The position numbers and the translations under genes are program-made. A stretch of DNA of 64,000 nt from Haloplanus sp. GDY1 (GTDB lineage Archaea > Halobacteriota > Halobacteria > Halobacteriales > Haloferacaceae), in contig NZ_CP098514.1 in the NCBI RefSeq assembly GCF_023703775.1, positions 248,001 through 312,000 of the forward strand, given 5' to 3'. Under the pieces are notes generated by a model. That model had not been told where the DNA came from and ran no database searches. It worked only from the letters and a program-made list of their open reading frames with translations. Shown here piece after piece: positions 1-64,000 of this stretch (position 1 is the stretch's first letter; the number at the start of each line of letters is the position of its first letter).

Positions 1-191
1 AGCGGGGGCGGGAGCAGCCTCTCCGCGCTGGCGACGAGGAGGACGGCCCCGACCACGGGGAAGACGACGGCGACGGTGACCCGATTCTCCCGGATCAGGT
101 CGTCGAGTCGGGCCTGCAGTTCGGGCCGCGTCGACCGAGCCGCCGTCGTCGGGGCGGCGACCGCCCCGTCGCCGCCGTCCTCGCTACCCAT
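1..191 (-). CDS. cruF: Bisanhydrobacterioruberin hydratase CruF, 5' part (runs off window)
   Basis: Only the first 63 codons are present; the gene leaves the window at base 1. After a polar N-terminus the sequence enters a hydrophobic stretch (about residues 40-52, VTVAVVFPVVGAVLLVAS), as expected for a multi-spanning membrane protein. The start ATG at 191 overlaps the stop of the lycopene elongase gene by 8 bp, so the two are translationally coupled. CruF adds water to the C50 carotenoid ends in the last step to bacterioruberin. The assignment rests on the gene order crtD-lyeJ-cruF known from Haloarcula japonica plus the N-terminal look; the fragment alone is not diagnostic. Confidence 0.75.
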   Translation of the reverse strand, partial: MGSEDGGDGAVAAPTTAARSTRPELQARLDDLIRENRVTVAVVFPVVGAVLLVASAERLLPPP

Positions 192-1026
192 GCGCCAGCC
201 TCCAGAGCCCGCCCATCGTGAGGACGGCGCCCACCGCGGTGTTCACGGCCGGATACCACCAGTAGGCCCGCGAGACGTCGACCGAGGTCCCCGCCACGAG
301 GGCGACGGCAACGGGGTACAGGCCGAGCAGGAGGCCGAGTCGGGGGTCGAGGAGGCCGAAGGCGACGGCGGCGAGCGTCCAGCAGGCGGCACAGTAGGCG
401 TAGGTCCGCCGCTCGCCGAGGCGGGTGGCGGTCGTCTCGATGCCCGCCCGGCGGTCCGGTTCGATGTCGGGAATCGCGGAGAAGGTGTGCATCGCCATCG
501 ACCAGAGCCAGCCGCCGCCGACGGCCAGGACGGGAGGATGGGAGCCGGCGACGGCGGCGTAGGCGGCGGCGCCGGGCAGGACGTACAGGCCGTTCGAGAG
601 CGAGTCCAGCGGCGGCCGCGTCTTCAGGCGGAGTGGGGGTGCGCTGTAGGCGACGCCGAGGACGAGGAAGCCGCCGATCCAGAGCCACGCGACCCGGGGA
701 ACCAGGGCGAGCGGGAGGGCGACGAGCGCGCCGCACAGGGCGACGGCCGCGGGGATCAGGGAGTCGCCGCCGTACCGAACCTCCCGGGTTTCCTTCTTCG
801 GATTCTCCGCGTCGACGTCGGCGTCGAACACGTCGTTGACGCCGTACAGCAGGACGTTCGCGGGGAGCAGGAAGTACGCGAAGAGCGCGAGCGTCGCGGG
901 GGTGAACAGGGCCGCGGTCGAGCGTGCGCCGTAGACGACCCCCACCGCCACCGGGCCGGCCAGATAGAGCCAGAACCGCGGCCGCGAGGTCCGGAGCAGG
1001 TAGCGGAGGCGGTCGTCCGGCATCAT
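184..1026 (-). CDS. lyeJ: Lycopene elongase / 1,2-hydratase (UbiA prenyltransferase)
   Basis: 280-residue membrane prenyltransferase of the UbiA family. Two Asp-rich motifs are visible: NDVFDADVD at residues 64-72 and DIEPD at 187-191, which bind Mg-diphosphate of the C5 donor. Several hydrophobic helices fill the rest. In haloarchaea this enzyme adds two C5 units to lycopene and hydrates it, leading to C50 bacterioruberin. The start is ATG at 1026 (or the next ATG at 1023); it overlaps the stop of crtD (ATGATGA), so the three carotenoid genes form one coupled operon. Membrane-located. Confidence 0.88.
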   Translation of the reverse strand: MMPDDRLRYLLRTSRPRFWLYLAGPVAVGVVYGARSTAALFTPATLALFAYFLLPANVLLYGVNDVFDADVDAENPKKETREVRYGGDSLIPAAVALCGALVALPLALVPRVAWLWIGGFLVLGVAYSAPPLRLKTRPPLDSLSNGLYVLPGAAAYAAVAGSHPPVLAVGGGWLWSMAMHTFSAIPDIEPDRRAGIETTATRLGERRTYAYCAACWTLAAVAFGLLDPRLGLLLGLYPVAVALVAGTSVDVSRAYWWYPAVNTAVGAVLTMGGLWRLAHG

Positions 1027-2525
1027 CGGGCGTTCGCCATCGTCTCCGCCGTCAGGCGGCCGCTGATGAGGCACATGGGAACCCCGATGCCCGGGGTTGT
1101 GAACGACCCCGTGAAGTAGAGGCCGTCGACCTCGGTCGAGGCGTGTGGCGGCCGGAGCAACGAGGTCTGACGGAGCGTGTGCGCGAGGCCGAGGGCGGTG
1201 CCCTTCGTGCTGTTGTACCGGTCCGCGAACTCGGAGACGGAGAAGGTCTCCTCGACGACGATCCGGTCCCGGAGGTCGACCCCGGTGTGGTCGGCGATGT
1301 CCTCCAGCAGCAGGTCGCGGAACGCCGCCCGGCGCTCCGGCCCGTCGTCGAGGCCGGGCGCGATGGGCGCGAGAACGAACAGGTTGCTGTGGCCCTCGGG
1401 GGCGACGGTGTCGTCCGTCTCGCTCGGAACGCAGAGGTAGTAGGCGGGGTCCTCGGGCCACGTGGGGTCGTCGCCGAAGATGGTCTCGAAGTGGTCGTCC
1501 CAGTTCGTCGGGAGGACGAGCGTGTGGTGGGCCAGCGGTTCGACGTCACCCTCGACGCCGAGGTAGAGTAGGAACGCGGAGGGCGCGTAGGTGCGGGAGT
1601 CCCAGTAGTCGGCGTCGTACTGGCGGTCCTCGGGCACGAGGAGTTCCTGTTCGGTGTGGGCGTAGTCGGCGTCGGAGACCACCTCGTCGGGGAAGAACTC
1701 CCGGCCGTCCTCGGTGCGGACGGCGAACGCGCCCTCCCGGCCCCTGATCTCGGCGACGGGGTGGTCGGTCCGGAAGTCCACGCCGAGTTCCTCGGCCATG
1801 GCGACGACGCCGTCGACGACGCCCCCCATCCCGTCCTCGGGGTAGTAGACGCCGAGGTTGAAGTCGACGTGGCTCATCAGGTTGTAGAGCGCGGGCGTGT
1901 TGTTCGGCGCGCCGCCGAGGAAGACCAGCGAGTACTGGACGATCTGCTGGAGTTTGGGGTGGTCGAAGTAGTCCTCGACGTGGTCCTGCATCGTCCCCAG
2001 AAGCGAGAGACCGCGGGCGTAGCGGAGCACGTCGGGGTCGACGAAATCGCGGAGGCGGGAGCGGTCCTCGTAGACGAAGTGTTCCATGCCCACCTCGTAG
2101 GTGTAGGCCGCCTGCGCCAGGTAGTCGTCGAGCGCCTCGCCCGCGCCGGGTTCGTAGGCCTCGAAGGTCGCCCGGTTTTCCTCGAGGTCGGGAACCAGGT
2201 CGACCCGGTCGCCGTCCTTGAAGAAGATGCGATAGTGGGGGTCGAGGCGTTCGAGACCGTAATACCCCTCCGGGCGCCGCCCGAAGTCGCCGAAGAAGTC
2301 CTCGAAGACGTCGGGCATGAGATACCAGGAGGGCCCCATGTCGAACCGAAACCCGTCCGCATGGAGGCGGCTCGCGCGGCCGCCGAGTTGCTCGTTTTTC
2401 TCCAGTACGGTCACGTCCGCCCCGGCGTCCGCGAGGTAACAGGCCGTCGAGAGGCCGCCGAACCCGCCGCCGACGACGACGACCGACCGACCGTCGGCGT
2501 CGCCCACCGGCGCGCTGTCGTTCAT
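1023..2525 (-). CDS. crtD: Carotenoid 3,4-desaturase (CrtI/CrtD-type phytoene desaturase family)
   Basis: 500-residue flavoprotein of the CrtI family. The N-terminal dinucleotide-binding motif (VVVVGGGFGGLS, from residue 16) and the family C-terminal signature (YFTGSFTTPGIGVPM, near residue 472) are both present. As first gene of the crtD-lyeJ-cruF operon it most likely introduces the 3,4 double bonds during bacterioruberin synthesis. Family members desaturating phytoene (crtI) look alike, so the choice of CrtD over CrtI is made from gene order. Start ATG 2525; about 90 bp separates it from the next gene upstream, leaving space for its promoter. Confidence 0.82.
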   Translation of the reverse strand: MNDSAPVGDADGRSVVVVGGGFGGLSTACYLADAGADVTVLEKNEQLGGRASRLHADGFRFDMGPSWYLMPDVFEDFFGDFGRRPEGYYGLERLDPHYRIFFKDGDRVDLVPDLEENRATFEAYEPGAGEALDDYLAQAAYTYEVGMEHFVYEDRSRLRDFVDPDVLRYARGLSLLGTMQDHVEDYFDHPKLQQIVQYSLVFLGGAPNNTPALYNLMSHVDFNLGVYYPEDGMGGVVDGVVAMAEELGVDFRTDHPVAEIRGREGAFAVRTEDGREFFPDEVVSDADYAHTEQELLVPEDRQYDADYWDSRTYAPSAFLLYLGVEGDVEPLAHHTLVLPTNWDDHFETIFGDDPTWPEDPAYYLCVPSETDDTVAPEGHSNLFVLAPIAPGLDDGPERRAAFRDLLLEDIADHTGVDLRDRIVVEETFSVSEFADRYNSTKGTALGLAHTLRQTSLLRPPHASTEVDGLYFTGSFTTPGIGVPMCLISGRLTAETMANAR

Positions 2526-2612
2526 GCCCTCCCGTATGGACGTGATCCGTATATACTGCCCGCCGCCGACCGCGACGGTGATCGCCCGCCCGCGCCGCGT
2601 CCCGGATGCCTG

Positions 2613-4034
2613 TCACCCGTCCAGTCGGCCGTGCAGGACCTTGGCGGCGACGAGTACCGGATCCCACACCGGGCTGAACGGTGGGGCGTACGCCAGATCC
2701 AGCCGTTCGAGTTCGCCGACCGTCAGGTCGCTCTCGATGGCCGTCGCCAGCGTGTCGATCCGGATCGCCGCCCGGTCGCGGCCCGCGATGGCGCCCCCGA
2801 GGACCCGACCGGTCGTCCGGTCGGCCACGAGCGTGACCGTCGTCTCGTCGCCGCCGGGGTAGTACCCCGAGCGCGACCCCGCGGTGATCGTCTCGCTCGC
2901 GGGGTCGAAGCCGGCCGCCTCGGCCGCCGACTCGTCGGTGAGGCCGACCCGCCCACACTCCAGTTCGAAGGCCTTCACGACCGCCGTCCCGGCCACGTCG
3001 CCGACGGGCGTGGGATCGCCCGCGACCGTCGCCCCGACCGCCCGGCCGGCGCGGTTCGCGGTCAGTCCGAGCGGCACCCACGTCTCCTCGCCGGTCACCG
3101 CGTGCCGTGCCGTCGCGACGTCGCCCGCGGCGTAGACGGCGGGGAGGGTCGTCCGGCCGTAGGCGTCGGTGCGGACCGCGCCCGACGGGCCGCAGTCGAC
3201 GCCGGTGCCGTCGAGCAGTCCCGTGTTCGGTTCGACCCCGATGCCCACGACCGCCGCGTCGACCGGGAGCCGGTCGCCGTCGTGTTCGACCGCCTCGACC
3301 CGTCCGTCGCCGCGCAGCCCCTCGACCGGGCGGCCCGTGTGGACGGTCACCCCCTGCTCTTCGAGGTGGGCGGCCACGCGGTCGCCGACGGCCGTGCCGA
3401 ACGGGCCGAGGAGGCGATCGGAGCGCTGGAAGAGGTGGACGTCGAGGCCGCGGGCAGTCAGCGCCTCGGCCATCTCGACGCCGACGTAGCCGCCGCCGAC
3501 GATCCCCGCCCGCTCCGGCGGGTCGAGCGCCGCGTTGCGTTCGACGCGGGCCTCGTCGACGGGGCCGTCGCCGAGCCGTTCCCGGTCGTAAGCCGCGGGC
3601 GGCGTGAGATAGGCGTCGAGGGCGGCGGCGGAGTCGAGGCCGTGGATCGTGAAGACGCCGTCGAGGGAGGTGTCGAACGGCCCGGTCGACGCGCTCGCGC
3701 CCGTCGCCACCAGCAACTCGCCGTAGGGCTGTTCGAACCGCTCCCCCGGCCCCCTGACCGTCACGGTGCGGTCCTCGGGGGTCACCGAGACGACCTCGTG
3801 TTCGCGGCGCAGGTCGATGCCCCGGTCGGCGATCTCGGACGGCGACAGCGAGAGGAGGTCGGTCAGCCGCTCGACCGATCCCTTCACGAAGTAGGGTTCC
3901 CCACAGTGGGCGTAGGAGACCCACCGCCCCTGTTCGAAGACGACGACCTCGCGGTCGGTTTCGCGTCGGAACTTGCTCGCCGCGCTCAGACCGGCGGCGT
4001 CGCCACCGACGACGACGAAGGGATCGCGTGCCAT
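2613..4034 (-). CDS. FAD/NAD(P) disulfide oxidoreductase, CoA-disulfide reductase-like
   Basis: 473 residues. FAD motif near the N-terminus (VVVGGDAAGLS), single redox Cys at residue 44 in SYAHCGEPYF (the position used by CoA-disulfide reductases and NADH oxidases), NAD(P) motif (IVGGGYVGVEMAE) near residue 165, and a second FAD motif (YAAGDVA). The C-terminal dimerisation domain ends in LAYAPPFSPVWDPV, a hallmark of this group. Probably reduces CoA disulfide or related low-molecular thiol disulfides, or works as NADH oxidase; the substrate cannot be told from sequence. Cytoplasmic, monocistronic. Confidence 0.85.
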   Translation of the reverse strand: MARDPFVVVGGDAAGLSAASKFRRETDREVVVFEQGRWVSYAHCGEPYFVKGSVERLTDLLSLSPSEIADRGIDLRREHEVVSVTPEDRTVTVRGPGERFEQPYGELLVATGASASTGPFDTSLDGVFTIHGLDSAAALDAYLTPPAAYDRERLGDGPVDEARVERNAALDPPERAGIVGGGYVGVEMAEALTARGLDVHLFQRSDRLLGPFGTAVGDRVAAHLEEQGVTVHTGRPVEGLRGDGRVEAVEHDGDRLPVDAAVVGIGVEPNTGLLDGTGVDCGPSGAVRTDAYGRTTLPAVYAAGDVATARHAVTGEETWVPLGLTANRAGRAVGATVAGDPTPVGDVAGTAVVKAFELECGRVGLTDESAAEAAGFDPASETITAGSRSGYYPGGDETTVTLVADRTTGRVLGGAIAGRDRAAIRIDTLATAIESDLTVGELERLDLAYAPPFSPVWDPVLVAAKVLHGRLDG

Positions 4035-4107
4035 ACCCGTCGTTGGGCGACGGCCGTCAAAAACGTGTACCGCGTGCGCACCGAGCGTGCGCGACCGAGA
4101 ACCGACC

Positions 4108-4248
4108 TCAGAACCGACCGCGGCGGCGGAACAGCCGCGTCAGGAACCGCTCGACGCGACCGGGGGTGTTCGAGAGACGGGGCATCCCGGGCAGGTAGGG
4201 ACCGTCGTCGGCACGTCGGCCGCTACCCGTGTTGGGTGCGTTGCTCAT
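4108..4248 (-). CDS. Small basic protein, 46 aa, leaderless gene
   Basis: A short reading frame beginning MSNAPNTGSG and ending in an arginine-rich tail (RLFRRRGRF) then TGA. It would be ignored on length, but a TATA-like TTTAAA lies 27 bp before the ATG, exactly the spacing of haloarchaeal leaderless promoters. The N-terminal half is Pro/Gly rich, the C-terminal half has an amphipathic, strongly basic helix-like stretch (VERFLTRLF). I do not recognise a family. The frame lies alone between two longer genes. Expression is supported only by promoter geometry. Confidence 0.5.
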   Translation of the reverse strand: MSNAPNTGSGRRADDGPYLPGMPRLSNTPGRVERFLTRLFRRRGRF

Positions 4249-4274
4249 GTATTCCCGACTCGGGGCCGCACTGG

Positions 4275-4282
4275 TTTAAAAA
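4275..4282 (-). promoter_or_regulatory. TATA-like box for the 46-aa gene
   Basis: TTTTTAAA on the minus strand, ending 26-27 bp before the ATG at 4248. It sits in a conspicuously AT-rich island (about 4275-4325) between GC-rich genes. Such spacing implies transcription starting at or next to the start codon. Confidence 0.55.
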
Positions 4283-4394
4283 TTCTGAATTTAACTTTGC
4301 GTATAGCAAATTAACTTCCGTTATTGAGCAACGTTCACACGCGACCACCGCCACCCGTCCACGGATTCATACCCGTGCCGTCCAACGATCGGAC

Positions 4395-5087
4395 ATGGAC
4401 GACACGAGTGCGGTGGTCACGGGCGCCAGTCGCGGAATCGGGGCGAGCGTCGCGGCGGCGTTCGCCGCCGAGGGTGCGGACGTCACCTGCTGTGCGCGAC
4501 GCCGCGACGCCCTGGAGTCGGTCGTCGCGGACATCGCGGACGCTGGCGGTCGGGCCCGCGCCGTTCGGGCGGACGTGCGCGACGAGTTCGACGTCGAACG
4601 CCTGATGGAGGCGGCCGCCAGGGCGGTCGACGGCATCGACGTGGTGGTGGCGAACGCCGCGGTCAACCACGGCGACCCCGGGGCGAGTCCGCTCCACGAG
4701 GCGTCGTACTCCCGCTTCGACGACACCGTGCGGACGAACCTCCGGGGCGTCTTCGCGACCGTTCGGGAGGCCCTGCCCCACCTCGCTCCCGACGGTCGGA
4801 TCCTCGTTCCCTCGGGGGCCGTCGCCCGCGAGTCGACGGCCGGGATGGGCGCCTACGCCGTCTCGAAGGCGGGCGCCGAGGCGCTGGTCCGGGGGTTCGC
4901 GGCCGACCTGGAGCAGGCGGTCGGCGTCGTCGACCCCGGCTACGTCGCCACGGACCTGAGCGACGGCACGGGACGTGACCCGGACGAGGTGGCGCCGATG
5001 TTCGTCTGGGCCGCCCGCGACGCCGACGCGGAGGCCGTCGACGGCGAAGTCGTCGACCTGCGGGCGTGGAAGTCGGCGACGCGGTAG
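4395..5087 (+). CDS. Short-chain dehydrogenase/reductase (SDR)
   Basis: 230 residues, classical SDR. The cofactor motif TGASRGIG is at residues 9-16, the NAA motif at 87-89, and the catalytic triad can be placed as Ser140, Tyr154 and Lys158 (YAVSK). Substrate unknown; the NAD(P) preference is not clear though Arg residues at 35-37 would favour NADPH. Start ATG 4395 is preceded by a TATA-like TTCATA about 25 bp upstream, so the gene is likely leaderless. It is followed by a separate transporter gene after 49 bp. Confidence 0.85.
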   Translation: MDDTSAVVTGASRGIGASVAAAFAAEGADVTCCARRRDALESVVADIADAGGRARAVRADVRDEFDVERLMEAAARAVDGIDVVVANAAVNHGDPGASPLHEASYSRFDDTVRTNLRGVFATVREALPHLAPDGRILVPSGAVARESTAGMGAYAVSKAGAEALVRGFAADLEQAVGVVDPGYVATDLSDGTGRDPDEVAPMFVWAARDADAEAVDGEVVDLRAWKSATR

Positions 5088-5136
5088 CGATCGGCGAACC
5101 GAACGTATTATTAATATCATTGGTTTCGTTGTTAAT

Positions 5137-5955
5137 ATGCGACGCTCACTCGTCGGTCCCGTCGCCACCGCGGCGCTCGTGGGGCTGTCCTGGTTCGCGG
5201 TGACCGAGGGGACCTGGAAACTGCTGGGCATCTCGTGGGTCGCCTTCGCCGCGATGGCGTTCGGCATCCCGCTCGGCCGGCGGTCGCTCGGCGGGCGGCC
5301 GTGGACCCTCGTCTGGGGATACGGCCTCGCCAGCGGCGCGATGGTGACCAGTGCCGCCGTCTTCCTCGTCCCGCAGGCCATCGCCCACGACGCCACCTTC
5401 GGCGGGTTCGGCGTCGCGGCCGGTCTGCTGATCGGCTTCGCGGGTCACACCGTCGGCCACCGACTCGCCCACCTCGACTTGCCCTTCGACCGCACCGTGA
5501 CCGAACTCACCGCTCACGCCTTCTCGGCGGGACTCATCATCGGCGTCGTCTACGGCAACATGCCCGAGCTCGGTCCGATCCTCGGCCTCGCCATCGTCTC
5601 CCACAAGGGGCCGGCGGGCTACGCGGCCGCGCGCCGCCTCGTGACGAACGACCGCGACCCGACCGTCCTGCTCCTGCCGGCCGCCGGCGTCGGCATCGCG
5701 GCCATCCTCGCCAGCGCCGTCGCCCTGCCCACCGTCCCGACGGTCCGGGGCGTCGTCTTCGGGTTCGCCGCCGGCATCTTCCTCCACGTCGCGATGGACT
5801 TCCTGCCGCGGTGCGAACTCGGCAGCGACGTCCACGAACTGCTGACGGTGTCGGGCGACGCTCACGCCCTGCTGGACCGACTGCGGGTCCACGCCGTCCT
5901 CAGTACGGGCCTCGGCGGCGTCGCGGTGTTCGTCGCGTGGCTCCTGGTCTCGTAG
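5137..5955 (+). CDS. ZIP family metal transporter
   Basis: 272 residues with several predicted membrane helices. The region HAFSAGLIIGVVYGN followed by IVSHKGPAGYAAARR corresponds to the paired metal-binding helices 4 and 5 of ZIP proteins, with His residues kept. It likely imports or equilibrates a divalent cation such as Zn or Fe across the cytoplasmic membrane. The start at 5137 follows an AT-rich stretch with TATTATTAATAT and two copies of TTAATAT, giving promoter and perhaps operator; a metal-responsive repressor could bind there, which is an inference only. Confidence 0.75.
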   Translation: MRRSLVGPVATAALVGLSWFAVTEGTWKLLGISWVAFAAMAFGIPLGRRSLGGRPWTLVWGYGLASGAMVTSAAVFLVPQAIAHDATFGGFGVAAGLLIGFAGHTVGHRLAHLDLPFDRTVTELTAHAFSAGLIIGVVYGNMPELGPILGLAIVSHKGPAGYAAARRLVTNDRDPTVLLLPAAGVGIAAILASAVALPTVPTVRGVVFGFAAGIFLHVAMDFLPRCELGSDVHELLTVSGDAHALLDRLRVHAVLSTGLGGVAVFVAWLLVS

Positions 5956-5956
5956 G

Positions 5957-6292
5957 TTACGAGCCGTAGAGCCGTCGAAGCTGATACGAGATGCCGACGC
6001 CCGCCGCCAGCAACACCACGAGGTTGAACGCCGCCTGGAACAGCGAGCGGTACTCGTCGGTGATCCACGTCGCGATGACGTTCGACACGCTGAGGTACAG
6101 TCGGACGACGGCGACGAACGCGAGCAAGCCGAGAACGATCAGCACCGCGTAGTTGGCGTATCGCCGGACCCGGGCGCCCGAGTCTTCGTCGCCGCCCGTC
6201 TCCGATCCTCCGTCACCCGTCCGGGACGCTTCCGAACGGTCGTCGGTGTCGTCGTCGATGCTCGTCTCGGTGTCGGTGTTGCGCTCGCTCAT
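5957..6292 (-). CDS. Small membrane protein, two helices
   Basis: 111 residues. The first 40 are Asp/Ser/Thr-rich and disordered-looking, then YAVLIVLGLLAFVAVVRLYL and a second hydrophobic stretch near the C-terminus (FNLVVLLAAGVGI) form two membrane helices. It starts with ATG overlapping the stop of the upstream surface-protein gene (ATGA), so both are one operon and probably partners at the cell surface. It ends just after, and convergent with, the ZIP gene. No function is recognised. Confidence 0.72.
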   Translation of the reverse strand: MSERNTDTETSIDDDTDDRSEASRTGDGGSETGGDEDSGARVRRYANYAVLIVLGLLAFVAVVRLYLSVSNVIATWITDEYRSLFQAAFNLVVLLAAGVGISYQLRRLYGS

Positions 6293-7302
6293 TGACGTTT
6301 CCTCCGTGCGAGAAGTGCGGCGGCGACGACGGCGACGAGGGCCACGCCGACGCCGAAGCCGGAACCACCGCTGGCGGTCGGCATCCCCGTCCCCTCGGGC
6401 ACGGGCCGGTCGCCGTCGGCACCCTCGCCGCGGGTGAAGTCGCCGACTTCGAGTTCCACCTCGCGGCGCGTCTCGTTGACGCTGATCGTCTCCGTGGGGT
6501 CGAGGTTCGCGGCCCCGCGGGCGCTGTCGATGACGACGCCGTCCTTCCACAGCACCGCGTCGATGTAGTAGTTGTAGCCCGCGGGGACGGTCAGCCGGGT
6601 CTCGACCGTCTCGGTGCGTCCGGGGCGGATCGATCCCACCTGGACGGACGTGCGGTTGGCGACGATGTTCGAGTCGGCCTGTCGGAGCGTCACCGTGACC
6701 CGGAGGTCCTCCGGCTGTTCGTCGCCGCCGTTGGTCAGTGCCGACTGCACGGCGAGGGTCGTCCGGTTCCCCTCGGCCTCGGCGACCGAGAAGGAGACCG
6801 GCGGGAGCGCGTCCGCGGACGCGAACCGGACGTCGCTCCGAGCGTAGGGTGGCTGGAGGGCCTCGAGGCCGCGGAGTTCTCGCGCCCCGCTGTCGATCCG
6901 CTCGCCGTCGCGGTAGACGACCGCGTGGATCCGGTAGCCCCCCTCGCGTTCGACGGTCAGGGTCGTCGGCACCGCCACCTCGCGCTCCGCTGATAGGTTG
7001 CCGACGCTAACCGTTCGGGCCGTCTCGACCAGGCCGGACTCCGTGTCGACGGCCTGCACCCGCAGGCTGACGTTCCGTGCCGGCGGCCCGCGGTGCGAGA
7101 GGCGCGTCGTCACGTTCAGGGCGACCGTGTCGCCGGTCACGTCACCCGCCGAGATGTCCATGTCGGCGATGGTGACCGGCCCGGGACGAACCGGTCGCTC
7201 CTCGCTGGGGTCGGCGAGGGCACCGGGGGCGAGAACCGCCGCCACGACGGCCAGGAGGACGACGCCGACCGCCCCCGCGGCCAGCGCGGTTTCGCGACGC
7301 AT
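6289..7302 (-). CDS. Exported surface protein with C-terminal membrane anchor
   Basis: 337 residues. A signal peptide (residues 1-28, ending near ALA) is followed by two repeated beta-rich modules; each has a sentence-like pattern DAVVYRDGERIDSGAR / DAVLWKDGVVIDSARG, which suggests an internal duplication. The C-terminus has a Gly-rich linker, a hydrophobic helix and RRKRQ, resembling haloarchaeal PGF-CTERM-type anchored proteins though the PGF tripeptide itself is absent. Start chosen as MRRET at 7302 because the signal peptide begins there. Coupled to the small membrane protein downstream. Function unknown. Confidence 0.72.
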   Translation of the reverse strand: MRRETALAAGAVGVVLLAVVAAVLAPGALADPSEERPVRPGPVTIADMDISAGDVTGDTVALNVTTRLSHRGPPARNVSLRVQAVDTESGLVETARTVSVGNLSAEREVAVPTTLTVEREGGYRIHAVVYRDGERIDSGARELRGLEALQPPYARSDVRFASADALPPVSFSVAEAEGNRTTLAVQSALTNGGDEQPEDLRVTVTLRQADSNIVANRTSVQVGSIRPGRTETVETRLTVPAGYNYYIDAVLWKDGVVIDSARGAANLDPTETISVNETRREVELEVGDFTRGEGADGDRPVPEGTGMPTASGGSGFGVGVALVAVVAAALLARRKRQ

Positions 7303-7384
7303 GGACGGGGAAACTCGGGGACCGAGCAAATGCTTTGGGGAGGCTGAAACCCGCATTTATGCCTCCCGGCGACGTAGCTCCCCC

Positions 7385-7783
7385 ATGCGAACGTACGTCC
7401 TGGGGACCGACACGGTCGACACGAGCGCCGCGCTGTGTGACTACCTCGACGGGCGTCTCGCCCCCGACGATACGGTCCACGCCGTCAACTCCCTGTGGGG
7501 CGGCAAGCGCACCGACGCCGAGGCGGTCCGTGACGGCGAGGACGCCCTCAACGTCGTGGCGTCGCGCCTCGGTGCCCGCGCGGCGGTCGAGACCCACCAG
7601 TTCGTCCGCGGCAACGACCCCGCCGAGGACCTCCTCGCGCACGCCGAGTCGGTGGCCGCGGACGAACTCGTCGTCGGCGTGCGGAAACGCAACCCCACCG
7701 GGAAGGTCGTCTTCGGGAGCACGGCGCAGTCGGTCCTGCTCCGGTCGTCGCGGCCCGTCGCCGTCGTCCCGCTCGGCGGCTAG
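7385..7783 (+). CDS. Universal stress protein family (UspA)
   Basis: 132 residues with a single Usp fold. The C-terminal glycine-rich ATP-site region reads VVGVRKRNPTGKVVFGSTAQ followed by the family strand RPVAVVPL. The N-terminus MRTYVLGTDTVDTS is the usual first strand. A TATA-like TTTATG lies about 24-29 bp before the ATG, so the transcript is likely leaderless. The gene ends 4 bp inside the convergent ornithine cyclodeaminase-family gene. Role in stress handling is inferred from family only. Confidence 0.85.
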   Translation: MRTYVLGTDTVDTSAALCDYLDGRLAPDDTVHAVNSLWGGKRTDAEAVRDGEDALNVVASRLGARAAVETHQFVRGNDPAEDLLAHAESVAADELVVGVRKRNPTGKVVFGSTAQSVLLRSSRPVAVVPLGG

Positions 7784-9009
7784 TCGTCCAGGATCTTCTC
7801 GGCCAGCGTCGGCACGAACGTCCCGATGTCGGTCACCATGCCGATGGCCTGCGAACTCCCGCGGTCGAGCAACTGCGTCACCGTCGCCGGGTCGATGTCG
7901 ACACACACCACCTTCGTCGTCGAGGGGAGGCAGTTGCCCACGGCGACCGAGTGCAGGAGCGTCGAGAGCATCACCACCAGGTCCGCCTCGTGGGCCTGCT
8001 CCCGGATGGCGTTCTGTGCCTCGACGGCGTCGGTGATCGTGTCGGGGAGCGGGCCGTCGTCACGGATCGACCCGGCGAGGACGTAGGGCACGTCGTTCAC
8101 CACGCACTCGTACATCACGCCCTCGTCGACCAGTCCCTCCGCGACGGCCTCGGCGATACCGCCCGCGCGGATCACCTCGCTGATCGTGTAGATGTGGTGT
8201 TTGTGACCCTTGCGCGGGTGTTCCAGCGTCTCGATGTCCATCCCGAGCGACGTCCCGTACAGCGCGCGCTCGATGTCGTGGACGGCGAAGCCGTTGCCGG
8301 CGCTGAGCGCGTCGACGTAGCCCTCGCGGACGAGGCGGGCGAGGGCGTCGCCGGCCCCCGAGTGGATCACCGCCGGCCCCGCGACGACCAGCACCGTCCC
8401 CCCGCTTTCCGTCGTCTCGACGACGGCCCCCGCCACTCGTTCGATGAGCGACTCCGAGGGGCGCTCGCTGGAGACGCCCCCCTGCATGAACCCGAAGTGG
8501 CCGCCGCCGCTCCGGGGTCGATCCGGCGGGTCGACCCTGATGCCCGCCTCGCCGGTCACCACGAGGTCGCCCGCCTCGACGGCGTTCAGGACGGCCGTGT
8601 ACGCCCGCGGTTCCGCGGGGTCGACGACGACCGCACAGTCCATCTCGACGTTCTCGACGTCGAGCCACGCCCCCTCGTATCGCACCTGCGTCGGGTGGTT
8701 GGTCGTCGAGTAGAAGCCGGCGGGCACCACCCGGTCGGCGGGCGCGGCTTCGAGCGTCGCGTCGACCGGGTCGGTGAGGTTCGCCCCGTTCTGGTGGAGT
8801 TCGTGGAGGATCGACTGGAGGCGGTCGGGGTCCGCGGCCGACACCTGCAATCGACAGTACGACTCCTCGTCCTCGCGGCGGCCCACGTCGAACTGCTCCA
8901 CCTCGAACTCCCCGCCCATCTCCATCACGAGGGCGAAACACCGGCCCATCGTCCCCGAGTCGATGATGTGCCCCTCCAGTTCGACCGTCCGTGTGTGGGT
9001 CATTGTCAC
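7780..9009 (-). CDS. TIGR00300 family, nickel-pincer ornithine cyclodeaminase
   Basis: 409 residues. The N-terminal part (about 1-110, starting THTRTVELEGHIIDSG) is the LOR/SDH-type domain and the C-terminal part carries the conserved MSTLLHSVAVGN and VCVDIDPATVTQLLDRGS segments of the TIGR00300 family. A methanogen member was shown to convert ornithine to proline and ammonia, which is the likely role here. ATG at 9009 or 9003 can serve as start (MTMTH). Convergent with the Usp gene, upstream neighbour is an alpha/beta hydrolase 36 bp away on the same strand. Confidence 0.82.
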   Translation of the reverse strand: MTMTHTRTVELEGHIIDSGTMGRCFALVMEMGGEFEVEQFDVGRREDEESYCRLQVSAADPDRLQSILHELHQNGANLTDPVDATLEAAPADRVVPAGFYSTTNHPTQVRYEGAWLDVENVEMDCAVVVDPAEPRAYTAVLNAVEAGDLVVTGEAGIRVDPPDRPRSGGGHFGFMQGGVSSERPSESLIERVAGAVVETTESGGTVLVVAGPAVIHSGAGDALARLVREGYVDALSAGNGFAVHDIERALYGTSLGMDIETLEHPRKGHKHHIYTISEVIRAGGIAEAVAEGLVDEGVMYECVVNDVPYVLAGSIRDDGPLPDTITDAVEAQNAIREQAHEADLVVMLSTLLHSVAVGNCLPSTTKVVCVDIDPATVTQLLDRGSSQAIGMVTDIGTFVPTLAEKILDD

Positions 9010-9045
9010 CGACTACGCCCGTCCGGGGTATGGGCGTTGCGGGCG

Positions 9046-9954
9046 TCACGCCCCGACGGCGTCGTCGAGGAAGGCCAGTTGGTGGGCCACGGCCGTCTCG
9101 AAGGCGGCGCCGAGGGGGTCGACGTGGCCGACCGGCATCCGGAGGTAAGTCGAGCCGTCGATGCGGTCCGCGGCGGCCGCGACCGCCTCCGGCGGGGCGA
9201 CGTCGTCCGCGCCGGCCGCCAGCAGGAAGGTCGGACAGGTCACGTCGGCGGCGTCCTCGATCGGGCGATACCGGAACAGGGAGAGCAGGCTCCGCGCCGG
9301 CGTCTCGTTGTGCCAGTCGCTCGACGGCGGGACGAGGTCGAGGTACGCCTCGCCGGTCGGGTCCCGGGGGACGACGCCGAACTCGTCGCGGCCGCCGACG
9401 ACGGGGACCGACCGCGAGCGACCGAGCGGTGCCACGAGGCGGTCGCCGACGCCCGCGGCGACGGCCCGGGCGAGATAGCGCGACGACCGGGCGCGGGCGA
9501 ACGCCCGTCCGTCGACCAGCGGCGAGACGGCGACGGCCGCCGCGACCCGCCGGCGGTCGGCCGCCACGCGGATCACGTGTCCGCCGCCGAGGCCGAACCC
9601 CCACAGGACGACCGGGCGGCGCTCACCGCCGAGGGTTCGGACCCGGTCGACCGCCGCGCCCCAGTCGGCCACCTGCGCGGCCGGATCGACGAGGTTGCGC
9701 GGGCCGTCCGCCTCGCTCTCCCCGAAGCCACCGTGATCGAAGGCGAAGGCGGCGTAGCCGGCGCGGGCGAACCGCTCGGCGTACCGCGGGTAGCCGAAGG
9801 TGGCCGCCGCCGCGAACGTCGGTCCGAGAACGATCACCGGCGGGGTCGACGGCCGGTCCGGGCGGTAGAGCCGCCCCCGGCAGGTCCGCCCCTCGCTCTC
9901 GAATTCGAGGGCCGTCGTCGCGAACGCGAACCGATCGGTGGCCGTCGCCGACAT
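9046..9954 (-). CDS. Alpha/beta hydrolase fold protein lacking the nucleophile serine
   Basis: 302 residues. The fold is recognisable from FDHGGFGES (residues 72-80), the nucleophile elbow and a late Asp (AAGADDVAPPEA) and His (MPVGHVDPL). At the elbow, where the family has G-x-S-x-G, the sequence is G119-F-G121-L-G: glycine replaces the catalytic serine. The bases coding this stretch read cleanly and in frame. It may therefore be a non-hydrolytic or binding version. It sits directly upstream of the TIGR00300 gene and 1 bp downstream of a small conserved gene on the same strand. Confidence 0.78.
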   Translation of the reverse strand: MSATATDRFAFATTALEFESEGRTCRGRLYRPDRPSTPPVIVLGPTFAAAATFGYPRYAERFARAGYAAFAFDHGGFGESEADGPRNLVDPAAQVADWGAAVDRVRTLGGERRPVVLWGFGLGGGHVIRVAADRRRVAAAVAVSPLVDGRAFARARSSRYLARAVAAGVGDRLVAPLGRSRSVPVVGGRDEFGVVPRDPTGEAYLDLVPPSSDWHNETPARSLLSLFRYRPIEDAADVTCPTFLLAAGADDVAPPEAVAAAADRIDGSTYLRMPVGHVDPLGAAFETAVAHQLAFLDDAVGA

Positions 9955-9955
9955 C

Positions 9956-10297
9956 TCAGTCGACGTCCTCGTCGAGCGTCTCGAGGACGTGCGTCGAGAA
10001 CTCGGTCTCCGAGAGACGATACTCGAGCAGTCCCTCGAACCACTCCGCTTTCGCGTACCACGTGTTCATCGCCTCGTCCTCGAACCGGAGGACCGTCGCC
10101 TCGACCCGTTTCGGCTCCCACTCGTCCTCCCGCGCCAGGTCGAGAAAGCCGTTCAACACCTTCCCCATCTCCATGTGGTTGACCTCCTCGCCCGGATAGG
10201 CGGTGATGTACGACAGGTCCACCGGATCGACCGTCTCGATGTCGTGGACGTCGACCCCGACGTTCCGCAGTTCCTCCTCCAGTTCGGATTCGTCCAT
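9956..10297 (-). CDS. Conserved haloarchaeal hypothetical protein, 113 aa
   Basis: Very acidic small protein beginning MDESELEEELRNVGVDVHDI and rich in Trp/Phe in its second half (AKAEWFEGLLEYRLSE). No family recognised with certainty, but codon usage, acidity and a clean start favour a true gene. The start is ATG 10297; only 1 bp separates its stop from the next start downstream, so it is probably co-transcribed with the hydrolase. Cytoplasmic, no membrane helix or signal peptide. Confidence 0.68.
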   Translation of the reverse strand: MDESELEEELRNVGVDVHDIETVDPVDLSYITAYPGEEVNHMEMGKVLNGFLDLAREDEWEPKRVEATVLRFEDEAMNTWYAKAEWFEGLLEYRLSETEFSTHVLETLDEDVD

Positions 10298-10388
10298 GGT
10301 CGTCTCTCGCACTCGGCGGTCAAAACCCTTGCCGGATCCGGGGCGGACGCGTCGCTCGCGGGTCGAAAAACGGAGACGTGACGATCGG

Positions 10389-10592
10389 TCAGTTCGCGCC
10401 GGGCTTCGGGCCGAGGCCGCCACCGTCGATCAGCGGGATCTTCGTCGCCGGTTCGGGCCCGCGCGTCGGTTCCGGCCGGTCGCGCCGGCCGTCGGTCGTC
10501 GGACCCGATCCGGACCGCGGCTGGAGCGGGATGACGGGGTCGATGGTGATGGTCGAGCGGTTCTTCCGTGTCGTGCGTCGGGACGTGCTCAT
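10389..10592 (-). CDS. Small Pro/Arg-rich protein, 67 aa
   Basis: Frame begins MSTSRRTTRKNRSTI and continues with ITIDPVIPL and KIPLIDGGGLGP. No domain recognised. Longer starts exist upstream in the same frame, yet the N-terminus MSTS looks natural. A TATA-like TTTATTAT lies about 115 bp upstream, which would give a leader of about 90 nt containing a long-range inverted repeat (CGTATGCTG / CAGCATACG). I see the frame and the promoter-like element; that it is translated is inference. Confidence 0.4.
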   Translation of the reverse strand: MSTSRRTTRKNRSTITIDPVIPLQPRSGSGPTTDGRRDRPEPTRGPEPATKIPLIDGGGLGPKPGAN

Positions 10593-10607
10593 TGGGTGTG
10601 TCGTATG

Positions 10608-10660
10608 CTGGGTCGGTTGCCGGGCGTCACTGCTTCGCGGGGCCGAAATCAGCATACGAG
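10608..10660. other. Inverted repeat in putative leader of the 67-aa gene
   Basis: Nine-base arms CGTATGCTG (10608-10616) and CAGCATACG (10652-10660) match perfectly around a 35-base spacer. It lies in the segment 10593-10747, which has no larger gene. It could fold in the leader transcript or be a binding site. Confidence 0.45.
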
Positions 10661-10747
10661 TACGACGCGTTGCATCGTGAATCCACCATAGCAGCCATCG
10701 ATAATAAATCTTCATGATCGTTACTGGGAAACGACCGCGTCACACGG

Positions 10748-11977
10748 TTACGAATCACACGCGGGAGCCGCTCCGCTCGACCGGAGGTAGGCGTCGAGTC
10801 GGCGGGCGATCCGTCGCGCGAACGCCGGATCGTTGACGTCCGTCGCCATCTCGATTCGCTCCACGTCGTCGTCGATGCCGTCCCGGAGCGCGTCGAACAG
10901 GGCCGCGTCCGCCTCGGGGTCGTGGAAGGGTCCGCCCTCGACGGCGAGTTCCGAGGTGCCTCCGAGCGGCAGGGCGAGCGCCGTCGGTCCGGTCGCGTCG
11001 CCGAGTTTCGCGGCGATGTCGGCGCCGACCGCCGCGGCCTCGTCCGCCGCCGTGCGCACCAGCGTCACCTGTGGGTTGTGGGCCACCCGCCGGCGGTCGT
11101 CGAGGGACGCGGGCACCGACTCCGGCGGGCCGAAGTTGATCACGTCGGTCGCGCCGGGGACGACGACCTGCGGGATCCCCCGCCGTCCCGCGGCCCGGAG
11201 GCGGTCCGGTCCCGCCGAGAGGACGCCACCTGCCAGTTCGTCGGTCAGTTCGGTCGTCGTCACGTCGAGGACGCCGTCGACGACGCCGTCGGCGATCAGC
11301 TCCTCCATCGCCCGACCGCCCGTTCCGGTGGCGTGGAAGACGAGCGTCTCGTATCCGCGGTCGTCGAGGTACTCCCGCGCCGTCCGGACGCAGGGCGTGG
11401 TGACGCCGAACATCGTGATCGCGACGGTCGGACGGTCGGTCTCGACGCTCGCGTCCGTCCCCGTCATCCCGACGACGGCCCGTGCCCCGTTCTCGACGAC
11501 GGTCCGCGAGATCGGGTCGAGTCCCTCGATGTCGACCACGGAGTGCAGCATCGCCACGTCACGGGTGCCGACGTACGGCGCCACGTTCCCCGAGGCCATC
11601 GTCGAGACGATCAGTTTCGGGACCCCGACCGGCAGGGCCCGCATCGCCCGCGACGCCACCGAGGTGTTTCCCGACCCGCCGAGGCCGAACACCGCATCGA
11701 GGCGCCCCTCGGCGTGCAGGCGAGTGACGATTCGGGCCGCGCCCCGCCCCATCGCCGCCATCGCGTCGCTCCGGTCGCGAGCCGTCCGGAGCGCGTCGAG
11801 CGAGGCGTCGCCCGCCGCCGCCACCGTCGCGGCCGTCGTATCGGGCTCGACCCCCGGGTCACCAAGGACGCCCGCGTCGACGACGTGGGTCTCGGCCCCG
11901 GCCCGCTCCATCACCTCTCGGGCGAACCCGAGCGGCTCCTCTTTCGTGTCCAGCGTGCCGACGATGACGATGCTCAT
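10748..11977 (-). CDS. Tm-1-like ATP-binding domain protein (UPF0261)
   Basis: 409 residues. The N-terminus MSIVIVGTLDTKEEPLGF is the signature of the Tm-1/UPF0261 family, whose founding plant member blocks tobamovirus replication; the prokaryotic role is unknown. Conserved segments GLGGSGNTSVASRAMRALP and the second Rossmann-like half (VFHATGTGGRAMEELI) are present, and length matches the family. Start placed at ATG 11977 because the family begins here, although the frame is open further upstream. Divergent from the LOV kinase gene, with 137 bp between them for both promoters. Confidence 0.82.
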   Translation of the reverse strand: MSIVIVGTLDTKEEPLGFAREVMERAGAETHVVDAGVLGDPGVEPDTTAATVAAAGDASLDALRTARDRSDAMAAMGRGAARIVTRLHAEGRLDAVFGLGGSGNTSVASRAMRALPVGVPKLIVSTMASGNVAPYVGTRDVAMLHSVVDIEGLDPISRTVVENGARAVVGMTGTDASVETDRPTVAITMFGVTTPCVRTAREYLDDRGYETLVFHATGTGGRAMEELIADGVVDGVLDVTTTELTDELAGGVLSAGPDRLRAAGRRGIPQVVVPGATDVINFGPPESVPASLDDRRRVAHNPQVTLVRTAADEAAAVGADIAAKLGDATGPTALALPLGGTSELAVEGGPFHDPEADAALFDALRDGIDDDVERIEMATDVNDPAFARRIARRLDAYLRSSGAAPACDS

Positions 11978-12114
11978 GCGTGTTCGTCCCTCCCGCGGGT
12001 CGGTCACACCAACGGCCCCCCGAGGAAAAAGTCAGTGGCCTCGGACGCCGCGAGTCTCAGACGCGAGGTTCGGGGGCCAAGGCTTATCAAACGACTCGAA
12101 CCAGTGTAGGACGA

Positions 12115-13875
12115 ATGGACGGGAGCGACTCCGTGTCGGCGGGCGATGGCGTGAGCGACGCGGTCAAGCGGCGAGCACTCGCCGCCGCCCCGCTCGGCGT
12201 CGTCGTCACCGATCCGACGGCCGCGGACAATCCCATCGTCTACGCCAACGAGGCGTTCTATCGCCTCACCGGCTACGATCCCGAGGCGGTTCTCGGGAGC
12301 AACTGTCGGTTCCTCCAGGGTCCCGAGACGGACCCGGAGCGCGTCGCCGAACTCCGGGCGGGGATCGAGGCCGCGGAGCCCGTCTCGACGGTGCTTCGCA
12401 ACTACCGTCGCGACGGCACTCCCTTCTGGAACCACGTCGAGGTCACGCCCATCACCGACGACGACGGGACGGTCACGCACTTCGTCGGCTTCCAGCACGA
12501 CGTGACCGAACTGAAGGAGCGCGAGCGCGAACTCGCGGCGCGCCAGCGTCGCTTCGAGACGCTCCACGACGCCAGCCGGGAGCTGATGAACGCCGACTCG
12601 TCGACCGAGGTGGCTCGGATCGCGACCGACGCCGCGAAACACACGCTCGGCTACCCGATCACCACCCTGCGCTTCGCGGACGAGGCCGACGGAATCCTGC
12701 GGACGGCCGTGGCGACCGAGGAGTCGATCGCCGAGGCCGGCGAGCGACCCAACTACCGGATCGACGGCGACACGCCCGCGGCACGGGTGTACCGGACGGG
12801 CGAGCCCCTGATCTACGACGAACTCGACGAGACGGACGACGGGTACGACCGCGGCGACCTCCGGACCGGGATGTACATTCCCGTCGGCGACTACGGGGTC
12901 ATGAGCATCGGCGACACCGACCCGGCCGCCTTCGACGACACCGACCTGGAGATCGCGGGCGTCCTCGCGAAACTCGTCGCCGGCGCGGTGTCGCGACTGG
13001 AATCCGAGCGGGCGATCCAGCGCCGAAACGAGCGCCTGGAGCGGTTCGCGAACATCGTCGCTCACGACCTCCGCAACCCGCTCGGCATCGCCCGCGGCCG
13101 CCTGGAACTGGCGCGGGAGACGCGGGACAGTGACGACCTCGACGCGGTCGCCCGCGCCCACGACCGGATGGCCGCGCTGATCGACGACCTCCTCACGCTC
13201 GCCCGCGAGGGTGGGACGGTGACCGACGAGGACGCCGAGGCGCTCGATCTGGCGCGGATCGCCCGAGATTGCTGGCAGCACGTCGAGACGCTCGACGCCG
13301 ACCTGCGAGTCGTGGGCACTCGCACCGTCCTGGCCGACGAGGGTCGGCTGCGCCGACTGCTGGAGAATCTGTTTCGGAATAGTGTCGAGCACGGCTCGAC
13401 TGACAGCCGGCCGGCGGCCGGCGATAGCGTGGAACACGGTTCCACGAACAGTCGGTCGGAGACCGACGATAGTGTCGAGCACGGCTCGACTGACAGCCGG
13501 CCGGCGGCCGGCGATAGCGTGGAACACGGTTCCACGAACAGTCGGTCGGAGACCGACGACGGCGTGACGGTCACCGTCGGCGTCCTCGGCGACTTCGCTC
13601 GGGGGGCGACGGCCGCCGCCGACGGGGAGTCCCGGAGCGGCTTCTACGTCGCGGACGACGGCGTCGGCATCCCCGCGGAGCGACGCGATCAGGTGTTCGA
13701 CGACGGCTACTCGACGCTTCCCTCGGGAACTGGCTTTGGCCTCTCGATCGTTCGGGAGATCGCGGACGCCCACGGCTGGAGCGTCGAGATCGTCGACAGT
13801 CCCGACGGCGGCGCACGCTTCGAGTTCCGGGGCGTCGAGGGGGCTCGCCAGGGACCGAACGCGACCGAATCCTGA
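12115..13875 (+). CDS. LOV-GAF sensor histidine kinase (putative blue-light receptor)
   Basis: 586 residues. A PAS domain of LOV type occupies about 18-132: GSNCRFLQG with the photo-adduct Cys64, Asn96 (NYRRDG), Asn106 (FWN) and Gln127 (GFQHDV), the residues that hold flavin. A GAF-like domain follows (about 145-295), then the H-box with His317 (VAHDLRNPL), N-box (LLENLFRN), and ATP-lid (DDGVGIP, GTGFGLSIV). Between N-box and ATP-lid sits a 60-residue insertion of four 15-residue repeats (423-482). No membrane segment, so soluble. Start ATG 12115 follows a TATA-like CTTATC about 28 bp upstream. It probably phosphorylates a response regulator elsewhere. Confidence 0.85.
   Translation: MDGSDSVSAGDGVSDAVKRRALAAAPLGVVVTDPTAADNPIVYANEAFYRLTGYDPEAVLGSNCRFLQGPETDPERVAELRAGIEAAEPVSTVLRNYRRDGTPFWNHVEVTPITDDDGTVTHFVGFQHDVTELKERERELAARQRRFETLHDASRELMNADSSTEVARIATDAAKHTLGYPITTLRFADEADGILRTAVATEESIAEAGERPNYRIDGDTPAARVYRTGEPLIYDELDETDDGYDRGDLRTGMYIPVGDYGVMSIGDTDPAAFDDTDLEIAGVLAKLVAGAVSRLESERAIQRRNERLERFANIVAHDLRNPLGIARGRLELARETRDSDDLDAVARAHDRMAALIDDLLTLAREGGTVTDEDAEALDLARIARDCWQHVETLDADLRVVGTRTVLADEGRLRRLLENLFRNSVEHGSTDSRPAAGDSVEHGSTNSRSETDDSVEHGSTDSRPAAGDSVEHGSTNSRSETDDGVTVTVGVLGDFARGATAAADGESRSGFYVADDGVGIPAERRDQVFDDGYSTLPSGTGFGLSIVREIADAHGWSVEIVDSPDGGARFEFRGVEGARQGPNATES
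13381..13560 (+). repeat. Two 90-bp coding repeats made of eight short palindromes
   Basis: The unit 13381-13470 recurs at 13471-13560 with only the last base changed. Each 90-bp unit has two related 45-bp halves, coding SVEHGSTDSRPAAGD and SVEHGSTNSRSETDD. Each half holds two perfect 7-bp-arm, 3-base-loop palindromes, for example GTCGAGC-ACG-GCTCGAC at 13384-13400 and GCCGGCC-GGC-GGCCGGC at 13406-13422. Changes between halves occur in both arms at once, so pairing is retained. It lies inside the kinase ATP-binding domain. Confidence 0.95.
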
Positions 13876-13928
13876 CCCCGGGCCTTCGACATCTTGAAAC
13901 CCGTCGCCCGCCTCGATTCCTCGCAGAC

Positions 13929-15884
13929 GTGTCCGTCCCCGCCCCAACCCCCGCGGGATCCGTCCCCGCCGGTCCGCTCGCCGTGGTCACGGACGCCGGT
14001 ACCCTGACGACCGATACCCTCGTCGTGTTCGGCATCGTCGTCCTCGCGCTCGTCCTGTTCGTGACGGAACTGCTCCCGGTCGACGTGACGGCCGTCCTCG
14101 TGATGGTCGTCCTGATGGTGCTGGGGGACGACGGCGTCGTCAACTTCACTCACATCTCGACCGCGGAGGGGGTTTCGGGCTTCTCGAACCCCGCGACCAT
14201 CACCGTCCTCGCGATGCTCATCCTCAGTTCGGGGATCAGCCGGACGGGGCTCGTGCAGATCCTCGGCCGGAAGATGGCCGCCTTCGCGGGTCAGGACCGG
14301 GACCGGCAGTTACTCGCGACCATCGGCGTCGCCGGTCCCGTCTCTGGATTCATCAACAACACTCCCGTCGTCGCCATCCTCGTCCCCGTCATCACGGACC
14401 TCGCCCACGCGGGCAAGACCTCCCCCTCGAAACTCCTCCTCCCGCTCTCCTATGCCTCCATGTTCGGGGGCATGCTCACCCTCATCGGAACCTCGACGAA
14501 CATCCTCGCCAGCGACGTCTCCGCCCGTCTCCTCGGACGTCCGTTCGGCATGTTCGAGTTCACCAAACTCGGCGTCGTCGTCCTCGTCGTCGGCAGCCTC
14601 TACCTGCTGACCGTCGGTCACCGCCTCCTCCCCGAGCGCGTCCCCGTCGAGGAGGACTACGTACAGGAGTACGCCATCGAGGAGTACCTGACCGAAATCG
14701 CGATCGGCGAGGCGTCGCCGCTCGTCGGCAAGACCGTCGACACCGCCCTCGACGGCGTCGAGTTCGACGCCGACATCCTCCAGGTCGTCCGCGAGGGCGA
14801 GGAGTTCGTCGAACCTCACGGCAGGGTGCGGATTCGTGCGGGCGACCTGCTTCGCCTCCGCGCCGACCGGGCGACCGTCCAGCAGTTGCTCGACCGCGAG
14901 ACGGTCACCCTCACCGGCGACCCACCCCGGACCGAGGCGGAACTCGACCCCGAGGAGGCGGTCCAGACGCTCGTCGAAGTCGTCATCCCCCGGGGGTCGC
15001 CGCTCGCCGGCGAGTCGCTCGCGAGTTCGACGTTCCGGCAGCGCTACGACGCCAACGTCCTCGCCTTCCGCAGTCGCGGCGAGACGATCCGCGACCACAT
15101 GGACCGCCGACGCATCCGCGTCGGGGACACCCTCCTCGTCCAGGCGGCGCCGGACAGCGTCGACCGCCTCGCGAGCACCGACGATTTCATCGTCGCCCAC
15201 GAACCCGACCACCCCGACTACCGCACGGATCGGATCCCACACGCCGCCGCCATCATGGCCGGCGTCGTCGGCCTCGCGGCCGTCCCCTGGGGGACGGTCG
15301 GTGGCGCCCTCGCCCGCCTGACCGGCGTCGACGCGTTCGCGGCGCTCGCCGCGCTCTCGATGCCCATCCTCGTGACCGCCCTCGCCGGCGTCGTCGCGAT
15401 GGTCGGAGCCGGCGTGCTCAAGCCGACCGAGATGTACGACGCCGTCGAGTGGGACGTGATCTTCCTGCTCGCCGGCATCATCCCCCTCGGCATCGCGCTC
15501 GAACAGACCGGCGGCGCCGACTTCCTCGGCGGCCTCGTCGCCGCGACGGGGGCCTTCCTCCCCGTCGTCGGCGTCCTCTGGGTCTTCTACATGGCGACGG
15601 GGCTGCTCACCGGCGTCATCTCCAACAACGCGAGCGTCGTGTTGATGCTTCCCGTCGCCGTCGAGGCGGCCAACGGCGTCGACGCCAGCCCCTTCGCGTT
15701 CGTCCTCGCGGTGACCTTCGCGGCGTCGACGGCGTTCCTCACGCCCGTCGGCTACCAGACCAACCTCTTCGTCTACGGGCCGGGCGGCTACCGGTTCTCC
15801 GACTACATCCGCGTCGGGGCGCCGCTCCAGCTTCTCCTCTCGGTCGTCACCGTCGTCGGTATCGCCCTCTTCTGGGGGGTCTGA
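13929..15884 (+). CDS. SLC13-family permease with TrkA-C domains
   Basis: 651 residues. Membrane helices fill residues 28-240, with the family motif NNTPVVAILVPV and the hairpin SYASMFGGMLTLIGTSTN. Two TrkA-C regulatory domains follow (about 250-330 and 335-420), then a second membrane half with ISNNASVVLMLPVAVEAA. This is the divalent anion:sodium symporter layout; substrates in relatives include sulfate and dicarboxylates, and the specificity here is open. Translation appears to start at GTG 13929, 53 bp after the kinase stop. Cytoplasmic membrane. Confidence 0.82.
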   Translation: MSVPAPTPAGSVPAGPLAVVTDAGTLTTDTLVVFGIVVLALVLFVTELLPVDVTAVLVMVVLMVLGDDGVVNFTHISTAEGVSGFSNPATITVLAMLILSSGISRTGLVQILGRKMAAFAGQDRDRQLLATIGVAGPVSGFINNTPVVAILVPVITDLAHAGKTSPSKLLLPLSYASMFGGMLTLIGTSTNILASDVSARLLGRPFGMFEFTKLGVVVLVVGSLYLLTVGHRLLPERVPVEEDYVQEYAIEEYLTEIAIGEASPLVGKTVDTALDGVEFDADILQVVREGEEFVEPHGRVRIRAGDLLRLRADRATVQQLLDRETVTLTGDPPRTEAELDPEEAVQTLVEVVIPRGSPLAGESLASSTFRQRYDANVLAFRSRGETIRDHMDRRRIRVGDTLLVQAAPDSVDRLASTDDFIVAHEPDHPDYRTDRIPHAAAIMAGVVGLAAVPWGTVGGALARLTGVDAFAALAALSMPILVTALAGVVAMVGAGVLKPTEMYDAVEWDVIFLLAGIIPLGIALEQTGGADFLGGLVAATGAFLPVVGVLWVFYMATGLLTGVISNNASVVLMLPVAVEAANGVDASPFAFVLAVTFAASTAFLTPVGYQTNLFVYGPGGYRFSDYIRVGAPLQLLLSVVTVVGIALFWGV

Positions 15885-15924
15885 CGGCCCCGGACTTTTG
15901 CTCGCCCGCCGCGTACGGCCCGGT

Positions 15925-16416
15925 ATGGAGTTCACCGTCGTCCAGGGCGACATCGCCGCACAGTCCGCCGACGCGCTGGTGAACGCCGCCGGCACCAGCC
16001 TCCGCATGGGCAGCGGCGTCGCCGGCGCGCTCCGTCGGGGGGCGAACGGTCCGATCAACGAGGACGCCGTCTCGAAGGGACCGATAGACCTCGGCGCCGT
16101 CGCCGTCACCGACGCCTACGACCTCGACGCCGATCACGTGATCCACGCGGCCGCGATGCCCCACTACGGCGACGGGCGGGCAACCGTCGAGAGCATCCGC
16201 GAGGCGACGCGGAACGCGCTGGAGCGGGCGGACGAACTCGGCTGTGAGTCGCTGGTCGTCCCCGTCCTCGGGACGGGCGCCGCCGGCTTCGACTTCGAGC
16301 GGGGAGCCGAACTCGTCTGCGGGGTGATCCGCGACTACGAGCCGACGACGCTCGACGACGTGCGGGTGATCGCCTACTCCGAAGACGACTACGGGACGCT
16401 CGAACGGATCGCCTAG
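15925..16416 (+). CDS. Macro domain (ADP-ribose binding) protein
   Basis: 163 residues, a stand-alone macro domain. VVQGDIAAQSADALVNAAGTSL (read as two overlapping pieces) is the ADP-ribose pocket start, GSGVAGAL the loop around the ribose, and VPVLGTGAAGFDFE the phosphate loop. Members bind ADP-ribose or remove it from proteins and nucleic acids. Start ATG 15925 rather than the upstream ATG at 15898, because the family begins MEFTVVQGD. Convergent with the MBL hydrolase, overlapping by 4 bp. Confidence 0.88.
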   Translation: MEFTVVQGDIAAQSADALVNAAGTSLRMGSGVAGALRRGANGPINEDAVSKGPIDLGAVAVTDAYDLDADHVIHAAAMPHYGDGRATVESIREATRNALERADELGCESLVVPVLGTGAAGFDFERGAELVCGVIRDYEPTTLDDVRVIAYSEDDYGTLERIA

Positions 16417-17144
16417 GGCGGGTCGGCGTCGAGGATCCCCCACTCGTGGCCCGGGAGGAGTTCGTCCGCCCGGTCGAGCACCTCGGTCGCGCTCTCCCAC
16501 CACGCGAAGTCGTCCATCGCCAGCCCCCGGGTCGGCGGCCCGTCGTCGGGCGCGTTCTCGAAGGTGGGCACGGCGTCGACGGCGACGACCGTCGTCCCCG
16601 CGTCCGTCTCGACGGCCACCGACTGGTGACCGACCGTGTGTCCCGGCGTCGGGAACGCCGTCACGCCCGGACAGAGCTCCGTCTCCCCGTCCAGCGGCGT
16701 CAGATCCACCGTCAGCCACGGCGGCTCCCGCCCCAGCGACTTGGCCTCGTAGCGGTCGGCGTGCATCGGATAGGGGGCGATGGCGTACTCCAGTTCGCGC
16801 CGCTGGACGTAGACGTCCGTCACGCCGTCGAAGCGGTCGAGGTTGTAACAGTGGTCCCAGTCGAGGTGGCTCAACACCACCCCGTCGAGGTCCGCGGGCG
16901 CGTACCCCTCGTCGTCGAGGATGGCGCCGAGGGACTGCCCGGGTTCGCGCCGACAGTCGAACGCGGGGTGGCGTTCGGCCATCAACTCGACCGGGCCGAA
17001 CCCCGTATCGATCAGCAGCGTCTCCGCCCCCTCCACGAGAAAGACCGTCGACGGCGCCTCCACGACCCCCTCGGACCCCTCGACCAGCACGCTCGCGTCC
17101 ATCGAAATCGATCCACAGCACCGTGGCGTGACCGTGGCCGTCAT
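16413..17144 (-). CDS. Metallo-beta-lactamase fold hydrolase
   Basis: 243 residues. The metal motif is HLDWDHC, the version seen in AHL-lactonase-like MBL proteins, with later ligands His in PTPGHTVGH, Asp in AVDAVPTF and His in LLPGHEWG. Substrate unknown; lactonase activity is possible by family. The start is placed at ATG 17144 because a TATA-like TTTATG lies 25 bp upstream (17169-17174), which rules against the longer frame starting at 17171 inside that box. Cytoplasmic. Confidence 0.82.
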   Translation of the reverse strand: MTATVTPRCCGSISMDASVLVEGSEGVVEAPSTVFLVEGAETLLIDTGFGPVELMAERHPAFDCRREPGQSLGAILDDEGYAPADLDGVVLSHLDWDHCYNLDRFDGVTDVYVQRRELEYAIAPYPMHADRYEAKSLGREPPWLTVDLTPLDGETELCPGVTAFPTPGHTVGHQSVAVETDAGTTVVAVDAVPTFENAPDDGPPTRGLAMDDFAWWESATEVLDRADELLPGHEWGILDADPP

Positions 17145-17168
17145 GCCTCGCCACTGGCGCGCGGGAGT

Positions 17169-17174
17169 CATAAA
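17169..17174 (-). promoter_or_regulatory. TATA-like box of the MBL gene
   Basis: TTTATG on the minus strand, 25 bp before ATG 17144. It decides the start of the gene, since the alternative start at 17171 would overlap this box. Confidence 0.55.
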
Positions 17175-17192
17175 CCCACCAGCCCGCTCGGA

Positions 17193-17429
17193 TCACTCGC
17201 GCATCGGCGCCTGCGACAGCGCGACGGTGTCGCCGTCCGACAGCGCCTCGTCCGGGTCGGCGTGTCGCCCGTTCCGCATCACGACCAGGCCGCCCGACGG
17301 GTCCGCCTCGTCGACGCCGAGTTCCGCGACGGCGTCGCCGACGCTCGCCCCCGATCCGAGCGACAGCGAAACCGTTGACTCCCCGACCGCCGCCGCCACC
17401 TCGCCGTAGCATCGGACCTCGATTCGCAC
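17193..17429 (-). CDS. MoaD/ThiS-like ubiquitin-fold protein without terminal GlyGly
   Basis: 78 residues starting at GTG 17429 (MRIEVRCYGEVAAAV). A TATA-like CTTATG is placed about 25 bp upstream of this GTG, favouring it over ATG 17456. The sequence follows the MoaD/ThiS pattern up to LSDGDTVALSQAP but ends in MRE, so it lacks the GlyGly tail needed for thiocarboxylation or conjugation. It lies divergently from a normal GlyGly MoaD-like gene and next to a tungsten oxidoreductase, suggesting a pterin cofactor setting. It may be a structural or regulatory paralogue. Confidence 0.7.
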   Translation of the reverse strand: MRIEVRCYGEVAAAVGESTVSLSLGSGASVGDAVAELGVDEADPSGGLVVMRNGRHADPDEALSDGDTVALSQAPMRE

Positions 17430-17510
17430 GGCCCTGGTTGGGCGGCCGTCGACCATAAGTCGCCCGCCACGGGGACAGTTACAAGGCGGTCCGGGCTCCT
17501 CCTCCCGACG

Positions 17511-17792
17511 ATGGAGGTCCACTTCGACTTCTTCGGGCCGATGCGCGACGCCGTCGGGCGAAAGCGCGTCACCCGGACGTTCGACGGGACGCCGACCGTC
17601 GGCGAGGCGTTCGACGCCCTCTGTGCCAGCTTCGACGGCCTGGCGGACGCACTCCGGGACGACGACGGCGACTGGGCCCGGCGGGTGACGGTGACGGTCG
17701 ACGGCCGGAACGTCCGGCAACTGGACGGCTACGGGACGGCGCTCTCCGACGGCGACGTCGTCCGGGTCGCCCCACCGGTCGTCGGGGGATGA
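17511..17792 (+). CDS. MoaD-like small archaeal modifier protein (ends GlyGly)
   Basis: 93 residues, beta-grasp fold like MoaD and SAMP1, beginning MEVHFDFFGPMRDAVG and ending PPVVGG. The terminal GlyGly is the site adenylated by an E1-like enzyme for sulfur transfer to molybdopterin or for protein conjugation. The gene sits between a second MoaD-like gene lacking the tail and the aldehyde:ferredoxin oxidoreductase gene, so a role in making its tungstopterin is plausible. TATA-like TTACAA about 26 bp before the ATG implies a leaderless transcript. Confidence 0.85.
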   Translation: MEVHFDFFGPMRDAVGRKRVTRTFDGTPTVGEAFDALCASFDGLADALRDDDGDWARRVTVTVDGRNVRQLDGYGTALSDGDVVRVAPPVVGG

Positions 17793-17820
17793 GCCGACCC
17801 GGGCGGTCGCGCCCCGCCCG

Positions 17821-19494
17821 TCAGTCGTCCGCGACGGCCTCCACCCTCCCCCCGCCGTCGGGGACCGTCCCGTCCTGATTCCACCCGCGGAGTTCGTAAT
17901 ACTCGTCCAGCGCCGCCTCGATCCCCGTGAGGTCGTAGGGGAGCGTGTCCGCCTCGCGGTCCATCCCCCGCTCGTTGTTGAAGTGCCGTTCGAGTTCGAC
18001 CGTCCGCGCGCCGACCCGCTGGAGGTCCTCGTAGTCGCACTCGAAGAGTCGCTCCAGGGTCTCCTCGGTCACGTGGTCCGTGCCGCCCGCGAAGGCACAG
18101 ACGATCCCCGAGTCGCGGAAGGCCGCGTGGTTCTCGCGGCGCATCACGAGTTCCGGCTTCCCCTCCAGGGTCTCTGGGTCGACGTCGCCGCTGTACTCCA
18201 CGCGGAGCGTCGTCGAGTACATGTGGTCGCCGCCGCGGTTGGCGACGGCGTAACTGAGTCCCTGCCCGTGGAGGACGCGCCCGTCGTGGGCGGCGAACTC
18301 CATGTCCTTGACCGTGTAGTTCCGGACGCCGAGTTCGTCGGCGGCGCGGGAGACGCCCTCCGCGAGGAGGTCGCCGATCCCCTCGCGGGTCGCGATCTTC
18401 TCGACCGTCTCGTGGACCAACTCGGCGTTGCCGAACTCGTCTTCCGACGCGAGGTAGGCCGCGACGGCGTTGCCACAGGAGATGGTGTCCAGCCCGTAGA
18501 CGTCACAGAGCTCGTTCGACTTCATGACGTCGACGACGTCGTCCACCTCGCAGTTGCTCCCGAAGGAGAAGACCGTCTCGAACTCCGGCCCCTCGGTCTC
18601 CAGTCCCGTCTCCTCGTCGCGTGTCGGGAGCTTGCAGGCGAAGGCGCACATCGAACACGACCCCTTCTTGTACTTTTTCTCCTCGACGGCGTCGCCGCCG
18701 ATCCGATCCGCGTGCTCGAAGCCGTACTTCTCGAAGTAGCGCGTCGGGAGCGAGAAGTTGTCGTTGATGAACTCCGTCCCGCCGGTGGTCCCCTGCCGTC
18801 GCATCAGGTCGTCCGAGGTGGCCGCGGCGCCGTGGACCTCCCGCTGGACGTCCTCGGGGAGGTCCACCGCCGGCGCGGCGTCGCCCTCGAAGGTGATCGC
18901 CTTCACGTTCTTCGAGCCGAGGACGGCCCCCATCCCGCCCCGGCCGAACGCCCGGCTCTCGTAGGTCATCACGCAGGCGTAGCGGACGCGGTTCTCGCCC
19001 GCGGGACCGATACAGAGGACGTTCTCGGCGCCCAGGTCGCGCTCCCGGTCGACGTACCCCGTCACCTCGGGAACCGTCGCCCCCTCCAGTTCCGGCGCCT
19101 CGACGAACTCGACGCCGTCGTCGGTCACGTGGATCACGAGCAACTCGTCGGCCGCCCCCGCGAGTTCCACCGCCGAGTACCCCGTGTCGACGAAGTTCCG
19201 CGAGAGATATCCGCCGGCGTTCGTCGAGAGGAGGCCGTCGGTCAGCGGCGACAGCCCCGTGCAGTTCATCCGCCCGGTGAACGACATCTCCGACTGCTGG
19301 AGCGGGCCGCTGGCGAAGTAGACGCGGTTCTCCGGCCCGAACGGGTCGGCGTCGAACGGGATGCGGTCGTGTGCGAGTTTCGTACAGAGCCCTCGGCCAC
19401 CGACGAACGACTCCCGAACGGTCGTCACGTCGTCGACTGCAGTCCGTCGGGCGCCGACGTCGATGGTGAGAAGCGGTCCCTTCGCGTGGTTCAT
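17821..19494 (-). CDS. Tungsten-containing aldehyde:ferredoxin oxidoreductase
   Basis: 557 residues of the AOR family. The N-terminal pterin-binding domain begins with LLTIDVGARRT and includes GRGLCTKL; the 4Fe-4S ligands are in CSMCAFAC (about residue 285-292) and a late Cys in SGIVCAF. These enzymes oxidise aldehydes to acids with ferredoxin as electron acceptor, using a bis-tungstopterin. Length is slightly below the usual 600. The start ATG 19494 has a TATA-like CTTTTA 26 bp upstream. Downstream neighbours are MoaD-like genes. Before the mobile element entered, this gene lay directly downstream of secY. Confidence 0.9.
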   Translation of the reverse strand: MNHAKGPLLTIDVGARRTAVDDVTTVRESFVGGRGLCTKLAHDRIPFDADPFGPENRVYFASGPLQQSEMSFTGRMNCTGLSPLTDGLLSTNAGGYLSRNFVDTGYSAVELAGAADELLVIHVTDDGVEFVEAPELEGATVPEVTGYVDRERDLGAENVLCIGPAGENRVRYACVMTYESRAFGRGGMGAVLGSKNVKAITFEGDAAPAVDLPEDVQREVHGAAATSDDLMRRQGTTGGTEFINDNFSLPTRYFEKYGFEHADRIGGDAVEEKKYKKGSCSMCAFACKLPTRDEETGLETEGPEFETVFSFGSNCEVDDVVDVMKSNELCDVYGLDTISCGNAVAAYLASEDEFGNAELVHETVEKIATREGIGDLLAEGVSRAADELGVRNYTVKDMEFAAHDGRVLHGQGLSYAVANRGGDHMYSTTLRVEYSGDVDPETLEGKPELVMRRENHAAFRDSGIVCAFAGGTDHVTEETLERLFECDYEDLQRVGARTVELERHFNNERGMDREADTLPYDLTGIEAALDEYYELRGWNQDGTVPDGGGRVEAVADD

Positions 19495-19519
19495 CGTGCC
19501 CACGTTTCGGCCCGTTCGG

Positions 19520-19525
19520 TAAAAG
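19520..19525 (-). promoter_or_regulatory. TATA-like box of the AOR gene
   Basis: CTTTTA on the minus strand 26 bp before ATG 19494, giving a leaderless start. It is in host-type GC-rich sequence just outside the left end of the mobile element. Confidence 0.55.
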
Positions 19526-19642
19526 GTTGTGCGGCGGCGGGCGGTCGGCTCGCCCCCGTCGCGGGCCACGACGCCGCTCGTGCGAGAGCGCCGACGGCGC
19601 GGCCGCTGGGCGGCGTCGGCGGAATCGAGGAAGGGGGAGGGG

Positions 19643-19672
19643 TTACTCCGAGCCGAACATCTGGCGCATCAT
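19643..19672 (-). pseudogene. Displaced 3' end of secY (last 9 codons and stop)
   Basis: The minus strand reads MMRQMFGSE then TAA, matching the end of SecY (MMRQMFGSD, TAA) at 30864-30893. The 30-bp segments agree at 26 positions, and all four differences fall on third codon positions. Sequence to the left is GC-rich host DNA, to the right AT-rich element DNA. This is the original end of the host secY, separated from the gene by integration. Nothing else of secY is present here. Confidence 0.9.
19656..19672. repeat. Left attachment site core (attL)
   Basis: Seventeen bases, AACATCTGGCGCATCAT, identical to 30877-30893 in the same orientation. Crossover must have taken place in this core, which codes the end of SecY. 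Confidence 0.88.
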
Positions 19673-19775
19673 ATGTCTCAATTAAAATCTTGTTTAAATA
19701 CTGTATTGCAGCTACACTAATATTCCAAAGGTTCACCATCGGTAATTAAGTTACTACGTAACCACCTCAATCGTG

Positions 19776-20126
19776 ATGGCTTCAGAAACTGGACCAAACG
19801 GTGATGAAAACGGCCAACTCAAAATCGATGTTGGAACCGAGCTATACGACGCGTGTATAGAACCGACATACCAGCTTAACCGGTCTGGCGCTCATGATGG
19901 TCGAGAGCAGCACCACCTCCACCTCAGAGGGAATGTTTCTCGCGGATTCGAAGAAATCCACCACAAACTCTCTTCCGGGTTTGACCAGAAAGTCTACAAG
20001 GCGGATACAGGTGAGTTGCTTATCATGCTCGCGCTCCGCCACATCGATGAGCTCCCCGAGGTTGCGGCCGATGTTGGCTTCGGAATCTCACCCGAAGAAG
20101 CCGTCACCAAAGCACGAGAGGGATAA
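19776..20126 (+). CDS. Unknown protein, 116 aa, first gene of the element
   Basis: Begins MASETGPNGDENGQLKID and has a His-rich centre (REQHHLHLRG) and a C-terminal helix-rich part (GISPEEAVTKAREG). No family recognised. Start ATG 19776, with GTG 19773 as in-frame alternative. An inverted repeat GTTAC-TAC-GTAAC lies about 15-25 bp before the start and could be an operator. Located between attL and the methyltransferase genes on the same strand; a controller of the cassette is possible but not shown. Confidence 0.6.
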   Translation: MASETGPNGDENGQLKIDVGTELYDACIEPTYQLNRSGAHDGREQHHLHLRGNVSRGFEEIHHKLSSGFDQKVYKADTGELLIMLALRHIDELPEVAADVGFGISPEEAVTKAREG

Positions 20127-20314
20127 ACGGCTCGAAAGCGCACTTCACTGAAGGGATGAGAAACCGTTCCTGAGCTTGCTGAGATGATTGATTCGCTTGA
20201 ACCTTCGGACATAAGAAAATCTGAACTGGTCTGCTCACTTAGCACTCGTCGGTGCTCTCGGAAGGGCATATTTATGAAACAACCACCCTCTTTCTTAGCC
20301 AAGACCCCCACATC

Positions 20315-21199
20315 ATGAGTGATTCTATTTCAGCTGTTCCAGAGCGGTTACGAAACACCATACAGGAGCAGAGTTGTATAGAGGGGATGGCTGAATTGCC
20401 TGCGGATTCAGTTGACTTAGTTATTGCAGACCCGCCTTATAATCTCTCGAAAGGGGCAGATTGGAGTTGGGACAACGAGGCCGATTTAGATGGTTTCGGT
20501 GGTGAGTGGGACAAGACGATGGAACACTGGGATGATATGGGATTAGAGGAGTACGCAGCGTTCACCCGGAGTTGGTTGTCGGAGGTCAGGCGTGTGCTGA
20601 AACCAACCGGGTCAATCTGGACATTCGGCTCATATCACAACATCGGGGTTGTGAACGTACTCTACCAAAAGTTAGGAATAGAAATTATAAACGAAATTAT
20701 CTGGTTCAAGCGAAATGCATTCCCGAATCTTTCAGGAAGGCGCTTCACCGCTAGTCATGAGACACTTCTCTGGGGTCATACTGGCGGCCCCGATAACAGG
20801 GAGTATACCTTCAATTATGAGTTGATGAAAGCCCGTGAATTTCCGGAGGATAACATCAACGATGAGGACAAGCAGGTTCGAACAGTATGGGATATCCCGA
20901 ACAATAAATCGAAAGAAGAACTGGAGTTCGGTAAGCACCCGACGCAGAAACCCCTACGTGTATTGGAGCGACTCGTCATCTCCGCAAGCAATGAAGGTGA
21001 CCTATGTTTGGTCCCGTTTGCGGGGTCAGGTTCCGCGTGTGTCTCTGCTAAACTGAATGGTAGGGATTATCTTGGATATGAGGTAGAATCCGAACACGCC
21101 GAGCTCGCCCGCACTCGTCTCAAAAACGCGGAAGATAAGCCGGAACAACTACAGAACGCGACCTCGGAGAATCAAGGAACTCTCGACCAGTATGACTAG
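20315..21199 (+). CDS. DNA methyltransferase, beta-class (N6-adenine or N4-cytosine)
   Basis: 294 residues. Catalytic motif IV DPPYNLSKG comes early (about residues 39-47), whereas the SAM motif I (VPFAGSGSACVSA) is at about 235, preceded by the family signature HPTQKPLRVLERL. This order defines the beta class of amino-methyltransferases. DPPY favours adenine but does not settle it. Start ATG 20315 is preceded by a TATA-like TATTTATG about 40 bp upstream. Its stop overlaps the start of the second methyltransferase by 8 bp. Together with the two nuclease-like genes it forms a restriction-modification cassette. Confidence 0.87.
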   Translation: MSDSISAVPERLRNTIQEQSCIEGMAELPADSVDLVIADPPYNLSKGADWSWDNEADLDGFGGEWDKTMEHWDDMGLEEYAAFTRSWLSEVRRVLKPTGSIWTFGSYHNIGVVNVLYQKLGIEIINEIIWFKRNAFPNLSGRRFTASHETLLWGHTGGPDNREYTFNYELMKAREFPEDNINDEDKQVRTVWDIPNNKSKEELEFGKHPTQKPLRVLERLVISASNEGDLCLVPFAGSGSACVSAKLNGRDYLGYEVESEHAELARTRLKNAEDKPEQLQNATSENQGTLDQYD

Positions 21200-22055
21200 C
21201 TCAACTAACTTCCAACCAGTAATAAAATGGACCGGTAGTAAACGAACTATCTCCGAGGAAATCGTGTCAACCTTCCCTGACAAATTCGACACGTACTTTG
21301 AACCCTTCATCGGAAGCGGGTCAATTCTGTATCAACTGGACCCTTCTGACGCTATTTGTGGTGACATCTGTGAACCACTAATCGGGATTTGGAAACTGAT
21401 TCGCGATGACCCTGATGAATTGATTTCGTACTACCGCCGGGAGTGGAGGCGTCTCCAAGATGAAGGTCCGGATGTTTACTACGAAATTCGTGACAAGTTC
21501 AATGAGACACGGGAACCCCAGCATCTCTTCTTTCTCTCGCGAACCTGCGTTAACGGGTTAATTCGCTTCAATAGCGATGGTGAATTCAACAACTCCTTCC
21601 ACCTCTCACGACCGGGCATAAACCCAAAGCGGCTCGGGCCAATTATTACAGAATGGTCCAGAAAAATCCAGAACGTCGGATTCCATCACACAGATTACGA
21701 AGAAACTACTGAGAGCGCTTCTAAAGATGATTTTGTCTATCTCGACCCTCCGTATTTTAATACAACAAGCCGCTACTACGGTTCGATTGATTACGACCGA
21801 TTCATAGATTATCTAAAAGACCTGAATGAGAGAGGGGTCAACTACGCACTCTCGTACGATGGAGAGTCTGGTGACACAGATTATACCGTAGACCTCCCTG
21901 AATGGGCTTTTGAAGAACATTTACTATTGACTTCAGGGAACTCATCATTCAAGAAAGTCATGGGACAGGAGGTGGCCGAGGTCAAAGAGTCTCTATATCT
22001 GAATTATGAGCTTCCAGAGTCTCCTGAAGAGCAGTCGAAATTGCACTCTTTCTGA
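21192..22055 (+). CDS. DNA adenine methyltransferase, Dam/D12 alpha-class
   Basis: 287 residues. Motif order is the reverse of its neighbour: N-terminal PVIKWTGSKR and motif I FEPFIGSGSILYQL (about residues 36-49), then NGLIRFN and motif IV DPPYF at about 184. This is the D12/Dam (M.DpnM-like) class that methylates adenine at N6. It starts inside the end of the beta-class gene, so both are made together. Having two different classes side by side is typical for asymmetric sites or for DpnII-like systems. It overlaps the convergent nuclease-like gene by 74 bp. Confidence 0.88.
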   Translation: MTSSTNFQPVIKWTGSKRTISEEIVSTFPDKFDTYFEPFIGSGSILYQLDPSDAICGDICEPLIGIWKLIRDDPDELISYYRREWRRLQDEGPDVYYEIRDKFNETREPQHLFFLSRTCVNGLIRFNSDGEFNNSFHLSRPGINPKRLGPIITEWSRKIQNVGFHHTDYEETTESASKDDFVYLDPPYFNTTSRYYGSIDYDRFIDYLKDLNERGVNYALSYDGESGDTDYTVDLPEWAFEEHLLLTSGNSSFKKVMGQEVAEVKESLYLNYELPESPEEQSKLHSF

Positions 22056-22707
22056 ATTCGTCAGTCCCTTTCAAGTATAGCTTGGGATACTGGTGTTCAT
22101 CAACCCAAGAAACGCTGAGGGCTACGTCAACGTCTGAGTCCGACAGAGTGTCGTCAAGAGCCACGGTTATTTCACTCGTATCGTTCAAGCCTATGGGAGA
22201 ATTGGCAAACATAAATCCCGACCAGTATTCGACATCGGGGTAGTCGCGAAACCAATATCTCTCATCATCCGAGGCATCCTCTGGCACTACTTTCCATTTA
22301 CCTCGTGAATCTTGCTTGTGCCAGCAGGGGCGCTCTCGGAGCCCGGTATAGTTTTCGTGGCCTTCAAAATAGCCGACTAGCCGACTTCCGATATCCTCGG
22401 TGAGGTCACTCTTATCGTACTTTGATTCGATTGTTAGGAGAGATAAGGTGTCCTCATCAACATATTGGAACACTTGGTCTGGCCTCTTTACACGTGGAGG
22501 TCGCCGGGGAATATGGTCCCAGCGTGAAACAATTCCATCAGGAGGATGGATTATATCGAATTCGGTCCACGAACCCCCCGGTGGATTACAGAAGACCTCG
22601 TGTATCTCTGTAGTCCCTTCAATAGCGCCATGGATAGCGGCATCAACCCCTTGTTCCCCGTGTCTTTCCGGAATATAATCACGGAGTGTGTCGATTGAAT
22701 CCGTCAT
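21982..22707 (-). CDS. Putative restriction nuclease subunit, PD-(D/E)xK-like
   Basis: 241 residues. A canonical-looking nuclease core is visible: RPD (Asp77) on one strand and TIESK (Glu94, Lys96) on the next, spaced by 16 residues. A proposed metal site is therefore D77-E94-K96. I do not recognise a named family. Start ATG 22707 overlaps the stop of the upstream 509-aa gene (4 bp), so the two are co-expressed and may act as one enzyme. The 3' end overlaps the methyltransferase gene by 74 bp, convergent. Position beside two methyltransferases supports a restriction role. Confidence 0.62.
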   Translation of the reverse strand: MTDSIDTLRDYIPERHGEQGVDAAIHGAIEGTTEIHEVFCNPPGGSWTEFDIIHPPDGIVSRWDHIPRRPPRVKRPDQVFQYVDEDTLSLLTIESKYDKSDLTEDIGSRLVGYFEGHENYTGLRERPCWHKQDSRGKWKVVPEDASDDERYWFRDYPDVEYWSGFMFANSPIGLNDTSEITVALDDTLSDSDVDVALSVSWVDEHQYPKLYLKGTDEFRKSAISTALQETLEAHNSDIETL

Positions 22708-24233
22708 TCAAGAACCACCCCCGATTCCGTGGGGTCAACAATAATTGCCCCTGCGTACTCGGAGATTACGTTCCAGAGCTCATTCCGGCCTCTTTCAAGC
22801 AAATCTCTCCAGTTCTCAGGAGTATTCGTGCTATACATGATGATGAACGTATTTTCTTGTGTCGCGACCTGTGGGAACATTGCGTGGAGGAGTGGGAGAA
22901 GACCTCGGTCCGGACGTGAGTCTCCCGATGGCTTGTACCCGTACAAGGGGACGAAGAAGATAGGGTCGTCAATGCGGTCGTCTCGGGTTATCCAGTCAAG
23001 AATCGGGGTATTAATATCTGGATAAACCTCCTCAACGAGTGCTCGAAAGCTTTCCCGGGCCCCAATGGCTGCTGCTTCCGATGGTGCTTCTTTATAACTG
23101 ACCGGAATATCTCCAAGAGAACTCTCAGCTAATGAATCAAGCTCGTCCGAAGTATAGTCGGATTTGGTCGCGTCTACACCCCATGTATCTAAATACTCAA
23201 TCTTGTAGTCCTTCGTCTCCGAGCTTTTCCAGTTTATCTTGCTAAGGAACTTGTCGTAGAATCTATCTGTACATGTTCGACTTTGTGCTGCCTTTCGGAA
23301 AACAACACCATCATTAGCAAAGTCTTCAAGAGAAATCTTATGCAGAGCGTGTTCGTCTCGGACTGGTCGATTTTCTGCTAGTGCTTCTCCGACGATTTCT
23401 GCAGATTCTTCGGGGTTTCCAGCAATTAGAGGTTGATACTTATGAATGGGTAGGAATGTCTGATTGTAATCAACGTACTTCTGAGCAATTTCAAACATGT
23501 CCGTCAGTATAGATTCGATTGCCGATTCATAAGACGCACTAGACGTGTCTTCCTCTCCGGCTATTTGTCTAAATAAAGATACGATGAACTCCTGTCCTGC
23601 TTGTAAACCGTTAAAATCGTCATATCCTCTCGGAAGCGGATAGCCTTCTTGTGCAGCGTAATCACACCAACTGCTAATTTCGTAAACTTGCAGAGAGGGC
23701 ACTCCGAGATAATTGGACAAAGTCAATTGGCCAAGAGTGATTTGAGAGCTTTGATACCTCGGACCTTTTAGCTCAAATCCTTCAGAGTCGTGTTCCCAGT
23801 CAAGAAGTGGAGCAACATAGAGATAGGGAACGCCTGCCTCAGCTGCATCCGCGGCTCGTCGAAACCGTTGCCATGCCTGATTACCAGCTTGAATAGCATC
23901 ACAGGATTCAATTGCGAGGACAGTATCGCCCTCTGACCCATCTTCTTCTACTTGATTTACCAGAATGTCGGGCTTCTCGCTGAATTGCCCCTGTAGCGGA
24001 GACCTCGACCAACGGTCGTAACCGGGACATAATTGGAACGCATAGAATGGCTCGGAGTCATTCGATTCGGAGAAGAGGTAAATCGGCCTATCCGTGGGCG
24101 GTAGTTTCTCGTGAAATTCGAGTCCATCCGGACATTCGCGAATCCAGTCTGGGATTAATTCTGTTTCAAGGATATTGTCGCCGTACACGCGAAAAGCGAA
24201 AACTGACTCTTCTTCAAGCAGATGTTGACCCAT
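22704..24233 (-). CDS. Putative restriction endonuclease, 509 aa
   Basis: Residues 88-89 (KPD) and 107-111 (AIESC) form a PD-x(n)-ExC core, like the ESK of the partner gene but with Cys in place of Lys. The following segment (DAIQAGNQAWQRF, RAADAAEAGVPYLYVAPL) is helix-rich and looks conserved. No DNA-translocation or helicase motif is seen, so a type II-like enzyme is favoured. Start ATG 24233 has a TATA-like TATTTATC 25 bp upstream. It is the first gene of the leftward pair facing the methyltransferases. Function is inferred from the motif and the neighbours. Confidence 0.6.
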   Translation of the reverse strand: MGQHLLEEESVFAFRVYGDNILETELIPDWIRECPDGLEFHEKLPPTDRPIYLFSESNDSEPFYAFQLCPGYDRWSRSPLQGQFSEKPDILVNQVEEDGSEGDTVLAIESCDAIQAGNQAWQRFRRAADAAEAGVPYLYVAPLLDWEHDSEGFELKGPRYQSSQITLGQLTLSNYLGVPSLQVYEISSWCDYAAQEGYPLPRGYDDFNGLQAGQEFIVSLFRQIAGEEDTSSASYESAIESILTDMFEIAQKYVDYNQTFLPIHKYQPLIAGNPEESAEIVGEALAENRPVRDEHALHKISLEDFANDGVVFRKAAQSRTCTDRFYDKFLSKINWKSSETKDYKIEYLDTWGVDATKSDYTSDELDSLAESSLGDIPVSYKEAPSEAAAIGARESFRALVEEVYPDINTPILDWITRDDRIDDPIFFVPLYGYKPSGDSRPDRGLLPLLHAMFPQVATQENTFIIMYSTNTPENWRDLLERGRNELWNVISEYAGAIIVDPTESGVVLE

Positions 24234-24257
24234 ATCGGCATTGTCATATCTTCATCT

Positions 24258-24281
24258 GATAAATATGGCGTTGCGAACGCC
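24258..24281 (-). promoter_or_regulatory. Promoter and palindrome upstream of the nuclease genes
   Basis: Minus-strand CATATTTATC at 24258-24267, ending 25 bp before ATG 24233, is a good haloarchaeal TATA region. Touching it on the upstream side is a perfect palindrome GGCGTT-GCG-AACGCC (24267-24281), well placed for a repressor or controller to delay nuclease expression. Confidence 0.5.
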
Positions 24282-24364
24282 CGATACCTTGTGCTGAGTA
24301 AGTAGAAAATGGCCTTCCAGCCGAGCACCCACCCATTTGCTCATCAGGTATGGTCGGCACTACC

Positions 24365-24562
24365 CATCCCGGTTCAGGAACCGTGATAACCTCTTCCTGT
24401 TACGCTCACGGAGTTCGCGAAGCAACTCTGTCGCTGATTTTTCCTCATCGGAGGCTACGCAAGGGCCTCACAGAGGTCGTCTGACAGGAGTCGATTCGGG
24501 TCCTCGTCAGCCATTATTCCATCAATGAGCCTCTCGACTATGGCCTGTTCGTCGATTGCGAC
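24365..24562 (-). pseudogene. Possible decayed gene fragment with a frameshift
   Basis: On the minus strand, the stretch ending VERLIDGIMADEDPNRLL ... CEALA stops at a TAG, but shifting frame at that point continues ASDEEKSATELLRELRERNRKRLSRFLNRDG (read in parts) to the next stop. The joined sequence has a natural acidic, helical composition, unlike noise. I cannot name the family. The rest of 24282-24949 (about 670 bp) has no convincing gene; it holds short repeats described separately and several small hairpins. Confidence 0.3.
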
Positions 24563-24670
24563 ACACGCGCTGGATTTCCGACTGCGCCCCCTCCGGGCTA
24601 CACACCCCCGTCCTAAGCTTGAACTCACAACATGGTCATCGCGCAAGGAGGACTGTCCTGAGTACGTTGG

Positions 24671-24743
24671 ATACCAGATGATGGGTATTCGTCGATGGCC
24701 TGATGATGGCTAATCGAGAGATACCTGATGATGGATTTCGTCG
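24671..24743 (+). repeat. Iteron-like direct repeats
   Basis: ATACCAGATGATGGGTATTCGTCG at 24671-24694 (given in parts: ATACCAGATGATGG then GTATTCGTCG) returns as ATACCTGATGATGG plus ATTTCGTCG at 24721-24743. A third shorter copy, GGCCTGATGATGGC, lies between them at 24697-24710. All are in the same direction and in a non-coding gap close to the HTH gene. Repeated sites like these often mark replication origins or regulator binding sites on plasmids. Confidence 0.55.
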
Positions 24744-24949
24744 TTCTACCGGACTTGTCTCTACTCACGCTCACTCATGTCGTGGTAGACGAGCATTGAC
24801 GGGGGTGCCCCTACGGGGGCTTGTCGATAAATAATATCGACCGTGTGACGGGCTGGATTCGTCCATCGAAATTACAGACTTGCTGACCCTGTCAGACCGT
24901 GCCTTGACAGCCTCGATAATCCTTTGCAATCTGCCAGCAGACTTAGAGT

Positions 24950-25492
24950 ATGAGAACGACAGAAGAGACGAAAGCGTTCGTTCTGGCCGTCTACGAGAAC
25001 GATGGAGTCGCATCGATGCGCCAAATCCGCCTCGCCACTGACCTCTCCGAGAACCAGCGCCATCATCAATTCAGCAAGTTGGAAAAACACGACTTCATCA
25101 CGGTTGAGAAAACAGATATGATGGGCAACAACGGTGCGGGAATGAAGGTCGCGAAATTGACTGAGAAGGCGTACGAAGAAATCAATAAAGGGTTTCTCCA
25201 AGGCGAGCCGTACAAGCGTAAGCTCGCCCCAGACAACACTGAACTCGCCGAAGAACTTGACGAGGTCAAAGCCGAGAACGATGCCCTCGCGAAGGAGCTT
25301 GCCGGCACGCAAGAATGGCTGTCATCTTATCTGATTCCCATCGTTCGTGCCCTTCGGGCCGAGTCAATCCGGCATAACAGAGCGCTCTCTGGAGACCTTG
25401 CTATTGACCTTGACCAGTTTGATATCGAAAAGGACGAAATCAAGCAGTTTGACGAGAGCGCGAAGAAACATCACTCGGTCACTCTGGAGTGA
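24950..25492 (+). CDS. Winged-helix DNA-binding protein with coiled coil
   Basis: 180 residues. The N-terminal 70 residues form a winged-helix-like domain (SMRQIRLATDLSENQRHHQFSKLEKHDFI), followed by a predicted coiled coil (ELAEELDEVKAENDALAKELA) and a polar tail. Similar proteins are common on haloarchaeal plasmids and proviruses, where they control transcription or replication. Start ATG 24950. The iteron-like repeats lie 200 bp upstream and are candidate binding sites. Followed by the C2H2 zinc-finger gene on the same strand. Confidence 0.72.
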   Translation: MRTTEETKAFVLAVYENDGVASMRQIRLATDLSENQRHHQFSKLEKHDFITVEKTDMMGNNGAGMKVAKLTEKAYEEINKGFLQGEPYKRKLAPDNTELAEELDEVKAENDALAKELAGTQEWLSSYLIPIVRALRAESIRHNRALSGDLAIDLDQFDIEKDEIKQFDESAKKHHSVTLE

Positions 25493-25599
25493 GGAACACG
25501 TCTGGTGAGCTCTGTGGGAGACTGGGAGGGCGCAACAGGCGGCTCCAATACTCAATCCACGACCGAACACCAAAGCGTACGCTCAGTGTCGGCTAAGGT

Positions 25600-25764
25600 A
25601 TGTTAGAAACCGAAGACTGGTATCATGATTACTACGACCTCCGAGCACCGGGGAAACACTACTGCCGACACTGTGACGAGACCTACAACAGCATGGGCGC
25701 AGTCATGCACCTAATGCGCGAGCACGGTTTCGACAGCGTCGACATCAGTCATATGGACGTGTGA
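25600..25764 (+). CDS. C2H2 zinc-finger microprotein, 54 aa
   Basis: Begins MLETEDWYHDYY and contains CRHC, twelve spacer residues, then HLMREH, that is C-x2-C-x12-H-x4-H, a complete C2H2 zinc finger. Such single-finger small proteins are frequent in haloarchaeal chromosomes, plasmids and viruses and bind DNA or protein. It follows the winged-helix gene by 107 bp on the same strand and faces the MCM gene. Start ATG 25600, stop TGA at 25762-25764. Confidence 0.75.
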   Translation: MLETEDWYHDYYDLRAPGKHYCRHCDETYNSMGAVMHLMREHGFDSVDISHMDV

Positions 25765-25859
25765 GCAAGCAGGAATCGGAGGGACGGCAGCCCCGCCTTT
25801 GATATCGAATAGAGTTTCTAAAACGGACAGCCCGAGCAAAGACTTAGTGCTGCTCGGAA

Positions 25860-28037
25860 TCAGGCCAACGCGACCTGTCCCTCAGAGGGTTCGAAGATTT
25901 CTCCCTGTTCAGCGAGTTTCGAGAGTACATGAGCAGTGTTCTTCTCCTCGATTTCGAGTTCCTCGCGGGCGTATGCGACGACCGCATCTCGCGAGACAGC
26001 TTCACGACCGTCATCAGTAAGCACACGGAGAATCTCTTCCACGAGTTCGAACCGTTCATGCTGAGACGTGGACACACCAGACTCGATGATAGCCGCATCA
26101 AGCATCCCGGTGTCCGGGTCAATGCCGACATCACGGAGGGAGTGGACGATTAAATCGATTGCACGTGATGCGTGCTCAACTGTTACTGTCTCAGATAGAT
26201 AGAGCCGAGCAATCGACTCAGCGAGTCGGGCCATCGCTGAGACTTTCCGCGCCGTAACTGGTATGCTCTGGTGAGTCTGACTGTTCCGCAATTCGACGTA
26301 GAAGTCTTCGAGGAGGTCCATTGCGTCGTCATCCATCTCTGGCGTAAGGGACCGAGCGTGGGCGATGTAGAGCCGGAGGAAGTCCTTCGGCAGGATATCC
26401 GCATCTGGCTCAGGCATCGTCGGGTTATCCGGGTCAAACACCGGAGCCTCAGTCGACCCATTCTTGCGCGCACGGAGTTGACTCCGGGCAATCTTCGCAT
26501 CACGGTCATTGTCCGTGTAGTCAGAAAATGCGAACACAAGGTCGAACCTTGAAATCAGCGATGGGTCAAGGTCGAACTGGTCCGCAAGAGGCTGAGACTG
26601 GTCCCACCGACCATACTTCGGATTCGCCGCCGCGACCACCGTTGTGCGAGTGCGCAAGTCCGCGTTGATACCTGCCTTACTGATGTGGACCTGCCCGTGC
26701 TGCATGGCTTCGTGGAGAGCCGACACGTCCTCCTCATCGGCTTTGTCGAGCTCGTCTATGACAGCTACCCCTTGGTCTGCGAGCACCAGTGCACCGGCTT
26801 CGAGCGTCCACTCACTCGTACCACCAATATCCCGTTGAACAGTCGCCGCCGTGAGCCCAGCAGCACTGCTGTTCTTCCCATTCGCGAACATCGCTCGCGG
26901 CGCGATATCGTGGGCGAACTTGATGAGTTCAGATTTCCCCGTTGAAGGGTCACCGATACACATCAGGTGGGACTCTCCGCGCTGACGTTCCCCATCGACA
27001 GTCCACCACGTCTGGCCGCCAACGAGAGTCGCGATAATCCCCAGCTTGGGCATCTCGTTCCCATAGATACTCGGTGAGATAGACCGCGTCAGCACATCGA
27101 TGAGGTCCTCACGTGCAGCGATAGTCTCGATGAGCTCGACCTGCTCATCAGTCGGTTTGACCTCCTCAAACGACCCGTCCTGCGTAATGACAGACTCAGC
27201 CTCAAGCCACACCTCAACGAGATTTGATTTCGCTGAGAGCTCCCCGCGAATTCTCCCGGATACCTTTACGCGGTCCCCCGGGCTGCACACGTCAATCAGG
27301 TCGTTACCGAGAAGGTCAATACTGATTTCGCGCGGGTTAGTCGCGCGAGAAGACTCCGGAGCCTCTTGCACCTTCAGTTGCTGGTAGCTCTCCGTCCGCG
27401 AATCTCCGAGGTGTACGCTCCACTTGCCACTCTTCTCACAAACTGAGCATTGCTCGATACTATTCGCCTTCGGCGCGGCAAACCGACCAACAGGTTTGAC
27501 CCTCACCTCATTGCCGCACGCACAATAGAAAGAGTACGTCGTGACTCGCCCAGCGGGGTCGCTGATGTGCCGCACAATACCCTCTACCGACACATAATCA
27601 CCGATACGGCGCGACAAGTCTGCTCCTAAATCAGTAACCGGCGGCTCATCAATCAAGATGACCGATACTTCATCGTGGAGAGGTGTTGTCTTGATGCTTG
27701 CATGACTAACAATCAGGTCCTCGTGCTTGATATTCAGACCATGAGACGTTGCCCATCGATTGACCTTGACGAGCTCGTGCATAGCGTGCCAGACGACATC
27801 CCGGATGTCACGTGACTCAGAGATGAGTTTCTGAGCGTCATCCGGAAGCGAATCGATATACGGCTTCATCTCCGCATACGAGACTTTCAGGACCAACGAT
27901 TCACCATTGAATATGTCGACGATATCCTCAGCACACTCATTCGCTAAGTAACCAGCAATGCCCATCGTTGGCTCAGCAGGGTCTTCCTCGCTATCCCAGC
28001 GGACAGCACGGAGGTCTTGCATACTTGGTCGAGCCAT
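25860..28037 (-). CDS. mcm: MCM replicative helicase, element-encoded
   Basis: 725 residues. The N-terminal domain includes a zinc ribbon (CACGN ... CSVCEKSG, about 173-202), the OB fold and then the AAA+ core: Walker A GDPSTGKSE (about 366), Walker B VAVIDELDK (about 433) and arginine finger SRFDL (about 508). A C-terminal winged helix ends the protein. It unwinds DNA at a replication fork, here probably for the element itself. No Orc1/Cdc6 gene is present in the element, so initiation may depend on other element proteins or host factors. The start overlaps the preceding gene stop (ATGA). Confidence 0.9.
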   Translation of the reverse strand: MARPSMQDLRAVRWDSEEDPAEPTMGIAGYLANECAEDIVDIFNGESLVLKVSYAEMKPYIDSLPDDAQKLISESRDIRDVVWHAMHELVKVNRWATSHGLNIKHEDLIVSHASIKTTPLHDEVSVILIDEPPVTDLGADLSRRIGDYVSVEGIVRHISDPAGRVTTYSFYCACGNEVRVKPVGRFAAPKANSIEQCSVCEKSGKWSVHLGDSRTESYQQLKVQEAPESSRATNPREISIDLLGNDLIDVCSPGDRVKVSGRIRGELSAKSNLVEVWLEAESVITQDGSFEEVKPTDEQVELIETIAAREDLIDVLTRSISPSIYGNEMPKLGIIATLVGGQTWWTVDGERQRGESHLMCIGDPSTGKSELIKFAHDIAPRAMFANGKNSSAAGLTAATVQRDIGGTSEWTLEAGALVLADQGVAVIDELDKADEEDVSALHEAMQHGQVHISKAGINADLRTRTTVVAAANPKYGRWDQSQPLADQFDLDPSLISRFDLVFAFSDYTDNDRDAKIARSQLRARKNGSTEAPVFDPDNPTMPEPDADILPKDFLRLYIAHARSLTPEMDDDAMDLLEDFYVELRNSQTHQSIPVTARKVSAMARLAESIARLYLSETVTVEHASRAIDLIVHSLRDVGIDPDTGMLDAAIIESGVSTSQHERFELVEEILRVLTDDGREAVSRDAVVAYAREELEIEEKNTAHVLSKLAEQGEIFEPSEGQVALA

Positions 28038-28540
28038 CAGACACCACCGACTACACGGGTCTCAGATACACCAGCCTCAACGAGCGCTTCGAACACTTGT
28101 TCCGGAGTTTTCTCATGTGCGTCCGCGATTTCGACAACCTTAGCGTGGTCGCTGAATACCTTTAGGTTCGGATTCTCACAGAGGAGGTCAGCGAGGTCGA
28201 GTACGTCATCCTCAAACTTGTTCGCAGACGCGCGGAGTTCGGATGCTTCACGACGTAGTTGGTCAGCCTCACGACGTGCAGACTCCGCGTCCATCAACGC
28301 TTGCTCGCGCTCGGCGTCAAGCTCGTGCGCTTCGGAGCGGAGTTCCTCAGCCTCTTGTTCCAGCTCAATCGCCTGCCGTTCAAGCGACTCCGGGTCAGTA
28401 CCGAGCGAGTGCATATCGATGAACGCATCCATCGCATCCCGGAGTACGTCGGACATATTGACACCAGCCGCGTCACACGCACGCCTGAATTGTTGCTTCT
28501 GTAACTCGGACCGAGCGTCGAACCGCATCTGCTCAGACAC
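28037..28540 (-). CDS. Ribbon-helix-helix-like protein with long coiled coil
   Basis: About 167 residues if started at GTG 28540; GTG 28549 and ATG 28528 are alternatives. The N-terminus (MRFDARSELQKQQF ... MSDVLRDAMDAFIDMH) resembles a ribbon-helix-helix dimer, then residues 55-115 are a heptad-like stretch of Glu, Arg, Ala and Leu, and a small C-terminal domain follows. It is translationally coupled to the MCM gene. It may load or regulate the helicase, or act as partition or repressor protein. This is inference from position and shape. Confidence 0.68.
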   Translation of the reverse strand: MSEQMRFDARSELQKQQFRRACDAAGVNMSDVLRDAMDAFIDMHSLGTDPESLERQAIELEQEAEELRSEAHELDAEREQALMDAESARREADQLRREASELRASANKFEDDVLDLADLLCENPNLKVFSDHAKVVEIADAHEKTPEQVFEALVEAGVSETRVVGGV

Positions 28541-28627
28541 GGTTAGCACCGTTGGTTGGCGATACTGCTATGTGGCCTTCTGTCGCACTTTCTACTGGGT
28601 TCCAAGCCTTTTGAAATCGCATATTAA

Positions 28628-28798
28628 TCACTCAAAACTGATGAGAATCATCCTCTCGCCATCGGCACTCTCTACGAGGTCGAAGACGTAGCTTGACGCC
28701 TCTGCCCAATTGGACATCCAGTCGTGCGGGAGTCGAGGACGATTGTCGGTGAGGTCTTTTCGAGTCCTTTCCTTGATATCCGTTTCTTTCAATTTCAT
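28628..28798 (-). CDS. Small protein, 56 aa
   Basis: Begins MKLKETDIKERTRKDLTD, rich in charged residues, with an aromatic patch (DWMSNWAEASSYVFDL). No family recognised. The ATG at 28798 is touched by a perfect palindrome TTATACGTATAA, and a TATA-like CTTTAGT lies about 35 bp upstream, supporting expression. A longer frame from 28930 is open but crosses these sites. It is likely the first gene of the leftward group with the coiled-coil protein and MCM. Confidence 0.55.
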   Translation of the reverse strand: MKLKETDIKERTRKDLTDNRPRLPHDWMSNWAEASSYVFDLVESADGERMILISFE

Positions 28799-28799
28799 T

Positions 28800-28811
28800 T
28801 TATACGTATAA
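28800..28811. promoter_or_regulatory. Palindrome TTATACGTATAA at the small-gene start
   Basis: Perfect 12-base palindrome directly before ATG 28798, where a leaderless transcript would begin. A bound dimer here would block initiation. Confidence 0.5.
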
Positions 28812-28838
28812 TATAGATGATGCAGCCGACTAAAGGCG

Positions 28839-28857
28839 TTGTCCCACCATGGGACAA
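28839..28857. promoter_or_regulatory. Palindrome TTGTCCCA-CCA-TGGGACAA
   Basis: Eight-base perfect arms around three bases, just upstream of the TATA-like CTTTAGT. Together with TTATACGTATAA it flanks the promoter. Further left-facing ATGTACAT sites are at about 28923 and 28937. The segment 28799-29017 (219 bp) is otherwise non-coding. Confidence 0.5.
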
Positions 28858-29017
28858 TCGACTGCCTTAGCTCCTGATGGGGAGAGATAGCGGAGGGGTC
28901 CCTTCCTCCAGATACCAGTACAATGTACATCCTCTCATGTACATGTACTACATAATCGCCTAGTAAGAGGTAGTAAGGGGACTTGCGCTGGCATAAACAG
29001 GTTTCGCGATGCTGAGG

Positions 29018-30208
29018 CTATCTATATCCGAGGTGGGCACGGAGGTCGGCAAAGGCGTCCTTACTCTGTTGTTGCTCCGCGTCCGGGTCTTTGCTGATGT
29101 ACTTCCTTGTCGTGTCAACTTTTCTGTGACCCATGAGCTGTGCCAGAATATGCAACTTCATCGATGTTTTGTTCGCTCGAAAAGTTGCGTACGAGTGTCG
29201 GAGAGTGTGACCCGTGATTAGATGCCGTCTTTTCTCCGCTGCATCCGTGTACAGCACCTCGTTCACGCCGGCATTATACGCGGATTCTTTGACTTTGCGC
29301 GAGACGAATGAGGGGCGCATCTGGGGCTTCTGGTCGGTGATGAAGAGGTACTGGCTGTCGCTATCTCTGTGGGAATCACGAGGGCCGTGAATGTACCGGT
29401 GGAGTAAGTAGTCCAGTTGTTCGGAGTAGTACACATCCCGCCAGATATCTGTATCGTCCGGCTTCCGCTTCGCTGTCTTGATTTTGATTTTTCGTTTCTT
29501 TCGGTCAATATCTTTGAGCTCGTTCTCCTCCCAGTCCCAATCTTCGTCGGCTCCGATACGGATATTACATAATTCGGAGCTGCGGATACCTGTCTCCCAG
29601 AGTAACCGGATGATGAGCTCGTTTTGTATCTTCGGCGCTACCGCGTTGTTGTATATCTTGCGTACTGTCTCAGGAGAAACTGCGACGACTTCTTCTTCTT
29701 CAACTTCTCCCCTAGACCTCAGGACGAGGATTTGTTTTGGCGTGTTCCGGTATACTGGCTTATTGTAGTGCTCATCAAGTTCATAGCCGTCGTATGGATT
29801 CTCGGCAACGTAACCTCTTGTGGACGCCCAGAGATAGAAGACGACTACCGTGGTGACCCGAGACCCCAGATACGGGTGTGAAACACTGTCGTACATTGAG
29901 TCCACGTACTCGGCCATGTTCTCCCACTCTGGAGCCCAGATATCGACACCCTGACCGGCACACCAGCGTGCCCACGTGATAATACACGACTTGCGCGTGT
30001 TGTACGTATTGTCGTTATTGTAGTCGAGGGCATCGTCGCGAATCCGAATGTTGGTCAGGTACTTCGTCAGCAGCTTCAGTACATCCTCATCGAGTTCCTG
30101 TTTTTCCCACTGCTTGGACCCGTTCTTCTCTTTTAGTTCCGTGAAGAGTTCTGATTCCTCGTCCGTCCGAATTTTGAGTTTGTTAGCTCTATCACTCAGG
30201 TCAGTCAT
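29018..30208 (-). CDS. int: Tyrosine recombinase (integrase) of the element
   Basis: 396 residues. The N-terminal core-binding domain (about 40-160) is followed by the catalytic domain with Arg in ETGIRSSELC, the box HTLRHSYA (His-x-x-Arg), the second His in QLMGHRKVDT and the tyrosine nucleophile in TRKYI. All catalytic residues are in place, so it should be active. It is placed beside attR and most likely joined the element to the secY core. It starts 4 bp inside the end of the partner gene upstream, forming a two-gene operon. Confidence 0.92.
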   Translation of the reverse strand: MTDLSDRANKLKIRTDEESELFTELKEKNGSKQWEKQELDEDVLKLLTKYLTNIRIRDDALDYNNDNTYNTRKSCIITWARWCAGQGVDIWAPEWENMAEYVDSMYDSVSHPYLGSRVTTVVVFYLWASTRGYVAENPYDGYELDEHYNKPVYRNTPKQILVLRSRGEVEEEEVVAVSPETVRKIYNNAVAPKIQNELIIRLLWETGIRSSELCNIRIGADEDWDWEENELKDIDRKKRKIKIKTAKRKPDDTDIWRDVYYSEQLDYLLHRYIHGPRDSHRDSDSQYLFITDQKPQMRPSFVSRKVKESAYNAGVNEVLYTDAAEKRRHLITGHTLRHSYATFRANKTSMKLHILAQLMGHRKVDTTRKYISKDPDAEQQQSKDAFADLRAHLGYR

Positions 30209-30825
30209 AGGATTTCCACGTAATGCCGGGTTCCTTCGTGTACAATTGATTTGATTCGGTCTTCACGCGCCAGTCGGGCACATGCAGTTCTCACGTCGCT
30301 CTCAGTGAGATTATCATACCCTTCCTGTTGAAGAGCGGTCAGAATATCAGACGGGTCACCCGTGAACTGTGCTTGCTCAGCGGGGTCGTCAGTAAGAGGC
30401 CGGGGTGATTCCATCGTGACGATGAATGACTCTTCATCCTCAGCCTGAGGAAGGAGTCCCTCAATGTCACTCATCAATTCAAGTATCGCTTCGCTGCTCG
30501 GGTCAACCCCTCCCACCGAGCCACTGGCTGTGTCGAGTTCGCGGATTTCCTCGGCCAGTTCATTGACCGTGAGAGTAAGTCGGTCTAGCCGTTCGTGTAC
30601 CGGGTCGAGGTCGACCTCTACTGCATCAGCTGGTGGACTGGCCTTTTGGGAGAAGTCGCCTTCGTCGAAGCGTCGGATATACTCGTTGACTGCCGTGATA
30701 ATGAGGTCGGTGTATCCCGCGTGGAGCTCGTGCTCGTCGAGCCAGTCTTTCCAGTCTTTTTTCTTGGATTCTCGAATGTTGAATCCGATATAGGATTGGG
30801 CGTCGTCATCCTCCGGGTCTGCCAT
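30205..30825 (-). CDS. DNA-binding partner of the integrase (RHH plus winged-helix-like)
   Basis: 206 residues. The N-terminal 50 residues (YIGFNIRESKKKDWKDW ... DLIITAVNEYIRRF) resemble a ribbon-helix-helix unit; a coiled coil follows (ERLDRLTLTVNELAEEIREL), and the C-terminal 60 residues look like a winged helix (ILTALQQEGYDNLTESDVRTAC in parts). First gene of the integrase operon, coupled by 4 bp. A role as excision factor, integrase regulator or autorepressor is likely. Its promoter lies in the palindrome at 30850-30868. Confidence 0.65.
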   Translation of the reverse strand: MADPEDDDAQSYIGFNIRESKKKDWKDWLDEHELHAGYTDLIITAVNEYIRRFDEGDFSQKASPPADAVEVDLDPVHERLDRLTLTVNELAEEIRELDTASGSVGGVDPSSEAILELMSDIEGLLPQAEDEESFIVTMESPRPLTDDPAEQAQFTGDPSDILTALQQEGYDNLTESDVRTACARLAREDRIKSIVHEGTRHYVEIL

Positions 30826-30849
30826 GACCCTCCAGAGGAGGGATGAGAT

Positions 30850-30868
30850 ATTAAAATCTCGTTTTAAT
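30850..30868 (-). promoter_or_regulatory. Integrase-operon promoter inside a perfect palindrome, overlapping the secY stop
   Basis: ATTAAAA-TCTCG-TTTTAAT. Read on the minus strand, the TTTTAAT half ends 25 bp before ATG 30825, the leaderless TATA spacing. The other half overlaps the rebuilt secY stop codon (30864-30866). A related ATTAAAATCTTGTTTAAA sits just inside attL (19681-19698). A hairpin CCCTCC-AGA-GGAGGG (30828-30842) follows next to the start codon. Confidence 0.6.
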
Positions 30869-32333
30869 CAGACCCAAACATCTGGCGCATCATCGGATGC
30901 ATCTCCATCAGCTGCTCCTCGGCGATCTCCTCGTACAGCTTGTACGTGATGCTCACGGTGAGCAGGAGACCGGTCCCGGAGACCTGTCCGATGGTGCCGA
31001 GCATGTTGGCGCCGACCGCGAGCAGGCCCACGAGGGCGCCGCCGATGACGGTCACCTGCGGGATGTACCGCTCCATGACCTTCTCGATGACCTGCGGGTT
31101 ACGCCGGAAGCCGGGGATCTGCATCCCGGAGTTCTGGATCTGCTGGGCGGTCGCCTCCGGGCCCATCCCGGTGGTCTCCACCCAGAAGATGGCGAAGATG
31201 GCGCCGCCGATGACCATGATCGTGAGGTCCACGCTCACGCGAATCATGATCTGCCAGGGTTCGGCTGCCGTGCCGGCCAGCCACCACATCCAGTCGGTTC
31301 GGGTCTGGATGGGCGCCAGGTAGTAGAAGAGCCCGGAGACGGGCTGGCCGTTGCTGTAGGTGCCGAGCCACGCCGGCATCTGCTGCCACGTCCTGTTGAG
31401 GATGCGCCCGGCGAACTGGATGTTCGCCTGCAGGGCGCGGACGAGGATCATGGGCAGGACGCTCGCGTAGATGAGCTTCACCGGGAAGCGACCGCGGGCG
31501 CCCTTGACGCGGGCGTGCGAGAGGGGGATCTCGACCCGGACGCTCTCGGCGTAGACGACGATGGCGAAGATGAGCACCGTCGTCACCAGCGCGAGCAACT
31601 GCCCCTGACCGAGCAGGAGCGCCTGGAGCCCCTCGCCGGTGAGCGGCGAGGCGATCTCCTGGCTCCCGGTCAGGATGGCGAACCAGGTGGGGAAGAAGCC
31701 GGGCGTGCCGCCCAGGCCCTCCCACGCGAACAGTCCGCCGACGAGCTGCTGGCTCACGCCGGCGATGATGAACAGCCCGACCCCGGAGCCGACGCCCCAC
31801 TTGCTCACGATCTCGTCCATGAACAGGATGAGGATTCCGCCGACGGCGATCTGGAAGAACAGGAGTGTCTGCACGCCGCCGACCCCGATCCCCAGCGCCT
31901 GCCCGACCGCCGGATCCGCCGGCAGGAAGTTGCCGGCGAAGACCATCGGCAGCCCGGTCAGACAGATCATCACGACCACCAGCAGCTTCTGGAGGCCCTG
32001 ATACAGCACCTGATCGCGGGGGTCGTCCGTGTCGAGCCCGAGCAGATCCGCACCGCCGAGCAACTGCAGAACGATGCTCGCCGTGACGATGGGACCGATC
32101 CCCAACTGGAGGATCGAGCCCTGGGATCCGGCGAGGATCGACCGGAAGCGGCCGAACAGGTCGCTCGACGCCCCGGCGTTCAGCCCGAACAGCTGCACGT
32201 TCGTCAGGAAGAAATACAACACGAGGATGCCGGCGGTCCAGCCGAGCTTTCGCCGGAAGGGGACGTGCCCCTCCGGCCGCGTGACTGAGGGCATCCGCGT
32301 CAGCACCGGTTCGGCGGTCTCCTTCCATCCCAT
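30864..32333 (-). CDS. secY: Preprotein translocase subunit SecY
   Basis: 489 residues, ten membrane helices by eye, family signatures GIGPIVTASIVLQLL and RRNPQVIEKVMERYIPQVTVIGG (in parts). It forms the protein-conducting channel of the cytoplasmic membrane. Last gene of the spc operon, 4 bp after uL15. Its last codons (MMRQMFGSD) are supplied by the mobile element: the crossover core is 30877-30893 and bases below 30877 are element DNA. The protein remains full length. Confidence 0.95.
   Translation of the reverse strand: MGWKETAEPVLTRMPSVTRPEGHVPFRRKLGWTAGILVLYFFLTNVQLFGLNAGASSDLFGRFRSILAGSQGSILQLGIGPIVTASIVLQLLGGADLLGLDTDDPRDQVLYQGLQKLLVVVMICLTGLPMVFAGNFLPADPAVGQALGIGVGGVQTLLFFQIAVGGILILFMDEIVSKWGVGSGVGLFIIAGVSQQLVGGLFAWEGLGGTPGFFPTWFAILTGSQEIASPLTGEGLQALLLGQGQLLALVTTVLIFAIVVYAESVRVEIPLSHARVKGARGRFPVKLIYASVLPMILVRALQANIQFAGRILNRTWQQMPAWLGTYSNGQPVSGLFYYLAPIQTRTDWMWWLAGTAAEPWQIMIRVSVDLTIMVIGGAIFAIFWVETTGMGPEATAQQIQNSGMQIPGFRRNPQVIEKVMERYIPQVTVIGGALVGLLAVGANMLGTIGQVSGTGLLLTVSITYKLYEEIAEEQLMEMHPMMRQMFGSD
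30877..30893. repeat. Right attachment site core (attR) in secY
   Basis: AACATCTGGCGCATCAT, identical to 19656-19672. It codes part of the SecY C-terminus. Left of it lies element DNA, right of it host secY. Confidence 0.88.
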
Positions 32334-32337
32334 GGGT

Positions 32338-32829
32338 TTACTCCTCGTCCGACTCCTCGGTGTCGTCGGCTTCGTCGTCGGCCGTCTCGGCGCGGTCCGA
32401 GAGTTCGGCGCTCCCGCCGGCCGATTCGAGCTTTTCGACGGCGCTCGCGGTGAACGCGTCGGCGACGACGGACAGTTCGTTACGGACCTGTCCGTCGCCG
32501 AGCACCTTCACCACGTCCGCGTCGTAGCCGTCGTCGGCGACGTCGCGGGCGTCGAGGCGGTAGCCGCCGTCCGTCTCCTCGGCGAGGCCCTCCGCCGCGT
32601 AGAGCGCGACGTCCTCGTCGAGTTCCTGGACGGTCACCTCGCGCACCTCGTCTTGCACTTCGTCGGGGCGCGTGAAGCCGTGTTTGCCGAGCGGTTCGTA
32701 GTTGTGGAACTCGTGTTTGGCGCGACCGGCACGCCCGCGGCCGCCACGGTGACCCGCGCCGCGCCGGTTCTTGTGGCTGCCGCCGCCGTGGGTCCGCGAG
32801 CCGCGCTGGCGCTTTTTCTTGTCGCTCAT
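32338..32829 (-). CDS. rpl15: Ribosomal protein uL15
   Basis: 163 residues. Starts MSDKKKRQRGSRTHGGGSHKNRRGAGHRGG (split here as two motifs), the basic Gly-rich extension that threads into the large subunit. A very acidic tail (DDEADDTEESDEE) is a halophilic addition. Start overlaps the uL30 stop by 4 bp; secY follows after 4 bp. Confidence 0.95.
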   Translation of the reverse strand: MSDKKKRQRGSRTHGGGSHKNRRGAGHRGGRGRAGRAKHEFHNYEPLGKHGFTRPDEVQDEVREVTVQELDEDVALYAAEGLAEETDGGYRLDARDVADDGYDADVVKVLGDGQVRNELSVVADAFTASAVEKLESAGGSAELSDRAETADDEADDTEESDEE

Positions 32830-33290
32830 CGCATGGCCTCCAGCAGTCGGTCGATCTCCTCGGTGGTGTGCTTGCCGATCTGCCCGCTCTCGACGGTCGG
32901 GTGCTTCAGGCCGTCGTGGCCGCCGCGCGGCGGGTGGAGCCGGATCGACGGGGCGAGACCCTGCTCGCGCAGCGTCGTCTCCTCGTCGACCAGCGCCGTC
33001 GCCAGCGCGTCGACGTCGGCGTAGTCGGTGTTGTCCGCGACCCACTCGTCGGTGACGTCGGCGGTCCCCGTCTCGGGTTCGCCGCGCCGACGGATGAGCG
33101 TCGCGACCACGTCGGCCGACGGTTCGCCGTGGGCGACGTAGTCGTTGACCTTCGTGATCATGCCGCGGTAGGCGTCAGTCTCGGGAACCAGCGTACACTG
33201 GTTGACGGCGTGCAGGTTGAGCATCTGCAGCGTGTCCTGCACGTCGCCGGAGATGTTGACTTCGCCGCGGAGCTGGACGAGCGCCTCCAT
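32826..33290 (-). CDS. rpl30: Ribosomal protein uL30
   Basis: 154 residues, the long archaeal form. The N-terminus [21 protein letters not shown] and the motif LHPPRGGHDGLKHP are characteristic. It shares one base with the uS5 stop (TGATG) and 4 bp with uL15. Large-subunit component. Confidence 0.94.
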   Translation of the reverse strand: MEALVQLRGEVNISGDVQDTLQMLNLHAVNQCTLVPETDAYRGMITKVNDYVAHGEPSADVVATLIRRRGEPETGTADVTDEWVADNTDYADVDALATALVDEETTLREQGLAPSIRLHPPRGGHDGLKHPTVESGQIGKHTTEEIDRLLEAMR

Positions 33291-33946
33291 CACTCGCTCA
33301 CCTCGGTTTCGCGCTGCTTCCGGCGGGCCCGCTGGGGGGTCCGCGACTGCGAGGCGTTCCGCAGCGCGTTGTACGTCGCCTTCGCGAGGTTGACCGTCGT
33401 CCGGGTGTTGCCCGTCGACTTCGTCCAGGCGTCCTGGATGCCCGCGAGTTCGAGGATGTTCCGCACCGTGGGCGCGGCCGCCAGCCCCAGCCCCTGCGGG
33501 GCGGGGATGACCTCGACGGTCACGGAGCCGGCCTTGCCCGTCGCCTTCCGCGTCAGGGAGTTGACGCCGCCGGCGCGGTCCTCCCAGGACCCGGAGCCGC
33601 GGTCCACCTCGATGATGTTCAGCTTCGCCACGTCGATGGCCTTCTGGATGGCCGAGCCGACCTGATCGTCGCGGCCCTCGGCGTAGCCGAGGTAGCCGTC
33701 GCGGTTGCCCACCGCGACGACACACCGGAACTTCACCCGGCGTCCGGAGTCGGTCATGCGCTGGACCATGTTGATGTCCAGCACCTCGTCGTCCAGCCCC
33801 GGCAGGAGCTGATCGACGATTTCGGCTTCCTTCAGCGGGAGCCCCGACTCGAGGGCCTCCTTCATCGACGTTACGTCGCCGTCCTGTACCTTGCGGCCGA
33901 GCCGCGTACGCGGTTCCCAGCCGTCGCCGTAGTCGTTACTGCTCAT
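33290..33946 (-). CDS. rps5: Ribosomal protein uS5
   Basis: 218 residues. Double-stranded RNA-binding part ([23 protein letters not shown] in parts) and the C-terminal beta-alpha domain ([24 protein letters not shown] in parts) are present. It takes part in decoding accuracy. Start ATG 33946 lies inside the end of uL18 (11-bp overlap). Confidence 0.95.
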
Positions 33947-34496
33947 TGTCCTCCATCAGTGCTTCGAGCACGGTATCGAAGTGCTCGGGGAGTTCCGTCG
34001 CGTCGAAGTCGCCGCTGTACAGCGGTTCGTCCCGCTCGGCAGCGTACTCGGCGATGTGCTCGCCGCGGTTTCGCGACCAGTCCGCGAGGACGCTCTCGCT
34101 GTGCGGAATCGACAGTCCCGCGTCGATAGCGCCTTCCTGTACTGCGAACACCTTGTTCCCGGGGGTCGCGGTGTTGAGCCCGATGTCGAGGACGGCCTCC
34201 GTCAGGCCGGCGTCGACGGCGCGGCTCCCCGCGAGGAACCCCGTGAGGTACGCGCTCGGGAGATTGCCCGTGGGGGCCTCCCAGCCGTACTCCGCGAGGT
34301 CCTCCGAGGACGCGGCCGCGTGGGTCTCGTCGCCGTCGGGACCGGGGGTGATCAGCTGCGCCCTGACGTGCCTGTTGCTCACGCGAGCGACCAGGCGAGG
34401 CTTGCCGGATTTCAGCAGGCGCAACCTCTGGTGGTAGTCGGTTCGGTCCTCGCGGCGACGCCGCATGGGGACCTTGTATCGTGGGCCTGTTGCCAT
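33936..34496 (-). CDS. rpl18: Ribosomal protein uL18
   Basis: 186 residues, archaeal/eukaryal L5-type length. Begins [21 protein letters not shown] and contains [14 protein letters not shown]. It binds 5S rRNA. It shares one base with L19e and 11 with uS5. Confidence 0.95.
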
Positions 34497-34954
34497 CAGT
34501 CGTTCACCTCCACGTCGTAGTTGTTCTCGATGTACGCTTCGAGTCGCGCCACGCTGTCGAACTCCCCGCCGCCAGCCTTGTTGTAGAGCTCGCGGTACTG
34601 GGAGCGGTCCAGCGGGCCGTCGTCGCGCAACTCGCGCAGGCGACGCCGCTGGGCGCGGATGCGACTCGTCCAGTCCTCCTTGCTGTCCTTCCGGGCACCG
34701 GCGGTCCCGCGTCGGGAGCCGGCGCCGGTTCGGTGACCGTAGGCTCGCTTCTCCGCCCGTTCGCGGGCGCGGCCGCGCGAGTTGTTCGAGGAGCCCTTCT
34801 GCTGGATCGTGCCCTGATCGACCAGGTCACGGATGTCCTCGCGGGTGATCGCCTCCGCGATTTCGCTCTGGGCGTCCGGATCGAACCAGACGCGGTCCTT
34901 GCCCACGTCGAGGACGTCGGCGGCGAGCCGTTTCTGTGCGCTCAGATCCGTCAT
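34496..34954 (-). CDS. rpl19e: Ribosomal protein eL19
   Basis: 152 residues. Starts [18 protein letters not shown]; the family motif [18 protein letters not shown] with basic stretch is present, as is the C-terminal helix ([18 protein letters not shown]). Archaeal/eukaryal-specific large-subunit protein. Overlaps L32e by 4 bp. Confidence 0.95.
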
Positions 34955-35667
34955 TCGGCTTCCTCCTCGACTTCGACTTCGATGTACGTCGGGTTGAGGA
35001 CGCGAATCTCGCGGTCCTCACAGACGTCTTCGATGCGTTCGCGCTTGCGCGCGCCGACGCCGCTCGCGATGCGAACGGCCTCGGTGGCCGGGTCGACGCC
35101 CTCCAGGTCGTCCGTGTTGTGGACACGGACCTCCTCGAAGCCGCTGGGATGCAGGCCGCGGGCGGCCGTCGGCGAGCGGTAGCCCGCCTCGACGGTCGCG
35201 CCCTTGCCCTTGATCCCGCGGCGCTGCTTCGAGAGCTGGCCGCGCGGGCGCCGCCACGAGGGGTCGACGCGCTTTTTCTTGTGGTGGTCCTGGCGGTTGA
35301 ACTGCGGGTTGCCCTCCCGGCGCTTCTGCACCAGCGCGCGGGCGGCCTCGTCGTCCAGGTCCGGCGTCTTGTCGGCGTGACCGCGGGGCCGGAGTTCCGT
35401 CTCCGTCTCCTCGGTTCCCTCTTCGGGTTCGGTCTCCTCTTCGACCTCCGCGTCGGTCTCCTCGGAGACTTCGAGGCCGCCGACGTCGGCCTTGATCCGG
35501 GCGGCCAGCGCGTTGCCGACGCCCTCGATGTCCGCTAGCTCCGACTGGCTCGCGGCCTTGAGGTCCTGGATGGACTCGTAGCCGGCCTCGCGGAGCGCCT
35601 CGGCCTTCGAGGGGCCGACGCCGCCGATGTCCTCGATGGACTCGATGTCGTCTTCGCTTTCGCTCAT
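34951..35667 (-). CDS. rpl32e: Ribosomal protein eL32 with N-terminal helix-hairpin-helix extension
   Basis: 238 residues. The L32e core is at about 105-225 ([21 protein letters not shown]). Before it lie a Glu-rich linker (about 70-95) and an N-terminal domain with two helix-hairpin-helix motifs ([14 protein letters not shown] and [17 protein letters not shown]), a DNA/RNA-binding fold found in several haloarchaeal versions. The start directly abuts the stop of uL6. Confidence 0.94.
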
Positions 35668-36201
35668 CTACGCCCCACCTGCCTGCGGTTTCTGCGTGAT
35701 GTAGACGCCGTCCTGGAAGACCCGGGTGTCCTTGTCGGGCACCCGCGTCAACTGTTCGATGTCGGCGGCGGTCTGTCCGACGGCCTCCTTGTCGGGGCCG
35801 GTCAGGGTGATCTCCTCGCCGTCGACCTGTACCTCCGTGTCGCCGCGGATCTGCACCGTCCGCGGCGCGCGTTCGCCGAGGAAGTTCTCGATGACGACCT
35901 CGTCGCCGTCCACGTTCACCTGCATCGGGAAGTGAGCGTAGAAGATCTCCATCCGATACTCCCAGCCGTCAGTCACGCCGTGGAGCATGTTCCGAACGTG
36001 GCTCTCGAAGGTGCCGACCGTCGCGCGCGTGTTGGCGTCGTCGGCCTCGCTCTCGATGACCACGTGGTCGTCCTCGACCGCGACCGACACGTCGGGGTAC
36101 CAGAGGCGTCGCGTGACGCTCCCGTTCGGTCCCTCGACGGTCAGATCGAGGTGGTCGACCTCGGCGGACACGTCGTCCGGAATCTCGATTTCCGTTTTCA
36201 T
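35668..36201 (-). CDS. rpl6: Ribosomal protein uL6
   Basis: 177 residues, two repeated L6 domains; begins MKTEIEIPDDVSAEVDHLDL and carries the motif VHIENFLGE-like EVVIENFLGERAPR. It lies near the factor-binding site of the large subunit. One base separates it from uS8. Confidence 0.95.
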   Translation of the reverse strand: MKTEIEIPDDVSAEVDHLDLTVEGPNGSVTRRLWYPDVSVAVEDDHVVIESEADDANTRATVGTFESHVRNMLHGVTDGWEYRMEIFYAHFPMQVNVDGDEVVIENFLGERAPRTVQIRGDTEVQVDGEEITLTGPDKEAVGQTAADIEQLTRVPDKDTRVFQDGVYITQKPQAGGA

Positions 36202-36202
36202 G

Positions 36203-36595
36203 TTAGTATACGTATGCGATCACCTGGCCACCGATGCCCTGTTCGCGGGCCTCGTAGTGGCTCATGACGCCGTGGCTGGTCGTGACGACGAGCGCCCCGT
36301 AGTCGCGGGCGGGGAGATACCGCTTCTCCCACTTTTCGAACTCGTCCGCGCCCGCGGAGTAGCGGGGCTTGACGACGCCACACTGGTTGATCGCGCCTTT
36401 CAGTTCGATCTCGAAGCGACCGGACTTGCCGTCGTCGACGAACTCGAATCCGTCGATGTACCCGCGGTCGTAGAAGACCTCGAGTACGGAGCCGATCACG
36501 TTCGAGGCGGGCTGTACCGTGTGGGACAGATGTCCCACGCTCTCGGCGTTGTCGAGCCCCGAGAGCGCGTTCGAGAGGGGATCGTTCCCTGCCAT
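36203..36595 (-). CDS. rps8: Ribosomal protein uS8
   Basis: 130 residues, begins [18 protein letters not shown]. The C-terminal signature [18 protein letters not shown] is present. It binds 16S rRNA helix 21 and in many organisms regulates its operon. Start ATG 36595 taken because the family starts there and uS14 ends 2 bp before. Confidence 0.95.
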
Positions 36596-36597
36596 TG

Positions 36598-36795
36598 TTA
36601 TCGATACTTCTTGAATCCCATGTCGCGGGCGACCTCCCGGAAACACTGCCGGCACAGGAAGATGTCGTACTTGCCGACGAGTCCCTGCTTGCGGCCGCAC
36701 CGACGGCACTGGTGGCGCTCGTCCGTGCGGGGCGTGGCGTGTTCTCCGGTCACGTCGCGTCCGTCCTGACTTGATTCGCTTTCGCTTTCGCTCAT
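36598..36795 (-). CDS. rps14: Ribosomal protein uS14, zinc form
   Basis: 65 residues. Zinc ligands in CRRC and CRQC; sequence between reads [14 protein letters not shown]. The N-terminal 28 residues are a Ser/Glu-rich halophilic extension. Overlaps uL5 by 4 bp. Confidence 0.94.
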
Positions 36796-37313
36796 TCCGT
36801 TACCTCCACGTCGAAGGTGGCTTCGACGAAGGTGACCGCGTCCGACGCGTCGAGTCGGTGGTTCGACGGGATGGAGCGCGACACCTTGTCCCGCTTGGAG
36901 ACGCGGTATCCCGGCCGAACCAGGTTGACCGTCACGTCAAGCCCGTAGATGCCGACGTTCGGGTCGTACTCCTGGCTCGGGAACTCCGTGTGCTCCTCGA
37001 CGCCGAAGCTGAAGTTGCCCGTGTCGTCGAACTGCGAGGCCGAGAGGTCGACCAGCGAGAGTGCCGTCTCGAGGAACTCGGCGGCGTCGTCACCCCGAAG
37101 GGTGACCTTCGCGCCGATGGGGTCGCCCTCGCGGACGTTGAACTCCTGGACCGTCCCCCGTGCCGTCGTCCGGACGCTCTGCTGTCCGGTGACGTCCTCG
37201 AGGATGTCCTCGGCGTCGGCGAGTTCGCGACCGCCTTCGCCGACGCCCATGTGGACGACGACCTTCTCGATCCGCGGTTCGCGCATCTCGTGGAATTCGG
37301 CGGTTTCGCTCAT
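36792..37313 (-). CDS. rpl5: Ribosomal protein uL5
   Basis: 173 residues; [19 protein letters not shown] near the start and FGVEEHTEF later are family hallmarks. It contacts 5S rRNA and the P-site tRNA. Overlaps S4e by 4 bp at its start. Confidence 0.95.
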
Positions 37314-38023
37314 TCGTCATCCTCCCCGTCGGTGAAGTTCTCGTCGATCACGACGACGTAGTCCTCGACGGTCTCGAACCCACCGTCGTCCTGGGAGACG
37401 GTGACGACGTTGTCGCCGCTCCCGGGCGTGACGGTGATCGTGTCGATTTCGCCGATCTCGCCGGCGTGACCGCCGGCGACGGCCGTCACCAGGGCGCCCT
37501 CCTCGTAGACGAAGTGGGCGACGATCTCCTTGGTCTCGTTGTCGACGACGAGGGAGTCGCCGGTGGCGTACTCGCCAGCCTCGTCCTCGCCGACGCGCAC
37601 GTTCGTGCCGTCGTGGAGGGTGAACTGGAAGTCGCCGCCGGACACCTGCGTCTTCCGGACGACCTTGCCGAGGCGGCTGTCGGCCGCGTCGGCGTCGATC
37701 GGGGTCAGCGCCAGCCGACCGCCCTCGTCCGGGAACACGCGGTAGAACTCCTCGCGTTGCGTGAACGCCAGGATGTCGAACATCCCGATCGGGCGCTCGA
37801 CGTCCGAGACGGCGTCCCCGTTGACGAGGACGCTGTCCTGGTTGAGGGCGTAGTTCGCTTCCTTCCGCGAGTCGACGTAGCCGAGCACGTCCCGCAGGAC
37901 GATCAGCAGGGGAACCCCCGCCTCGCCGTGCGGGCCGGCGCCGGCCTTGACCGTCCAGGTCGCGGTCTTCCGTTCGACCGGCCAGGACTTCGGGACCGAG
38001 AGTCGTTTCTGGTGTCGAGTCAT
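37310..38023 (-). CDS. rps4e: Ribosomal protein eS4
   Basis: 237 residues, S4 RNA-binding domain then KOW motif. Begins [19 protein letters not shown] and contains [21 protein letters not shown] in parts. Archaeal/eukaryal-specific. Overlaps uL24 by 4 bp. Confidence 0.95.
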
Positions 38024-38376
38024 TCGGTATCTGCCTCCAGGCGCGCCTGCCGGCGCTCGTCGTCCAGGTTCAGTTCCGTCACGCGGAGGTTGCTCGCGTC
38101 GAGGGGCCGGGGCACTTCCTCGCCGTCGGCCTTCTCGACGGTCACGTCCTCGACGTGAACGACTTCGTCGGTCAGGTCCACCGCGAGCACCTCGGCCTCC
38201 TCGCCGGCGTGGTCGCCGCGGAGCACCTCGACGGTGTCGCCCGCGTTGACGCGGACCGACCGCTGGCCGTACTCCTCGCGGAGGTCCGTCGACAGGGTCG
38301 ACCGAACCTGGTCCTGACGCTCGTGCAGGGGCGCGTTTCGCTTCCGTGTGCGCTCTTTGTGTGGCTGTCGAGTCAT
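38020..38376 (-). CDS. rpl24: Ribosomal protein uL24
   Basis: 118 residues with a KOW motif ([19 protein letters not shown]) after a basic N-terminus [14 protein letters not shown]. Early assembly protein of the large subunit. Overlaps uL14 by 4 bp. Confidence 0.95.
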
Positions 38377-38771
38377 ACGATCATCGTCGCAGTCGATGCG
38401 ATGCTCCCGAAGCGTTCGGCGACTTCACGCGCGACGGGACCCTTGATCTCGGTCCCGCGAGGCTCCTCCATGTCGTCGATGACGACGGCCGCGTTGTCCT
38501 CGAACTTCACGCGCGTGCCGCTGGGGCGGCGAATGGGCTTGCGCTGGCGGACGACGACCGCCTCCAGCACCTGCCGGCGCATCTCCGGCGTGCCCTTGGT
38601 GACCGAGACGGTCACCTTGTCGCCGATTCCCGCTTTGGGGTGTCGATTCTTCGCTCCGGAGTAGCCCGCGACGCTGATGATCTTCAGTTCGCGGGCTCCG
38701 GTGTTGTCCGCACAGTTGACGAGCGACCCCTTGGCGAGGCCACGGGTGACGTCGGCCTTCAGCGCCTCCAT
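38373..38771 (-). CDS. rpl14: Ribosomal protein uL14
   Basis: 132 residues; [18 protein letters not shown] and the [15 protein letters not shown] segment are the family signature. It sits at the subunit interface and contacts the factor site. ATG 38771 chosen, GTG 38774 is an alternative; its start shares a base with the uS17 stop. Confidence 0.95.
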
Positions 38772-39097
38772 CACTCGTCACCTCCCAGAATCTCGACGAC
38801 CACGTGTGATTTGGTCTTCGAGAGGGGTCGCGTCTCCGCGATGCGGACCCGGTCGCCTTCCGAGAGGCCCAGACACGGGGGTGCGTGGGCCGGAATGCGA
38901 CTCCGGCGTTTCATGTACCGGTCGTACTTGGGAACGCGAACGTCGTACTCGCGTTCGACGACGACCGTCTTTTCCATCGCTGTGGAGGCGACCGTGCCTT
39001 CCAGCGTCTGCCCGCGCACGGACAGTGAGCCGTGGAACGGACAGTGCTGGTCGGCGCAGGCCTCCTCCGGTTCGGTTACGTTCAGTCCTATCGCCAT
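38771..39097 (-). CDS. rps17: Ribosomal protein uS17
   Basis: 108 residues, OB fold; [21 protein letters not shown] is the conserved centre (two pieces). Two Cys-containing residues in ADQHCPFHG precede it, usual for archaeal S17. Start ATG 39097 lies 10 bp inside the RNase P gene. Confidence 0.95.
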
Positions 39098-39471
39098 GTG
39101 GATACACCTGCCTTCTCGGTTCGCAAGGCGGGTCGTGAGAGCAGTCGTGCGCCATCCACCGTAACGTAGGCCACGCCCTCGCAACCGGCAGACTGACCGG
39201 TTCGGCCGGCAGTTTCCGACGGGAGTTCGAGCGTGGTCCCCGACGCCTTCTCGGCGTCGGCGGCTTCATCTGTGCGCGGCAGGGCGAACTCGAATGTCGT
39301 CCCACGCTTGGGGACGCGCCGCACCCGATCCCCCTCGATCACGAGCGTTCGCATCGTCTCGTCGACGACGCGACCGCCGATCCCGACGCTGTCGGGGTTC
39401 GTCGACTCGACGACCCGCACGCGCAGGCCGACGAGTTCGTGTCGGGGTAGGGTCTCGGGTGTGAGTGGCAT
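39088..39471 (-). CDS. rnp1: Ribonuclease P protein component 1 (Rpp29/Pop4)
   Basis: 127 residues. Begins [20 protein letters not shown] and contains [17 protein letters not shown] and [14 protein letters not shown], the Sm-like Rpp29 core. It supports the RNase P RNA in removing 5' leaders from tRNA. Its place between uL29 and uS17 is normal in archaea. The C-terminal 25 residues extend past the usual core and overlap uS17 by 10 bp. Confidence 0.9.
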
Positions 39472-39683
39472 TAGTCTCCGTCGAGGTCGCCTTCTTCGCG
39501 CTGGATCGTCTTGATCCGCGCGATGGTCTTTTTCAGTTCGCCGATCCGCGAGGGGTCCTCGGGCATCCCGCCCGCCGCCTGGACCGCCTTCGCGTTCAGC
39601 AGTTCCGTCTCGAGATCCTCGAGTTCCGCCTCGCGCTCGGCCGGCGTCATGTCGCGGATCTCCTCGACGTGCAGGATCGCCAT
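39471..39683 (-). CDS. rpl29: Ribosomal protein uL29
   Basis: 70 residues, two-helix protein: [21 protein letters not shown] then [14 protein letters not shown]. Located at the peptide exit tunnel. One-base overlaps on both sides with uS3 and the RNase P gene. Confidence 0.94.
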
Positions 39684-40627
39684 TACGCGTCACCCTCCTC
39701 GTCGTCTTCCGCTTCCATCTCCTCGACGAGGTCGGCCGCCTCGTCCATCGTCTCCTCGTCGACCTCCTCGTCGACCGCCTCGTCCAAGTCGTCGGCGGCG
39801 TCCTCGTCTTCGACCTCGGCGGTCTCGGCTTTCCCCTCGTCGGGGAGTTCCTCCTCGACGACCTCCTCGACGATCTCCTCGTCGAGGCCCTCGTCGACGT
39901 CCTCGGGGGTCTCGGTCGGCACCTCGACCTCCTCGTCGGCGCCGACCTCGGGGACTTCCTCGGGCTCCTCCTCGAGGAGTTCCTCGACGCCGCCGCCGGT
40001 CTCCGCGGCCTGCTCGACGGGTTCGACGTCGGCGTCCTCGGCGATCTCGAAGTCGTCGGGCAGTTCGGCGCCCGGCGGGATGATCTTCACCGTCACGCCG
40101 ATGGTGCCGAGTTTCATCACGGCGACGCCCTGGCCCTCGTCCACGATGGACTCGGCGGGTTCGCCGTTGTGCTTGATGTAGCCGCGGTTGAACTTCTCGA
40201 CGCGGCTCCGCGCGCCGGTGACCTTCCCGGACAGGACGATCTCGGCGCCGAGGGCGCCGGCCTCCATGATCCGGTCGATGGTCGTGTGCCCCGCCTTGCG
40301 GAAGTACCAGCCACGCTCGAGGGCGTTGGCCAGTCGGTCCGCGACGATGCGGGCGTTGAGGTCCGGTTCGTCGACCTCCTGTACGTCGATCTGGGGGTCG
40401 TCGAGGTCGAACCGCTCCTCGAGTTCGGTGGTCACCTTGCGGATGTTCTTCCCGCCCTTGCCGATGACCATGCCGGGCTTCTCGGCCTTGAGGACGATCT
40501 GGGTCCCCATCGGGGTCTTGGCGACGTCCATGCCGCCGTAGCCCGCGCGGCCGAGTTCGTCCGCGAAGAACTCGTCGATCTGGGAGCGCTGGAGTCCGTT
40601 CTCGATGAACTGGTGTTCGTCGGCCAT
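39683..40627 (-). CDS. rps3: Ribosomal protein uS3 with long acidic tail
   Basis: 314 residues. KH domain near the N-terminus ([15 protein letters not shown]) and the S3 C-terminal domain up to about residue 195. The last 110 residues are almost only Glu, Asp, Val and Ala, a halophilic tail longer than in most relatives. It lines the mRNA entry. Confidence 0.95.
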
Positions 40628-41091
40628 TAGTCCTCCTCCTCCTCCTCGATGATCAGTTCGACGTCACAGAGCGTGGTGTTCCACGGGTCCGCGCGACCGA
40701 ACGCGCGGGGCTTGCGACCCTCCCGCTCGCCGACCTTGTGGGCGGCGACGTGCTTGATCGACATCGACTGGCCGTCGAACCCCTGCTCGTCCGCGTTGTT
40801 GCTCGCGTTCTCGAGCAGGCTCAGGAAGTCCTTGCTGGCCTTCTCGGGGTAGCGACCGGCGTCCCAGCCGTCGATGTCGCTCCGGTGACCCACGCCCGAG
40901 TTGTGCTGTCTGAACGGGACCGACTGCTTTTCGTCGATCACGTCGTTCAGGTACTCCTCGGCGTCGGCGACGGTCATGCCCTTGATCTCGCGGGCGATGG
41001 CCTTGCTGTGCTTGATGCTGATGGGCCGCTCTCGGAGCATCGCCTTGGCGGTCGTCTCCGGGTCGGCCTCGACGCTGTAGTTGATTCCCAT
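40627..41091 (-). CDS. rpl22: Ribosomal protein uL22
   Basis: 154 residues, begins MGINYSVEADPETTAKAML; the loop GRKPRAFGRADPWNT reaches the exit tunnel. A Glu/Asp-only tail ends it. Shares one base with uS3. Confidence 0.95.
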   Translation of the reverse strand: MGINYSVEADPETTAKAMLRERPISIKHSKAIAREIKGMTVADAEEYLNDVIDEKQSVPFRQHNSGVGHRSDIDGWDAGRYPEKASKDFLSLLENASNNADEQGFDGQSMSIKHVAAHKVGEREGRKPRAFGRADPWNTTLCDVELIIEEEEED

Positions 41092-41094
41092 GTG

Positions 41095-41517
41095 TTACTT
41101 GAGTGGCACGAACTTCGAGGATCTCGTCGCGCCGATGCCGGCCTGTCCGTGCTCGACCGACGTGCGGGTGAGCTGGAACTCGCCGAGGTAGTGGCCGATC
41201 ATCTCGGGGTCGACCTCGACGCGGTTGAACTCCTGGCCGTTGTAGACCGAGAAGGTCAGCCCCACGAACTCGGGGAGGATCGGCATGTCCCGGAGGTGGG
41301 TGCGGATCGGGTCGTTGGCCGTCTCCTCCTCCCCGGCCTCGCGGGCCTGGTCGAGCAGCTTCTCGTGTTCGACGGACAGGCCTCGAGTGATGGTTCGCCG
41401 CTGTCGAGCGGGGAGCAGTTCCGCGACCTCGTCGAGCGACATGGACTGCAGCTCGTCGAGCGTGTGACCGCGGTAGGTGAACTCACCCTCGCGGCCGGTT
41501 CGGTATTCGGAACTCAT
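41095..41517 (-). CDS. rps19: Ribosomal protein uS19
   Basis: 140 residues; [23 protein letters not shown] (two pieces) and [12 protein letters not shown] are signatures. Located in the head of the small subunit. Start shares one base with the uL2 stop region. Confidence 0.95.
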
Positions 41518-42239
41518 CAGTTGTTACCTCCGCGTCCGGTGCGTTTCGAGGCGATGTCGCCCACCTTCCGTCCCGGCGGGGCGTTCCGCGAGACGGACTT
41601 GGGCTTGCCGGGGTGCTGGCGGCCGCCGCCACCGAACGGGTGGTCGACGGCGTTCATCGCGACCCCACGGACCCGCGGCCACTTCGTGCCGCGGGCCTTC
41701 ATCTTGTGGTGCTTGTTGCCGGCCTTGACGAACGGCTTCTCCGTGCGTCCGCCACCCGCGACCACGCCGACCGTGGCGCGACACTGCGGGTTGAGCCGCT
41801 TGACCTGGCCGCTCGGCAGCTTCACGACCGCGACGCGCTTGTCGTGGGTCATGAGCTGCGCGCTCGTGCCGGAGGCCCGGGCGAACTTGCCGCCGTCGCC
41901 GGGGCTGCTCTCGACGTTACAGACCGGGACACCCTCCGGAATCTCGGCGAGCGGGAGCGTGTTGCCCGGCTTGATCTCCGCCGAGACGCCGACCTGGATC
42001 CGTTCGCCGACGGTCACGCCCTCGGGCGCGAGGACGAGGCGTCGGTCCCCGTCCTCGAACTCGACGGCCGCGACCGGCGCCGAGCGGGCCGGGTCGTGTT
42101 CGATGTCGACGATCTCTCCCGAGATCGTGTCGCGCTCTTCGTCCTTCTTGTGTTCGAGTTCGGCCTTGTAGCGGTGGCTGGGGGCACGGAACGTCGGCCC
42201 ACCGCGACCACGCCGCTGGCCCTGAATGCGTCGTCCCAT
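41517..42239 (-). CDS. rpl2: Ribosomal protein uL2
   Basis: 240 residues. RNA-binding domain then the C-terminal signature [15 protein letters not shown], required for peptidyl transfer. Start ATG 42239, 2 bp after uL23. Confidence 0.96.
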
Positions 42240-42241
42240 CG

Positions 42242-42496
42242 TTAGAACACCCCGATTCGCGAGGCGATTTCCTGTGCGTCGTCGTCCTCGGAGAGGGAGA
42301 CGACCGCCTTCTTCTCGCCGCGGGCGGTGATCTGCGTGTTCACCTTGGTGATCGTCACGTCGTAGCGCGACTCGATGGCGTCGGTGATCTCCGGCTTGGT
42401 GGCGTCGATGTCGACGATGAACTGGAGCTTGTTGTCGAAGTCCATCTGGTCCATCGCCTTCTCGGTCACCAGCGGATTCCGAATGATCCCGCTCAT
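42242..42496 (-). CDS. rpl23: Ribosomal protein uL23
   Basis: 84 residues; IIRNPLVTEKAMDQMD start and VDIDATKPEITDAIE are typical. Docking site for SRP and chaperones at the tunnel exit. Overlaps uL4 by 4 bp. Confidence 0.95.
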   Translation of the reverse strand: MSGIIRNPLVTEKAMDQMDFDNKLQFIVDIDATKPEITDAIESRYDVTITKVNTQITARGEKKAVVSLSEDDDAQEIASRIGVF

Positions 42497-43239
42497 CGGT
42501 CGGCCACCTCCGCGAGTGCGCTCTCGGTCCAGATCGTGAGCCGGCCGGCGTCCGTGCCGGGCGCGAGGTCCTCGGCGTTGACCTCGCGGGCCGTCGTCAC
42601 GTCCGCGCCGGCGAGGTTGCGTGCCGCCTTCGACGGCTCCTCGCTCGTCACGAACAGGATCGACTTCGGCTCGCGGTACTTCCGGCCGCGGGTCTTGCCG
42701 CGCCCGGCCTTGACCGTTCGGCCGTCGTCGGCGCGTTCGACGTCCGCGTGGACGCCCAGCGCTTCGAGCAGGTCGACGACCTCGCGGGTCTTGATCAGGT
42801 CCTCGAACTCGTCGCTCACGACGAGCGGCAGGTCGAGGTCCTCGTCGAACTCGTGACCGCGCTCGGCCACGCGCTCGACGTCGGCCGTCGCCGCGACGGC
42901 CGAGCGGATCGCGAGCTTTCGCTCCTTGTCGTTGATTCCCTTCCCCTGGTCCTTCTCGGCTTTCGGCGGGTGCGCCTTGCGCCCGCCGACCGTCTGGGGC
43001 ACGCGGCGGCCCTGCCCGTTCTCCCGGGGGACGTGGGCCATGCCGCGGCCGCTGCCGAAGGACTCCGCCGGGGTTCGGAGCCCGGCGTAGGGGTCGGCAC
43101 CGTACGACTGCTTTCGGTTCGCCTGTGCGGCCAGGACGGCACGCTTGATGAGGTCCGGCCGGTAGGCCGTCTCGAAGACCTCGGGGAGGTCCACCGTGCC
43201 CGCATCCTCGCCGTTCAGATCGCGTACTGTTGCTTGCAT
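42493..43239 (-). CDS. rpl4: Ribosomal protein uL4
   Basis: 248 residues; the extended loop region SFGSGRGMAHVPRENGQGRR reaches into the tunnel, and the start MQATVRDLNGEDAGTVDLP is that of archaeal L4. Three bases separate it from uL3. Confidence 0.95.
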   Translation of the reverse strand: MQATVRDLNGEDAGTVDLPEVFETAYRPDLIKRAVLAAQANRKQSYGADPYAGLRTPAESFGSGRGMAHVPRENGQGRRVPQTVGGRKAHPPKAEKDQGKGINDKERKLAIRSAVAATADVERVAERGHEFDEDLDLPLVVSDEFEDLIKTREVVDLLEALGVHADVERADDGRTVKAGRGKTRGRKYREPKSILFVTSEEPSKAARNLAGADVTTAREVNAEDLAPGTDAGRLTIWTESALAEVADR

Positions 43240-43242
43240 TGG

Positions 43243-44259
43243 TTATCCCTGGTTGGATGCGGTCGACACGTAGCGCACCTCGGGGTCGAGGCGCGGCTGT
43301 TCGTTCGGTCGGACGGCCGGGCGGAAGCGGAGGAGCCGCTGGTCCGGACCCGGCAGCGAGCCCTTGACGAGCGCGTACGGGCCGTCGACCTCGCCGTAGT
43401 TGACGAAGCCGCCCTCGACGGACGCCTCGTCGCCGTCGCCCATGTCGATCAGGCGCTTGTTGAGCTCCGTCCGCTGGTGGTAGCCCGTCTGCCCCTGCTG
43501 GGGGACGGTCGAACGCACGCGCGACGGGTTCCACGGCCCGAGGTTGCCGATCCGTCGGCGCCACCCCTGGCGGGCGTGCTTGCCCTTCCGCTTCTGGACG
43601 CCCCAGCGCTTGACGGGGCCTTGGGTGCCCTTCCCCTTCGTGATGCCGCTCGCGTCCATGAACTCGCCGGCGCGGAACACGTCGGACATGTCGTGTTCGC
43701 CGCCCGCCTCGACGAGGTCGAGCGCGAAGTCGACGCGCTCGTCGAGCGAGCCGCCGCCGACGCGCGTCTCCATCACGTCGGGTTTCTTCTTCGGGACGTT
43801 CGCCAGTTCGCTCGGCACCGTGTGGGTGATCATCCGCAGGTCGTCGACCGCACCGCTCTCGACGGCCTCGCGGAGCGCGTCGGCGTCGGCCTCGAAGCTG
43901 TCTTCGGCCGGCAGGTCGAGCGTCCGGTCGAGTTCCGGGTGGAACTCGTCGGTCCAGACTTCGGTTGCCGGCTTCAGTCCGTACGACGTATCCTCGTAGG
44001 CTCGCAGGGCGACTGCCCGCATCGGCGGCGTCTCGACGACGGTCACCGGAACCGACTCCTCCATCCCCTCGCGGGGGGAGTTGGCCTCGTCGTTGACCAT
44101 GACGACGTGGGTCATTCCGGCCTTGTAGCCGGCGAAGCCCTGCAGCGCGGGGGCGCCGTCGTCGTCGGGCCACGAGCGAATACGCGGGACTTCACTGGCC
44201 GCGCGCTTGCGCGGGCCGAATCCCATCGAGCCTTTTCGTGGTCTGCTTGGTTGTGGCAT
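43243..44259 (-). CDS. rpl3: Ribosomal protein uL3
   Basis: 338 residues, begins MPQPSRPRKGSMGFGPRKRA with ALQGFAGYKAGMTHV and the long loop GITKGKGTQGPVKRWGVQ. It lies close to the peptidyl transferase centre. First ribosomal gene of the cluster, 4 bp after the SPOUT gene. Confidence 0.96.
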   Translation of the reverse strand: MPQPSRPRKGSMGFGPRKRAASEVPRIRSWPDDDGAPALQGFAGYKAGMTHVVMVNDEANSPREGMEESVPVTVVETPPMRAVALRAYEDTSYGLKPATEVWTDEFHPELDRTLDLPAEDSFEADADALREAVESGAVDDLRMITHTVPSELANVPKKKPDVMETRVGGGSLDERVDFALDLVEAGGEHDMSDVFRAGEFMDASGITKGKGTQGPVKRWGVQKRKGKHARQGWRRRIGNLGPWNPSRVRSTVPQQGQTGYHQRTELNKRLIDMGDGDEASVEGGFVNYGEVDGPYALVKGSLPGPDQRLLRFRPAVRPNEQPRLDPEVRYVSTASNQG

Positions 44260-44263
44260 GGAT

Positions 44264-45112
44264 TTACTCCGTGAGTGTCAGGGGTGCGAGCGACGCGAAC
44301 ATCGCCTCCTCCGTTCGCACCGTCTCGCTTCCCTGTCGCGGAATCGTATTCAGCCAGAGGTCGAACCCCGGTCCGGGTTCGACGTCCGTGTCGCCGGCTA
44401 CGGCGACCCCGTCCTCGACAGGCACGTCGAGGATGGCCGGAAGCCCGCGCCCGGGCGCCCCGAAGGCGACGGTCATGTCGCCCCCGGAGCCGCCCACGAT
44501 ATCGGCCAACCGCTCGACCGACAGCGACGTCCCGTGGCGGGACGTGGCGATCCGTAGCCCCGCGTCGGGGCGGGCCAGCGCTTCCGACAGGTCCGCACGC
44601 CGGATCCCGAACCCCGGTGGGGGTTCGTCCACGATCCGGGCGCGGACCGGCTCTCTCGAAGAGATCCTGATGGCGACGCGCTCTCCTTCGCTCACCTCCA
44701 TCCCGTCGGGGAGGAGGAGGGAGATCGGGTGTTGCAGTGCGCAATTGACCCGAACGCGGCCGTCAGGTCCGACCTCGGTCACGATTCCCTCTTGTAACGA
44801 CCCCGGACGCTCGGGTCCGGAGCCGGTCCGTGACGAGACGCGGAGGGGCGGCAACACGCCGGCGTACTCCAGTTCGTCCCGCGTCCCCCACGCGTCCTTT
44901 CGGAGGTAGGGGGGCGTGGCGGCGTACCGGAGGACGACCTCGACGAACCCGCCTCCCCAGCGCCGCTCGCCTTCCGCGTCGGGGAAGACGACCAGCCGAT
45001 CCGCCCGGAACACCGTCGCCGCGCGGGCGACGTAACCGAGTTTGCGAGTCGCCTCGCGTTTGTCCTCGGCTTCCCGGACGAGGGAAGACGGCACGAGCAC
45101 GCTGAGCGTCAT
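44264..45112 (-). CDS. SPOUT-superfamily RNA methyltransferase (COG2106)
   Basis: 282 residues. The start MTLSVLVPSSLVREAEDKRE and the motif ATPPYLRKDAW are those of the COG2106/SPOUT1 family, with an OB-like insertion in the middle (EGIVTEVGPDGRVRVNCALQ). The trefoil-knot SAM site lies in the last third (TVAFGAPGRGLP). Probably methylates rRNA. It is the first gene upstream of uL3 and four bases away, so it belongs to the ribosomal transcript. A TATA-like CTTTTACC is located near 45168, giving a leader of roughly 30 nt. Confidence 0.85.
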   Translation of the reverse strand: MTLSVLVPSSLVREAEDKREATRKLGYVARAATVFRADRLVVFPDAEGERRWGGGFVEVVLRYAATPPYLRKDAWGTRDELEYAGVLPPLRVSSRTGSGPERPGSLQEGIVTEVGPDGRVRVNCALQHPISLLLPDGMEVSEGERVAIRISSREPVRARIVDEPPPGFGIRRADLSEALARPDAGLRIATSRHGTSLSVERLADIVGGSGGDMTVAFGAPGRGLPAILDVPVEDGVAVAGDTDVEPGPGFDLWLNTIPRQGSETVRTEEAMFASLAPLTLTE

Positions 45113-45302
45113 GCCGGGCCTTTCCGCGTCACGTCACTAGACTGTGCGAGTCGTACCGTATCCTCCGGTAAAAGGGTAGCGAAACTCGTGGCGGCTGTGA
45201 GGCCGTCACACTGCCCGAGACGCCGATTCGTGGGAGGTTCTCTCACGAGGGCCGTCCCCACGCTGCCCCCTGGTTGGCCCGGATTCCGGAACCCTTATCG
45301 AG

Positions 45303-45970
<668 letters not shown>

Positions 45971-46057
45971 ATCTTATTTGTGAGACTGTTACTTCTTGAG
46001 CATTGGGGAGTAAGCCTGCCACTGTCGCGTGGTTTGATTTCCAGTTGTCGACTTCAT

Positions 46058-46077
46058 CCCACGGCTAATGCCGTGGG
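46058..46077 (-). repeat. Left-end hairpin of the TnpB element
   Basis: CCCACGGC-TAAT-GCCGTGGG, eight-base perfect arms, 88 bp upstream of the tnpB start codon. Along with 45306-45325 it marks the likely extent of the insertion, about 0.8 kb. Confidence 0.65.
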
Positions 46078-46159
46078 GTTTCGCCTCGCACTTCCTATAA
46101 AAGGCTCTCTGTCAAACCGGCGCGTTCGGAAGTGAGCATGGATCTGCCAATAGACGAGT

Positions 46160-46354
46160 GTGGCAATCAGTATCCCTGTCGCATATCCAGTAGAGGGGAC
46201 TCGTTCAAGCGTCTCAATGAAGGGACTCATGTTCGGCTATGGGGTCTGTTTTCTCGTTGGGAATTTAATACCCAATCACCGTTATCTACTGTATTTCAAT
46301 CAGTTGGCCTTTATTGGGGTGTTCATCTATTCGACTACCTCCTCGATCATGTGA
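46160..46354 (+). CDS. Possible small membrane protein, 64 aa
   Basis: In an AT-richer patch downstream of the TnpB remnant, this frame reads KGLMFGYGVCFLVGNLIPN then YLLYFNQLAFIGVFIY, two hydrophobic helices. No family, no clear promoter, and an overlapping frame (46132-46368) is equally open. It may be a fragment of a longer gene cut by the insertion. Weakly supported. Confidence 0.25.
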   Translation: MAISIPVAYPVEGTRSSVSMKGLMFGYGVCFLVGNLIPNHRYLLYFNQLAFIGVFIYSTTSSIM

Positions 46355-46466
46355 TTGGGTCGCGCTGACACAGGCGGTCGCAAAGGACGGATTTTTATAT
46401 GACCATCCTCCTACTGTGTGATACGCGACGTACTGCACCCGATCACGTCGCACAAACGACGGCATC

Positions 46467-46537
46467 GCGCTGGTAGTGTAGTGGTATCACGTGACCTTGC
46501 CATGGTCACAACCTGGGTTCAAATCCCAGCCAGCGCA
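46467..46537 (+). tRNA. tRNA-Gly (anticodon GCC)
   Basis: 71 nt. Acceptor GCGCTGG pairs with CCAGCGC (46530-46536), discriminator A. Anticodon stem TGACC/GGTCA holds the loop TTGCCAT with GCC at 46499-46501. T-arm CTGGG-TTCAAAT-CCCAG. No intron and no encoded CCA. A TATA-like TTTTTATATG lies at about 46391, some 70 bp upstream. Confidence 0.93.
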
Positions 46538-46590
46538 TTTTCAGGATTCGACAGACGGCGAGCGTAGCGAGCCGTCCCGAATCCTCAAAA
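46538..46590. other. Long hairpin just after tRNA-Gly
   Basis: TTTT, AGGATTCG, GACGGC and then their complements GCCGTC, CGAATCCT, AAAA form a nearly continuous stem around an 11-base loop. It may end transcription or represent part of an old integration end. Confidence 0.55.
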
Positions 46591-46653
46591 TCGTCTCCTG
46601 TGGATTTGAATCAGCGAGTAGAGCGAGCGATGCGAGCAGGAACGTCTCGGCGT

Positions 46654-46675
46654 GGTTCGAATCCCGGCCAGCGCA
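46654..46675 (+). repeat. Relic copy of the tRNA-Gly 3' end
   Basis: GGTTCGAATCCCGGCCAGCGCA matches the last 22 bases of the tRNA (46516-46537) at 20 positions; the two changes keep T-stem pairing. No tRNA body precedes it. It lies 138 bp downstream in the same direction. Confidence 0.8.
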
Positions 46676-46868
46676 TGTTCGGGAACCCAACGACCGCGAG
46701 CGACGCGATCGGTTCCGACCGTCTCCTCGGGATCTGAACTGGACGAGTCACGGCCCACGCGGCGATCGGCCTGCCCCCGACCCGTCGGCCGCCGAAATGT
46801 AGACGAAACAACTAATACGTCCCGGAGCGAAGTGGTTTCGGCAGAATTCGTTCTGTCGAGGAACCACA

Positions 46869-47315
46869 ATGACCGAAGAGAAGACGGTATCGCTGACGGA
46901 CGGTGGCTGTTACGCGGGAGGGACGCCGAGCGTTCCCGTCGCGATTCGGGCCGGTGAACTCGCCCCGTCACCCATCGACGTGGCGGCGGCGACGGACGAC
47001 GCCACCCTCGATACGAAGGGTGGCAACACGGTGCGCGGACAGGAGGTCGAGAAGTGTCCGACGGATCCGCTCCCGCTTCACGCGAACACCACCGGCAACG
47101 AACTGGACGTCTCGGGGGACCTGGTGATCGCCGCGAACTCCTGTCCCGTCCAGTTCTCGTTCGGGCCGAACCGGAGCGTGCGGTTCCCGCCGGGAGCCAA
47201 CTTCGGGATCACGGTGGAGGTGTCGCCGGGTCACATGCTGGTGGGGCAGTGCATTCCGGATCCGAGCCGCGAGCACGACCGCTGTGAGTGGTCGTTCACG
47301 CGCACGTCGCCCTAG
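46869..47315 (+). CDS. Hypothetical protein, 148 aa
   Basis: Begins MTEEKTVSLTDGGCYAGGTP; it has several Cys (CPTDPLPL, NSCPVQFSF, GQCIPDP, DRCEW) and a beta-rich second half. Five Cys in a haloarchaeal cytoplasmic protein is above normal, so metal binding is possible. No signal peptide. No family recognised. A TATA-like AATACG stretch lies at about 46815. Convergent with the next gene by a 4-bp overlap. Confidence 0.6.
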   Translation: MTEEKTVSLTDGGCYAGGTPSVPVAIRAGELAPSPIDVAAATDDATLDTKGGNTVRGQEVEKCPTDPLPLHANTTGNELDVSGDLVIAANSCPVQFSFGPNRSVRFPPGANFGITVEVSPGHMLVGQCIPDPSREHDRCEWSFTRTSP

Positions 47316-47629
47316 GGATCGTTGTCCTGTGCCTCGATCAGGACGGCGTTGTCGACGTACTCCGTCTCGGTCCCCGTTCGAAGCTGGAGCGTGCGGCCCG
47401 GCAGGTCGCCGTCGCCGTCCCGTGGCACCGACACGGCGGTCACGTCCTCGTAGTCGAGCGTTCGTCGCTGGAGTATCCGGTCGCCGCGCTCGACGCGTTC
47501 CCACTCGTCGAGAGTGAGGTCGTCGACGTCGAAGTACTCCTCCTCGTCGATTTCGGGGGCTACCTCCGACCCCGAGCGGACCGTCTCGTTCGCGTCGTCC
47601 TCGCGGTACTGATGCAGGTATACGAGCAC
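47312..47629 (-). CDS. Hypothetical acidic protein, about 105 aa
   Basis: Reads LVYLHQYREDDANETVRSG, EEEYFDVDDLTLDEWERVERG and LDYEDVTAVSVPRDGDGD to NAVLIEAQDNDP. The acidity and even composition point to a real gene. The start is uncertain: GTG 47629 is chosen because the natural protein sequence begins there; the open frame continues upstream with a Cys-rich but less natural sequence. No family recognised. Confidence 0.5.
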   Translation of the reverse strand: MLVYLHQYREDDANETVRSGSEVAPEIDEEEYFDVDDLTLDEWERVERGDRILQRRTLDYEDVTAVSVPRDGDGDLPGRTLQLRTGTETEYVDNAVLIEAQDNDP

Positions 47630-47785
47630 GGCCGAACGACGCCGTCCGCACTGCTGTCGCTTCTGCCTGCACTCGCAGGGGGACGGTCGCGGGGTCGTGT
47701 GGCACGTCCGCGTCGCCTCCCGCCCGTCGTCGCCCGCCCGTCGTCGGTAGTGACCCTTATGCCCCTCACTCCCACAGGGACGGGC

Positions 47786-48325
47786 ATGGATCGGCGCGCG
47801 TTCCTGGCGGCGGCGGGTGCGGGGCTGGCGGGGTGTGGCTCGACCGGCGAGACGGACGCGACGGCGACCGGGTCGCCGACGCGGACGGCGACGGCCACCC
47901 CCACCGTGACTGCCACGCCAACGCGAACGCCGCCGGAGCGCCGGTACCAGCCCCAGTTGCTCGCCGTGGCGCTCGTCTCCACGTGGTCGGAGCCCGGCGA
48001 CCTGACCGCGAACCGGATCGACCGGCTCCAGCGCGGCCAGCCCGCCGTCGTCGCCTTCCGGTATCGAATCCGCATCCCCGAGGGGACGATCAACCTGAAG
48101 GAGGGCGTCGACGTGATTCACGACGACGACCTCGTCGTCAGGCGGTTCCGGGACGTCGACCGGCGCGTGGATGCGGCCGGGCTCTACACCTGGGAGGACG
48201 CGATGGCCTTCGAGACTGACGCGTGGCCGACCGGGGACCTGACGGCGTCGGTGGCGGTCGGCGAACTCCAGTTGCACCGGACCTCCGACTCCCTGACGAC
48301 GACGTTCGAACTCGTCTCCGCGTAG
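47786..48325 (+). CDS. Lipoprotein, 179 aa
   Basis: MDRRAFLAAAGAGLAGCGS shows a twin-Arg-like start and a lipobox LAGC with Cys17, so the mature protein is lipid-anchored on the outside of the membrane. A Thr/Pro-rich linker (ATATPTVTATPTRTP) follows, then a single beta-rich domain. Function unknown. TATA-like CTTATG lies about 28 bp before the ATG, giving a leaderless transcript, and fixes this start in a longer open frame. Confidence 0.8.
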   Translation: MDRRAFLAAAGAGLAGCGSTGETDATATGSPTRTATATPTVTATPTRTPPERRYQPQLLAVALVSTWSEPGDLTANRIDRLQRGQPAVVAFRYRIRIPEGTINLKEGVDVIHDDDLVVRRFRDVDRRVDAAGLYTWEDAMAFETDAWPTGDLTASVAVGELQLHRTSDSLTTTFELVSA

Positions 48326-48476
48326 ACGCCCCCGCGGGCGCGGCCGCACGACCCCGACCTATCCGCTGCAGCGTGGCGGTTCACGCCGCCGAACGCGTCG
48401 GTTCGTGACGCCGATACCCGGACCGGTCGACGGAAAGAGACGGATTTATCAATAGCCGTCCCATCCTCGAAAACGC

Positions 48477-48551
48477 GCTCGGTTGGTGTAGTCCGGCCAA
48501 TCATGTTGGCCTTTCGAGCCGACGACCAGGGTTCAAATCCCTGACCGAGCA
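48477..48551 (+). tRNA. tRNA-Glu (anticodon TTC)
   Basis: 75 nt. Acceptor GCTCGGT pairs with ACCGAGC, discriminator A551. Anticodon stem TTGGC/GCCGA around CTTTCGA with TTC at 48513-48515. T-arm CAGGG-TTCAAAT-CCCTG. No intron. TATA-like ATTTATCAA about 30 bp upstream. Confidence 0.93.
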
Positions 48552-48623
48552 TGATTCTGAACGGAGTGAGTGAAGCACACGCAGGGAAGGAGTTGAATCA
48601 GGGAGCGGCTTCGCCGCGACCGT

Positions 48624-48645
48624 GGTTCAAATCCCTGACCGAGCA
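48624..48645 (+). repeat. Relic copy of the tRNA-Glu 3' end
   Basis: GGTTCAAATCCCTGACCGAGCA is identical over 22 bases to 48530-48551, the end of the tRNA, 94 bp downstream and in the same direction. The segment between contains GTTGAATCAGGGAG and a hairpin GCGGC-TTC-GCCGC, a layout also found after tRNA-Gly. Confidence 0.88.
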
Positions 48646-48782
48646 CTCCTGCGAGCGAACGTCCGTGAGCGGGCGAAGCGCACCACGACAGTTTCGTGCG
48701 ACACCGGTCCCCGTCTCCCCCCTTTCGTTACGTAATTACGGCGATGGATAATTCTATTAGCTCGCGGCGTCAACGTCGCTTG

Positions 48783-49496
48783 ATGAGTGATACCGAACGA
48801 CCCTCCGACCCGCGGAACCCCGTCGAGGTCCGGTTTTCCGTCTCCGATCCGGCCTATCCGTTCGTCGGAATCACGCGGGAGGAGGACTGTCGGGTGGAAC
48901 TCGAGCGGATGCTCCCGCGGGGATCGGGCACTTACGCGGAGTTTTTCAGCGTGATCGGTGCCGACGCCGACCGGGTTCTGGAACTCGCCCGGTCGAACGA
49001 CCTCGTCGAAGCTAGTCTGCTCTCCCGGTACGAGTCCGGCGGCCTGTTCGAGTTCCTCGTGTCGGGGTTCTGTCCCGCCCGGCGGCTGGCGGAACTGGGT
49101 GCCATTCCCCAGGCGGTGGTGAGCGAGGACGGGGAGGGACGGATCGCCGCCGACGTCCCCGCCGACAGGGACGCGGCCGAGGTGGTCGACGACTTCCTCG
49201 ACGACCACCCGTCGGCGGAACTGATCGCCAAGCGGACGAAGGAGTCCTCGGCCCCGCTGTTCACGACGGAGGAACTCCGGATGGCCGTCGACGACCGGCT
49301 CACGGATCGACAGCGTGAGATCCTGTTCGCTGCCTACGAGGCCGGTCACTACGAGCGGCCGCGCGAGACGACCTGCGAGGAACTCGCGGACGAGTTCGAC
49401 ATCAGCCCCGCGACGCTGTCACAACACCTCCGGGTGGCCGAGCGAAAGCTCGTCACCGTCTTCGCCGAGGACAGCACCGCCCCCTCTTCGGCCTGA
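48783..49496 (+). CDS. Bat-type transcription regulator with HTH-10 domain
   Basis: 237 residues. The C-terminal helix-turn-helix (LTDRQREILFAAYEAG ... TCEELADEFDISPATLSQHLR ... AERKL) is the HTH-10 domain of bacterio-opsin activator-like proteins. The N-terminal part is a small sensing region (about 1-160) without a clear domain. Start MSDTERPSD at 48783, supported by a TATA-like TTCTATTAG about 27 bp upstream. Targets unknown. Confidence 0.85.
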   Translation: MSDTERPSDPRNPVEVRFSVSDPAYPFVGITREEDCRVELERMLPRGSGTYAEFFSVIGADADRVLELARSNDLVEASLLSRYESGGLFEFLVSGFCPARRLAELGAIPQAVVSEDGEGRIAADVPADRDAAEVVDDFLDDHPSAELIAKRTKESSAPLFTTEELRMAVDDRLTDRQREILFAAYEAGHYERPRETTCEELADEFDISPATLSQHLRVAERKLVTVFAEDSTAPSSA

Positions 49497-49642
49497 CGCT
49501 CGGATTCGGCTGTCACTCTGGACGGTCAAGGAGTGACTTTATCAACGGAACGAAACTATGAGGTACGTGACGCGGTCGAGACTTGCACACGCAGGACCCG
49601 CTCGTTCGCTGGAATTCGAGCCTCGTCTCCCGGATGCCACAC

Positions 49643-50230
49643 ATGTCTGCACAAGAACCTCGTCGTCGCGAACGCTCGCAGCCGGACCGGCTGTCGAAAG
49701 ACACCATCTTCTCGATGCTGAGCAACCAGCGCCGGCGATACGTGCTCTACTACCTCCACCGGAACCCCGGGACGGTCGAGCTTCGGGACCTCGCCGAACG
49801 GATCGCCGCCTGGGAGAACGACGTGTCGGTCGCGGACCTGAACTACAAGCAGCGCAAGCGCGTCTACACGTCGCTCCACCAGACACACCTGCCGAAACTC
49901 GACGAGGCCGGCATCGTCGACTACGACCGGGACCGGGGGACGATCAGCCTCGCCGACCGGGCGTCGGAACTCGACGTGTATCTGGAGGTGGTCGGCGAAC
50001 ACGACGTTCCGTGGTGTGACTTCTATCTCGGCCTCTCGGCGGTCGCCCTGCTCTTTCTCCTCGCGGCGTGGCTGGACGTGTTCCCGTTTTCCGCGCTCCC
50101 GGATCTGGCCTTCGCCGGCGTCATCGTGATCCTCTTTGTCGTCTCGGCCGGCGCCAACTCGTATCTCGCCCGCCGCAACCGGATCGGCGGCCGCAACACC
50201 CCCCTCGACGTGTTCGGCGACGACGATTAG
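49643..50230 (+). CDS. DUF7344-like winged-helix protein with two membrane helices
   Basis: 195 residues. Residues 15-105 form a winged helix (IFSMLSNQRRRYVLYYL ... LPKLDEAGIVDYDRDRGTI), the haloarchaeal DUF7344 look. Two hydrophobic helices follow (AVALLFLLAAWLDVF and FAGVIVILFVVSAG), so it is tied to the membrane. Membrane-bound regulator is a reasonable guess. Start MSAQEPRRR at 49643; the TATA-like TTTATC at 49537 would give a leader of about 80 nt. Convergent with spoVR, overlapping by 4 bp. Confidence 0.75.
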   Translation: MSAQEPRRRERSQPDRLSKDTIFSMLSNQRRRYVLYYLHRNPGTVELRDLAERIAAWENDVSVADLNYKQRKRVYTSLHQTHLPKLDEAGIVDYDRDRGTISLADRASELDVYLEVVGEHDVPWCDFYLGLSAVALLFLLAAWLDVFPFSALPDLAFAGVIVILFVVSAGANSYLARRNRIGGRNTPLDVFGDDD

Positions 50231-52233
50231 CTCAGCCAGTCGTCCGGTTTCGTGTCGTAGTCGATGTCGTTGGCGGCGATCCGCTCCTCCAGTTCTGGAT
50301 CCAGGTCGTGGGTCTCGAAGCGGTCGCCGTCGTACCGGATGCGCTTGCCGACCTCGGTCGGCGTCGGTTCGCGGTTACGCCGTCTGGCGATCTCCAGTTC
50401 GTGCTCGTCGTACTCCGTGACGATGGTCATGAGGTTGACCGGCCGGCCCCAGAGTTCGTAGGTGCGTTCGAGCACGCGCTTGGCTTGCTCCACGTCGAGG
50501 TCGATGCCGTTGTACTGGTGGCCCAGGAGGAGTTCGTTGCGGTTGTCGAAGTTGCCGTCGTAGACGGCGACGGTCGGCTTCCCGAAGTTGGTGAACTGCA
50601 GGAGGAGCTTCTTTTTCACGTCCTCGGGGTCGTCCGAGGCGACGCGGAAGTCGCCGGTCGCCTGCGAGAACTCGTAGGTGAAGTAGTCGTTCTCGGTCAC
50701 GAACTCCTCGGAGAGGAAGGCGTCGATGAAGGTCACGTCGTTGTGGCTCTCCCGGTGTTCGAACATACGCCGCCAGCCGACGCCGTAGTCCACGTCCGCC
50801 AGCGCCTCGGCGACGGTGTCGTACTTCGCGTCGTCGAACATGTACCGCGCCAGGCGTTCGAGTTCCGACCGCCGGATCCGACGGAGGAACCCGCGGTTCT
50901 GTGGCTTGCACAGCGAGAAGTGCCGTTCGGCCAGCCCCTCGGTCGTGAGCACCTTCCACGGGTAGCGCTCCACGTCCACCTCGCCGGCCCGCGCCCGCTC
51001 CAGCGACTCGGCGTCCACCCGCGGATCCTCGGGGTCGAGGTCGGCGAGCGTCTCCGGCGTGATCGTGGCGACCGCCGGGTCGGGCGCCAGCAGGTCCTCG
51101 ACCTCGTCGAAGTCGATCACGTCGTGGAAGTTCCGCCACGTGACGCCCTCGACCCGCAGGAGGTGATCCGCAACCTCGCGGCGGTTGGTGACGTTCTCGA
51201 CGTACTCCCAGAGTTCCATCCCGAGTTTGTAGGGGTTGAGGCCGGGCGAGCCGAGGACCCGCGCCATGTGGTCGGCGTAGGTGACGAACTCGTCGGTGCC
51301 GGCGAAGTTCTCGTCGCTCATCATCGTCGATTCCCAGAAGGCCGCCCACCCCTCGTTCATCACCTTCGTCATCTTCTGGCCCGCGAAGTAGTACGCCTCC
51401 GTCCGCAGGACGTCGAGGACGTCCGTCTGCCAGGGTTCGAACGCCTCGGCCTTGCCCGACTCCTCGTCGAACCGCTTGCCGTGTTCACGGAGGTAGGCCA
51501 GCACGTCCGTGTGTGGCTCCTCCAGTTTGGCCGCCGCCCGCTCCGACTCGGCGAGTTCCTCCAGCCACTCCTCGTCGAAGGCCTGCCGGCGCACGTCCTC
51601 CGAGACGTCGAGTTCGTCGAGTCGCTCCCGGAGGTCCGTCGGGGCGTCGCGCTCGCGTCGCTCGTCGGCCCGGGCGAACGCCCGGTGCTGGTCGATGGTG
51701 TCCTCCAGACAGAGGACGGCGTCGATGAATCGCTCCACCTCGTCGCGGTCGATTTCGGGGTCCTCGACGTACCCTCTGATGGTCTCGGCGTGGCGTTCGA
51801 GCATGGCCGCGGCGTCCAGATCGGCGCGCTCGTCGCCCTGGCCGTCGCCGAACAGGCCGAACCACTCGTTGTTGGCGAAGAAGTCGGCGTGGGCCTCGAC
51901 GTGCGTGATGACCGCCTTCTGGTCGGCCAGCGAGTTCGACTCCTGGAGGAAGGCGTGGGCGGGGTTGTCGTTGTTGACGATTTCGAAGGCCTTCCCCATG
52001 CCGAACTGATCCTGTTTGCGCTGGCGGTCGTAGGCCATCCCCCACCGCCAGTGGGGGTAGCGCCGCTGGAACCCGCCGTAGGCGATGAGTTCGTTCATCT
52101 CGTCGTGGTCGACGATCCAGTAGTTGACCGGATACGGATCGAGCCCCAGTTTCCGGGCGAGGGCCGCGGCCTCCTCGACCGGTTCGGTCAGCCGGTTCGC
52201 TTCCTTCCGTGCGTCGATGCGGTCGTCTCTCAT
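50227..52233 (-). CDS. SpoVR family protein
   Basis: 668 residues. Family motifs [20 protein letters not shown] (two parts), [15 protein letters not shown] and [18 protein letters not shown] are present. It is the last gene of the prkA-prkA-DUF444-spoVR operon, comparable to yeaG-yeaH-ycgB in E. coli, which act in nitrogen and stress responses. Molecular activity is unknown. The start overlaps the DUF444 stop by 4 bp. Confidence 0.88.
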
Positions 52234-53543
52234 TGGTCCTCCGTGCTCAGGATGTCGTAGATGGCGTCGGTCACGTCCGCCGGGTCGGAGACGTAGGCGA
52301 CGACGACGGCGCCGTCGTCCTCGAAGGCGCGTTCGACCTCCTCGGCGTGGGTGGCGTTGATCGCCGTCCCCCCGGGCTGGGTCTCGACGTACGCGTGCAG
52401 GTTCGCCGGAATCGATTCCATCAGCGGCACGACGTTCTCCCGGGTGTCGTTGCTGGAGTTCTCGGAGTCGCCGGCGGCGAAGACGTAGCGGTTCCACTCA
52501 GCCCACGGATAGCGCTCCTCCAGGACCTCCGCGGCGAGTTCGTACGCCGAGGAGATGCGGGTGCCGCCGCCCGAGCGGATGCCGAAGAAGTCCTCGCGTT
52601 CGACCTCCCAGGCCTCGGCGTCGTGGGCGATGTAGACGAACTCCGCGCGGTCGTACTTGCCGGTCAGATACCAGTCCAGCGGCGTGAAGGTCCGCTCGAC
52701 GAGTTCGCGCTTCTGCTCGCGCATGCTTCCGGATACGTCGCGGATGTTCACCACCACCACGTTCTTCTCCGTCTTCTCGATCACCTCGGGGTGGCGGTAG
52801 CGCTCGTCCTCGCGGCGGAAGGGCACCTCCCGGAGCCCCTCCCGGCGGATGCGTTCGAGCGTGGTGGTCCGCTCGACGGTCTCGGTCATCTCCTCGAAGC
52901 TCTCCCACCGGCCGCGCTCCTCGTCGGGGATCGAGTCCCACTGGTCTTCGATCCACGCGCGGGAGACGAGGACGTTCTCCCCGCGACACCACCGGAACAC
53001 CTCGCCGGGCGTGGCCCCCGCGACGCGCATCGCCTCGCGGACGAACTCCTCGTCGAAGTCCATCGCCAGCTTCCGCTTCAGCCCCTGTTTGAACAGGCGC
53101 TCGAAGTCCAGCGTGCTGTTCGGCCCGGCGCGTGTCAGCTCCGTGAAGTCGCCCTCGACCTCCTCGACGACCTCCTTGCCCTTCGGTTCGAGGTCGAGAC
53201 CGAGTTCCTCGTCGAGTTCCTCGGCGAACTCCTCGGGGTCCATCTCGTAGTACTCGTGGTCGGCACCCTCCTCGCCGGGGTCGCCGTCCTCGTCGCCCTC
53301 GTCGTCGGGTTGGGGCTCGCCGACCGGCTGTCCCACGTCCGGCGTGCCGTCCTGTCCCTGCCCGACGCCGCCGCGGTCCCGGGGGTCGTAGGCGAACTCC
53401 GGCAGGTCGACCACCTTGATCGGCACCCGGATGCTCTCGGGGCCGCTCCCGCCGAGGTCACCGTAGCGGATGAACTCTTCCAGGTCCTCGCGGCGCCGCT
53501 CGCCGACCTCGCGGAACCGGTCGAGGTCCTCCCTCAGTCCCAT
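52230..53543 (-). CDS. DUF444 (YeaH/YhbH) family protein
   Basis: 437 residues. A von Willebrand A-like part is recognisable from [17 protein letters not shown], a MIDAS-like D-x-S-x-S, and [18 protein letters not shown] long acidic linker lies at about 70-110. Partner of PrkA kinases. Coupled to the genes on both sides by short overlaps (4 and 10 bp). Confidence 0.88.
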
Positions 53544-55783
53544 CGGTAGCTCACCTCACGCATCACCTTGCGGCCCGTCAACTCCGCCGAGGCGGGCGAG
53601 TAGCCGTTCTCGCGGAGGTGCGCGAGCGTGCGTTCCTTGAGCCGTTCGGTCTCCGTCCCCGCGGGCGGGTCGGTCCACTGTGCGGGGTCGAACTCCTCGA
53701 ACAGCCGCTTCACGTCGCCCCAGTCGTGCGCGTCGAGCACCGCCCGGATGACCGGGATGTCCGCCACGTCGACGTTCTCGATGGCGAAGTCCTCGTCGCG
53801 GTTCTCCCACGCGTAGCGGTTGATGGCCGTGATCACCTTCTCGCGGCGGAACTCCTCGACCCGCTCGACGGGCTCCGCGCCGTCGTACGCGCCGGTTCCG
53901 AACCGGCCGAGGTGTTCGGTTTCGAACACCTTCATCAACAGCGGATCGGGGTCGACCGCCCCGCGGTCGGTCGCCACCTGATCGTCGTTCGCCCACGCGA
54001 AGACGTGTTCGACGTACTCGGCGACCGTCTCCTCGTCGACCCCCTTCTCGGCCAGCAGCGCGTCGAGGACGTCCGCCTCCTGCCGGTCGAAGACGTAGCT
54101 TTTGACGACCGCGAGCCGGTTCTCGTACTCGGCGGCCTCGGCCCGCGAGAAGACGGGGGCGTCGCTCAGGCCGTCGGCCATCGCGTCGAGGATGTCGTCC
54201 GGCATGACCACCCGCTCGACGGGGAGGCCGTCGTGGTGCCGGTCGGCGTCGGTCTGGAGCAGGTCGGCGACGACGTCGCGCGTGTAGGTGACCGGAATCC
54301 CGTGGCTCCCGTCGTCGCCGTCGAACTCGAACTCGTCGGCGTCGACCCGTTCGTCGCCCTCCTGCAGGTAGCCCTGATCGAAGAGCAGGGCCTTCTCGAC
54401 GAGGCTCCGGTTCCCCGGCACGTCCTCGCCGTCGAGGCGGGTGACGACGCTGTACAGCGCCGCCGCCTCGACGGCGTGGGGGGCGAGTTCCCGCTCGACG
54501 ACCCCGCCGGTGCCGTCGCGCATCGACAGCGTCAGCCCCTCGCGAACGCGGGATTCGAGGTCCGCGTACCCCTCGGCCTCCCAGACGGCCGTCTCCGCCG
54601 TCAGCTCGCGGCGGATCAGCTCCGCCTCCAGGGAGAGGTTGGTGAGGTAGCCGAACTCGTGTTTGTCGAGGCGCCGCTTCAGCGCCTTCAGCGGGTCGCG
54701 CCCGTTGCGGTCGGCGTACTTGTCGAGTTCCACGTCGAGGTCGGGGTTCGAGATGATGAGCAACTGCGTGTCGATGTCCATCCCGATGCCCTTGTCCAGT
54801 TTCACGCGTCCCTCGTCGGGGACGTTCAGCAGTTTCCGCAGGAGGTCCGCGTGCTGGGAGGCGTCCTCGACGACGGTCAGCAGGCCGTTGCCCTGCGAGA
54901 GGACGCCGTCGTAGGAGAAGGCCTGCGGGTTCTTTCGACCTCTGGAGTCGAGTTCGCGGAGCATCCCGGGCATCCACGACCCGACCAGCCGCTCCTTCGG
55001 CGAGCCGTCGTCCTCCGAGTGGAGGACGCCGATCCCTCGCCCCACGTCGACGACGTAGTTTTTCACCCGCAGGTGTCGCGGGTCGGTGATGGAGGAAAAC
55101 AGGTTGGTCCCCCCCGCGCGGCGGTAGCGCTCCTCCAGGTGGTCGTAGGCCTCTCGACAGAACGGGTCGAGGTCGGCGTCGACCCGCGTCGGCAGCGATC
55201 CCTCCAGGTCGTCGAGGATCGACTCGCGGACGCCCTCCGGAAACACCGACAGCGGGTGGGACTGGACGGGGCTCTCGTACCAGTCGTCCTCGCGGTCGAT
55301 CTCGTCGCCGTAGCTCAGCCCCCGCTCCTCGGTGCCGCTGGCGACGTTCCACTCGACGGTGTAGCGACGCCCGGCGTCGGTCTTGGAGTACTCCCGCAAC
55401 CCGTTGATGAGACACCGCTTGAGCTCCGACTTCCCCGTCGCGGTCGGGCCGTCGAACCAGATGATCTTCTCGCTCTTGCCGCGGTCCGCGGCGATGGTCC
55501 GCAGGTCGTCGACGAAGCCGTTGAGCACCTCGGTGTTGCCGAGGATGGCGTGTTCGCCGTCGTTGGCGGGGTCGTCGAAGAAGCGGTAGCGCTCGCGCTC
55601 CTCCCCCTCCTCGATGACCGTCCGGGTGCCCATCGACTCGATGGCCTCGAGCAGGTACTTCGGCGCGTGGGAGGCGATGGACGGCTGTTCGATCGCCGCG
55701 TCCACGTACTCGGCGAGGCTCATCGGCTCCTCGTAGGCGCCCGAGAGTTCCTCGTCGCCCGCGCGGATGTAGTCGTTCGTCAT
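53534..55783 (-). CDS. PrkA-type serine kinase/AAA+ protein, second copy
   Basis: 749 residues. AAA+ Walker [16 protein letters not shown] at about 110, PrkA N-terminal AAA domain (about 1-380) and a C-terminal half more divergent than in its upstream paralogue. PrkA proteins of bacteria phosphorylate protein substrates or act as AAA+ proteases/remodellers; the role here is open. Start ATG 55783 overlaps the first prkA stop by 4 bp. Confidence 0.85.
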
Positions 55784-57846
55784 CCTTCCAGTTCGCTCTT
55801 TGCGACCTCCGCACCCGCGAACTCCAGCACCTCGGTGGCTCCCTCGCGGGAGTAACCCTGTTCGATCAGCGCGTCGACCCACGCGCTGCGCTCGTCGTCG
55901 TCGAGCTCGTTCGCCGACACCAGCGCCGAGAAGTTGATGTTGTGTTTCTTGTCCTCCCAGAGCTTCCGTTCGAGGGCGCGGCGCAGGCGGTCGTTGTCCT
56001 GCGGGTCGAAGCCCTCGCCCTCGCGGGCGCGACGGCTCACCCAGTTGGACACCTCCTGGCGGAAGTCGTCCTTGCGGTCGCTCGGAATCTCCAACTTCTC
56101 CTCGACGGAGCGCAGGAACGTCTCGTCCGGCTCCTGCTCCCGGCCGGTGAGTTCGTCGGTGACGGTGGCGTCGTCGATGTACGCCATCACGTGATCCATG
56201 TACTTCTCGCCCTGCCGACGGATCTCGTCGACGTCGTACGCGAGTGCGTGGCGCACGTCCTCGATGGCCCGCTCCTTGTACTCCTCGCGGACGAGTTCGA
56301 GGTAGCGGTGGTAGCGCTCGACGTTCTCCTCGGGGATCGAACCGTGGTTCTCGAGGTTGCGCTCGAAGTGGGTGAACACCGAGAGCGGCGAGAGGTACCC
56401 CCGGTCGCGGTGGGTGGCGTCCATGATGGCCTCCGCGATCTCGTCGCCGATGAACCGCGCGGAGACGCCGTCCATCCCCTCCGCGATGTCGGCCCGCTTC
56501 TCGCCCTCCTCGCGGAGTTTCTTGACGTCGACGTCGTCGGCCTCGTCGATCTCGCCGTTGTAGGCCTTGGCCTTCTGGACGAGCGTGACGTTCTCGCCGT
56601 CCGGCTCCGTGATGCGGGTGAGGACGCCGAACAACCCCGCCATCTCCATCGCGTGGGGCTCGATGTGCATGTCGGGGACGTCCGCGTTCCGGAGCATCTT
56701 CCGGTAGATCTCGGCCTCCTCGCTGTACTCCAGGACGTACGGGAAGTCGATCCGTTTCGTCCTGTCGTTGAAGGCCTCCATCTTCTCGTCGCCCTTCTTG
56801 TCCCGGTACTCGGGCATGTTGGTGCGGCCGACGATCACCTGGTCGATGTCGATCCGGGGGTTGTTCTTCGGCTTGATCGTCTGTTCCTGGGAGGCGTGCA
56901 GGAAGTCGTAGAGGAACTCCCGCTGGAGTTTCAGCAGTTCCTCGCCGCTGAACAGGCCGCGGTTGGCGTTACAGAACGCCCCGGAGTAGTCGAACGCCCG
57001 CGGATCGCTCTCGCCGTAGATGGCGATCTTCGAGTAGTTGACGTCGCCGGTCAACTCCGTCTCGTCCTGGTTTTTCTTGTCCTTGGGTTCGAACGTCTCG
57101 ATGCACTGGCGCTTGTTCTCCGAGGCGACCAGCCTGACGACCTCGACGTGATTGTCGAGGACGGCCTTCAGGTCGTCGTCGTAGTGGGCCAGCAGCCGAT
57201 CCATGTAGAACTCGCTCGCGGGGTCGAGCGACTGCTCGTTGCGGATCGTGTAGGGAGCGTCGAGCGCGCCGTTCAGCCGCTCGAGCACCCGGTCGCGCTG
57301 TTCCTGTGGGAGGAGGACCAGCGGATCCTGGTTCATGGGCGAGACGACGGTGTCGTCCGCGGGGTCCTGGTCGCGGACGATGTCACAGAGGTTCACCCAC
57401 TGGAAGGTGTACATCCGGCCGTCGTCGTGCATGGTGTAATCCTCGAAGTACCGACGGACCATCCAGTCGAAGTGCGACTTCCCGGAGCCGACGGGCCCGA
57501 GCAACAGTTTGATGCGCTTCTCCGGTCCCAGCCCGCGGGCGCCGCTTTTCACCTTGTTGACGAACTCGTGGATCGACTCGTGGACCTCGCGGCCGTAGAA
57601 GGTGTTCTCCCCGTCGTGTAACGGGTCCTCCGAGGCCATGAGATACTCGACGACGCCGGCGTCCTCGTCGTACTCCGTCCCGTAGTAGTCGAACATGTCG
57701 GCGACGCGCTGGTGGGCGTTGCGAGCGATCCGCGGATCGTCGTACACCTCGTCCAGATACCAGTCGAAGCGCTTCGCTTCGCGCAGGTCCGCGGGAACCG
57801 ATTCCTTGTAGTGCTGGCTGAGGTCTTCGAGGGTTTCCTTCGTCAT
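55780..57846 (-). CDS. prkA: PrkA-type serine kinase/AAA+ protein, first copy
   Basis: 688 residues. Walker A LLGPVGSGKSHFDW at about 117, family motifs YSGAFCNANRGL and NEPEF-like NMPEYRDKKG, and the C-terminal PrkA domain. Opens the four-gene operon. ATG 57846 follows a long leader: two TATA-like boxes (TTTATAG near 58025 and CTTATG near 58050) lie about 180-200 bp upstream. The non-coding segment 57847-58264 holds these and several inverted repeats, nothing else. Confidence 0.88.
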   Translation of the reverse strand: MTKETLEDLSQHYKESVPADLREAKRFDWYLDEVYDDPRIARNAHQRVADMFDYYGTEYDEDAGVVEYLMASEDPLHDGENTFYGREVHESIHEFVNKVKSGARGLGPEKRIKLLLGPVGSGKSHFDWMVRRYFEDYTMHDDGRMYTFQWVNLCDIVRDQDPADDTVVSPMNQDPLVLLPQEQRDRVLERLNGALDAPYTIRNEQSLDPASEFYMDRLLAHYDDDLKAVLDNHVEVVRLVASENKRQCIETFEPKDKKNQDETELTGDVNYSKIAIYGESDPRAFDYSGAFCNANRGLFSGEELLKLQREFLYDFLHASQEQTIKPKNNPRIDIDQVIVGRTNMPEYRDKKGDEKMEAFNDRTKRIDFPYVLEYSEEAEIYRKMLRNADVPDMHIEPHAMEMAGLFGVLTRITEPDGENVTLVQKAKAYNGEIDEADDVDVKKLREEGEKRADIAEGMDGVSARFIGDEIAEAIMDATHRDRGYLSPLSVFTHFERNLENHGSIPEENVERYHRYLELVREEYKERAIEDVRHALAYDVDEIRRQGEKYMDHVMAYIDDATVTDELTGREQEPDETFLRSVEEKLEIPSDRKDDFRQEVSNWVSRRAREGEGFDPQDNDRLRRALERKLWEDKKHNINFSALVSANELDDDERSAWVDALIEQGYSREGATEVLEFAGAEVAKSELEG

Positions 57847-58264
57847 TGTCTCTTCGTGTCTCGGCTCCGGGAGCGTCGCCGAGCGACCTCCGCCGATACC
57901 GTGATATGGGTACACGTACCACGACCCGGTAGCGACCACGGGGTGGTCGCAGTGTCGTCGGGAGACGTGGGGGCGGCGGGGGAGTTCGGTCGACGGCTGC
58001 TCGGCCCGCTGGTAACCGAGACTATAAACCATGTCAGTAATACACGTACATAAGTCTTGTTGCTAAGGTGGCGGGTTCCCCCACGTCCACGGGGGGCGCG
58101 CCCGCTCCGGGGCGCTCGGTCACGGCCGGTACGACGGCGGTCGACCCCGTTCGATCGGGCGTCCACCCGGACGAACGGTGAAGGAGGGTCCCCGGGGACG
58201 GTGGCGCCGCCGACGGTCGCCGCCGATCACCGACCTATAGGTTCGTCGGGACGAAGAGACGGAC

Positions 58265-58645
58265 ATGACCTTCGAATCGCTCCCCGACGGCTGGACCGTG
58301 TGGCACGAGGAACCCGGGGGGCGGGCGATCCTGGCGTACCGTCCGGACGTGTTCGACACCGACGCCTTTCCGGCGCCCTGTCTCCCGACCGTCTACCTCT
58401 CGCCGGGGTCGCCCCGGCGCCGCCCGGGGGCCGGCGGGGACGAGGGCTGGACGATCACGCTGTATCTCGAACCCGAAATCGAGGCGCGGACGGGGACGGC
58501 CGACAGCCGCGACGACGCCGTCGAGACGGCCGTCGAGTTCGCCCGGGCCTTCGCCGCGGGCGACGTCGACTACCGCGAGGCCTATCAGGTCCCCCGCGAG
58601 GCGTACTTCGACCGCCTCGACGACCTGCTCGGTCGCGAGGCTTAA
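58265..58645 (+). CDS. DUF5820-like haloarchaeal protein
   Basis: 126 residues, begins MTFESLPDGWTVWHEEPGGR and has a conserved-looking end (DYREAYQVPREAYFDRLDDLL). Cytoplasmic, no known activity. A TATA-like CTATAGG lies about 25 bp before the ATG. It precedes the UPF0179 gene by 25 bp. Confidence 0.72.
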   Translation: MTFESLPDGWTVWHEEPGGRAILAYRPDVFDTDAFPAPCLPTVYLSPGSPRRRPGAGGDEGWTITLYLEPEIEARTGTADSRDDAVETAVEFARAFAAGDVDYREAYQVPREAYFDRLDDLLGREA

Positions 58646-58670
58646 CCGCCAGGGACGAGAACCCCCGTCC

Positions 58671-59120
58671 ATGTCCGAGGTCACGCTCATCGGAACGCGC
58701 CTCGCGGAGGTGGGCCGCGAGTTCGTCTTCCGCGGCGAATCGAGCGCCTGCGAGGGCTGTCCGTACCGCGGGCAGTGTCTCGACCTCTCCCCCGGTACCC
58801 GCTACCGGATCACGGACGTTCGCGAGAACGCCCAGACGCTCGACTGCGCGGTCCACGACGGGGGCGTGCGTGCCGTCGAGGTGGAGCCCGCGTCGGTCCC
58901 CGCGAACGTGCCCTCGAAGGTCGCCTACGCGGGTAGCAAGGCGAAACTCGCGGGGTCGTGTCCCTACACGGACTGTCCGAGCCACGCCTACTGCGTCCCC
59001 GACGGGGTCGACTTCGACGTCGAGTACCGCATCGACGAGGTGGTCGGGGACCCGCCCCACGACTACTGTATGCTCGACCGGGATCTGACGCTGGTCGAAC
59101 TCGCACCACGCGAGGAGTGA
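58671..59120 (+). CDS. UPF0179 family protein
   Basis: 149 residues. Two Cys clusters: CEGCPYRGQC (residues 24-33) and SCPYTDCPSHAYC (about 98-110), fitting a metal or iron-sulfur site; begins MSEVTLIGTRLAEVG. Function unknown but conserved in archaea. Overlaps the convergent deacylase-like gene by 58 bp, more than usual here. Confidence 0.85.
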   Translation: MSEVTLIGTRLAEVGREFVFRGESSACEGCPYRGQCLDLSPGTRYRITDVRENAQTLDCAVHDGGVRAVEVEPASVPANVPSKVAYAGSKAKLAGSCPYTDCPSHAYCVPDGVDFDVEYRIDEVVGDPPHDYCMLDRDLTLVELAPREE

Positions 59121-59941
59121 CGGTCCGGGTCGTCCCCGATCACGTCCGCGAGGCGCCCGACCCGCTCCCCCGCGTACCCGAACACGCTCTCGTAGCCCTC
59201 GGCCGACATCAGGATGGGGTAGAACGGCTCGTCGGCCACGTGGTCGTCGCCGTCGGCCGACGCGAACGGCACGCCGGCGGGCACGCGTTCGAAGTTCTCG
59301 ACGAACACCTCGTGTTCCTGGGCCGGCGCCTTCGGCACCCGCCCGGTGAGACGGAATATCGGCACGTCGAGGTCGGGGTCGGGGTCGGGATCGATCCCCG
59401 ACGACGCGGGCAGGACGTCCGTCGCCACGAGGAACGCGTCGATCAGCCGGCGGGCGTTCTCCGCGGCCGCCTCGGACCACTGGAGCCCACACTCCACCTC
59501 GACGGTTCCGGGGTAGTCGATCAGCCGACCGCCGGCGTAGGCGGCCGTCTCCACCACCGCGTCGACGGGCAGGTGCGCACACAGCGCCGCCGTCTCCGGG
59601 TCGACGGCGTCGACCAGGGCGAAGGGGTCGGCGTACGACTGCGTCGAGTGCAACGCGAGGGTCGTACAGCCGTCGAGTTCCGCCAGCAGCCTGTCCGCCA
59701 GTCGTCGCTCGTGACTCTCCGCCGCCGAGTCCCCGGGGAACGCCCGGTTGAGGTCGTCGTCGAGGTAGCGCACCCCGCGTTGCAGGGCGCGCTCGTTGGC
59801 GACGACGAACTTCACCGGACGCTCGAACGCCGGGGGGTCGTCGAGGATCGCCTCCACCGCCCGTGAGCCGCAGGGCTCGTCGCCGTGAACCGCCGCGACG
59901 ACCGCCACGTCCGGGTCGTCGCCGAACTCTCGTATCCTCAT
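59063..59941 (-). CDS. Succinylglutamate desuccinylase/aspartoacylase family protein
   Basis: 292 residues, zinc carboxypeptidase-like. First zinc motif HGDEPCGSRAVE (residues 19-30), substrate loop DLNRAFPGD and later ligand His in LALHSTQSY; the general base Glu is likely in VEVECGLQWSE. It hydrolyses an amide bond of an N-acyl amino acid by family. The last 20 residues (SSRGASSTSVRSRSSIQ) are low complexity and come from DNA shared with the convergent UPF0179 gene. Confidence 0.82.
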   Translation of the reverse strand: MRIREFGDDPDVAVVAAVHGDEPCGSRAVEAILDDPPAFERPVKFVVANERALQRGVRYLDDDLNRAFPGDSAAESHERRLADRLLAELDGCTTLALHSTQSYADPFALVDAVDPETAALCAHLPVDAVVETAAYAGGRLIDYPGTVEVECGLQWSEAAAENARRLIDAFLVATDVLPASSGIDPDPDPDLDVPIFRLTGRVPKAPAQEHEVFVENFERVPAGVPFASADGDDHVADEPFYPILMSAEGYESVFGYAGERVGRLADVIGDDPDRHSSRGASSTSVRSRSSIQ

Positions 59942-60032
59942 TACAGGCCCCTAGTCGCGGGCGTTGAAGTGCGTTTCCGTCGCGTCACGTCCCACCGCAG
60001 GTGTTAGGCCCGTGGCTCGTCTTGGAGCCTCC

Positions 60033-60527
60033 ATGGACGACCACACCCGGGACCACAGCGTCGGGCCGCCGGTCTCCGGCGATCCGACCGGGTGGAGCGC
60101 GGCTCGGGGCGAGTCGAACGGCTGGGAACACGGGACGCTCCGACGGGCCGTGGTCCACGGCGTCCGGCTCTACAACGACGGCGCCTTCCACGAGTCGCAC
60201 GACTGCTTCGAGGACGAGTGGTACAACTACGGGAGCGGAACCACCGAGAGCGCCTTCCTGCACGGGATGGTGCAGGTCGCCGCCGGCGCGTACAAACACG
60301 TCGACTTCGAGAACGACGACGGGATGCGCTCGCTGTTCGAGACGGCACTCGAGTACCTCCACGGGGTACCGGGCGACTACTACGGCGTCGACGTCGACGA
60401 CGTGCGGACGCGGCTCCGGGCGGCGCTCTCGGACCCCGCGGCCGTGGACGGGTGGCGGATCACGCTCGACGGGGGGCGTCCCGAGGCGACCGACGCGGAC
60501 TACGAGTACGCCGAGCGGCTGGAGTGA
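60033..60527 (+). CDS. DUF309 domain protein
   Basis: 164 residues. Core motif [22 protein letters not shown] and [15 protein letters not shown] are the DUF309 signature (all-helical, possible metal or nucleotide binding). A disordered N-terminal 35 residues precedes it. Start ATG 60033. Function unknown. It is followed by 159 bp without a visible gene. Confidence 0.82.
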
Positions 60528-60654
60528 GGCGGACCGCCGTCCCGTTCGCTGGCCGTCGCCGATCACACGCTCGTCGGCCGGGCCCAACTCACGGCGATCC
60601 GTCGGAGCGGTCGATCACGCACCCGACCGTCGGTACGCCCACGTATTGGGAAAG

Positions 60655-60660
60655 TTATAA
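60655..60660 (+). promoter_or_regulatory. TATA-like box of the 37-aa leader frame
   Basis: TTATAA, ending 26 bp before ATG 60687, within AAAGTTATAACTT. This is the best promoter-like site in the segment 60528-60796 and implies a leaderless message starting at 60687. Confidence 0.6.
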
Positions 60661-60686
60661 CTTCCGAGGTTCGAACACGTCTCACG

Positions 60687-60800
60687 ATGGACGGGACGGC
60701 TCCGCCGCCGGTTCGCATCGTCTCCACTCACCGCACTCGACGGTCGGCACGCGCCCCCACTCCGGGGTCGGCCGTCGGCCCACTCGGGGGTGAGCCGTGA
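60687..60800 (+). CDS. Leader-type small frame, 37 aa
   Basis: Reads MDGTAPPPVRIVSTHRTRRS and ends GPLGGEP. Its stop TGA overlaps the GTG start of the next gene (GTGA), and a TATA box stands 26 bp before its ATG. Both features suggest it is translated first and coupled to the 328-aa gene. No family recognised. Confidence 0.45.
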   Translation: MDGTAPPPVRIVSTHRTRRSARAPTPGSAVGPLGGEP

Positions 60801-61783
60801 CCGGATCGCCGGTGGCGGGGCTTCCGATGGTGCCCCTGCAGTCGGCGGGCTCCGTCTTGCTCCTGATGGTGCTCTTCGTAGTCGCGGCGGCGATCGTGGT
60901 CGTCTCCGCGGGCACCTCCGGAGACGCGGCCGACGCCGACGGGCTGACGCCGGCCCCGAGCGCGACCGACGAGGACCGCTCGGAGCTGTCGGCGGCGCGG
61001 GAGCCCCCGTCGGACGGGGCGTCGTCGGCGCCGGGGCGGACGGAGGGGACGGCGTCCGTGTCCGACGACGGGGCGGCGTCCACGCGCGACGACGGGGCGG
61101 TCGGAACCGTCGACGGGGGACTGACGCCACCGCCCGGTGAAATCGACGGGGGGACGACCCCGTCACCGGACGCGGCCGACGGCCGGTCGGATGGCCAGGG
61201 GTCCGCGCCGGCATCGAGCGCGACCCCGACGCGGACGGACGTGGACGACCGCCCGGACGTGGACGACCGCCCGGACGTGGACGACCGCCCGGACGTGGAC
61301 GACCGCCCAGACGTGGACGACCGCCCGGACGTGGACGAACGGACGCCCCCGACCGCGACCGACTCGGGGATCGAGGTCGGCGAAGGGGAGTCCGAGGCGG
61401 TCGTGACCGGCGCCGGGGGCGCCGACGGGGACGAGCGCGCACCCGGAGCGACTGGCGGGGAGGAGACGGCCGTCGCCGCGGCTCGGGACGACGAGCGGAC
61501 GACGCCAGACGACGGCGCGGACCCGCTCGACGACACGCGGACCGCCGTCGCCGCCGACCTCGATCCGGCCGACGTGTCGACGCTGGTGGATCGGCTGGCG
61601 GACGGCACGGACCTCGATCAGGCGGTCCGCCTCCTCGGAGCCGCCGGTCGAGAGCGCCCCGAGTTGCTCGACCGCACCGACGCGGTCGACCGACTGCGGG
61701 ACCTCCGGCTCGACCCCGATCCGGCCGTGAGTCGGGCGGCCAGGGAGGCGCTCGACGCCATGCAGGACCGGTCCGCCCCGTGA
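60797..61783 (+). CDS. Membrane-anchored repeat protein with HEAT-like end
   Basis: 328 residues from GTG 60797 (ATG 60827 possible). One N-terminal helix (VLLLMVLFVVAAAIVVVSAG, residues 20-39) anchors it. A long disordered Asp/Thr/Pro-rich region follows, with five perfect VDDRPD units and a partial sixth (about 149-182), and an end domain of helix pairs resembling HEAT repeats (about 255-325). Function unknown; a partner-docking role for the end domain is plausible. Confidence 0.65.
   Translation: MTGSPVAGLPMVPLQSAGSVLLLMVLFVVAAAIVVVSAGTSGDAADADGLTPAPSATDEDRSELSAAREPPSDGASSAPGRTEGTASVSDDGAASTRDDGAVGTVDGGLTPPPGEIDGGTTPSPDAADGRSDGQGSAPASSATPTRTDVDDRPDVDDRPDVDDRPDVDDRPDVDDRPDVDERTPPTATDSGIEVGEGESEAVVTGAGGADGDERAPGATGGEETAVAAARDDERTTPDDGADPLDDTRTAVAADLDPADVSTLVDRLADGTDLDQAVRLLGAAGRERPELLDRTDAVDRLRDLRLDPDPAVSRAAREALDAMQDRSAP
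61241..61342 (+). repeat. 18-bp tandem repeat coding VDDRPD
   Basis: GTGGACGACCGCCCGGAC repeated five times from 61241 to 61330, one copy with a single G to A change, then a partial sixth unit. In frame with the 328-aa protein; copy number could vary by slippage. Confidence 0.95.
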
Positions 61784-61798
61784 GACCCGTGGCCGCGA

Positions 61799-62284
61799 CT
61801 ACCGGACGTCCGCGTCGGCGTACGAGAGCGCGCCGTAGACGGCCGCGACGACCACCGCGCCCGTCCGGTCGGCGGCGTGTTCGCGCACCTCCAGCCGTTC
61901 CTCGTCCTCCCAGTGCCAGTCCCGCAGTCGGCGGGCGTCCGCGAGTTTCTCCCGGAGGTCCGACCGGACGGCCGCCGCCGATCCCGCGGTGCTCTCCATC
62001 ATCACCCCGCCCTCCTCGGCGCGGATCCAACCCAGACCGGCGGCGACGGTTTCGTTCGACTGCGCCGTCTCGGCGGCCGCGAGCACGGTTCCGACGGGCG
62101 CGCCGACGCCGTAGTCGGCCTCGCTCCGGCCGGGGCGGACGACCGACCGCTCGGGCGGGACGATCGAGGAGTAGGTGACGAGGTTGTAGTTGTGGATCCC
62201 GGCGTCCGCGAGCGCCGCGTCGAACGCGCTCAGCGGCGTCGTGGCGTCGCCGCGGCCCCAGACGACCTCGATGGCGTCGCTCAT
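61799..62284 (-). CDS. pdaD: Pyruvoyl-dependent arginine decarboxylase
   Basis: 161 residues. NYNLVTYSSIVPP holds the Ser-Ser self-cleavage site, where the second Ser turns into the pyruvoyl group (about residues 39-40). Later VMMESTAGSAA and GAVVVAAVYG match the family. It makes agmatine from arginine, the first step of archaeal polyamine and agmatidine supply. Length is normal. Convergent with the repeat-protein gene. Confidence 0.9.
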   Translation of the reverse strand: MSDAIEVVWGRGDATTPLSAFDAALADAGIHNYNLVTYSSIVPPERSVVRPGRSEADYGVGAPVGTVLAAAETAQSNETVAAGLGWIRAEEGGVMMESTAGSAAAVRSDLREKLADARRLRDWHWEDEERLEVREHAADRTGAVVVAAVYGALSYADADVR

Positions 62285-62392
62285 ACCGACGCTTCGGTAT
62301 CGGGGGGTGAAAGGGGTTGCCGTCCCCGTCGTCGGTCGGCGCCCCCGCCGTCGGTCGGGGGGACTTTAACGCCCCCCGACTGACGCGTACGC

Positions 62393-62899
62393 ATGGTACT
62401 CAGAGCAGTCGACGGCGTCGAACCGACGGTTCACGAGGACGCCTACGTCGACGACGCGGCGGTCGTCGTCGGCGACGTGACCGTCGAGCGCGACGCCTCG
62501 GTCTGGCCGAACGCCACGCTCCGGGGGGACCAGCCCATCGTGATCAGCGAGGGAGCCAACGTCCAGGACAACGCCGTCTGTCACGAGGACGCGGTCGTCG
62601 GCCCCTACGCCACCGTCGGTCACACGGCCATCGTCCACGCGGCGACCGTCGAGGAGCGCGGACTGGTCGGGATGGGGGCGGTCGTCCTCGACGACGCGAC
62701 GGTCGGCGAGGGCGCCATCGTCGCGGCCGGGAGCGTCGTCACCGAGGGGACCGAGGTCCCGCCGGAGACGCTCGTCGCGGGGACGCCCGCCGACGTCATC
62801 AAGGAGATTCCCGACTCGTCGTGGTCGGAGGCGGCCGACCGCTACGTCGAGAAGGCCGACGTCTACGCCGAGACGTCGACCGTCGTCGACGAGGACTGA
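62393..62899 (+). CDS. Gamma-carbonic anhydrase family protein (hexapeptide repeats)
   Basis: 168 residues forming a left-handed beta helix. Zinc ligands in the pattern of the Cam/CamH group: His in NAVCHEDAVVG and two His in VGHTAIVHAATV. The RGD element (LRGDQPIVIS) is also typical. It may hydrate CO2; many relatives have no proven activity. Start ATG 62393. Confidence 0.87.
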   Translation: MVLRAVDGVEPTVHEDAYVDDAAVVVGDVTVERDASVWPNATLRGDQPIVISEGANVQDNAVCHEDAVVGPYATVGHTAIVHAATVEERGLVGMGAVVLDDATVGEGAIVAAGSVVTEGTEVPPETLVAGTPADVIKEIPDSSWSEAADRYVEKADVYAETSTVVDED

Positions 62900-62903
62900 C
62901 CGC

Positions 62904-63323
62904 TCAGCGCAGGTCGGCGGTCAGTTCGATGTTCGGGCCGGCGAGCGCCTTCGACACCGGGCAGTTGTTCTTGGCGTCGATGGCGTACTCGCGGAACTCC
63001 GCCTCGGAGGCGTCGGGGACGGTCCCCTCGGCCACGAGTTCGATCTCGTCGATGGTGAGGTCGCCGGCGTCGAGGTGGACGCTCGCCTCGGCGTCGATGC
63101 GCTCGGGCGTGAAGCCGTCCTCCGCGAGGGCGTTCGCGAGCGCCATGGCGAAACAGCCCGCCTCGGCGGCGCCGATCAGTTCCTCGGGGTTCGTCCCCTC
63201 GGCGTCCTCGAACCGGGAGCCGAACGAGTAGGGTCCCTCGTACGCGCCGCTGCCGAGGGCGACCGTCCCGCCGCCCGTCTGCAAGTCGCCTTCCCACGTC
63301 GCTTCCGCGGTTCTGGTTGGCAT
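62904..63323 (-). CDS. OsmC family peroxiredoxin-like protein
   Basis: 139 residues. Redox Cys pair in AAEAGCFAMAL and KNNCPVSKAL, and GTNPEELIGAA between, as in OsmC organic hydroperoxide reductases. Cytoplasmic detoxification role by family. Its stop is 5 bp from the convergent carbonic anhydrase gene. Confidence 0.9.
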   Translation of the reverse strand: MPTRTAEATWEGDLQTGGGTVALGSGAYEGPYSFGSRFEDAEGTNPEELIGAAEAGCFAMALANALAEDGFTPERIDAEASVHLDAGDLTIDEIELVAEGTVPDASEAEFREYAIDAKNNCPVSKALAGPNIELTADLR

Positions 63324-63365
63324 GGCGTCCCGCCCCTACTCCCGGTCGACTCAAGTTAGTTTCCC

Positions 63366-64000
63366 TCACCCCTCGCCGATCATCCGATCCTCGTCCTCCC
63401 ACTCCTGGGACCGGAGTTCGTACTTCTGGACCTTTCCCGTCGCCGTCGTGGGGAGGGAGACGACGAACTCGATCCGCTTGACGGCCTTGAAGCCCGCGAG
63501 GTGGTCGCGGGTGAACTCGATCAGTTCCTCGGCGGTGACCCCCGGGTCGTTCGGGTCGCCGCTCTCGGGGACCACGAAGGCCTTCGGCTCCTCGCCCCAC
63601 CGCTCGCTCGGCGCGGGGATGACCGCCACGTCCGACACCGCCGGGTGCTCGAACAGCGTGTCCTCCAGTTCGATGCTGGAGATGTTCTCCCCGCCGCTGA
63701 TGATGATGTCCTTTTTCCGGTCCTGGATGGCGATCATGCCGTTCTCGTCGACCGTCGCCAGGTCGCCCATGTGGTAGTAGCCCTCGGCGCGTTCGCTGAA
63801 GGCCTCCTCGGTCGCCTCGGGTTTCTCCCAGTAGCCCTCCATCACCTGGTTGCCGCGGACGACCACCTCCCCGATGGTCTCGTCGTCCCGGGGCACGTCC
63901 TCGCCGTCCTCGTCGACGACGCGGATTTCGGTGCCGAGGAAGCCGAGCCCCTGTCGCTTCTTGACCGCGAAGCGGTCGGCGCTGTCGTCGTCGAAGAAGC
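63366..64000 (-). CDS. Acyl-CoA synthetase / AMP-binding enzyme, C-terminal part (runs off window)
   Basis: The last 211 codons are present; the gene begins beyond base 64000. Motifs of the AMP-forming ligase C-terminal part are clear: GYYHMGDLATVDENGM, DRKKDIIISGGENISS and the end LPTTATGKVQKYELR with the catalytic Lys. The substrate acid cannot be deduced from this piece; medium-chain or short-chain acids are common for this subgroup. Confidence 0.88.
   Translation of the reverse strand, partial: FFDDDSADRFAVKKRQGLGFLGTEIRVVDEDGEDVPRDDETIGEVVVRGNQVMEGYWEKPEATEEAFSERAEGYYHMGDLATVDENGMIAIQDRKKDIIISGGENISSIELEDTLFEHPAVSDVAVIPAPSERWGEEPKAFVVPESGDPNDPGVTAEELIEFTRDHLAGFKAVKRIEFVVSLPTTATGKVQKYELRSQEWEDEDRMIGEG

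Follow-up and report, generated by a model that had tools for sequence, protein, structure and literature searches.

The window, as we call the whole 64-kb stretch of Haloplanus sp. GDY1 DNA analyzed here, contains a gene for a 586-amino-acid sensor histidine kinase on the plus strand (12115 to 13875, an open reading frame from the ATG at 12115). The host genome is 3.4 Mb in size and belongs to the same genus as Haloplanus ruber, and the kinase region reads alike in another genome of the genus (L222, genome G204) and in H. ruber (L045). Pfam assigned PAS (8.9e-24), GAF (3.9e-13), HisKA (6.8e-13), and HATPase_c (3.3e-16) domains to the protein. The N-box of the kinase, LLENLFRNSVEHG, is located at 13357 to 13395 of the plus strand, and its residues N116, N120, E123, and H124 are invariant in an alignment of 42 kinases. 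A tandem array of hairpins lies in the loop 3' of the N-box, inside the kinase catalytic domain, and the native N-box codons extend into its first hairpin, which the last of them (VEHG) open. In AlphaFold modelling of the catalytic portion (mean pLDDT 80; 42 kinases), the array occupied residues 126-182 of the model, a low-confidence loop without structure that follows the N-box helix (107-125) and precedes the next strand (183-189). Since the array falls within a predicted unstructured loop, the insertion site looks permissive.

The array comprises eight hairpins between 13384 and 13557 of the plus strand, each with exact 7-bp arms and a 3-nt loop, arranged as two identical 90-bp copies of two 45-nt units, and each unit consists of a first hairpin (H1) and a second hairpin (H2). 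In the first 90-bp copy, H1a (GTCGAGC-ACG-GCTCGAC, encoding VEHGST) spans 13384 to 13400, H2a (GCCGGCC-GGC-GGCCGGC) spans 13406 to 13422, H1b (GTGGAAC-ACG-GTTCCAC) spans 13429 to 13445, and H2b (GTCGGTC-GGA-GACCGAC) spans 13451 to 13467; the second copy repeats them at 13474 to 13490, 13496 to 13512, 13519 to 13535, and 13541 to 13557, respectively. H1b also encodes VEHGST and differs from H1a by synonymous, arm-compensated changes, while the H2b loop, GGA, is a GNA triloop with a C-G closing pair. Tandem Repeats Finder returned 13379 to 13559 as 2.0 copies of a 90-nt period with 100% identity and a weaker 45-nt period within, and the peptide that follows the N-box contains the repeat DSVEHGSTDSRPAAGDSVEHGSTNSRSETD twice. 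The remainder of the window contains just 21 exact 7-bp/3-nt hairpins, none of which are clustered as in the array, and triplet shuffles yield approximately 8 per 64 kb. Folding of 182 nt gave z-scores of -9.1 and -10.1 for the two DNA strands and -8.1 for RNA, relative to shuffled sequences. The preliminary description had reported this array (at 13381 to 13560) and quoted concerted changes in both arms between the halves of the 90-bp copy, and both are exact in the sequence. Since the two 90-bp copies are identical, the eight hairpins of the window amount to just four distinct hairpins and two independent arm comparisons.

Other repeats are present in the window. An 18-bp tandem repeat at 61236 to 61338 (97% matches) encodes DVDDRP about six times within a plus-strand open reading frame (60797 to 61783), the minus strand encodes acidic, low-complexity repeats rich in Glu and Val at 39731 to 39992, and an imperfect 25-bp repeat at 24670 to 24734 (GATACCTGATGATGG...) has stops in most frames and is apparently non-coding.

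A protein search found matches to this family in 119 of 195 haloarchaeal genomes, and in a collection of named genomes, all of the best loci (80/80) were haloarchaeal. Our array sample consists of 210 arrays with at least two units each. We found two main unit types. Type A units are 45 nt long; H1 occupies nt 1-17 and H2 nt 23-39, both having a stem of exactly 7 bp and a loop of 3 nt. Type B units are 48 nt long and combine the same H1 with a 6-bp stem whose conserved 10-nt loop starts with TCGNA. Longer H2 variants have stems of up to 10 bp, the centers of hairpins are mostly 22 and 23 nt apart, and the encoded peptide periods are 15 or 16 residues. A pseudoknot considered for type B (GAGC...GCTC with CCTCGT...ACGAGG) was rejected, as only the 6-bp stem with its 10-nt loop covaries and the GAGC/GCTC pairs do not. 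A viral origin was set aside, as relatives sought in viral contigs and phages were not found there, and all plasmid matches are kinases or a PAS protein. We also observed that four kinase arrays of Halorubrum and relatives contain a nested second insert (HGRSRDGDAVSRDDENSxxEFSNHST) that splits the VEHG..ST hairpin and may be another small coding insert. Furthermore, five loci from genomes of one family (f17) contain a third unit type, EDVHQTESDAAHQNA(K/Q)RSED, interleaved with types A and B and shared within genomes.

Paired arms in translated repeats could be a by-product of protein repetition and codon bias, and indeed the amino acids force five of the seven H1 pairs, which leaves the wobble pairs V3-S3 and E3-G3 as the only informative ones. 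We therefore picked units by peptide spacing alone. These two free pairs covary: V3-S3 was paired in 145/166 units and E3-G3 in 141/166, compared to 84 and 83 expected. H2 pairs covary as well, with mutual information of up to 1.05 bits, and do so via amino-acid changes. Relatedness of units inflates p-values, but the effects survive when a single unit per genome is resampled (0.85-0.87 paired vs. 0.32-0.52). When synonymous codons were permuted within each array, 365 hairpins fell to 36±5, a loss of about 90%, and hairpin density is 11.3 per kb in arrays compared to 0.27 per kb in kinase flanks. N-boxes that read VEHGGT cannot form H1, and they lack covariation at these positions (15/35 and 11/35 paired vs. 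13.1 and 10.3 expected), whereas VEHGST at the same positions is paired in 66/81 and 65/81 cases (37 and 38 expected). Given that covariation is lost on synonymous permutation and absent from VEHGGT N-boxes, the codon-bias reading is refuted, and we give it practically no credence. Related kinases with the same peptides and no arm complementarity, which would have refuted the preliminary description, were sought and none were found, and the covariation extends across haloarchaea.

Arrays turn over rapidly and are shared among kinases. Orthologues of the window kinase within the genus (four loci including the window) differ in the units and the length of their arrays. Same-genome kinase pairs contained an identical array 20-mer in 31 of 68 cases, compared to a mean of 5 and a maximum of 13 in 1000 label shuffles, and shared array stretches reach 67 nt while the flanks of those kinases share just 14-16 nt. 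The window array itself has 44 nt in common with that of another kinase of the same genome (L004), and H1 variants tend to be genome-specific. Array copy number is highly variable, and many kinases, even close paralogues, are without arrays. Adjacent H1s tend to differ (the same V3 in 21% vs. 47% expected) while next-but-one H1s agree in 93% of cases, so that in many arrays a 90-nt dimer acts as the working repeat; the difference between neighbors could, at a guess, reflect avoidance of slippage or of cross-pairing. Arrays are also polar. The first H1 is perfect in 157/210 arrays and the last in 40/210, being usually decayed, and type A H2 is perfect in 125/209 kinase units.

We scanned genomes with an H1 pattern (the DNA encoding VEHGST), a search that insertions without H1 would escape, and inspected 120 isolated sites. 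At three of them, a non-kinase gene contains a clear, in-frame unit; the great majority of copies are at the kinase N-box. In an AMP-binding (acyl-CoA-synthetase-like) gene, GGGGAA and GACGAGGAGCGC flank a type B unit of 48 bp, which is bounded by GAAGACG/GAGGACG, and five relatives of this gene have the exact empty site (GGGGAG|GACGAG...). The unit of a Rieske gene is of type A (45 bp) and lies at CEDG|VEAWINRC, with the junction word GTCGAG. Among 20 Rieske orthologues of one family (f7), 10 are filled and 10 are empty, and both states occur in each of three genera. This position in a small Rieske protein is a site of recurrent insertion or of precise loss, and the pattern may also represent one old insertion with precise losses instead of several gains. 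The third unit, a 48-bp type B unit, lies in the tail of an AI-2E-family transporter, bounded by CTCGCGAGGAC repeats; this tail is not alignable in relatives, so there is no clean empty site. The Rieske copies are mostly decayed (H1 perfect in 1/10 and H2 in 2/10), in contrast to the first H1s and type A H2s of kinases, so hairpins seem to accompany array life and propagation and not the host protein. H1-like sites in a MATE-type transporter gene, after an MFS-type gene, in another frame of a bat-like regulator gene, and near a gene start were judged to be chance or ordinary sequence, as they have no second hairpin or unit context.

These insertions support the suggestion of the preliminary description that the units are mobile protein-coding palindromes, since array DNA is common to paralogous kinases and single in-frame units occur outside the kinases, in two cases with an exact empty site in relatives. 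The units might be true transposons in the style of REP or IS200/IS605 elements, moved as single strands by a hairpin-binding (HUH, Y1) transposase acting in trans, with selection for mobility keeping the hairpins. Short hairpins, single-unit insertions, and recurrence at one Rieske site are consistent with this, as are the IS605-type elements and derived PATEs that are common in Haloquadratum (PMC3119063) and the recognition of single-stranded REP hairpins by RAYT (PMC3733652). A dedicated Y1/HUH enzyme is a real rival. However, fixed ends are not what the junctions show: their phase varies with local microhomology (the Rieske insertion starts at VE, the AMP-binding and AI-2E insertions at ED), which fits microhomology-guided copying of a single period better than a fixed-end transposon. 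Furthermore, units reside mostly in one gene family, in a single orientation and frame. Position-wise composition of 209 units revealed no GTAG tag beside the hairpin and no conserved CGTC tag, the base of H1 being GTC or GTG, so the REP-like option that had been proposed is not supported. We consider a transposon origin unlikely.

We asked which molecule is folded. Stem mismatches occur at 0.30 (G.T), 0.39 (A.C), and 0.32 (other) of expectation, and since G.T is as depleted as the other mismatches, neither strand tolerates wobble pairs. The H2 loop has a C-G closing pair (C at nt 29 in 0.86 and G at nt 33 in 0.85 of units), and its sequence is GNA in 84/209 units and TNC, which is GNA on the opposite strand, in 34/209. 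Among perfect H2s, these fractions are 0.48 and 0.14, and the GNA share climbs with arm pairing from 0.12 in poorly paired units to 0.48 in perfect ones. The first base of the H2 loop is a synonymous wobble site. In loops that end in A, this base is G in 84 cases, A in 27, C in 1, and T in 1, while the matching codon context in kinase flanks contains C 3054, G 1744, A 473, and T 264 times; overall, purines outnumber pyrimidines at the synonymous loop base by 148:32, compared to 2217:3318 in flanks (odds ratio 6.9). H1 loops are ACG or ATG, constrained by the His codon, so that the GNA triloop with a G-C closing pair is found in H2 only. According to PMC4686876, which cites Yoshizawa 1997, this combination makes an extraordinarily stable DNA mini-hairpin, and in phage N4 promoters the extrusion of short hairpins from supercoiled DNA depends on a C-G closing pair and a loop with 5'G/3'A (PMC4496689). 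Judged from sequence patterns, these data suggest that folded DNA, rather than protein or RNA, is what is kept, and we infer that units may extrude as hairpins in haloarchaeal cells.

An alternative is that the hairpins work in mRNA, in translation pacing, stability, or regulation, and are kept by selection on RNA pairing, as the earlier proposal of RNA probing implied. The strong predicted RNA fold and the position of the covariation in a translated region are in its favor. Yet G.T mismatches, tolerable as G.U in RNA, are no commoner relative to expectation than others, the loop is of the DNA-type C-GNA-G class, Rfam gave no family match to the array at gathering score, and the arms are decayed in the Rieske copies; RNA function is accordingly disfavored and, in our judgment, very improbable. 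A host function at the DNA level, in which extrudable N4-promoter-like hairpins would act as internal promoters, as binding sites for proteins, or as hot spots of recombination and help to diversify kinases, draws on the match of the 7-bp stem, C-G closing pair, and 5'G/3'A loop to the requirements for N4 extrusion (PMC4496689), on order-wide retention, and on the fast turnover and sharing among kinases. The very variable copy number, the close paralogues without arrays, the strong differences between orthologous arrays within a genus, and the degenerate last units speak against a host function, which we regard as decidedly improbable.

We consider it moderately probable that the array consists of in-frame, protein-coding, mobile DNA-hairpin units that were seeded from the N-box and are copied at microhomologies in steps of one array period. 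Each unit, whether of type A (45 nt) or type B (48 nt), would join an H1 that goes back to the N-box codons of the kinase (VEHGST) to an H2 whose peptide is free and whose pairing is constrained. Seeding from the N-box, as first proposed in the preliminary description, fits the sequence of H1, in which S-T comes directly after the N-box codons V-E-H-G. Where DNA is supercoiled or single-stranded, units might fold into hairpins that stall or divert DNA synthesis, and diverted synthesis could then copy one whole array period into a target that shares a 6-7-nt word with the unit boundary. Template switching may also restore arm complementarity. Periods that are multiples of three would keep the downstream reading frame, disordered loops would presumably tolerate an additional 15-16 residues, and the conserved N-box may aid exchange from kinase to kinase. 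Spread would be neutral for the host and need no host benefit. The family itself, the covariation, the lack of wobble tolerance, the loop preference, the sharing, and the single-unit insertions are observed, while DNA folding in vivo, the copying route, the lack of a dedicated enzyme, and host neutrality are parts of this account that we infer. Pairing may be kept either by selection or by template-switch correction. Alternation of adjacent H1s is not predicted by simple slippage and counts against the account, as do the non-GNA loops of H1 and the concentration of copies at the kinase N-box with three clear insertions elsewhere.

That concentration is what would be expected if there were no mobility as such, and arrays instead grew by slippage, paralogues exchanged them by gene conversion at the N-box, quasipalindrome template switching alone made and repaired hairpins, and non-kinase copies were rare illegitimate events. 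Template switching does create and maintain perfect hairpins and homogenizes arms in coding DNA (PMC8794818, PMC8604942). One array (L032; G065:C1, near 736684) contains a single inverted H1 (VEPCST, GTCGAGC-CAT-GCTCGAC), an expected product of loop inversion. Nonetheless, such inversions are rare, with 1 compared to 384 forward H1 loops in units whose arms are homogenized, and these processes alone leave the GNA loop bias, the fixed 3-nt loops, the fixed 22/23-nt spacing, the alternating H1 variants, and the recurrent Rieske site unexplained, so we view this reading as quite improbable. Returning to N-box-seeded mobile units, we tentatively entertain a more specific history, in which a host gene gave birth to a mobile cassette: the N-box hairpin would have gained a second, GNA-loop hairpin, and the resulting 45/48-nt unit would have spread order-wide without a transposase by hairpin-provoked template switching at microhomologies.

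These arrays amount to a large natural experiment, with clean empty sites, where selection on the shape of DNA can be told apart from selection on protein in coding sequence. They also offer a concrete case of short palindromes seeding protein insertions, in which host sequence may turn mobile. Two old questions, whether short GNA hairpins extrude in haloarchaea in vivo and whether template switching alone can maintain hairpins, become testable in a tractable archaeon. Furthermore, they carry a warning for annotation, as haloarchaeal kinases have a disordered, fast-evolving loop that looks mobile-element-derived.

In-frame coding palindromes were already described, according to PMC10969869 and PMC2996958, for Rickettsia, Wolbachia, Methanocaldococcus, and PARCELs. 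The RPE-type elements of Rickettsia, with similar ones in Wolbachia and Methanocaldococcus jannaschii, share with our units in-frame palindromic DNA at tolerant positions that is multiplied within a genome, and the AMP-binding gene (48 bp; five empty relatives) and the Rieske gene (10 filled, 10 empty) show the corresponding absence of the palindrome from orthologues. According to PMC6649704, RPEs measure about 150 bp and occur as single copies dispersed among many unrelated genes, and their repeat identity fades with time. In contrast, kinase units are 45 or 48 bp with two hairpins each, mostly form tandem arrays at a single position in a single gene family, derive partly from the host gene's own N-box codons, and retain near-perfect hairpins in arrays. 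The CGTC end tag of the R. conorii RPE, as described in PMC3733652, differs from the base of H1, which is GTG in 64% and GTC in 29% of cases. PARCELs are likewise tandem protein repeats with DNA dyad symmetry and intragenomic shuffling; however, they have 25-residue units of imperfect symmetry, often in membrane-targeted ORFs, whereas ours repeat every 15/16 residues within the catalytic domain of a kinase and form exact 7-bp/3-nt hairpins. Short DNA hairpins and non-autonomous spread are also traits of REP/RAYT and IS200/IS605-type elements, haloarchaeal PATEs among them (PMC3733652, PMC3119063). Kinase units differ from them in having no GTAG/CGTC tag and no fixed ends with near-terminal palindromes, their junction phase varying between insertions, and in being coding, in frame, and arrayed at a single locus type.

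Quasipalindrome template switching (PMC8794818, PMC8604942) similarly makes and repairs perfect hairpins, coding DNA included, but it is known from scattered single cases and not from a dispersed repeat family with constant architecture and preferred loops. The coding palindromes of nematomorph mitochondria (PMC6649704) share perfect pairing maintained in translated sequence, although their arms are tens of bp long, lie in conserved protein parts, and are not mobile insertions. The hairpins of phage N4 early promoters and d(GNA) hairpins, as presented in PMC4496689 and PMC4686876, resemble kinase units in their 5-7-bp stem, 3-nt loop with 5'G/3'A, and C-G closing pair; the likeness is in fold alone, polymerase recognition is neither known nor implied here, and H1 lacks a GNA loop. 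Our literature search, which covered open-access papers, found no earlier description of the VEHGST repeat in haloarchaeal kinases. What distinguishes these units from the systems above is their size, their two-hairpin architecture, their GNA loops, their tandem arrays at one conserved site, their likely origin from host codons, and the order-wide maintenance of pairing.
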